Source: Kiritimatiellia bacterium (GTDB lineage Bacteria; Verrucomicrobiota; Kiritimatiellia; SLAD01). From it: a DNA stretch of 32,976 nucleotides. The stretch's first letter is position 1. Every line of letters starts with the position of its first letter. Positions 1-32,976 of the stretch are shown here, piece after piece. Location: NCBI GenBank assembly GCA_007123265.1, contig SKLK01000159.1:1-32976 (forward strand). The letters are read 5' to 3'. The position numbers and the translations under genes were made by a program. The notes beneath the pieces were generated by a model. The model was not told where the DNA came from and made no database searches. It worked only from the letters and a program-made list of their open reading frames with translations.

Positions 1-115
1 CCTAAAGGCGGGATTACGAACGGGCCGGCGCGCGCTCAACGCCAATGTAGACCGCTGGCTTGCCTATTCCCTCGATTCTGATACCGTCAGCGCATTCGTT
101 TTTGGAGAGCATCGT

Positions 116-3100
116 ATGTTTAAGGCAGTCAGCAACAAAGTCGATTTCGCGGCGCAAGAACATGAGGTTCTGGCGTTTTGGGAAAAGGAACAGATTTTTC
201 AGCGGTCCTTGGCGCAACGTCAGGGGGCGGAGGAGTTTGTCTTCTACGACGGCCCCCCCTTCGCAACCGGTAAACCCCATTACGGTCATCTGTTGGCCGG
301 CACGATCAAGGATATTATCCCGCGCTACCAAACCATGCGCGGCGCGTATGTCGAACGTCGGTTCGGCTGGGACTGTCACGGGTTGCCGGTTGAATACGAG
401 ATGGAACAGGAACTCAATATCAGCGGTAAACGCGATATCGAGGCGCTGGGCATCGATGTGTTCAATGAGAAATGTCGCAGCATCGTCTTACGCTATACGG
501 AGGAATGGCGGGAAGTCGTCACCCGGATGGGGCGCTGGGTCGATTTCGATAATGACTACAAGACGATGGACTTGTCGTTCATGGAATCGATTTGGTGGGT
601 CTTCAAATCGCTGTGGGAAAAGGACTTGATTTACGAGGGGCAAAAGATTTTGCCGTATTGCCCGCGCTGCGCAACCCCGTTATCCAATTTCGAGACGAAT
701 CAAGGCTATCAGGAGGTAAAGGATCCGGCGATTACGGTAGCGTTTACGTTAACGGAGGAACCGGACACGGCCATCCTGGCATGGACGACGACGCCCTGGA
801 CGTTGCCTTCGAACATGGCCCTGGCGGTCGGCCCGGACGTGAGCTATGTGAAGGTGCGCGATGGCGAGCGCCAGTTCATCCTGGCGCGGGATCGTTTGGC
901 CACCTATTACCGGTCACCGGATGATTACGAGCTGGTGGCGGAAATGGAGGGGCACGCGTTGGTGGGCCACACCTACACCCCCCTGTTCCCTTATTTCGCG
1001 CATCTGGCTGAGCAAGGCGCGTTCCGGGTGTGTGCCGGCGATTTTGTGTCTACGGAAGACGGTACCGGCGTGGTGCATATTGCGCCCGGCTTTGGTGAAG
1101 ACGACAGCGCCCTGGGCAAGCGGGAGGGGCTGCCAGTGGTTTGTCCGGTGGACGATGAAGGGCGGTTCACGGCAGAGGTAGCCGATTACGCGGGTCGCGC
1201 GGTCAAGCAGGCGGATCCCGACATCATTCGGGCATTAAAGCAGGCCGGCCAATTGATTCATCAAGGGACCATCCAACATAGTTACCCGCATTGCTGGCGC
1301 TGCGACGAACCATTGATCTATCGCGCGGTGTCCACGTGGTTTGTGCGGGTGGAGCAGATGCGTGATCAACTCATCGCGAACAACCGGACGGTGCATTGGG
1401 TGCCGGATCATGTCCGCGACGGGCGTTTCGGTCGTTGGCTGGAAAACGCGCGGGATTGGGCGATCTCCCGCAATCGCTATTGGGGCACCCCGCTGCCGGT
1501 GTGGCAAAGCGAGGATGGACAGGAGACCGTATGCATCGGGTCGGTGCGTGAGTTGGAGGAATTAACCGGACAAGCTGTCACCGACTTGCACAAACATTTT
1601 GTCGATGGGCTTGAGATTCCGTCGCCCAGTGGGGGCGCACCGCTGCGGCGCGTGCCGCAGGTGTTGGATTGCTGGTTTGAGAGCGGGTCCATGCCGTATG
1701 CCCAGATTCATTACCCGTTTGAGAACGAAGAATGGTTTCATGCGCATTTCCCGGCCGATTTTATTGCGGAAGGGTTGGACCAGACACGCGGCTGGTTTTA
1801 TACCCTGATGATTCTTTCGACGGCCTTGCGCGGGTGTCCGGCGTTCAAGAACGTCGTCGTCAACGGCATGATCCTGGCCGGCGACGGGCGCAAGATGAGC
1901 AAGCGCCTGAAGAACTATCCCGATCCCGTTGACGTGGTGAACACCTACGGCGCCGATGCGTTGCGCCTGTTTATGATCTCGTCGCCGGTGGTGCGGGCGG
2001 AGGATCTCTGTTTTACGGAAGAGGGCGTGAAGCATTCCTTGCGGCACCTGCTGATTCCGTGGTGGAACGCTTACAGCTTTTTCGTCACCTACGCCAACAT
2101 CGACGACTGGCGGCCGGAGCGGTCCACGGACGCACCGCGCAACCTGCTGGACCGCTGGATCCTCAGCGCCATGGAACGATTGGCCCATGAAGTGGTGGCG
2201 GCGATGGATGTCTACGACTTGCAATTGGCTGTGCGCCCATTCATCCGGTTCGTAGAGGACTTGACCAATTGGTACATTCGCCGCAGTCGCCGTCGCTTCT
2301 GGAAGAGCGAGGATGACGGCGACAAGAACGAGGCCTATTCGACCCTGTACCGGGTATTGATTCGCTTGTCACAAATTGCCGCCCCGTTCGTGCCGTTTAT
2401 CAGCGAGGTGATCTACCGCAACCTGCGCACAGAGACGATGCCGGAATCGGTTCACCTATGCGATTTCCCTGTCTCGGATGACGCTCGCCGCGACCGGGAA
2501 TTGGAACAGCAAATGGACGCGGTGATGACCGTTGTGGGGCTGGGCCGCCAATTGCGTTCGAGTTTTAACGTCAAAGTGCGGCAGCCATTGGCAACAATCC
2601 ATGTGGTTTGTCGCAATGACAGTCACCTGGAGACGGTGGGGGCCTATGCGGATATCATTCGTGACGAGCTGAACGTGCACGAGGTGATCTTTAGCAAGGA
2701 CGAGTCGGCGATGGCCGACTTCAACGCCAAACCCAATTTTAGTCGTTTGGGGCCTCGTTTAGGTCGTCGCGTCAAGGAATCGGTGAAATGGATTCAGCAG
2801 ATGCCGGATGCGCAATTGCTTGAGCTGTTGGACGGTCGCGAGGTGACGTTGTCACTGGACGATGGTGAAACCCTGGTGTTGGGACCGGAGGATGTGGTCG
2901 TCGAACGTAAGCCTAAGGCTGGTCTCGCCGTAGCCGCCGAGGGCGCGATTGTGGTGGCCTTGGAATTGAAATTGAATCCCGAGCTGATTGCCGAGGGATT
3001 AGCGCGTGAGTTCGTTAATAAGGTGCAGCAAATGCGGAAGGCCGCGGATTTTGAGGTCACCCAACGAATTGCGGTTCAATTCCACGCCGATGCCGAGGTG

Positions 3101-3238
3101 CAACAAGCGGTTGAGCGGCATCGGACCTACATTCAGAACGAGGTCTTGGCGACTTCGTTGGTCGCAACAGAGATGATCGCTGGTAGCGACTGGGACCTGA
3201 ACGGACACGCGGTTTCATTAGCTATTGAGCCTGTGTGA
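116..3238 (+). CDS. ileS: Isoleucyl-tRNA synthetase, eukaryote-like / type 2 (IleRS2)
   Basis: 1040-aa ORF; class I motifs PFATGKPHYGHLLAGTIKDIIPRY, RRFGWDCHGLPVEYE, and KMSKRLKNYPDP; GGAGAG upstream of ATG; no C-terminal CxxC zinc finger as in IleRS1. Confidence 0.97.
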   Translation: MFKAVSNKVDFAAQEHEVLAFWEKEQIFQRSLAQRQGAEEFVFYDGPPFATGKPHYGHLLAGTIKDIIPRYQTMRGAYVERRFGWDCHGLPVEYEMEQELNISGKRDIEALGIDVFNEKCRSIVLRYTEEWREVVTRMGRWVDFDNDYKTMDLSFMESIWWVFKSLWEKDLIYEGQKILPYCPRCATPLSNFETNQGYQEVKDPAITVAFTLTEEPDTAILAWTTTPWTLPSNMALAVGPDVSYVKVRDGERQFILARDRLATYYRSPDDYELVAEMEGHALVGHTYTPLFPYFAHLAEQGAFRVCAGDFVSTEDGTGVVHIAPGFGEDDSALGKREGLPVVCPVDDEGRFTAEVADYAGRAVKQADPDIIRALKQAGQLIHQGTIQHSYPHCWRCDEPLIYRAVSTWFVRVEQMRDQLIANNRTVHWVPDHVRDGRFGRWLENARDWAISRNRYWGTPLPVWQSEDGQETVCIGSVRELEELTGQAVTDLHKHFVDGLEIPSPSGGAPLRRVPQVLDCWFESGSMPYAQIHYPFENEEWFHAHFPADFIAEGLDQTRGWFYTLMILSTALRGCPAFKNVVVNGMILAGDGRKMSKRLKNYPDPVDVVNTYGADALRLFMISSPVVRAEDLCFTEEGVKHSLRHLLIPWWNAYSFFVTYANIDDWRPERSTDAPRNLLDRWILSAMERLAHEVVAAMDVYDLQLAVRPFIRFVEDLTNWYIRRSRRRFWKSEDDGDKNEAYSTLYRVLIRLSQIAAPFVPFISEVIYRNLRTETMPESVHLCDFPVSDDARRDRELEQQMDAVMTVVGLGRQLRSSFNVKVRQPLATIHVVCRNDSHLETVGAYADIIRDELNVHEVIFSKDESAMADFNAKPNFSRLGPRLGRRVKESVKWIQQMPDAQLLELLDGREVTLSLDDGETLVLGPEDVVVERKPKAGLAVAAEGAIVVALELKLNPELIAEGLAREFVNKVQQMRKAADFEVTQRIAVQFHADAEVQQAVERHRTYIQNEVLATSLVATEMIAGSDWDLNGHAVSLAIEPV

Positions 3239-3262
3239 GCGTTGATCCACACGGCTTCTGGG

Positions 3263-3291
3263 TTGACACCGGCCGTGCCATACTGAATCCT
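3263..3291 (+). promoter_or_regulatory. Candidate sigma70-type promoter for icd (TTGACA -N17- AATCCT)
   Basis: Perfect -35 TTGACA at 3263-3268 in the ileS-icd gap; -10 at 3286-3291 is weak (3/6). Confidence 0.3.
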
Positions 3292-3338
3292 TATGCGTTT
3301 GCAAATTCGATTTCATGCAGTCAAAAGGAGAGCATACG

Positions 3339-4601
3339 ATGAGTTATCAGAAGATTCAGGTACCGGCCACGGGTGAAAAGATTACAATGGACTCCGACGG
3401 GGTCCTGCAGGTCCCCGACCATCCTGTACTACCGTTTATTGAAGGGGATGGCACTGGAGCGGATTTGACGCGCGCAGCGATGATTGTGTGGGACGCAGCC
3501 GTCGAAAAGGCGTATGGCGGCAAGCGTAAAGTTTCTTGGATGGAGGTCTATGCCGGCGAAAAAGCCAACGACGTATATGGTGAACCCGTTTGGTTGCCGG
3601 ACGAGACCTTAACCGCGATCAAGGAGTATTTGGTCGCGATCAAAGGGCCCCTGACCACGCCGGTGGGCGGCGGCATTCGCAGCCTCAACGTGGCGCTGCG
3701 TCAATTGCTCGATTTGTATGTCTGCCTGCGGCCGGTGCGCTGGTACAAAGGGGTTCCTTCACCGGTGAAACGCCCGGATCTCACCGATATGGTGATTTTT
3801 CGGGAGAACTCAGAGGATATTTACGCGGGGGTCGAGTACCAGGCCGGTACACCGGAAGTGAAGAAGGTAATCGAGTTCCTGCAAAAGGAAATGGGGGTCA
3901 ACAAGATTCGCTTTCCGGAGACCTCCGGAATCGGTATCAAGCCGATTTCGGAAGAGGGGACCACGCGTCTGGTCAAAGCCGCGATTCAGTATGCCATCGA
4001 TAACGAGCGGAAATCGGTCACCTTGGTGCACAAGGGTAACATCATGAAGTTTACCGAAGGCGCCTTCTGCGACTGGGGCTACGCAACCGCGAAGAAGCTC
4101 TTCGGGGCGCAGGACCTCGACGGCGGTCCGTGGCAAGTCGTCAAGAACCCGAACACCGGTGAGGACATCATCATCAAAGACGTCATCGCCGATGCGTTTC
4201 TGCAGCAGATTCTGACCCGGCCGAACGAGTATGATGTGATTGCCACTATGAATTTGAATGGCGATTACATCTCCGACGCCTTGGCCGCTTGTGTGGGGGG
4301 GATCGGCATCGCTCCGGGCGCCAACATCAACTACGATACCGGGGCCGCAATCTTCGAGGCGACTCATGGAACGGCGCCGAAATACGCGAATCAAGACAAG
4401 GTGAATCCGGGCTCCCTGATCCTGTCGGGCGAGATGATGTTCCGCTACATGGGCTGGACCGAGGCCGCTGATCTGATCGTCAAGGGGATGGAAACCACGA
4501 TCAGCAACAAGACCGTAACCTATGACTTTGAGCGGCTGATGGAGGGCGCCACTTTGCTTAAGTGCAGTGCGTTCGGTCAGGCGATTGCGGATAACATGTG
4601 A
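3339..4601 (+). CDS. icd: Isocitrate dehydrogenase, NADP-dependent
   Basis: [35 protein letters not shown] and [17 protein letters not shown] motifs; the K-Y...V pattern fits NADP specificity. Start at 3339 preferred over 3315 because AAAGGAG lies just upstream. Confidence 0.96.
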
Positions 4602-4653
4602 TCGCCGGCGGGGCCCAGGGGGTGGCGTGGTAGCCCGCAATCCGGTGCGAAGG

Positions 4654-5145
4654 ATGGCTATGAGGACCTCGGAAAGTAAGCGCTATTCCCGTTCTGACAT
4701 GGTGCGTGAACGTGCCCGTTTGCGTGAACAGGGCCAAACGGTCGTGTTCACCAATGGTTGTTTCGACATTCTTCATTCCGGCCACGTGACTTACCTGCAA
4801 TTTGCCCGTCAACAGGGCGATTGCCTGGTGCTTGGCTTGAATGCCGATGCCTCGGTGAAGCGGAACAAAGGCCCGCTACGTCCGGTCAATGACGAGCAGG
4901 AACGGGCCTTGGTGCTAGCGGCGTTGGAGTGCGTCGACTATGTCGTGCTGTTTGATGAAGACGAGCCCGCGACCTTAATTGGCGAAATTCTGCCGGATGT
5001 ACTGGTCAAAGGCGAGGATTGGGCCCATTATGTCAGCGGAAGAGAGGTCGTGGAGGCACACGGCGGGCGGGTCGTTCTGGCCCCCTTGGTCGCAGGCCGC
5101 TCGACGACGGGAACGATCGAACGAATTCGGCAGGCTTACGGATAA
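4654..5145 (+). CDS. rfaE2: D-glycero-beta-D-manno-heptose 1-phosphate adenylyltransferase (stand-alone nucleotidyltransferase domain, rfaE2 type)
   Basis: VVFTNGCFDILHSGHVTYLQFAR cytidylyltransferase-like motif; no kinase domain; followed directly by hldD. ORF opens at 4567 but homology begins after the Met at 4654. Confidence 0.9.
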   Translation: MAMRTSESKRYSRSDMVRERARLREQGQTVVFTNGCFDILHSGHVTYLQFARQQGDCLVLGLNADASVKRNKGPLRPVNDEQERALVLAALECVDYVVLFDEDEPATLIGEILPDVLVKGEDWAHYVSGREVVEAHGGRVVLAPLVAGRSTTGTIERIRQAYG

Positions 5146-5151
5146 CCAGTT

Positions 5152-6129
5152 ATGGGACAGCGAATCATAGTCACCGGCGGCGCCGGCTTTATTGGCCGGA
5201 ACCTCGTCGCGGGTCTGAACCAGCGGGGCGAGGACAATATTTGGATTGTCGATACGCTGGGGACTTCCGAAAAGTGGAAGAACCTGGTGGGGCTGCGGTT
5301 CGAGGACTATTTGGACAAAGACACGTTCCGTCGCTTGGTGCAGGAGGACCGGTTAACCGGTGTCCGCGCGATCCTGCATATGGGCGCCTGCAGCGCCACC
5401 ACGGAACGGGATGCCGATTACCTGGCTGATAACAATTACCGCGTCACCCGCGAACTGTGCGAGTGGTGCCTGACGCATGGGGCGCGCTTTGTATATGCCT
5501 CCAGTGCCGCAACCTACGGGGACGGCCACTTGGGCTATTCCGACGACGATCTCGTTACCCCTACGCTTGAACCGCTGAATATGTATGGCTATTCAAAGCA
5601 TATGTTCGACTTGTGGGCACTGGGCAAAGGATTGCTGGGCATGATCGCCGGGCTCAAGTATTTCAACGTGTACGGCCCGTGGGAGGATCATAAGGACGAT
5701 ATGCGGTCCGTGGTGCACAAGGCCTATGGTCAAATCCGCGAGACCGGCCGCGTCCGCTTGTTCAAGTCCTACAAGCCGGAATACGGGGACGGCGAGCAAG
5801 TGCGTGATTTCGTGTATGTCGATGACGCCGTGGCCATGACCCTGCACCTGATGGAACATCCGGAAATGTCCGGTCTGTTTAATTGTGGGACGGGCCAGGC
5901 CCGGTCCTGGAACGATTTGGCGCACGCGGTCTTTGCCGCCATGGATCGTGAAGCGACGATCGAGTATATCGAAATGCCGGAGCATTTGCGCGGTAAATAC
6001 CAGTACTTCACGCAGGCCGATATGGACAAGGCGCGGCATGCGGGTTTTGTGCATCCCTTCACGTCCTTGGAAGACGGCGTTAAGGCCTATGTGGAAACGC
6101 ATTTGAATTCCAGGGTAGGGGACGCCTGA
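5152..6129 (+). CDS. hldD: ADP-L-glycero-D-manno-heptose 6-epimerase
   Basis: Rossmann motif GGAGFIGRNLV, YxxxK (YGYSK), KYFNVYGP; adjacent to the heptose nucleotidyltransferase. Confidence 0.93.
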   Translation: MGQRIIVTGGAGFIGRNLVAGLNQRGEDNIWIVDTLGTSEKWKNLVGLRFEDYLDKDTFRRLVQEDRLTGVRAILHMGACSATTERDADYLADNNYRVTRELCEWCLTHGARFVYASSAATYGDGHLGYSDDDLVTPTLEPLNMYGYSKHMFDLWALGKGLLGMIAGLKYFNVYGPWEDHKDDMRSVVHKAYGQIRETGRVRLFKSYKPEYGDGEQVRDFVYVDDAVAMTLHLMEHPEMSGLFNCGTGQARSWNDLAHAVFAAMDREATIEYIEMPEHLRGKYQYFTQADMDKARHAGFVHPFTSLEDGVKAYVETHLNSRVGDA

Positions 6130-7214
6130 TGCAGGTCATTCGCGAATGGTTTAGAAGAAACCTCTCGGACCCGCAAGTGGTCATCCTGACGGCGTTTCTG
6201 TTCGTGGGGACGGTGGTAATCCTGTTTATGGGTCGCTTGCTGGCCCCGGTGCTGGCTAGCGTGGTGATCGCGTATTTGCTGGAGGGAATTGTACGCACGC
6301 TGGAGTCCCGGCGCATGCCGCGTGGGCCGGCAGTGACCTTGGTGTTCAGTTTGTTCATGGCGTTCTTGTTGGTCGCTTTGTTCGCCTTGTTGCCCATGTT
6401 GACGCGCCAGATTGTCCAAGTGGTCCAGCAGTTGCCCAAAATGATTTCGTGGGCGCAGATGGAATTGATGCAGTTGCCGGAACGCTATCCGGACTTCGTG
6501 TCCCGCGAGCAGGTGGTCGGCTTGATCGATGCGTTGTATCAGGAACAACGGCAGTGGGCGTCCCGGGTCGTTTCCATTTCCGTCGCGTCGGTGCGTGGAT
6601 TGATCACCTTCGTCGTGTATTTGGTGTTGATGCCGTTAATGGTCTTTTTTTTCCTGAAAGACAAATCTTCGATCATTACTTGGTTCTCAAGTCTTTTACC
6701 TGAAGATCGCCGATTGACGCAGGAAGTCTGGCATGAGGTCGACCGTCAAATCGGCAACTACGTGCGCGGTAAATTCTGGGAAATCCTCATCGTCTGGGTG
6801 GTGACGACCGCCACCTTCACCTATCTCGGTCTGGACTTCGCCATGCTAATCGGGTTTTTTGTCGGTTTGTCGGTATTGATCCCGTACATCGGTGCAACGG
6901 TGATGACGTTGCCGGTGGCCTTGATGGGCTATTTCCAATTCGGCCTATCACCCGACTTTTTCTACATTATCGGCGCCTATCTCGTGATTCAGTTATTGGA
7001 CGGCAATTTGTTGGCCCCCTTGTTGCTGTCCGGTGTCGTTAACTTACATCCCGTGGCAATCATTGTCGCCGTACTTTTCTTCGGCGGCATTTGGGGGTTT
7101 TGGGGCGTGTTTTTTGCGATTCCGCTGGCGACCCTCGTGCAGGCCGTCCTGCGGGCTTGGCCGCGTAAGCCCCGTGCACCCGCTACCGGCGCGTTGACCG
7201 TGCCCGACGGCTGA
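6129..7214 (+). CDS. AI-2E family transporter (PF01594-like permease)
   Basis: 361 aa, multiple hydrophobic segments; FVGLSVLIPYIGATVMTLPVAL and YLVIQLLDGNLLAPLLLSGVVNLHPVAIIVAVLFFGGIWGFWGVFFAIPLA are characteristic. Overlaps the hldD stop by 1 bp. Confidence 0.88.
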   Translation: MQVIREWFRRNLSDPQVVILTAFLFVGTVVILFMGRLLAPVLASVVIAYLLEGIVRTLESRRMPRGPAVTLVFSLFMAFLLVALFALLPMLTRQIVQVVQQLPKMISWAQMELMQLPERYPDFVSREQVVGLIDALYQEQRQWASRVVSISVASVRGLITFVVYLVLMPLMVFFFLKDKSSIITWFSSLLPEDRRLTQEVWHEVDRQIGNYVRGKFWEILIVWVVTTATFTYLGLDFAMLIGFFVGLSVLIPYIGATVMTLPVALMGYFQFGLSPDFFYIIGAYLVIQLLDGNLLAPLLLSGVVNLHPVAIIVAVLFFGGIWGFWGVFFAIPLATLVQAVLRAWPRKPRAPATGALTVPDG

Positions 7215-7403
7215 TTACTGTGCGCTGGGGTGAATGGCCTCGGCGGGGATGGGATCCGGCGATTGCTGTCGCAGGTAAAGGTATCGCGCAGTAAGGCCGA
7301 TCAAGGCGATTAGCAGAATGATCAGCAGCATGCGTCGTTCTTCGCGGGTGAGGTACAACCACCAGCGCCACGCCCAATGGGTGGATAGCGGATCCTTGTT
7401 CAT
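7215..7403 (-). CDS. Small single-pass membrane protein (62 aa), ComEA-N-terminus-like anchor
   Basis: MNKDPLSTHWAWRWWLYLTREERRMLLIILLIALIGLTARYLYLRQQ...; ATG at 7403 is 1 nt beyond the leuS stop (7405-7407), suggesting coupling. Confidence 0.55.
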   Translation of the reverse strand: MNKDPLSTHWAWRWWLYLTREERRMLLIILLIALIGLTARYLYLRQQSPDPIPAEAIHPSAQ

Positions 7404-7404
7404 A

Positions 7405-9933
7405 TCAGGAGACCGCCAAATTGACCAGGCGGCCAGGGACCACAATTACTTTTCGCACCGTCCGCCCTTCGATCCATTTTTGCACCTGCGGATTGGCAAG
7501 CGCCTCGGACTCGATCAAGGCTTGATCCGCCTCGGCGCCGACCATGATGCGTCCGCGCACTTTGCCGTTTACTTGCAGTACCATCTCAATTTCATCGCGA
7601 TACAAGGCCGCCTCATTCACCGTCGGCCACGGGGTTTGAAGAATGCTGGGCGGGTGCCCCAGTTCCTGCCACAATTCCTCGGCAATATGCGGCGCGAAAG
7701 GTGAAATCAGCAGCACCACCGACTCCATCGTTTCCCGGAACACCGCCCGCGCGGACGGGGAGGAGTCGGCGGATATCGCCAGATCGTCCACCGCATTCAT
7801 CAGCTCCATGATCTGCGCGATGGCCGTGTTGAAGTGGAAGTCACCTTCCAAATCCCGGGTGATTCGTTGAATGGATTCATGCAGTTTCCGGTACAAGTCG
7901 CGTTCCGGTGGTTCCATCCCGTCCAGATTAGGCGTCAATTCGGCGGCCTCCCGCAAGAGATCGCGATGTTCGAACACGCGGCGCCAAATCCGGCGCAGAA
8001 AACGGTAGGCGCCCTCGACACCGGCATCGTTCCACTCCGCCTCTTTCTCCGGCGGCCCGATAAACAAGGTATACAGACGGACCGTGTCAGCGCCGTATTG
8101 CTGGATTAAGGCTTCCGGGCTGACGACGTTTCCCTTGGACTTGGACATTTTGTAAAGTTGTCCGTCCATGTCGCTGCGCTTGGTGATCATACCCTGGGTA
8201 AAGAGTTGGGCAAAGGGCTCTTCAAACGATATCAGGCCCATATCATGGATCGCCTTGGTAAAGAAGCGGGCGTACATCAAATGCAGAATGGCATGTTCAA
8301 TACCGCCGATATATTGGTCCACCGGCAACCAGTTATTGCATTGGACCGAATCAATGGCTTGTTCGTCATCACGCGCCGATAGATAGCGGAAGAAGTACCA
8401 GCTCGAATCCACGAAGGTATCCATCGTGTCGCTTTCCCGGCGCGCGGGTTTGCCACATTTCGGGCAGGTGGTTTCGATGAACGAGGCACACCGTTTTAAC
8501 GGCGATTCACCCGAGGGTTTAAACTCCACGTTCTCCGGCAACAGCACCGGCAAATCCGATTCGGGCACCGGCACCATGCCGCAGGCATCGCAGTAGATCA
8601 TTGGGATCGGCGCACCCCAATAGCGTTGTCGGCTAATCAGCCAGTCGCGCAGGCGATATTGAATCACCGGTCCGCCGAAGCCCTGCGCCTCAGCGTAGGC
8701 CGCCATTTGAGGGATGGCTTCCCGGTTGGGCAGACCGGAAAAGTGAGCCGAATCCACCACTATACCGTCTTCTGTATAGGCCTCTTCCATACGGTCCAGC
8801 TGCAGCGACTGCTCAGGGTTCTGAATCGAAAGGCGAATCGGTAAGTCATACTTGCGTGCGAAGGCCCAGTCCCGCGTGTCATGGGCTGGTACCGCCATCA
8901 CTGCGCCGGTGCCGTATTCCATCAGCACATAGTCGCCGACCCAAAGCGGGATTTGCTCCCCGGTATAGGGATTCTCCACATGCCGGCCGGTGAAAACGCC
9001 GTTTTTATCTCCTTCCGTGGTCCGTTCAATCGCGCTCAGGTGGCCCGCACGTTGGACGAAGGCGCGAACGTCCTCCGCCTCGGGCAGGCCGTCAACGAGC
9101 TGATCCAGTTGTGGATACTCGGGCGCCAACACCATATAGGTACAGCCGTAGATCGTGTCTACACGGGTGGTGAAGCACGGAACGAGTGTCTCGTCATCGG
9201 CACGACCGTCCGGGCGGGGGATCAATTTGAATTGTACACGGGCGCCTTCGCTGCGGCCGATCCAGTTTTCCTGCATCGATTTAACCCGTTCGGGCCAGCC
9301 GTCCAACTTTGCCAAATCATCCAATAACCGCTGGGCATAGTCTGTGATCTTGAAAAACCACTGCGATAACATCTTCTTCTCGACCTTGGCCCCCGAACGT
9401 TCCGCCGTTCCATCCGGCAACACCTGTTCGTTGGCCAGCACCGTTTGATCGACGGGATCCCAATTGACCGCCGCCTCCTTCTTGTACGCCAGCCCGCGTT
9501 TATACAGTTTCAGGAACAGCCATTGCGTCCACTTATAATAATCCGGCATGCAGGAGGTGACCTCGCGGTCCCAGTCATAGCAACAGCCCCATGCCTGGAG
9601 TTGTTGTTTCATGATCGCAATGTTGTTCAGCGTACTTTCCCGCGGGGGGGTTCCTGTTTTGATCGCCGCATTTTCGGCCGGCAAACCGAAGGCGTCCCAG
9701 CCCATGGGGGTCAGCACGCGCAGCCCGCGCATTTTTTTATATCGGGCGACGGCGTCGCCGATGATGTAGTTGCGCCCATGCCCCACATGCAAGGTGCCGG
9801 ACGGGTAGGGGAACATCATCAGGCAATAGTACTTGTCATCGGCGGAGGCGGTGTCGGTTTTGAATAAACCATTCGTCTCCCAGTAGGCCTGCCACTTGGT
9901 TTCGATTTCGCTAAACGGGTACTGCTCTTTCAT
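7405..9933 (-). CDS. leuS: Leucyl-tRNA synthetase
   Basis: MFPYPSGTLHVGHGRNYIIGDAVARYKKMRG (HIGH region), KMSKSKGNVVSPE, DTFVDSSWYFFRY. Met at 9933 (MKEQYPFSEIETKWQ) preferred to the 10080 ORF start. Confidence 0.97.
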   Translation of the reverse strand: MKEQYPFSEIETKWQAYWETNGLFKTDTASADDKYYCLMMFPYPSGTLHVGHGRNYIIGDAVARYKKMRGLRVLTPMGWDAFGLPAENAAIKTGTPPRESTLNNIAIMKQQLQAWGCCYDWDREVTSCMPDYYKWTQWLFLKLYKRGLAYKKEAAVNWDPVDQTVLANEQVLPDGTAERSGAKVEKKMLSQWFFKITDYAQRLLDDLAKLDGWPERVKSMQENWIGRSEGARVQFKLIPRPDGRADDETLVPCFTTRVDTIYGCTYMVLAPEYPQLDQLVDGLPEAEDVRAFVQRAGHLSAIERTTEGDKNGVFTGRHVENPYTGEQIPLWVGDYVLMEYGTGAVMAVPAHDTRDWAFARKYDLPIRLSIQNPEQSLQLDRMEEAYTEDGIVVDSAHFSGLPNREAIPQMAAYAEAQGFGGPVIQYRLRDWLISRQRYWGAPIPMIYCDACGMVPVPESDLPVLLPENVEFKPSGESPLKRCASFIETTCPKCGKPARRESDTMDTFVDSSWYFFRYLSARDDEQAIDSVQCNNWLPVDQYIGGIEHAILHLMYARFFTKAIHDMGLISFEEPFAQLFTQGMITKRSDMDGQLYKMSKSKGNVVSPEALIQQYGADTVRLYTLFIGPPEKEAEWNDAGVEGAYRFLRRIWRRVFEHRDLLREAAELTPNLDGMEPPERDLYRKLHESIQRITRDLEGDFHFNTAIAQIMELMNAVDDLAISADSSPSARAVFRETMESVVLLISPFAPHIAEELWQELGHPPSILQTPWPTVNEAALYRDEIEMVLQVNGKVRGRIMVGAEADQALIESEALANPQVQKWIEGRTVRKVIVVPGRLVNLAVS

Positions 9934-9967
9934 GCACTCACTCTCTCTGCTTTTATGGACGAGGGGT

Positions 9968-9995
9968 ACCATACCAGATGCAGTGAAATTGAAAA
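9968..9995 (-). promoter_or_regulatory. Candidate leuS promoter (TTTTCA -N16- TGG-TATGGT, extended -10)
   Basis: Read on - strand: TTTTCA at 9995-9990, TATGGT at 9973-9968, TGN preceding the -10; upstream of the preferred leuS start. Confidence 0.3.
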
Positions 9996-10074
9996 GGATA
10001 TGACGCGCACGCATGAGGAAGGGTGAGACGGAATCGAGTCTAGGTCTTCTTGCCAGGGGAGAAACGCAAGGAAA

Positions 10075-10154
10075 GTCCAAAGCGGCGCACAGTGCCGCAG
10101 TCCAAAAGAATGGGTTAAGCGCCTTTGGAGTGCGCCGCTCGGCGGCGCTTTGGA
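10075..10154. repeat. Imperfect palindromic intergenic element bounded by TCCAAAG / CTTTGGA
   Basis: gTCCAAAGCGgcgcacagtgccgcagTCCAAAag-loop-ccTTTGGAgtgcgccgctcggcgGCGCTTTGGA; arms of about 33 nt share outer TCCAAAGCG and inner TCCAAA blocks in inverted orientation. Confidence 0.65.
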
Positions 10155-10220
10155 TGATGGTCAGACACGTCTAATTGCAGTGAACGCTCTTGTGGATCAA
10201 AACCCGTTGTCTTTCTGGAT

Positions 10221-10269
10221 GGAGGGCGGAGCTCCGCGACGCCGGGAGGAAGCGCGGGTTTATGTTCGG
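10221..10269. repeat. GC-rich repeat-like unit A in the leuS-addA gap
   Basis: ggagggcggagctccgcgacgccgggaggaagcgcgggtttatgttcgg aligns by eye with unit B at 10381-10432. Confidence 0.45.
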
Positions 10270-10337
10270 ACCGCGATCATTTCTTTCGCACGGCTCATCC
10301 GGCTTGCCACGCCGTAGTCCCGACGCGCAGCGTTCGG

Positions 10338-10368
10338 GCGAAGGCGGGAGGATTCGCCCCACCTTCGC
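10338..10368. repeat. Imperfect hairpin GCGAAGGCGGG - N8 - CCCCACCTTCGC
   Basis: Inverted arms at 10338-10348 and 10357-10368 with one G:C to G:T-type difference. Confidence 0.5.
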
Positions 10369-10380
10369 GTGACCGGATCG

Positions 10381-10432
10381 GTAGGGCGAGGCGTCCCGCC
10401 GAGCCGCGAGCGGACGCGCGGGCCTGTGTTGG
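10381..10432. repeat. GC-rich repeat-like unit B in the leuS-addA gap
   Basis: gtagggcgaggcgtcccgccgagccgcgagcggacgcgcgggcctgtgttgg; resembles unit A and dispersed GTAGGGCGAGGCGTCCCGCCGAGCCG-type repeats recalled from PVC genomes. Confidence 0.5.
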
Positions 10433-10449
10433 CGTGGCGGGGTTTGAAC

Positions 10450-13400
10450 CTAGGAGGGCACAATAACGATGCGGTGGGCACGGGTAAAGAGCAGTACGCA
10501 TTCGATGTCTGCAGCGGGAAAACGCAGCAACTTCGCCAGTGCGCGGGCGTACAGCCGCAGTTGTGGTCGATAATGATTAACCACATCGTCCCAGCCATCC
10601 GGTGGTACGTCGTTGGTCTTAAAATCCTGAATCCGGGCGGCACGGACCTTCCCGTCAGCATCGTACTCAATCACCACGCGGTCAAACATCCCCGTGATCC
10701 ATTCGCCATCGATGACGGCTTCAAACATTCGTTCCCGCCAAACCGTCGCGGCCGCCGTCGGCTTAGCCAGCGCCGCTTGAAATGACTGCGAGGCATAGGC
10801 TGCTTGAAAATGCGCCACGGCTTCCGGGTCATCGATTTCATGCGCCACTTGCCAGCGGTCGATCGCTTGTTCCGGCGTAGTGGTTTCGCTCCATTCCACC
10901 TGTTCGAACAGAGCGTGCACATGGGTTCCTAAATCAAGGCTGCGATTGACTTTTGGCGCGAACAGCAGAGCGGCTGGTCGCGGCGCTTCGGAACGCATGG
11001 ATGGCGACACCCGCAATAGGCGTCTGCGCAAGGATGGGCGTTGGCAGAAGCGCGGGGAGATCGGCTCCTCGATTGGAGGCATTCGTTGTACTTGGGGTGC
11101 ATGTGCGGAAAACCACTCCGGGTCCCCGGTTTCATAGAGTATGGTGCCATGCGTAGCCGTTTCGTTGGTGTCCCCGGCGGGCGTGTGGTCGGCATCGGCC
11201 GGCAGTTGCTGGCGCAGTAGGTTGGCGGGTGTCAGTGATTTGGACCCGCTTTTGGGTAATGGCGGCACAATCATGTAAAGCCCCGATTTGGCGCGGGTTA
11301 ACGCGACATATAGGTTACATACCTGCTCAAAACTGTTGGCAACACGTTGTTCGTGGGTTTCTTGTGCAAGGACGGGGTCATGCTCGCGAATGATCTTGTC
11401 GGGCCAGCGCAGCGCCCATTTGGGGGTGCCCTGCGCATCGCGTGCCAGATGAATGGTCACGTCGCTGTCACTATTCATGCCCCTGTGAGAGACCAGTTCG
11501 GGCAGCAACACGATGTCAAAGCCCAGCCCTTTGGACTTGTGAACGGTCATCACACGGACGGCTGCATCAGACGTTGGTTCCGGCAAGGTATAATTGCGGG
11601 CGAAGAGTAGGAAGGCTTCCGGGCGTTGCTGTCCGTTGCGCTCGAATTCCCGCGCCGCTTCCAGCAGCGCTTGCAAGCGTTGCGCACCAAAACGGTCGAG
11701 GGGGCAGGCTTCGCGCAACCGATCGCCCCATTCGGCGAGAAAATCGTGTGCGCCTTGCCGGTACCATTGCGCCAGCAGGGCTGGGGCTGACCAAGCCGTA
11801 TCAGCCTCTGGATCGTGCAGCGGACTCATGCGCAGATGATGTAAGGCCATGGTGTCGCCCGGATGCAGGGCATAGTGAATCAGGGCCAGCAGCACAGCGA
11901 CGACGGTGTTGTCCGCCAGGTTCGATTCGCCGTCGAGGGCAATGGGTGTGTGTGGAAGCCGGGCTCGCAGGAAATTAGCGATGACCGCGGCTGTATTGTT
12001 CGAGCGGACCAGAATGGCGGTCGTTAGTCCGCGCTCCAGCGGGGCGATCTCGGTCAGCAGATTCGCACACACCTGATAGAGCGCGTCCCGGTCGTTTCGA
12101 TCCTGGCCGGCTTCGATTAAAGTGGCGTAGCCCCCACGATTCGCGCGTTCCGGCGGACACTGGTGGGGCGCCCAATAGCGTCGCCATTGGTCAACGACTT
12201 CTTGCGGCAGCGCGTCGGCGCCAACCGGGAGTTGATCGAACACGCGGTTCACCACCTCCAAAACGGGCGGGGAAGATCGATAGGACGTATGCAACTGCCG
12301 CTGATGGATGCGCGGGCCATAGGTGTCCAGTAGTTGACCGAACAGCTGGTGGTTGCCCCCGCGCCACGCGTAGATCGCTTGTTTGACATCGCCGACAAAA
12401 AAGAAGCTCCGCGTGCCGGTGGCATCTTGAACCACCTCGTCCGCCAGATTCTTCAACACCGACCATTGCAGGTCGCTGGTATCCTGGAATTCGTCCATCA
12501 ACCAGTGATCCAGTTGATTGTCCAAGCGAAAATCGATTTGCAGCCGGGTTGGGTCGTCGCTGCTGCGCGAAAAGCGTTGCTCGCCATGGGCCATCAGGTA
12601 CTGGGCATCGTTGAAGGTCAGCAAGCCGGGGCGTCGGGTGGATTGATCGTATAGATCATCAAACCGGGCCAGTAGATGGTAGATCCCGGCGGTGCTGGCC
12701 AGAGCCGCGCGCAGCGACGAGGACATCAGGTGCTGGACCACGGTGCGCATGGCGCTGGCTTCCCGGCCCGAGCGCTGGTAGGTGGTCCGGTTGAGCTTTA
12801 GCGCAATCGACGCCTCATTATCGGGTTGAGAGGCTACGGCGAAAATCAGTCGATCGGCCAAATAGGCAATTTGTTTCCACGGCATGCCGGGGCGCCATTG
12901 GCTCAAGGCATCGAGAAAATCGGTCCATTTCCCCTGCGCATAGGCGTCCCAATCGCCCCGTTCCAGATCTTCGCGGAGGCAAGCCACGGCGGCCTCCATA
13001 TCCGGCGGCGGGGCAAGCCAACCCGCATGTTCCTCCGTCCAAATACGGCGGGGATTGCCCCAGGCATCGGCGTCGGGTAACTGTTTGAACAACTGCTGGT
13101 ATTCGGCAATGAACTCATCAAAGATGCGCGTGAAGGACTTGGTTTCCTGGCCAAAGGTCGCTTGCTTAAACGCCTCAAGCAGCTCATCAACTTGATCCGA
13201 TTCGCGTAGATCCGAAAACAAGCGTTGCAGCGCGCGCAGCCGCGCTTGAACGGCTTCGGTGCTCTCATTATTGGTAACGCTAAATTCCGGTGATAGACCC
13301 AATTCCAAGGGGAACGCCCGCAGAATACCAATGGTAAAACTGTCAATCGTCGAGATATGTAATTGTTGAAGTTGGCTGAGAAACCGGCGCAGGATAGTGC

Positions 13401-13662
13401 GAAAGTCGCTGACGGTGAACGCGGGTAAGCCAATCCGTTCGCCGGTATCCCGGGCGGCAGCGGACGACTGGCAGGCAGTGGTTAATTGGCGCACGATGGC
13501 GGTAAAAATCTCGCCGGCAGCTTTACGGGAAAAGGTGATGGCGATGATGCGCTGTGGCTCCACTCCATGTGCCAGCAGCCGGATATACCGATGCGCCAAT
13601 TGAAACGTCTTGCCGGAACCGGCCGACGCCAGAATCGCCTCGTGTTCAATCAACGGCGGCAT
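10450..13662 (-). CDS. addA: UvrD/Rep-family helicase-exonuclease, AddA/RecB-like
   Basis: Walker A ILASAGSGKTFQLA, DEFQDTSDLQW, VGDVKQAIYAWRGG, VMTVHKSKGLGFDIVLLPEL, YVALTRAKSGLYM; C-terminal RecB-type nuclease motif GMFDRVVIEYDADGKVRAARIQDFKTND. Start chosen at MPPLIEHEAILASAGSGKT. Confidence 0.9.
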   Translation of the reverse strand: MPPLIEHEAILASAGSGKTFQLAHRYIRLLAHGVEPQRIIAITFSRKAAGEIFTAIVRQLTTACQSSAAARDTGERIGLPAFTVSDFRTILRRFLSQLQQLHISTIDSFTIGILRAFPLELGLSPEFSVTNNESTEAVQARLRALQRLFSDLRESDQVDELLEAFKQATFGQETKSFTRIFDEFIAEYQQLFKQLPDADAWGNPRRIWTEEHAGWLAPPPDMEAAVACLREDLERGDWDAYAQGKWTDFLDALSQWRPGMPWKQIAYLADRLIFAVASQPDNEASIALKLNRTTYQRSGREASAMRTVVQHLMSSSLRAALASTAGIYHLLARFDDLYDQSTRRPGLLTFNDAQYLMAHGEQRFSRSSDDPTRLQIDFRLDNQLDHWLMDEFQDTSDLQWSVLKNLADEVVQDATGTRSFFFVGDVKQAIYAWRGGNHQLFGQLLDTYGPRIHQRQLHTSYRSSPPVLEVVNRVFDQLPVGADALPQEVVDQWRRYWAPHQCPPERANRGGYATLIEAGQDRNDRDALYQVCANLLTEIAPLERGLTTAILVRSNNTAAVIANFLRARLPHTPIALDGESNLADNTVVAVLLALIHYALHPGDTMALHHLRMSPLHDPEADTAWSAPALLAQWYRQGAHDFLAEWGDRLREACPLDRFGAQRLQALLEAAREFERNGQQRPEAFLLFARNYTLPEPTSDAAVRVMTVHKSKGLGFDIVLLPELVSHRGMNSDSDVTIHLARDAQGTPKWALRWPDKIIREHDPVLAQETHEQRVANSFEQVCNLYVALTRAKSGLYMIVPPLPKSGSKSLTPANLLRQQLPADADHTPAGDTNETATHGTILYETGDPEWFSAHAPQVQRMPPIEEPISPRFCQRPSLRRRLLRVSPSMRSEAPRPAALLFAPKVNRSLDLGTHVHALFEQVEWSETTTPEQAIDRWQVAHEIDDPEAVAHFQAAYASQSFQAALAKPTAAATVWRERMFEAVIDGEWITGMFDRVVIEYDADGKVRAARIQDFKTNDVPPDGWDDVVNHYRPQLRLYARALAKLLRFPAADIECVLLFTRAHRIVIVPS

Positions 13663-16498
13663 GGCGTTCTCCCGTGGCGGTGGACGGAGGGAAGGGGCGT
13701 ACGCACTGTGACGTGGCGAAGGGGAACATCGTTTCAAACGCATCGTACGGAATCGATTCAGCCGGAGGCCAGAAACGTCCGGCCTGAATATCCGCAATGA
13801 CACCGGCAGCACATGCTTGCGCCGATTCGAGTAGCGCCGGGTTGAAGTGCTCCCAGACCGAGAGTTGCGTGTCGCTGACCGCGCGCGGCAGCAGCAGGTA
13901 GGCGACTTCATCGACTGGCTGTTGGAAATGATGTTGAAAGAGCAGGGCATACAGGGGAAGTTGCAGGTCGCTCCATTGCTTCGCCGACTTGCTTTCGCTG
14001 ATTTCGGTGGGGACATGCGCGTAGGTGGCGGTGTCTTCCCTACGCGTGTTCCAATGTGCGGCGGACGGCGTGTCCACTTGATCCCGCGTCTTGTAATCGA
14101 TGATCCGCCAGCGCTGGGTCGCGGGGTGAAAGTCTACCCGGTCGATGCGGCCCTTGATTCGCATACCGTTCAGTGGCATTTCCAGGGCCAGCTCAAAATG
14201 ACGCGGTTCCCAGCCCTCGTCACACAGCAGGCCATGTTGATGCAGCGCCGCGCGCAAGCGCTCCTGCGCCGCGCGGAACTGAATCTGAATAGGTAGGGTA
14301 GGGGTGTGACCGTGACGTTCCATAACCCACGCGTGGGCGCGGTCCATGATCCGGGCCTGCACGTCATCGAAAGGCGTGGACGTCGGCAGCGTGCGGAGTT
14401 CGTTTAGGGCCTCATGAATCAGGGATCCAAAGTCGAGGGCGTCCCATTCCTGTTTGTCATCGTTGATCGTCTGCATGCGCAGGACATAGGAAAGATAAAA
14501 CCGATACGGGCATTGCAGGAAGCTCCTAAAAGCTGTGATCCCCAAGGTGTCCGGAATGCGTAATGGTCCAGTTTGGGCGGTATCGAGCTGGAAGCTGGGC
14601 GCGGCATGCGCATATTGCGCGCGCGGAGGGATATCCGCGAACAATTGTATGGCGCGATCCACCAGCTCGTCGTCCGGACATTGAAAAAGCAGTCGTGAGG
14701 GGCGCAAGGGATCGCCGGCCCGGCTAACGGCGCCAGTAATGAAGCACGCGCGTCCTGTTTCGGACCGGGACTCAACCATGGTGGTCATCAGATAGGCGTC
14801 CCGAGCCAGTCGATCGCGGTCTGATCGCAGGCCCAGTCGCTGCAGCAGGCTGTCGGGCAAAAACAAATCGCCAAGGCGGCTGTCAGGCACAAAGCCATCA
14901 TTCATCCCTGTGACAATCAACATGCGCGCATCGTTCCACGGCAACTCCAGCCACCCATCCAAATCCACTTGCGCCTGCTGTCGCTCGGTATAGAAGGCGC
15001 CGTGGCTCAATTGATGTAAAATCAGGGACAACGTATCCGGTAACGTGAGTTCCAGCCTCGCAAAGAGGGGCTCCGCGAGTTCATCGAGGGCGTGTTGGAT
15101 GGCCTGGGCAACTTGCCGGAAAACATCCCCATCGGGTTCCTGCGGATCGATCCATTCGTCTGCATAAATCCATTGCAGCAGGTCCGCAATATGCGCCGCT
15201 GCCGATTGATCGGTGGATCGCCATTCATCGAGACGAGCGAATAGGGGGAGCACGTGTTGGATAATGGAGTCCGGTTCCTGGGCGCAGAGTCGCTGCACGT
15301 CCGTCCATGTAACGGGCACATAGCGGTTTTGGAGCCGGTCCAATTCCGCTAACAGTGGCGCAGCTTCATGTTCGCGGGCCACTTTTCGCAATAGGTCTGG
15401 GTGCCGCAATACTTGACTGAAGGTTTGATAGGTCGGTGCGGTCCACCATTGGCGGACACAATCAAGTGCTTGCAGGACACGGTGCTGGGACAGGGGCGAC
15501 CCGGATGGGTTAAAGCTAATCAGACCGTGTCGCGCAAGAATCTCGTCGACGTACGGGGCCACTTCGCTATCGGGTACGCCAATAGCCAGATCGGATGGTC
15601 CGATCGACTCCGTTTCGGCTGCGATCAGGTTCAACGTTAGCTCGGCTTGATGGGCTGGCGAGGCGCCAAGATGCAGGTTTTGCGCCGGATCGCGGATATG
15701 AATCGGCGCATCCACCCACTGCTCAGGAATAGGGCGCCCCCACGCATCAAATCGATGCGCCTCGCTGGGCGGGGCATGAATCAGCAACGTAATCGGCAGC
15801 GTGCCTGCCAGTGCAGTCAGGGCCTGCGTCATCAGCGGGCTGGGATCTGGAACGCCCGCGACGACGATCCGCTGGATCATATCGGGAAGCGTCGGTTGCC
15901 GGGCTTGTTCGATGAGGCGGGCCGATCGGTCTTGAATAGCAGCGCTTTCGAGAAAACGCAGGTACGCCTGTTCCAGCTTGGCCAAATCACGCCAGCGGTC
16001 CGGCTCTTCGAGTACCTCCGAAAAGTTTGCGACGATGTCCTGGATTAGCCAGCCCGCCTCGCCCAAGGTGTTGCGCAACTGCTGGATTGGCTCAACCGTG
16101 CGCGTGGCCCAATTCAAGTCTTGCTGTGGCGGAGCCACGGGGAAAAGGTGTGCATAGTCGCCGAGTGATAGGGTCCGCAACATCGTCGTCCATACCGATC
16201 GCGAAAGCAGGGGACCGGCTGTCCGCCGGGCGCTGGTAGTCGTCGAACGGAAGAAAAGTGGCTCCTGCACGCGGGGCGGCAGCAAGGCCGCATCGGCTTG
16301 CGCACAACGCAGCGCCAGCGCCTCACGCAAGCGTCGGCCAGTCTGTTTGGTCGGGACGATCACCAACGTGTCGGACAGGTCCATGGTCCCCGCATCAATG
16401 CTGGGAAGTAGCCACTCGCAGACCTGATGCAGAATCGGGCGATTCCACGGAAGAAAGGCGAGGTCAATGTGGTCCTGTGGCGGCGTCGGTGCGGTCAT
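13646..16498 (-). CDS. addB: PD-(D/E)XK nuclease family protein, AddB-like partner
   Basis: LGITAFRSFLQCPYRFYLSYVLRM and GRIDRVDFHPATQRWRIIDYKTR nuclease motif; overlaps the addA start by 17 bp. Alternative in-frame start at 16519. Confidence 0.83.
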   Translation of the reverse strand: MTAPTPPQDHIDLAFLPWNRPILHQVCEWLLPSIDAGTMDLSDTLVIVPTKQTGRRLREALALRCAQADAALLPPRVQEPLFFRSTTTSARRTAGPLLSRSVWTTMLRTLSLGDYAHLFPVAPPQQDLNWATRTVEPIQQLRNTLGEAGWLIQDIVANFSEVLEEPDRWRDLAKLEQAYLRFLESAAIQDRSARLIEQARQPTLPDMIQRIVVAGVPDPSPLMTQALTALAGTLPITLLIHAPPSEAHRFDAWGRPIPEQWVDAPIHIRDPAQNLHLGASPAHQAELTLNLIAAETESIGPSDLAIGVPDSEVAPYVDEILARHGLISFNPSGSPLSQHRVLQALDCVRQWWTAPTYQTFSQVLRHPDLLRKVAREHEAAPLLAELDRLQNRYVPVTWTDVQRLCAQEPDSIIQHVLPLFARLDEWRSTDQSAAAHIADLLQWIYADEWIDPQEPDGDVFRQVAQAIQHALDELAEPLFARLELTLPDTLSLILHQLSHGAFYTERQQAQVDLDGWLELPWNDARMLIVTGMNDGFVPDSRLGDLFLPDSLLQRLGLRSDRDRLARDAYLMTTMVESRSETGRACFITGAVSRAGDPLRPSRLLFQCPDDELVDRAIQLFADIPPRAQYAHAAPSFQLDTAQTGPLRIPDTLGITAFRSFLQCPYRFYLSYVLRMQTINDDKQEWDALDFGSLIHEALNELRTLPTSTPFDDVQARIMDRAHAWVMERHGHTPTLPIQIQFRAAQERLRAALHQHGLLCDEGWEPRHFELALEMPLNGMRIKGRIDRVDFHPATQRWRIIDYKTRDQVDTPSAAHWNTRREDTATYAHVPTEISESKSAKQWSDLQLPLYALLFQHHFQQPVDEVAYLLLPRAVSDTQLSVWEHFNPALLESAQACAAGVIADIQAGRFWPPAESIPYDAFETMFPFATSQCVRPFPPSTATGERHAAVD

Positions 16499-16517
16499 GA
16501 ATTCAGCTTTCGCCCTC

Positions 16518-16546
16518 ATAGTGCCTATGGTGAATGATTCTGTCAA
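16518..16546 (-). promoter_or_regulatory. Candidate promoter for the addB-addA pair (TTGACA -N17- CACTAT)
   Basis: On - strand, perfect TTGACA at 16546-16541 and CACTAT at 16523-16518; favours the 16498 start over 16519. Confidence 0.35.
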
Positions 16547-16602
16547 ACGAGCCGGAGCTGCTTTTCCGTCGCCAATTCCAACCGGTCTGCTAGACTGGAC
16601 GC

Positions 16603-17535
16603 ATGGACACGGAATCAACAGCGGCAACGTCCGACGCAACGCGGGCGGGGGTCTTGGCAGTGGTGGGGGCGGCTAATGTGGGTAAATCCACATTGGTCAA
16701 TGCCATGGTGGGGGAAAAAGTCACCATCGTCAGCCCCGTCGTACAAACGACCCGGAACGTGGTGCGGGCGATTTTGACGGAACCCAGGGGGCAGTTGGTC
16801 TTTATGGATACCCCTGGCGTGCATCGCGCCCAATATGATTTGGGCCGGATGATGAACCGAATGGCGCGTCAAGCGGCGGAGGGGGTGGACGCCATCCTGT
16901 TGGTGGTGGACGGAAGCCGTCCGCCCCGCGAGGAGGATGAGGGGTGGATGCGGCGATTGCTCCGACCGGATATGGAGGCCGCCGTTTGGATCCTATGCAA
17001 TAAAGCGGATCTTCCTGCGAATCAGGTAAAGGCCTATGAGGAGTGTTGGGACCGCTTGCAGACGGAAAAAGAGCGGACGCGGGACGTGCGCTGGCGATCT
17101 ATTTCCGCTAAGGCGGGCACGGGTGTGGAGGATCTGGTCACGGACTTGATCGACTCGATGCCCATCGGACCGCTGCTGTTTCCAGCGGATGTCTTGACCG
17201 ATTACCCCCGCAAGTTGGCCATTGCCGATACGATTCGGGAAAAGTATGTGACGCGGCTGAACGATGAGTTGCCGCATGCGATTGCGATTTGGATCGATAC
17301 GATTAATGAGTCGCCCGCCAAATGGTCGGTGCAGGGCACGGTCTATGTGAACCGTAACTCGCAAAAAGGGATTGTGCTCGGACAGAAGGGCCGCTTGCTG
17401 AAACAGGTCTGTCGCGAAGCCGAGGCGGAGTTGACCGAGCTCTACGAGGTGCCTGTTAAACTTCAGCTTTGGGTTAAATGTGAAAAGGATTGGGCCCGCA
17501 ATTTCTGGATGTTACGAAAGATGGGCTACGCATGA
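16603..17535 (+). CDS. era: GTPase Era
   Basis: GAANVGKSTLVNAMVGEKVTIVSPVVQTTRN, DTPGVH, NKADL, SAKAGTG, and C-terminal KH domain QKGIVLGQKGRLLKQVCREAEAELTELYEVPVKLQLWVKCEKDW. Confidence 0.96.
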   Translation: MDTESTAATSDATRAGVLAVVGAANVGKSTLVNAMVGEKVTIVSPVVQTTRNVVRAILTEPRGQLVFMDTPGVHRAQYDLGRMMNRMARQAAEGVDAILLVVDGSRPPREEDEGWMRRLLRPDMEAAVWILCNKADLPANQVKAYEECWDRLQTEKERTRDVRWRSISAKAGTGVEDLVTDLIDSMPIGPLLFPADVLTDYPRKLAIADTIREKYVTRLNDELPHAIAIWIDTINESPAKWSVQGTVYVNRNSQKGIVLGQKGRLLKQVCREAEAELTELYEVPVKLQLWVKCEKDWARNFWMLRKMGYA

Positions 17536-19253
17536 CCGGCGCTGAAACGCCGATACCTCCCAAGGTGTGGTGGGCGAGCGTTTGCTTGTTGTTCGTATTG
17601 GGCGTAGCGCCCTATTGGCAGGGGCGTTCGTTTGCGTTTGTCTACGATGACCATGGGCAAATCGTCGATAACGCCTTTTTGACCTCTGAACAGCGGTGGG
17701 CGGACTTATTTTCGTTACGCACGTTAAGTGACCCGACCCTGATCAACGGGCGCCGTCCGTTGACGTTGTTGTCGCACTTGCTGGATCGCACGTGGTGGGG
17801 GCTTAACCCGATTGGATGGCATTTAACAAACTACCTGCTTCATGCCCTCAACGGGATTCTCTTGTTTACGCTATTGATTCGATTGAGCCGGTACGCGCCC
17901 GCATCCCGGCCCCATCCGTCGGCCGTTTTCCTAGCGGCCCTGTGTGTGGTATGGCATCCGGCCATGGTCGAAGCGGTTCAAGTACCGGCGTTTCGGCCTG
18001 ATCTAATTGTCGTCTTCTTCTTGTTGATGACGCTGCATACGGTGTTTCCGGCTGCCACCGGTCGATCGCTCGGTACGGCGTTTCGACTGGCATTGGCTAG
18101 TTTCTCGGCTTTGGCGGCGGTCCTGGCGAAGGAATCCGGTGTCATCGCCCTCGCCAGTGTTTGGCTGATGTGGTGGATATTTCCCCGTACACGAGGGTCG
18201 CTTAGGCAGATGATGGGGTGGAGCGGCGTGACCCTGCTACTGATTGCCGGCTTTTGGGGCTTGTGCATGCGCGTGGGTGCGGACGCAGCGGTACCCTCAT
18301 CGTGGCAAGCGTTGGGCGCGGAGTGGAATGGCCGCTCGCTGTTGCCGCCGACCAATTTCCTGACCATGCCTTGGCTATGGGCGCATTACCTGTGGCTGTT
18401 GGTGTGGCCGGTCGGGTTGTTGGTGGATCACGTGGTGCCCCCGGTCACCCAGTTGATGGATTTCCGCTTATGGATCGGGCTGGCGGTGGGGTTGCTCACG
18501 GTGGCCTTTTGGTGGCGGACGGACCGGGAACAGGTCTGGCGTCGTTTTGGATTGGGCTTGACCCTACTTGGATTCGCGCCAGTCTCAAATCTTGTCCCCC
18601 TGTTGAATCCAGTGGCGGAACGCTATATGCCGCCGATGGTGCTGGGTTTCGCCATTTGGTTGATGCTGGGCTGGCAGGGACAGGGCCACGTTCGGCGTTG
18701 GATGTGGGGGCGTATCATCTATCTAACCCTACTGTTGGTGTGGACGATACTGCGCGTCCCGGTGTTTGCCAGCGATCACACGCTCTGGCACCAGACGGTC
18801 AAAGACCAACCGCGCAGTGCTCGTGCGCATACGTGGGTGGGCCTACTGGCCCGGCAGGCGGGCGACGTGGATCGGGCGCTACACCATTATCAGCAAGCGC
18901 AGCAACTAAACCCGTATGATCTTACGCCGTTGATTAATCAAGCGTTGATACACGGCCAGCGCGGGGAACTGGCAGAGGCCGCCCGCTTGATGGAGCAAGC
19001 CTTGGCCATACGCCCATCCTTCCCCCCCGTACACGCGACCTTGGCGATGATTCGCTATCAGCAAGGGGATGGCGTCGCCGCCTTGGCGCATCTGGATGAA
19101 GCCTTGCGCTTGGACCCCTACCATCTACCTGCGCGTCGGCTCCGTATACAGCTTCACCGGCAAACCGGCCATTGGTCCGCAGTGCGCACGGATGCCGAAT
19201 GGTTGCGCGAGCGGTATCCGGACGATCCGCTCTTGCGGGGCCTGCCACCCTAG
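17532..19253 (+). CDS. TMTC-like integral membrane protein with C-terminal TPR repeats
   Basis: Polytopic N-terminus with FVYDDHGQIVDNAF and RRPLTLLSHLLDRTWWGLNPIGWHLTNYLLHALNG; C-terminal TPRs (AGDVDRALHHYQQAQQLNPYDLTPLINQALIHGQRGELAEAARLMEQALAIRPSFPP). ATGA overlap with era stop. Confidence 0.82.
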   Translation: MTGAETPIPPKVWWASVCLLFVLGVAPYWQGRSFAFVYDDHGQIVDNAFLTSEQRWADLFSLRTLSDPTLINGRRPLTLLSHLLDRTWWGLNPIGWHLTNYLLHALNGILLFTLLIRLSRYAPASRPHPSAVFLAALCVVWHPAMVEAVQVPAFRPDLIVVFFLLMTLHTVFPAATGRSLGTAFRLALASFSALAAVLAKESGVIALASVWLMWWIFPRTRGSLRQMMGWSGVTLLLIAGFWGLCMRVGADAAVPSSWQALGAEWNGRSLLPPTNFLTMPWLWAHYLWLLVWPVGLLVDHVVPPVTQLMDFRLWIGLAVGLLTVAFWWRTDREQVWRRFGLGLTLLGFAPVSNLVPLLNPVAERYMPPMVLGFAIWLMLGWQGQGHVRRWMWGRIIYLTLLLVWTILRVPVFASDHTLWHQTVKDQPRSARAHTWVGLLARQAGDVDRALHHYQQAQQLNPYDLTPLINQALIHGQRGELAEAARLMEQALAIRPSFPPVHATLAMIRYQQGDGVAALAHLDEALRLDPYHLPARRLRIQLHRQTGHWSAVRTDAEWLRERYPDDPLLRGLPP

Positions 19254-19272
19254 GCCGACCCCGCTCTGGATA

Positions 19273-20307
19273 TCAATTGGCGGCCTTTATTTGGTCCCAG
19301 ATCCGGATGTACAAGGCGTTGTGCTCTCCCAAATCCTCGATCACCTCACTACGGGCACGGATTTCAGGTGCCAAATTGATCGCCGGATCATTCAATATCT
19401 CTTCGTCAATCAACTCATACGCGCCCACATTCGGGGCGAGGAAATACACATATTCCGTATTGGCCGCAGCCACTTCCGGACGATGCAAAAAGTTGATGAA
19501 GTGGTGGGCTAGTTCCACTTGTCGAGCGCCTTGAGGGATGACCATTTCGTCCAAGGCAATCGATACGCCTTCCTCCGGGATCAGATAGACCACCTGATCA
19601 TTTTCCTCCATCACTTGCATGATGTCGCCATTGTATCCGTGTACCAGCAGGAACTCGCCGGATGCGATGCCGTTCTTGTATTGCTCGTTCTCGAATTTCG
19701 CCAAATTTCGTTTCCACTCAATCACTTGGTCGCGGGCCGCTTCGAGTTCCTGCTCGTTACGGGTGTTCAGGCTGTAGCCCAGGTATTTGAGCGCCGCGCC
19801 GATGGTTTCGCGCATGTCGTCCAACATGGTCATGCGCCCGCGCAGGTCGGATCGGCTTAACATGGACCAGGACGGGACCACATCCGTGACCAGATCCGCG
19901 CGGTAGGCCAGCCCGGCATTACTCAACATGTAGGGAATGGAGTAGGCCAGCGTGGGATCGGCGCTTAATCCGATATAGTCCGGATCGAGATAATCGATAT
20001 TCGGAATCAAGCTAAGGTCGAGGGGCAACAGCATATTGTGTTGTTGCATGATCTGGACCATGTAGCTACTGGGAAAGATCACGTCGTAGCCGCGGGCGCC
20101 GGCCCGCAAGCGCGCAAACATGCTTTCGTTGCTGTCGAACGTGTCGAGCACCACGCGGCAATCGAATTCACGCTCGAACTCGCGAATCAATCCCGGCTTG
20201 ATATAATCGGCCCAGTTGTAAATGTAGAGCGTTTGTCGGTCCCGGCCGCAACCGGTCACCAAGACCACCAATAGCAGCAAGCCTGCCCAGCGTTTAATCC
20301 ACTTCAT
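19273..20307 (-). CDS. potD: Spermidine/putrescine ABC transporter substrate-binding lipoprotein
   Basis: Lipobox VTGC; TLYIYNWADYIKPGLIREFEREFDCRVVLDTFDSNESMFARLRAG; last gene of a potABCD array. Confidence 0.92.
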   Translation of the reverse strand: MKWIKRWAGLLLLVVLVTGCGRDRQTLYIYNWADYIKPGLIREFEREFDCRVVLDTFDSNESMFARLRAGARGYDVIFPSSYMVQIMQQHNMLLPLDLSLIPNIDYLDPDYIGLSADPTLAYSIPYMLSNAGLAYRADLVTDVVPSWSMLSRSDLRGRMTMLDDMRETIGAALKYLGYSLNTRNEQELEAARDQVIEWKRNLAKFENEQYKNGIASGEFLLVHGYNGDIMQVMEENDQVVYLIPEEGVSIALDEMVIPQGARQVELAHHFINFLHRPEVAAANTEYVYFLAPNVGAYELIDEEILNDPAINLAPEIRARSEVIEDLGEHNALYIRIWDQIKAAN

Positions 20308-21079
20308 GACGATGTTCCTCCTGCGTTAAGTGCTGTACCAGCCAAACAATCAAGAAAGTAACCACCAGCAAGAGCGTCGACAAGGCATTTATGAGTGGCG
20401 GGGAGCCGTGCTTGATCATGCTGTAGATCTGAATGGGCAACGTGGTGGCGCCGGGGCCGGTGACGAAAAAGGTGATGACGAAATCATCAATCGATAACGT
20501 GAACGCCAATAAGCCGCCGGCCGCGATGCCGGGCGCCAGCAGGGGGAGCAGGACCCGCCACGTGGTGGTCCACCAGGTGGCGCCCAAGTCGCGTGCGGCT
20601 TCCAGAATGGAGTCGTCGAAATCCTGCAAACGCGCCAGCACCACCATGGCCACGTAGCTGACACAGAAGGAGGTATGGGCCAGAAAAATCGTGATCAAGC
20701 CCAGTTGCATACCGATGCCGACAAAGAACAAGAGCAGGCTGATGCCCATGAGAATGTCGGGTACGACAAGCGGAGTATAGATTAACGTGTAGTGCACCCG
20801 TTGTAAACGGGTATGGTAGCGATGGAGCGCGTATGCGGCGATGGAGCCCAGCACCATCGACACGATGGTCGAGCTAAGGGCGACGATCACGGTGTTCTGG
20901 AGCGCGAACCAGATATCGCGCTCGGCAAACAGGCGGATGTACCAGCGCCAGGAAAACCCTTCCCACGAACTGCTGAATCGGGACGCGTTAAAGGAGTGCA
21001 GGATCAAGACGCCGATCGGCAGATAGAAAAAGATCAGCACGGCCCACGTGGTGTAGAGCGGAATCCGGCTACGCTTCAT
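20294..21079 (-). CDS. potC: Spermidine/putrescine ABC transporter permease
   Basis: BPD-type inner-membrane signature EAARDLGATWWTTTWRVLLPLLAPGIAAG; Met at 21079 preferred; overlaps potD and potB. Confidence 0.9.
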   Translation of the reverse strand: MKRSRIPLYTTWAVLIFFYLPIGVLILHSFNASRFSSSWEGFSWRWYIRLFAERDIWFALQNTVIVALSSTIVSMVLGSIAAYALHRYHTRLQRVHYTLIYTPLVVPDILMGISLLLFFVGIGMQLGLITIFLAHTSFCVSYVAMVVLARLQDFDDSILEAARDLGATWWTTTWRVLLPLLAPGIAAGGLLAFTLSIDDFVITFFVTGPGATTLPIQIYSMIKHGSPPLINALSTLLLVVTFLIVWLVQHLTQEEHRHEVD

Positions 21080-21954
21080 GGTCGCGTCTCCCCGCGGCGT
21101 CGGCCCTGCATGTACAGCACCCACAGCATGGGAGCCATAACGGCCAAGGTCAAACTGGCCGAAAGGGCGCTGGCATGCGGCAGGTTACGATCCACAAACG
21201 TGCGCTGGGCAATCTTGTTGCCGATCATTTCGCTGCGTGTCCCGCCGACAATGTCGGGAATGATATACATTCCCAATGAGGGAATCAGGACCATCAAGAC
21301 CGCTGTCAACAGTCCGCGCCGGATACCAGGTAGAAAGATTTGCCGGAACGCCCGCCAGCGGCTGGCACCCAAATCCCGGGCGGCCTCGACCAGCCGGAAA
21401 TCGAATCGTTCGGCTGCCGCATAAATGGGCAGGATCGCAAATGGGAGCAGCGTATAAATCATCACCAGCAAAACGGTCCCGGCATGGTAGAGCAGGATGG
21501 CATCGGCGTCGGCCAGTCGCAGGAAAACGAGGGCCCGTTTCACATAGCCGTCGGGGTGCAAAAGCACTTTCCAAGCAAATATCCGAATTAGGAAACTGGT
21601 CCAAAACGGGATCACGGTCAATAACACCAAAAGCCGTCGCCAGCGATAGGGTGCGCGGGCAATGTAGTAACCGCATGGGAGCGCCAGCGCGATGCAGGAA
21701 ACCGTGGTCACCGCGCTGATCCAAAGGGTTCGCCAAATGATAGCCGGATAGTTCGGGTTACGGAGGCTGCGCACTGTTTCGAGGGTCCATCCGGCGCCGA
21801 CGCCGCCCCAAGGATCCGATGGCTTGAACGCGATGGCGAAGACCAGCGCGGTGGGAATGACGAACAGGATAAACAGCCAGGTAAACGGTGCGGCGGTCAA
21901 CAGCCACTCAGCGACCGTTTGTCGCCGCGCCCCGGGGTGGTCATGGCTGCTCAT
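21076..21954 (-). CDS. potB: Spermidine/putrescine ABC transporter permease
   Basis: EAARDLGASRWRAFRQIFLPGIRRG signature, multiple TM segments; 4-bp overlaps with potA and potC. Confidence 0.9.
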   Translation of the reverse strand: MSSHDHPGARRQTVAEWLLTAAPFTWLFILFVIPTALVFAIAFKPSDPWGGVGAGWTLETVRSLRNPNYPAIIWRTLWISAVTTVSCIALALPCGYYIARAPYRWRRLLVLLTVIPFWTSFLIRIFAWKVLLHPDGYVKRALVFLRLADADAILLYHAGTVLLVMIYTLLPFAILPIYAAAERFDFRLVEAARDLGASRWRAFRQIFLPGIRRGLLTAVLMVLIPSLGMYIIPDIVGGTRSEMIGNKIAQRTFVDRNLPHASALSASLTLAVMAPMLWVLYMQGRRRGETRP

Positions 21955-23093
21955 CCGGCGGGCATCTCCAGTAGTTCCTCATCGGTTTGACTATAGCGAT
22001 CCAGCATATACCCGTCATCGGCATGCCACCAAATCCAGACCTCGTCCTCCCAGCGAATCGGCTTTTGGTCGAGCAGAAACCGGCTGTGCTGTTGCGTGAT
22101 CGCAAGGCGGTACTCCTGTACATGTACGAGGAACTTGGTTTGTGCGCCAAGGTATACGACTTCCGCCACGCGGCCCCGCACACAGTTGGCGCGTGCTTCG
22201 TTCGGGGGGGGATCCAGCGAGAGGCGGAATTTCTCCGGGCGAACGCTCAAATGCACCAGGTCACCCCGTTGTTTGCGCTTATCGTTGTAACACATGACAT
22301 CGGGAAAGCCATCAATGCGAAGCCGGCAATAGTCGGGTTCGATCAATTCGGTCACCACCCCGTCAAAAAAGTTGGAATCGCCAATGAACGCCGCCACGAA
22401 ACTGCTGTTCGGGGTCTCATAGATCTCTGCCGGTGCGCCCAGTTGCTCAATCCGGCCATGATTCATTACCGCGATCCGGTCACTCAAACTCATGGCCTCG
22501 CCTTGATCATGGGTGACATAGACAAAGGTAATACCCACTTGATCATGAATTTGATCCAGCTCCAGCAACATCCGTTGGCGCAATTTCAAGTCCAAGGCCG
22601 CCAATGGCTCGTCCAGAAGCAGCACGTCCGGCTGGTTGATCAAGGCCCGCGCAATGGCGACCCGTTGTTTTTGGCCACCACTGATCTGGCTCGGCTTTTT
22701 GCGTGCGTGCGCGTTCAATTGGATCAAGTCGATCATGGCATCGACCGCTGACTTGATTTCGGCGGCGGGACGTTTGGCGACGCGCAAGCCGAAGGCGATA
22801 TTTTCCCAGACGGAGAGATGGGGGAAGAGCGCGTAATTCTGAAAGATGGTATTCACCTTGCGCCGGTTTGGCGGCAAATCGGTAATGTCGACACCCTCCA
22901 ACAGAATGCGGCCGACATCGGGCCGCTCAAAGCCTGCGACCATACGTAGCAGCGTGGTCTTGCCACAGCCACTGGGACCCAACAGGGAAAAGAACTCGCC
23001 TTTGCGAATCGACAAATCCACCTGGTCGACCGCGTGGATGTCTCCATAGGTCTTACGTACCTGGTTGAAATGCAGGAATGGGGTCATGGCCAC
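21951..23093 (-). CDS. potA: Spermidine/putrescine ABC transporter ATP-binding protein
   Basis: Walker A GPSGCGKTTLLRM, signature ISGGQKQRVAIARAL, Walker B VLLLDEPLAALD, H-loop VTHDQGEA, C-terminal TOBE-like region. Confidence 0.94.
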   Translation of the reverse strand: MAMTPFLHFNQVRKTYGDIHAVDQVDLSIRKGEFFSLLGPSGCGKTTLLRMVAGFERPDVGRILLEGVDITDLPPNRRKVNTIFQNYALFPHLSVWENIAFGLRVAKRPAAEIKSAVDAMIDLIQLNAHARKKPSQISGGQKQRVAIARALINQPDVLLLDEPLAALDLKLRQRMLLELDQIHDQVGITFVYVTHDQGEAMSLSDRIAVMNHGRIEQLGAPAEIYETPNSSFVAAFIGDSNFFDGVVTELIEPDYCRLRIDGFPDVMCYNDKRKQRGDLVHLSVRPEKFRLSLDPPPNEARANCVRGRVAEVVYLGAQTKFLVHVQEYRLAITQQHSRFLLDQKPIRWEDEVWIWWHADDGYMLDRYSQTDEELLEMPAG

Positions 23094-23102
23094 AGGAACC
23101 GA

Positions 23103-24080
23103 TCACGGGCGCTCAAAATAAGCGATTCGTTGCCTGGTGTCGAACGTGACGATGAACCGGTTGAGCACATGGCCTCCGATTCGGGGCAAGTCCGGAATTC
23201 CCAAAGCCAAGGTTTCGACATCGGTGTGCGCAACGTTTCTCAACACCAGATCGCCGATCATGACCTGTCGGGCATGGGATGGCAGGTCCAGGTTGGAGGC
23301 CAACGCGAATTCGCCCAAACTATCAAGGGCAAACAGCGTTTCCATGCCGTCGATGTATCCTTCAAGCACAAAAATACCGAAATAGTCCCGCAACGGCACT
23401 TGCGCGATTAAGCGCTCAGCGTCGGGTTTATAAGGGTTAGTCGTGGAGAACAGGATGGTTCGATTCGGAAAGTCGATTTGGACGAAATGAAAGGCCCGGA
23501 TAAAGTCGCCGCCAAGGATCAACGGCACATCCATTTTCAGGTCTCGTTTCAGGATGTCGAGGGGACCGTGGGCGGCCTTGACATAGACCAAGGCGGTATC
23601 GACATGCAGACCATTGATGACCAGACGCGATACCACGCTCAAATAGCCCGGCACCGCATCGCGCACATGTGCGGGAAAGAGTCGATGGGGCGGGGGGCCG
23701 ATGGGAATGATGCCTTCCCGTTCGGACAAGCCGAATTCCACCCAGTTGGCGCGGGCACTGGTGTCGAGTAGCGCGGTGTACTCCTGCGCGCCGCGCATCC
23801 GCACCACCAGGGCGGGCACGGTGGAATCGCGTCGTCCCTGAAACTCAACGCGCGCGAATCGATCGGCATGGACCCGGTTTCCACCGGTAAAGACCGGACC
23901 GAAATCGGACTCGTAGCGAGTCAACCAGAAGCGGCGCTCATCCTGAGCCCGTGAAAAGAACACCTCGCGATCCCGCGCGGAGAGCGGCGTAATCGTGGGG
24001 GCCTTGCGGCTGGCACAGCCGAAGCTGGTTCCCACGAATAGGACCAGCATGATCCAGCGGATGCAGGATGCAGCATTCAC
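23103..24080 (-). CDS. Two-lobed retropepsin/pepsin-like putative aspartyl protease lipoprotein
   Basis: Signal/lipobox VGTSFGC; lobe 1 ALLDTSARANWVEF ... LILGGDFIRAFHFVQIDFPNRTILF; lobe 2 LFALDSLGEFALASNL ... IGGHVLNRFIVTFDTRQRIAYF. Confidence 0.65.
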   Translation of the reverse strand: MNAASCIRWIMLVLFVGTSFGCASRKAPTITPLSARDREVFFSRAQDERRFWLTRYESDFGPVFTGGNRVHADRFARVEFQGRRDSTVPALVVRMRGAQEYTALLDTSARANWVEFGLSEREGIIPIGPPPHRLFPAHVRDAVPGYLSVVSRLVINGLHVDTALVYVKAAHGPLDILKRDLKMDVPLILGGDFIRAFHFVQIDFPNRTILFSTTNPYKPDAERLIAQVPLRDYFGIFVLEGYIDGMETLFALDSLGEFALASNLDLPSHARQVMIGDLVLRNVAHTDVETLALGIPDLPRIGGHVLNRFIVTFDTRQRIAYFERP

Positions 24081-24161
24081 GTTCTATCCCCCCTTTGCAT
24101 GATGATTACTCGTATTAACGGGTACTTGTAAACGGATTGTTCCGGTTGACGTCACCCTGTA

Positions 24162-24986
24162 CTAAGTCTTTTCAGCCTCATTATCCGGAGCGTCCTCGTT
24201 GGGGGGATCGGTATCATCCGGAACATCCGGTTCGGCTGCTGAGTCGGTTTCCTCTTCGGGGCGGGTCGGTGCCCGGGCCTCCACATAGGCATTCAAGCCG
24301 GCACCTTCTTCGACCGCCAAATGCGCGGTCTTAATGCGGCCCAGCAAGTGCCCGGTGGCCCGCACGGTAACATGCCCCGAAGCCTCAATATCCGCCTTCA
24401 ATTCACCGGCCACGTCGACATCACCCAACTTCATCGGCGAATGAAAGTCATGCGAAGCGCCGGGACCGATGCGCAAGTCGCGCGTATCGATCATCGCCTC
24501 AGGTATCACAGCGCCTTGCACCAGCTCCAGACTGCGGTAGGCCTTCAGCACACCGGACTTGGCGGTGCCCTCGAGCACAATGTGATTCGCGGTAATCGAG
24601 CCTCCGTCCAGAATAGCGCTTTTGGTTAATACCACCTTGCCTGCCGTCACCAACTCGTCACTGAATCCTCCCGTAATCTTCTCATCTTTCAGGCTGAGCC
24701 GGGCTCCGCATTTCGGGCATTGGGTGACCTCTGCGCGACCCCGCATGACGAATTGAAACTGGCAGGTATAACAGACGATGTCGTTTTGGGTCGGCATCAC
24801 CGTCCGGCCAATATTCATGGCCTTGCGGGGCGTACCCTTGCGGGCCTCGGCGCGCTTGGCCTCCAGCTCCTCATCCACCTCGGGTTTGGCGGAATACCGT
24901 TTTTCGCGCTGATGGAGCTGGGTCGCCCGTAAGGTAACGAGCCCGTCCACAAACTTTGTTTTGCCACGTTCAGGCATGGGCAGCAC
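24162..24986 (-). CDS. Bactofilin-type (polymer-forming cytoskeletal) protein with N-terminal zinc ribbon
   Basis: CYTCQFQFVMRGRAEVTQCPKCG (CxxC...CxxC) followed by repetitive beta-helix-like VTAGKVVLTKSAILDGGSITANHIVLEGTAKSGVLKAYRSLELVQGAVIPEAMIDTRDLRIGPGA; acidic C-tail. Met at 24977 also possible. Confidence 0.75.
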   Translation of the reverse strand: MLPMPERGKTKFVDGLVTLRATQLHQREKRYSAKPEVDEELEAKRAEARKGTPRKAMNIGRTVMPTQNDIVCYTCQFQFVMRGRAEVTQCPKCGARLSLKDEKITGGFSDELVTAGKVVLTKSAILDGGSITANHIVLEGTAKSGVLKAYRSLELVQGAVIPEAMIDTRDLRIGPGASHDFHSPMKLGDVDVAGELKADIEASGHVTVRATGHLLGRIKTAHLAVEEGAGLNAYVEARAPTRPEEETDSAAEPDVPDDTDPPNEDAPDNEAEKT

Positions 24987-25155
24987 TCAACCAATGATGG
25001 CGGTCGGCGAACCAACGGTATGCGTCAGGCCCGGCACAGACTTCCATGACGGGGTGAGCGAAAGCGATCGGACGACATACCGTGCGTACGCGCATAAGGC
25101 CACATCGGCTATCCCGTTCGCCACCTTTGAGGTGCGCGCACGGGGCACAATCCTA

Positions 25156-25557
25156 TTACTTCGTGGATTCGCCGGGTTTGGCCGTCAGCTTGCCCGGTGC
25201 AAAAGAACTGCTCCCTGCCGGTTGTCCGGACGGGTTGACCTCGGAATGGCCCACAAAGGTGACGCCGTCTTCAACCGTCAAACGCTTGGCCTTGATATCG
25301 CCGTTGACACGCGCTGAAGCGAGCATTTGAATCCGGTCCTTGGCGGTAATGTTGCCGTTTACCGCTCCTTCGATGGAGACGGAATCGACGGTTAGATTGC
25401 CTTTGATTGTGGCGCTCTTGCCGATAGTGGTCTGGCCGTCACATTGCAGATCACCGTCCAGCTTGCCATTAAACTGGATTGAGCCTGAGGTTTTGATCGA
25501 TCCGGTGATTTCCACTTCGGACGAGATAACCGTTTCTGCGGGTTTGGTGCTTTCCAT
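25156..25557 (-). CDS. Bactofilin (polymer-forming cytoskeletal protein)
   Basis: SSEVEITGSIKTSGSIQFNGKLDGDLQCDGQTTIGKSATIKGNLTVDSVSIEGAVNGNITAKDRIQMLASARVNGDIKAKRLTVEDGVTFVG, typical bactofilin beta-helix. Confidence 0.9.
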   Translation of the reverse strand: MESTKPAETVISSEVEITGSIKTSGSIQFNGKLDGDLQCDGQTTIGKSATIKGNLTVDSVSIEGAVNGNITAKDRIQMLASARVNGDIKAKRLTVEDGVTFVGHSEVNPSGQPAGSSSFAPGKLTAKPGESTK

Positions 25558-25592
25558 GTGCATTTCCTCTTTCGGGTTGCGTTACGGGTTGA

Positions 25593-28500
25593 TTAATCCT
25601 TTTCCGGCGATGACGAATCCGTATCCTCGCCCGACGCTGCGCTATCGTCCGGCGCTGCAGGTGTTGACTCGTCGTCGGCAGGTGCCGGTGCCTCTGTTTC
25701 CGCGATCGGTCGCTCGCTCCGGACAGGCTTGGCGGAGGTCTGTCCGCGGGCGGACTGCAACTGCTTCAGACGCTTGGCCAGCACGGCCTCTTTGTGTCGC
25801 AACCGTTCCAGCTCATCGTCGGCCATCTTCTGTTGATGGCTCATGGCGCGTTCCTGCCGTCGCAGCGCACTTTGCGCTTCGCTGAGCGACTTCTTCAGGG
25901 CTTGTAGCTCCGCTTCCCGTTTGCGTCGTTGCTCGCGTTCCGTCTCATAGAATTTGCGTTGCTGTTCCAGCCGCATTTGCGCGCCTTTGCTCTCCTGCTC
26001 CAGTTGGATGACACGGTATTGCAAATTCTCTACATCCAGCACGCGTGCCTCTTGTTCCTCGCGCAATTGTTCGCGCTGTTGTTCCAAATCGCCTTCCGCA
26101 CGTGCGAGTTGCGATTCCAGGCGCTGGCCTTCCTCCCTGGCCTGATCCAGTTGCTGCTGCGCCTCCTCCAATTGGGCGTTGTATTCATGGATGCGCTCAT
26201 CCGCTTCGCGTTCGATGCGGGCGGCTTCCTGTCGCGCCTCGTCAAGGGCCGCCTGCCATTCGGTCTGTGCAGCCTCGGCCTCAGCTTGCGAACGATGCAG
26301 CTCGGCTTCGGCGCGCGCGGCTTCGGAGCGGGCGGTGGCCGTGGCATCCTGCTCTTCCCGAATCAGGTTCTGCAACTCCTGAATGGATTCCTGCGCATCG
26401 CGGATCTGATTTTCCAATTCGAGCACCGTCGCCTCAGACGCTTGGCGCCGGGTCAATTCCTCGCCGTAGGTCTTGCGGGTTTGCGCCAATTCGGCGTCGC
26501 GCCGCTGAGCCCGGTCCCATTCATCTTCAAGCAAGGACTTGTATTGCTGCACATCTGCTTCCAGCTGGGCCATACGCGCTTGTCGATCGGCGTCCTCTTT
26601 CTTCATTTCCTCCGCTGCCGCGGCGAGCGCCCGTTCCTGTTCGGCGAGCTCGGCGACGCGTTGATCGGCTGTGGCAACCTGCTCCTCCAAGTCGGCGATG
26701 CGCTGACCCGCTTCCGCTTGCGCTTCCAATAGGGGGGCGCGCTCGGCTTCCCATGCTGTCTCGCGCTGTTCCAACTCCCACTGCGCCTGATCGGCCCGGG
26801 TGCTGGCTTCGCGAAGGGATTCCCGCAATTGTTGAATCTCAGCGGTCGCTTCCTCTTCGCGCGCTTGTGCATCCTCCTGCTCGCGCTCGCGCTCGGCGCG
26901 TACACTGGCGAGTTCGGCTTCGGCCTGTTCCGCTTGTTCACGAATTTCCGCATCGGTGCGGGCCTGCTCATCCAGCTGCAGTTGCAGGGTATGTACCTCG
27001 TCGGCTAATCGCTGGGCTTCCGCTTCGGAACGTTGCAGACGATCTTGGAGCAACTGTTCTGTTTGGCGGGCATGCTCTTCGATCTGAGCCACACGTTCGC
27101 GCTGCTGTTGACCGATATCTTCCTTCTCTGCAATGGTGTCGCGGGCCGCATGCAATTGTGCGGTTAAATGCGTGATCTTTTCTTCCAGTCCGCGGGTGCG
27201 CAACTCGCTTTCATCCTGCTGCGAGCGTAAGCTGTCGATTTCGTTCTGCAACATGCGTTCTTTGGCCGCAGCGGCCTCGCGCAGTCGTTCGGTTTCGGCT
27301 ACTTGTTGAGCCAATTCCTCGATCTTCTGGTTTTCGATTGCAGTGGCCAATTCCTGTTCCAACCGTTGGACCTCGGATTCGAGGCTGCGTTGGGTACGCT
27401 GCAATTCGGATTGGACTTCGCGCAATTGCTCCCGTTGCCGTTCCAGTTGCTGATCCTTCTCGTTCAGCACACCCTCGGTCACTTGCAACCGGCCTTCGGC
27501 TTCATCCCGCTGCGCGCTCAGTTCCTGGATCCGGCGAGAGGCCGCGCTGTCGCTTTGTTGGGCCTCTAAATCAGCCACTTTGCCTTGCCACTCACTCAGT
27601 TGTTCTTCAGCCGAACGACGTGACTCCGTCAATTCGCTGCGTAGTTGTTCCACCTCGTCCGCCGCGGATTGAAGCGATTCGATTTGCTGTTGAAGCTGTT
27701 GATTCTGCTCGGTGAGCGATTGAATCTGTTCATTTTGTTCCGCCTCAGCGCCCGTGTTTACGGCGAGAACCTCGGCCTTTGCCGTCTCCAATTCGCGTTC
27801 CAACTCTTCGATTCGCACTTGCGACTGCTGGATGCGCTGCTCCGCGGCCGCCACGGCCTCATCGGCAGAGTGGGCGCTACTTTGCCGCAAACGATCCATT
27901 TCCTGGCGCAGTTCCTCTTGTTGCCGTTGAGCGGCTTGTTTCGCTTCTTGCAATTGGGCTTCGAGGGCTTCTTCCCGCTGCCGGTACTCCGCTTGCAGTG
28001 CCTCCGACTGTTCCTTCGCTTGCTGTTGTGCCGCCGTCACGGCCACATCGGTGGACTGGGCGCTGCTTTGCCGTAAGCGATCCAATTCCTGCTGCAGTTC
28101 CTCTTGTTCCCGTTGGGCGGCTTGTTTCGCTTCTTGCAATTGGGCTTCGAGGGCTTCTTCCCGCTGGCGGTGCTCCGCTTGCAGCGCCTCCGCCTGTTCC
28201 TTCGCTTGCTGTTGTGCAGCCGCCAACTCTTCGCGGACGCGTTCCAGTTCACGGGCCGATGCGTCGGAATCCGCAGCGGTCGTTGCAGGGGCTGCGTCCC
28301 GCATTAAGCCGCCAATCTTGGGTTTGCTGCGGGGCGGGGCGGAAGCGGGGGCGGTGTCCGGTTTGGATTCCGCTTCGCCGGTCAGCAATTCCCCAACCGT
28401 CATGGAAGCTCCAGACGTCTTGTGCGTGGCTTTGCCGTCGGCTTTGACGGCGCCGCTTTCGAGGAAGTCCCGGGCGGCGTCACGGTTAATGGGGCCAAAG

Positions 28501-28721
28501 GTCTTGCCGTTAGCGAGTTCAATCATCCAGTCCATTCCCAAGACCTTTAGCTCTTCGACCGGGGTCCAGAGCTGTTTGTCCTGAGAGACCTTATTGCCCG
28601 GCGCAATCCGGCAATTGCTGGCCCAGCTTTGCAGTTGGTCAAGGGTAATGGGGCCGTACACATCGCCGTCGTCGGTCTGCAAATACCACGTGGATGCAGG
28701 GTCTAGGTTGTCCGTTGGCAT
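25593..28721 (-). CDS. Large coiled-coil protein with N-terminal GYF_2-like (DUF4339-type) domains
   Basis: N-terminus WYLQTDDGDVYGPITLDQLQSWASNCRIAPGNKVSQDKQLWTPVEEL plus a second, shorter GxxFGPI segment; about 800 aa of E/Q/R/A/L-rich heptad-like sequence; acidic tail. GTG/ATG-proximal region fits ATG at 28721. Confidence 0.8.
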   Translation of the reverse strand: MPTDNLDPASTWYLQTDDGDVYGPITLDQLQSWASNCRIAPGNKVSQDKQLWTPVEELKVLGMDWMIELANGKTFGPINRDAARDFLESGAVKADGKATHKTSGASMTVGELLTGEAESKPDTAPASAPPRSKPKIGGLMRDAAPATTAADSDASARELERVREELAAAQQQAKEQAEALQAEHRQREEALEAQLQEAKQAAQREQEELQQELDRLRQSSAQSTDVAVTAAQQQAKEQSEALQAEYRQREEALEAQLQEAKQAAQRQQEELRQEMDRLRQSSAHSADEAVAAAEQRIQQSQVRIEELERELETAKAEVLAVNTGAEAEQNEQIQSLTEQNQQLQQQIESLQSAADEVEQLRSELTESRRSAEEQLSEWQGKVADLEAQQSDSAASRRIQELSAQRDEAEGRLQVTEGVLNEKDQQLERQREQLREVQSELQRTQRSLESEVQRLEQELATAIENQKIEELAQQVAETERLREAAAAKERMLQNEIDSLRSQQDESELRTRGLEEKITHLTAQLHAARDTIAEKEDIGQQQRERVAQIEEHARQTEQLLQDRLQRSEAEAQRLADEVHTLQLQLDEQARTDAEIREQAEQAEAELASVRAEREREQEDAQAREEEATAEIQQLRESLREASTRADQAQWELEQRETAWEAERAPLLEAQAEAGQRIADLEEQVATADQRVAELAEQERALAAAAEEMKKEDADRQARMAQLEADVQQYKSLLEDEWDRAQRRDAELAQTRKTYGEELTRRQASEATVLELENQIRDAQESIQELQNLIREEQDATATARSEAARAEAELHRSQAEAEAAQTEWQAALDEARQEAARIEREADERIHEYNAQLEEAQQQLDQAREEGQRLESQLARAEGDLEQQREQLREEQEARVLDVENLQYRVIQLEQESKGAQMRLEQQRKFYETEREQRRKREAELQALKKSLSEAQSALRRQERAMSHQQKMADDELERLRHKEAVLAKRLKQLQSARGQTSAKPVRSERPIAETEAPAPADDESTPAAPDDSAASGEDTDSSSPEKD
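27849..28220 (-). repeat. Tandem 2 x 186 bp (62-aa) repeat inside the coiled-coil gene
   Basis: AAQQQAKEQAEALQAEHRQREEALEAQLQEAKQAAQREQEELQQELDRLRQSSAQSTDVAVT is followed by a near-identical copy; the DNA string GGGCTTCGAGGGCTTCTTCCCGCTG recurs at 27956 and 28142 (186-bp period). Confidence 0.9.
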
Positions 28722-28778
28722 GGTAAATTCCTCTTGCTTGGGTACCTGCGGGATCGTCCCGCGTTTTCACGTGCTATC

Positions 28779-28807
28779 GTTGTAGAAAGTGCAGGCGGTC
28801 GAGTAAA
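28779..28807 (-). promoter_or_regulatory. Candidate promoter of the coiled-coil gene (TTTACT -N17- TACAAC)
   Basis: Read on - strand at 28807-28802 and 28784-28779; 4/6 matches each; followed by a GCGGGATCGTCCCGC hairpin (28748-28762) in the leader. Confidence 0.25.
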
Positions 28808-28853
28808 GCAAAAACAAGGACGCTAAAGCGAAAGAACGCCGGATCGAGGCGAT

Positions 28854-29795
28854 TCACGATCCCGGTTCGCGCGGGGGTGGGGGCGGATGGACCGTAAAGG
28901 TCGTCTCCTTTTCCGCCGTTTGCCCGCTGACCTGATCGGTCAACCGGACCCAGACCCGGTACTCACCGGGGTCAATCCGGCGTGTCGGCTGGAGTGGGTA
29001 GGAGGAATAGAAATCGCGGCGCGGGCTTAAGCCTCGCTCAATCAAGGATACCGAGGTGTCCATCAATGGCTCCGAGCGGCCAATATCTTCCCGGTACAAC
29101 ACAATCCGCTTCGTCAGTTGATAGACCTTGCGCTCGTCGGTGCGTGTTTCCGGGCGCGGATTGACCAGTTCGGTGTAGACATAGATATGCGGCACATGCC
29201 GCGGCAGAATGGGGATATCAGGTAACCGGTCGAATTGGCCGAACCCGCTCACGTGCCGCACCAGTTCGATGCGTGGAATCGCGAAGCGATCGATGGGTTC
29301 GGGGTACAGGGCCGGGTCTTCGCGGGACAGGCGACCGCTCGCATCTGTCGTATCCCGTTCCGTGGAATCGATACCGGCGGCTGGAGGGTAGGGTGGATCG
29401 GACTGCGGGTGGACCTTGTGGCGCCAGAAAAGCGGCACAATCAAGAAAATCAGCGTTACATTCAAGATCACCAGCAAGGCGATGGTTACCACCAGCCAGC
29501 GTGAACGGCTGGGCTGGGACAGGTTAACCGATGGGGCGTCGGACGACTCAGGCGCGGTGTCTAGTGGCTCCGGTTGCGCAGCGGGCAGGGGGGCTGGCGA
29601 ATGCGCCGGTTCAGGATCAGGCGTGTTGGACGCGCCGGATTTCGGCACCCGCAATCTGGACTTAGGTGGCCGATTGACCGGACCAACTGCAGGTGAGGAG
29701 GGCGAGTCCTGCAGCAGGCGGTCAATAATTTTGGGCGGCGCCAGATGCCCCGCATCCCAGGCCGGCGGTTGTGACTGGGATTGATCGGGGACCAT
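28854..29795 (-). CDS. Hypothetical bitopic membrane protein: Pro-rich N-terminal tail, one TM, C-terminal beta-sandwich-like domain
   Basis: 313 aa; TM WLVVTIALLVILNVTLIFLIVPLFW at about aa 100-124; Pro-rich tails; C-terminal GEYRVWVRLTDQVSGQTAEKETTFTV resembles Ig/CARDB-like beta strands. Confidence 0.7.
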   Translation of the reverse strand: MVPDQSQSQPPAWDAGHLAPPKIIDRLLQDSPSSPAVGPVNRPPKSRLRVPKSGASNTPDPEPAHSPAPLPAAQPEPLDTAPESSDAPSVNLSQPSRSRWLVVTIALLVILNVTLIFLIVPLFWRHKVHPQSDPPYPPAAGIDSTERDTTDASGRLSREDPALYPEPIDRFAIPRIELVRHVSGFGQFDRLPDIPILPRHVPHIYVYTELVNPRPETRTDERKVYQLTKRIVLYREDIGRSEPLMDTSVSLIERGLSPRRDFYSSYPLQPTRRIDPGEYRVWVRLTDQVSGQTAEKETTFTVHPPPPPREPGS

Positions 29796-29821
29796 AAGTT
29801 TGTATCGTGCGTGGCCGCGAT

Positions 29822-30373
29822 TTACCAGCGGAACAGGAGCCCAAGATTGGCGCCAATGCCGTCCAATTTAGCGTCGACCTTTCCAAAACCTTCGACCTCT
29901 TTCAACGTCACGGCTGTATATTTCGCTTCGCCAAAGATGGAAATGGTATCGGATAGTTGAAATTCTGCGCCAAGAATCCCGTAAAAGCCAAACTCGTTAT
30001 CTGCTGTCAAGGTCTCCGATTCACCGCCGGCTTTGACTTCAGCACCGAACATGTAGTAGCCGATGCCTCCACCCACATAGGGGTTAAACGTCTCCCCGGG
30101 CATCAACGAAAAGACCGCACCAACCTCAAGGGGCAGGGTGTTGAGGCGCAATGAAAAGCCTCCGTCATCTTCTTCAAAGGTTAACCAGCTTGCCCGCAGC
30201 TCGATTTTCAGGTTTGGGTTGAGACCGAATTGTGCTTTGGCGCCCCCGCCGAGGAACGATTCGTCCGGATCCTTGGGATCCCAATATGAACCGAAGACGC
30301 CGATTCCGAAGCCAGCCAAGGCTGTTTGTGCGGTCATCGCTACCACGACCATCATGATTGTCCATATTTTCAT
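29822..30373 (-). CDS. Outer-membrane beta-barrel protein
   Basis: Signal peptide MKIWTIMMVVVAMTAQTALA; alternating amphipathic strands (NPYVGGGIGYYMFGAEV, EFGFYGILGAEFQLSDTISIFGEAKYTAV), terminal ...LLFRW aromatic end. Confidence 0.8.
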   Translation of the reverse strand: MKIWTIMMVVVAMTAQTALAGFGIGVFGSYWDPKDPDESFLGGGAKAQFGLNPNLKIELRASWLTFEEDDGGFSLRLNTLPLEVGAVFSLMPGETFNPYVGGGIGYYMFGAEVKAGGESETLTADNEFGFYGILGAEFQLSDTISIFGEAKYTAVTLKEVEGFGKVDAKLDGIGANLGLLFRW

Positions 30374-30582
30374 TTTGATCTCCTCGTTTCTCGTTGTTGG
30401 CATGCCATGCTACAGTATGTAGCCTCACCCCCTCATGGTAGGGAGGGCGATAGACCAAAGTCAAGACCGTCGCGTATCGAAAATCGGTTCATACGGTTCC
30501 CCACGCGGACCTGTAACGAGATTCTATGCTCGACTTTTCTGGACGACTCAAGCTTTTGCTGGAACTCATCTGGCGGCTGCCT

Positions 30583-31998
30583 TCAGTCAGGCTTTGAAAG
30601 CAGACCGAATTGTGCGATGCCCAAGACCACCCAGCCCGACATTACAATAAATGTGAAGATGAGGATCGGAACCGGGCCGAATTGTGCAATCAACGGCAGC
30701 GATGCCGCTGTGAATAGGCCCCCGCCGACCACCGGCTCGAATAGCAATTGTTTGTAGCCGAAACTGTGCATCGCGCCGGTGCGGTTTTGGGGATCGGTCA
30801 TGCGGATTAGGAGCAGGCCGATCACGGTCATGCCCATACACTGGCCAAAGTTGGCCAGCCCATACGGGACCCAGTGTTTTTTGAACAAACGAGGCGCCAA
30901 CCAGATGAACATCGCCACATTCCAAAGGATCCCCGCGACGGCGAGTACCATGAACGGCCCGAATTGGGCGCCGATTGCAGCCAGTGAGATAGTGGCTAAT
31001 GCCGATACAATCAGCACATCCAAGGCCGTGCCTGACACGCGATTCACCAATTGACGATCCACGCGCTGGCCGAGGCCCGAGTAATCCAGTCCCAACTGGA
31101 GCAGCACGCCGCCGATCATCGCCAGCGGGAAGAGTGGAATGTGGCGCATCAGTTCGAGCCCACCCGACGCACCCCAGGTCACCGCCTCTAGTCCCATCAG
31201 GCCTTGATGCAGCAACCAGCCGATGCCAATCGCGATACCGATATAGCCCAGGTGCACGGAGAGCGGATCGATCATGTGCCGATTGCCGCTCGTTGAAACT
31301 TCATCTTTCTCGCGCTCATCGTGTTCGGCCATTTGCTCGCGATCTGCTTCCGACAATTCACCCGGCGCTTTGAGGTGCCCTTTGCGGACCGCCCAATTGA
31401 CGAGCACGGTACCGATCAATACACCGGCCACGACACCGATGGTGGCCAGGCCCAAGGCGAGGTCGGCGCCACTCTCGAAGCCCAATTCAGCGAAGGTATC
31501 CGCCAATCCCGCAGCCGTGCCGTGTCCGCCCTCGAAGCTGATTTCGATCAGCGCACCGGACAGCGGGCTGATTCCCCAGATGGGCCCGAGCAAAAGCAGA
31601 AAGAGAGTCAGTCCCACTACATATTGTCCCCAGGCGATGATCTGCCCATGCACCACCATCGGTCCGGCGTCCCGCCAGATTGTGCGCGGCGGCGCAATGG
31701 ATTTGCCAATGAACAGGGCGGCAAAAACGACATTGATGAGGAGGCTGGGCAATCGGGACCAGACATCCATCAGGGCTTGGGGAAATAGACCATCTGCCAG
31801 CCGCACGTCCTCCCCGCCCAACGCAACCACTATGCGACCCAAAATTTCAGGACCAACAACCAGGGCAATTCCCCCGGCTAAGATAGAGCTGGGCAGATAC
31901 AAGTTCTGGAAGAGCTTCACATTCGCCCTCAGTAGCTTGCCGGCCAGCAGTAAAATGGTGATCAACACCATCGCCCAAAACACATCGTTCATCGTCAT
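30583..31998 (-). CDS. Sodium/glutamate symporter family protein (GltS-like)
   Basis: MNDVFWAMVLITILLLAGKLLRANVKLFQNLYLPSSILAGGIALVVGPEILG, GPIWGISPLSGALIEISFEGGHGTAAGLADTF; hydrophobic 471-aa protein. Confidence 0.82.
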   Translation of the reverse strand: MTMNDVFWAMVLITILLLAGKLLRANVKLFQNLYLPSSILAGGIALVVGPEILGRIVVALGGEDVRLADGLFPQALMDVWSRLPSLLINVVFAALFIGKSIAPPRTIWRDAGPMVVHGQIIAWGQYVVGLTLFLLLLGPIWGISPLSGALIEISFEGGHGTAAGLADTFAELGFESGADLALGLATIGVVAGVLIGTVLVNWAVRKGHLKAPGELSEADREQMAEHDEREKDEVSTSGNRHMIDPLSVHLGYIGIAIGIGWLLHQGLMGLEAVTWGASGGLELMRHIPLFPLAMIGGVLLQLGLDYSGLGQRVDRQLVNRVSGTALDVLIVSALATISLAAIGAQFGPFMVLAVAGILWNVAMFIWLAPRLFKKHWVPYGLANFGQCMGMTVIGLLLIRMTDPQNRTGAMHSFGYKQLLFEPVVGGGLFTAASLPLIAQFGPVPILIFTFIVMSGWVVLGIAQFGLLSKPD

Positions 31999-32148
31999 AC
32001 TTCACTCCTGACTATTTCTGCTGTGTATCGTACTTCAAGCACTCCAATGGCTAAAGCACGATTCATGGCCAATCATCATGGTTGACTTGATCGGCCTTGG
32101 ATAGTACTTCTCTCCCCGCCACAAGAGGAAGGCTCAAGGGGGACTCAT

Positions 32149-32976
32149 ATGATCGATAACATCATCATCTTCGGATATTTGCTGATTATTCTCGCCATAG
32201 GGCTCTGGTCTGGCCGTCATATCGGCAGCATGGAGCAGTTTTCGGTGGCGGGACGATCTTTTACATCGCTGGTTATTTTTGCCACCTTGTCCGCCTCATT
32301 TATCGGCGGCGGCTTCTCCATCGGGAATGCGGAAAAAGTCTTTATTTTCGGCCTGGCGAATGTTGTTGCGCTTTGGGGGTTTAGCTTAAAGGAGATCATG
32401 GTGGCGACCTTCATCGCGCCCCGCATGGACCGTTTTCAGGACGTGATCTCTGTGGGCGATATTATGCGCCACGATTATGGGACGGTGGGCAAGGTCATCA
32501 CCGGTATCTTTTCACTACTTCTGTGCGCAGGTATCGTTGGCGCGCAGGTCGGAGGAATTGGTTACATCTTTAATGTGTTCCTCGGCATTCCGCACACATG
32601 GGGCATCCTGATCGGATGCGGTATTGTCATCACGTACACGACCGTCGGTGGGATGCGCGCTATTGTTTTCACGGATATCGTCCAGTTCGTTGCCTTGGCC
32701 ATAGCGATTCCGGTCACCTTATATTTAGGGGTTCAGCAAATCGGTGGCTGGCAAGCATTGCGTGAGGTCGTGCCGCCAGAGCACTTCACCGTTCCCGGGC
32801 CCGAATTCACAACGCTCGCCTTCATCTCCCTTTTTCTCACCTTTTTGCTGGGCGAAACATTGGTGCCGCCTTATATGCAGCGCTTGTATATCGGCAAGAA
32901 TGCACAGCATACTGCGCGCGGAACGCTCTTGAGCGGGCTTTTTTCTATTCCCTTCTTCGCAATAACCGGATGTATC
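32149..32976 (+). CDS. Sodium:solute symporter (SSS family), partial at the window edge
   Basis: ATG at 32149 preceded by AAGGGGGA; open to the window end: MIDNIIIFGYLLIILAIGLWSGRHIGSMEQFSVAGRSFTSLVIFATLSASFIGGGFSIGNAEK...TYTTVGGMRAIVFTDIVQF. Absent from the ORF track because no stop lies in the window. Confidence 0.88.
   Translation, partial: MIDNIIIFGYLLIILAIGLWSGRHIGSMEQFSVAGRSFTSLVIFATLSASFIGGGFSIGNAEKVFIFGLANVVALWGFSLKEIMVATFIAPRMDRFQDVISVGDIMRHDYGTVGKVITGIFSLLLCAGIVGAQVGGIGYIFNVFLGIPHTWGILIGCGIVITYTTVGGMRAIVFTDIVQFVALAIAIPVTLYLGVQQIGGWQALREVVPPEHFTVPGPEFTTLAFISLFLTFLLGETLVPPYMQRLYIGKNAQHTARGTLLSGLFSIPFFAITGCI

Follow-up and report, generated by a model that had tools for sequence, protein, structure and literature searches.

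Four consecutive genes of an uncultured kiritimatiellial bacterium encode two bactofilins, a bitopic membrane protein and a giant protein with tandem GYF domains followed by a long coiled coil (GYFcc). Their conserved arrangement within one bacterial family (f1) gives good support to the view that they form a functional unit. It is reasonable to infer that the block is a scaffold attached to the membrane, and we would give an even chance to the more specific proposal of a family-specific envelope scaffold that was built from two older modules, namely a bactofilin pair and GYFcc with its membrane partner. The window, meaning the whole stretch of 32,976 nucleotides analysed here, is an entire contig (C79) of a 2.43 Mb, 89%-complete genome. 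The initial annotation had described four consecutive same-strand genes for two bactofilins, a GYF_2/coiled-coil giant and a bitopic protein, a gene content that our ORF calls and Pfam searches confirmed, with all four ORFs located on the minus strand at the positions it had given. In gene order these are the bitopic protein (313 aa, 28854..29795), GYFcc (1042 aa, 25593..28721), the plain bactofilin BacA (135 aa, 25156..25563) and the zinc-ribbon bactofilin BacB (274 aa, 24162..24986), with gaps of 132, 29 and 178 bp between successive genes. ORFs were called by simple rules, and conservation of start positions suggests that the real start of BacB is probably the ATG at 24977. Scans of the locus for promoters and terminators returned signals no more frequent than in shuffled sequences.

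The surroundings of the block contain several genes with positions or products of their own. The bitopic gene is preceded, at a distance of 26 bp, by an outer-membrane barrel gene that is not conserved at this position in relatives. The gene after bacB (23103-24080) encodes a lipoprotein-like product that matched neither Pfam nor NCBIfam families and by eye resembles a retropepsin-type aspartyl protease. This gene is not conserved at the cluster, and is followed by a potABCD-like polyamine transporter. At 30583-31998 the window encodes a large symporter matching Glt_symporter, whose score of 45.8 bits against a gltS equivalog cut-off of 310.75 indicates that it is probably a divergent subfamily.

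Family f1 was represented by 11 sampled genomes, all of them incomplete and fragmented metagenome assemblies. The order bitopic-GYFcc-bacA-bacB on one strand was found in seven of the nine that have the bitopic gene (G000, G024, G036, G048, G057, G067 and G077). In G007 the GYFcc-bacA-bacB part is intact and the bitopic gene lies on another contig beside other genes, while in G087 (76% complete) the bitopic gene has a similarly changed setting and GYFcc is on a separate contig; the bitopic gene is no longer part of the cluster in genus g2. Identity to the window proteins is 36-41% for the bitopic protein (within the family), 45-64% for BacB and 47-73% for BacA, and the genes flanking the block vary from genome to genome. 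Since order and strand are kept in seven genomes at about 36-73% identity while the flanks differ, the four-gene arrangement is not a matter of chance.

Outside f1 the picture is different. A search of 146 genomes of the class with the bitopic protein recovered the window genome, eight other f1 members and three distant genomes, all from family f12, and the linkage of bactofilins to GYFcc is known only in f1. In other families of the class, the two bactofilins occur without GYFcc and its membrane protein, and the latter two without the former; GYFcc pairs are present in G021 and G074, two genomes that yielded no bactofilin, and bactofilins where no GYFcc was found. A block spread broadly across the PVC bacteria was consequently rejected, as both modules lie at separate loci outside f1. 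The proposal of a membrane-attached cytoskeletal unit is thus partly supported: the expected conservation of neighbourhood holds inside the family, where a functional unit is well supported, and fails across PVC genomes at large. That first reading had missed that BacB has a zinc ribbon, that the bitopic protein bears a proline motif and that the block derives from two modules.

Both bactofilins exceeded the Pfam cut-off for PF04519 (27.9 bits), BacA with 93.0 bits over a domain at 25243-25533 and BacB with 53.7 bits, and the BacB profile also matched the bactofilin structure 6ria. BacB carries a C4 zinc ribbon (Cys 72, 75, 90 and 93; 24708..24773, minus strand) whose cysteines are invariant in the BacB alignment; across the class, the N-terminal pattern of two CxxC pairs is present in 43 of 44 BacB proteins versus none of 47 BacA proteins. 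An N-terminal membrane-targeting consensus like MFSKKKK is common, not universal, among bactofilins (PMC12448750). Such a sequence is absent here, where by eye the BacA orthologues begin ME/MD-like and those of BacB MxxRGK. Matches resembling BacB that start at the zinc ribbon extend beyond this class to others in the phylum, where they are present in many genomes of genus g95, and often have a second bactofilin match nearby.

Tandem organization of a plain and a zinc-ribbon bactofilin is not a peculiarity of the block. We inspected 40 further bactofilin loci, of which 37 were sites in other families that had been ranked as single-copy or ancestral and the rest were the second copies in f1; in most of them a short plain bactofilin immediately precedes a longer one. 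By sequence inspection of the neighbours, the pair usually has argC upstream and either parB with an M28-type peptidase, or mpl, downstream. In three f1 genomes (G057, G067 and G077) the mpl site and the cluster each hold a pair, whereas no bactofilins were found next to mpl in G000, G024, G036 and G048; for G007 the nearby contig end does not allow a judgement. The cluster copies make up a single clade (bootstrap/SH-aLRT 100/98) of the BacB tree, beside the mpl-linked copies of f1 and with all f1 copies together (100/99), and the BacA tree shows the same at lower support (88/91). Taken together, the trees, the two-pair genomes and the bare mpl sites indicate that the pair was duplicated in f1 and that one copy joined GYFcc. 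Several f1 members appear to have kept only the GYFcc-linked copy, and the block pair comprises the only bactofilins found in the genome of the window.

This history bears on a reading in which the cluster is one of convenience, co-transcribed, with the bactofilins keeping an ancestral and separate job in wall or chromosome organisation and making no contact with GYFcc. The separation of the two modules elsewhere is consistent with it, as is the fact that no other bactofilin pair was found in G000, G036, G048 and G007, where the cluster copy presumably covers the ancestral function. Nevertheless, the pair has been retained beside GYFcc throughout the divergence of f1 despite changing flanks, and the ancestral site still holds a second pair in three genomes, so that we regard a mere cohabitation of the genes as rather unlikely. 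We favour instead a physical association of the bactofilins with the GYFcc rod or its anchor, a claim that we consider about evenly poised.

The GYFcc protein has a clear modular composition. Pfam GYF_2 matched its N-terminus in two stretches with 31.8 bits (cut-off 25.8), and the tandem GYF-like domains (aa 12-115; 28377..28688, minus strand) were modelled by AlphaFold2 with a pLDDT of 85.7. The ten best PDB fold matches of this model were all GYF domains (E 0.03-0.1), two of them being those of Smy2, in complex with a proline-rich peptide, and of Myxococcus GltJ; the best PDB match by sequence was likewise the AgmX/GltJ GYF domain, at an E-value of 0.07 that is weak alone. Residues G23, P24, W33, R38, W52, W65, G76 and P77 are invariant. 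The GYF tripeptide itself is not conserved, being replaced by CRI/GRI, and the aromatic pocket is only partly conserved when compared with the residues that we take to be canonical. A proline segment, PPRSKPKI (aa 129-136; 28314..28337, minus strand), follows the GYF pair, and similar PPRS[KR]P-like segments are present in all seven full-block genomes (PPKSRP in G077); this segment is a possible internal or second GYF ligand.

Most of the remaining length corresponds to a predicted coiled-coil rod (aa 146-992; 25746..28286, minus strand), rich in E, K, R and Q and poor in P and G, with a longest P/G-free run of 178 aa. Its strongest hydrophobic period was 3.53 residues, with a power of 12.2 compared to a mean of 4.5 and a maximum of 13.0 among 500 shuffles, about one in 500 of which attains this signal. 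We estimate that the rod would measure about 0.12 micrometre if it were one continuous helix. The C-terminal coil segment (aa 880-990; 25752..26084, minus strand) is conserved, with 72% identity within f1 and 51% to f12 at aa 901-950. Near the other end of the rod, positions 27849-28220 (aa 168-291) encode two near-identical tandem copies of some 62 residues, AAQQQAKEQ[AS]EALQAE..., which represent a recent internal duplication.

No Pfam family was matched by the bitopic protein, which combines a proline-rich cytoplasmic tail, a single strongly hydrophobic segment predicted as a transmembrane helix (aa 102-120; 29436..29492, minus strand; Kyte-Doolittle mean 3.04 over 19 residues) and an extracytoplasmic all-beta sandwich (aa 158-313; 28857..29324, minus strand) modelled with a mean pLDDT of 93.4 by AlphaFold2. 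Homologues of the ectodomain possess lipobox-like or signal sequences, which places this domain outside the cytoplasm and the N-terminal tail inside. The ectodomain could not be assigned to a known fold, as its matches were generic Ig-like beta-sandwiches with TM-scores below 0.55. Nor is it widespread in the phylum: it was found in only nine of 388 genomes, eight of them in families f1 and f12.

The most conserved part of the tail is a short peptide of the form PPxI[LIV]D, PPKIIDRLL in the window (aa 20-28; 29712..29738, minus strand), which belongs to an N-terminus conserved in all nine f1 members. Pairwise identity is 57% in the motif block versus 27% in the remainder of the tail, and the variants encountered were PPKIIDRLL, PPVILDRLL, PPRILDRML, PPSILDRLL, PPSILDGVL, PPKILDRLL, PPKIIDQLM and PPKIVDQLF. 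The last of these, from G067, was read in another frame than the called ORF (L022:9552-10337 and upstream), an out-of-frame N-terminus that corresponds to a frameshift or an assembly error. Counting the motif at the DNA level in the genomes of the family was uninformative.

Proteins with GYF_2 domains are common in the class, and GYFcc regularly has a membrane neighbour there. In 18 genomes from ten families other than f1, GYFcc adjoins a single-pass protein with an N-terminal PPx-hydrophobic motif, exemplified by PPKLVSLQ (G027), PPKTLKQQI (G118), PPQVLREQV (G070), PPKYLRRQV (G013), PPKILKREI (G014), PPQALKQKV (G038) and PPKVVTRIA (G012). In its strict form the motif is present in 16 of 20 partners versus two of 867 other genes at the same loci, a comparison that is partly circular because the motif was drawn from the partners themselves. 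Most of these partners are homologous to one another. A profile of this partner family had no match in any f1 genome (0/11), and only the layout and the motif are common to the f1 bitopic protein and the class-wide partner. We therefore prefer to regard the f1 protein as a replacement that occupies the partner's place and bears the same motif, a very diverged version of the usual partner being the less probable alternative. Two f12 genomes have yet another protein as the motif-bearing neighbour of GYFcc, with the ectodomain encoded by a separate lipoprotein gene on the opposite side of GYFcc.

Other GYFcc loci showed features of their own. Outside f1, GYFcc often or usually lies directly downstream of a gene that by inspection is dnaE-like (loci L143, L144, L149, L151, L165, L169, L170, L173 and L174). 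Partners without the proline motif were found in families f25, f23 and f33 (L169, L170, L173, L174 and L176), and several of these partners begin with an EVLRLQAxALxRMSERM-like helix. Loss of W12 in the GYF domains that have a motif-less partner (three of five, versus none of the others) came mostly from one family and was not used as evidence. Finally, G080:C100, G118:C1 and G028:C42 encode long proteins that have several GYF pairs but lack a simple motif partner next to them, and these represent a second GYF architecture in the class.

Which component of the block might read the peptide on the bitopic tail deserves consideration. In Caulobacter, the bitopic PbpC binds polymerised BacA directly through its conserved N-terminal 13 residues with a KD of 4.9 uM, and a proline-rich stretch follows this peptide (PMC12448750). 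The f1 motif could by analogy be a bactofilin-docking peptide like region C1 of PbpC, with GYFcc binding something else, and both the identical layout of the two membrane proteins and the presence of bactofilins within the same cluster speak for it. The same type of motif, though, is found on GYFcc partners in G021 and G074, which yielded no bactofilin, and in most families the motif-bearing partners are encoded at loci away from bactofilins, which makes direct docking on bactofilins unlikely. GYFcc fits better as the motif reader because its pairing with the partner persists under precisely these circumstances. We therefore propose GYF docking onto the bitopic tail, with the bactofilins joining the rod or the anchor in f1, and we lean slightly towards this docking being real. 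Known GYF domains are readers of PPG-hydrophobic motifs (PMC12171015). The candidate ligand PPKI has no canonical glycine, the residues found in its place being K, Q, S, R and V; this non-canonical motif, the degenerate GYF signature and the motif-less partners of f25, f23 and f33 all argue against docking.

In the scaffold that we propose, the tandem GYF domains would bind the PPx-hydrophobic motif in the bitopic protein's cytoplasmic tail, tethering one end of the coiled-coil rod to the inner membrane, from where the rod might reach into the cytoplasm or along the membrane, while the beta-sandwich would face the periplasm. BacA and BacB would form a membrane-near polymer associated with the rod or the anchor, arranging many such tethers in a patch. 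The cargo would likely be envelope assembly, of wall or of surface polysaccharide, which is the weakest step of the scheme; any specific cellular role is far less secure than the associations themselves.

A more specific version, in which the module organises the export of surface polysaccharide rather than acting as a general shape scaffold, is possible because of two neighbourhoods only. In G067, Wza-like, beta-barrel and Wzc-like genes come directly after the bactofilin cluster (L022:2-5058), and in G038 a Wza/Wzy/Wzc-like cluster that also includes a beta-barrel gene (L026:2595-9939) begins with the ectodomain lipoprotein; moreover, the ectodomain weakly resembles, in fold and sequence, the carbohydrate-binding domain of Wzt and RbmA. 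The window contains no such genes and none were noted in the other cluster neighbourhoods, and the ectodomain fold matches are generic, so that we consider a dedicated export role quite improbable. Least of all is GYFcc an SMC/Rad50-like DNA protein, an idea that we rejected as exceedingly improbable given that NCBIfam SMC models reach 47.5 bits, far below their curated cut-off of 567 and in the coiled coil only, whereas the N-terminus is GYF and no ABC ATPase head was found.

Several known systems resemble parts of the envelope scaffold proposed here. Like the BacA-PbpC pair of Caulobacter, the block joins a bactofilin to a single-pass protein that has a conserved peptide at its N-terminus, a cytoplasmic tail rich in proline and a domain outside the cytoplasm; unlike that pair, it has no recognised enzyme domain, adds a giant GYF/coiled-coil protein and a zinc-ribbon bactofilin, and uses a type of motif that also exists in genomes where no bactofilin was found. 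The gliding motility protein GltJ/AgmX of Myxococcus likewise combines zinc-ribbon and GYF modules in one system, on a single membrane protein, whereas in the block BacB has the former and GYFcc the latter, and gliding genes were not observed. With the eukaryotic adaptors Smy2, GIGYF and CD2BP2 the block has in common the GYF fold and a Pro-Pro-x-hydrophobic partner motif, but differs in its glycine-less motif, its degenerate GYF signature and its bacterial membrane setting. Crescentin and FilP, which are intermediate-filament-like, offer a parallel in their long coiled coil and proposed cytoskeletal role; GYFcc is distinguished by its tandem GYF head and linked bactofilins, and filament formation by GYFcc is only putative. 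Within the literature searched, which largely excluded subscription papers, no paper joined bactofilins with a GYF domain or with Akkermansia, and none of the top-listed papers on zinc ribbons dealt with bactofilins. While the component families are known, the combination present in the block, the class-wide pairing of GYFcc with the motif and the tandem of plain and zinc-ribbon bactofilins thus appear to be undescribed.

Few bactofilin clients are known and the anchoring of bacterial coiled-coil rods is mostly an open question, for which the block offers a peptide-sized hypothesis, namely that the tail PPKIIDRLLQD is read by GYF domains. More tentatively, but still as a possibility worth weighing, GYF pairs on giant rods may recognise PPx-hydrophobic tails throughout the class, and f1 would have swapped the partner and recruited duplicated bactofilins to give a three-component envelope cytoskeleton. 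The block also appears to illustrate how a cytoskeletal cluster was put together from two older modules, in which one partner was replaced and the docking motif kept, against the background of a tandem plain and zinc-ribbon bactofilin pair common to a bacterial class. If true, the adaptor formed by GYFcc and the motif would be a bacterial counterpart of the eukaryotic GYF-proline adaptors.
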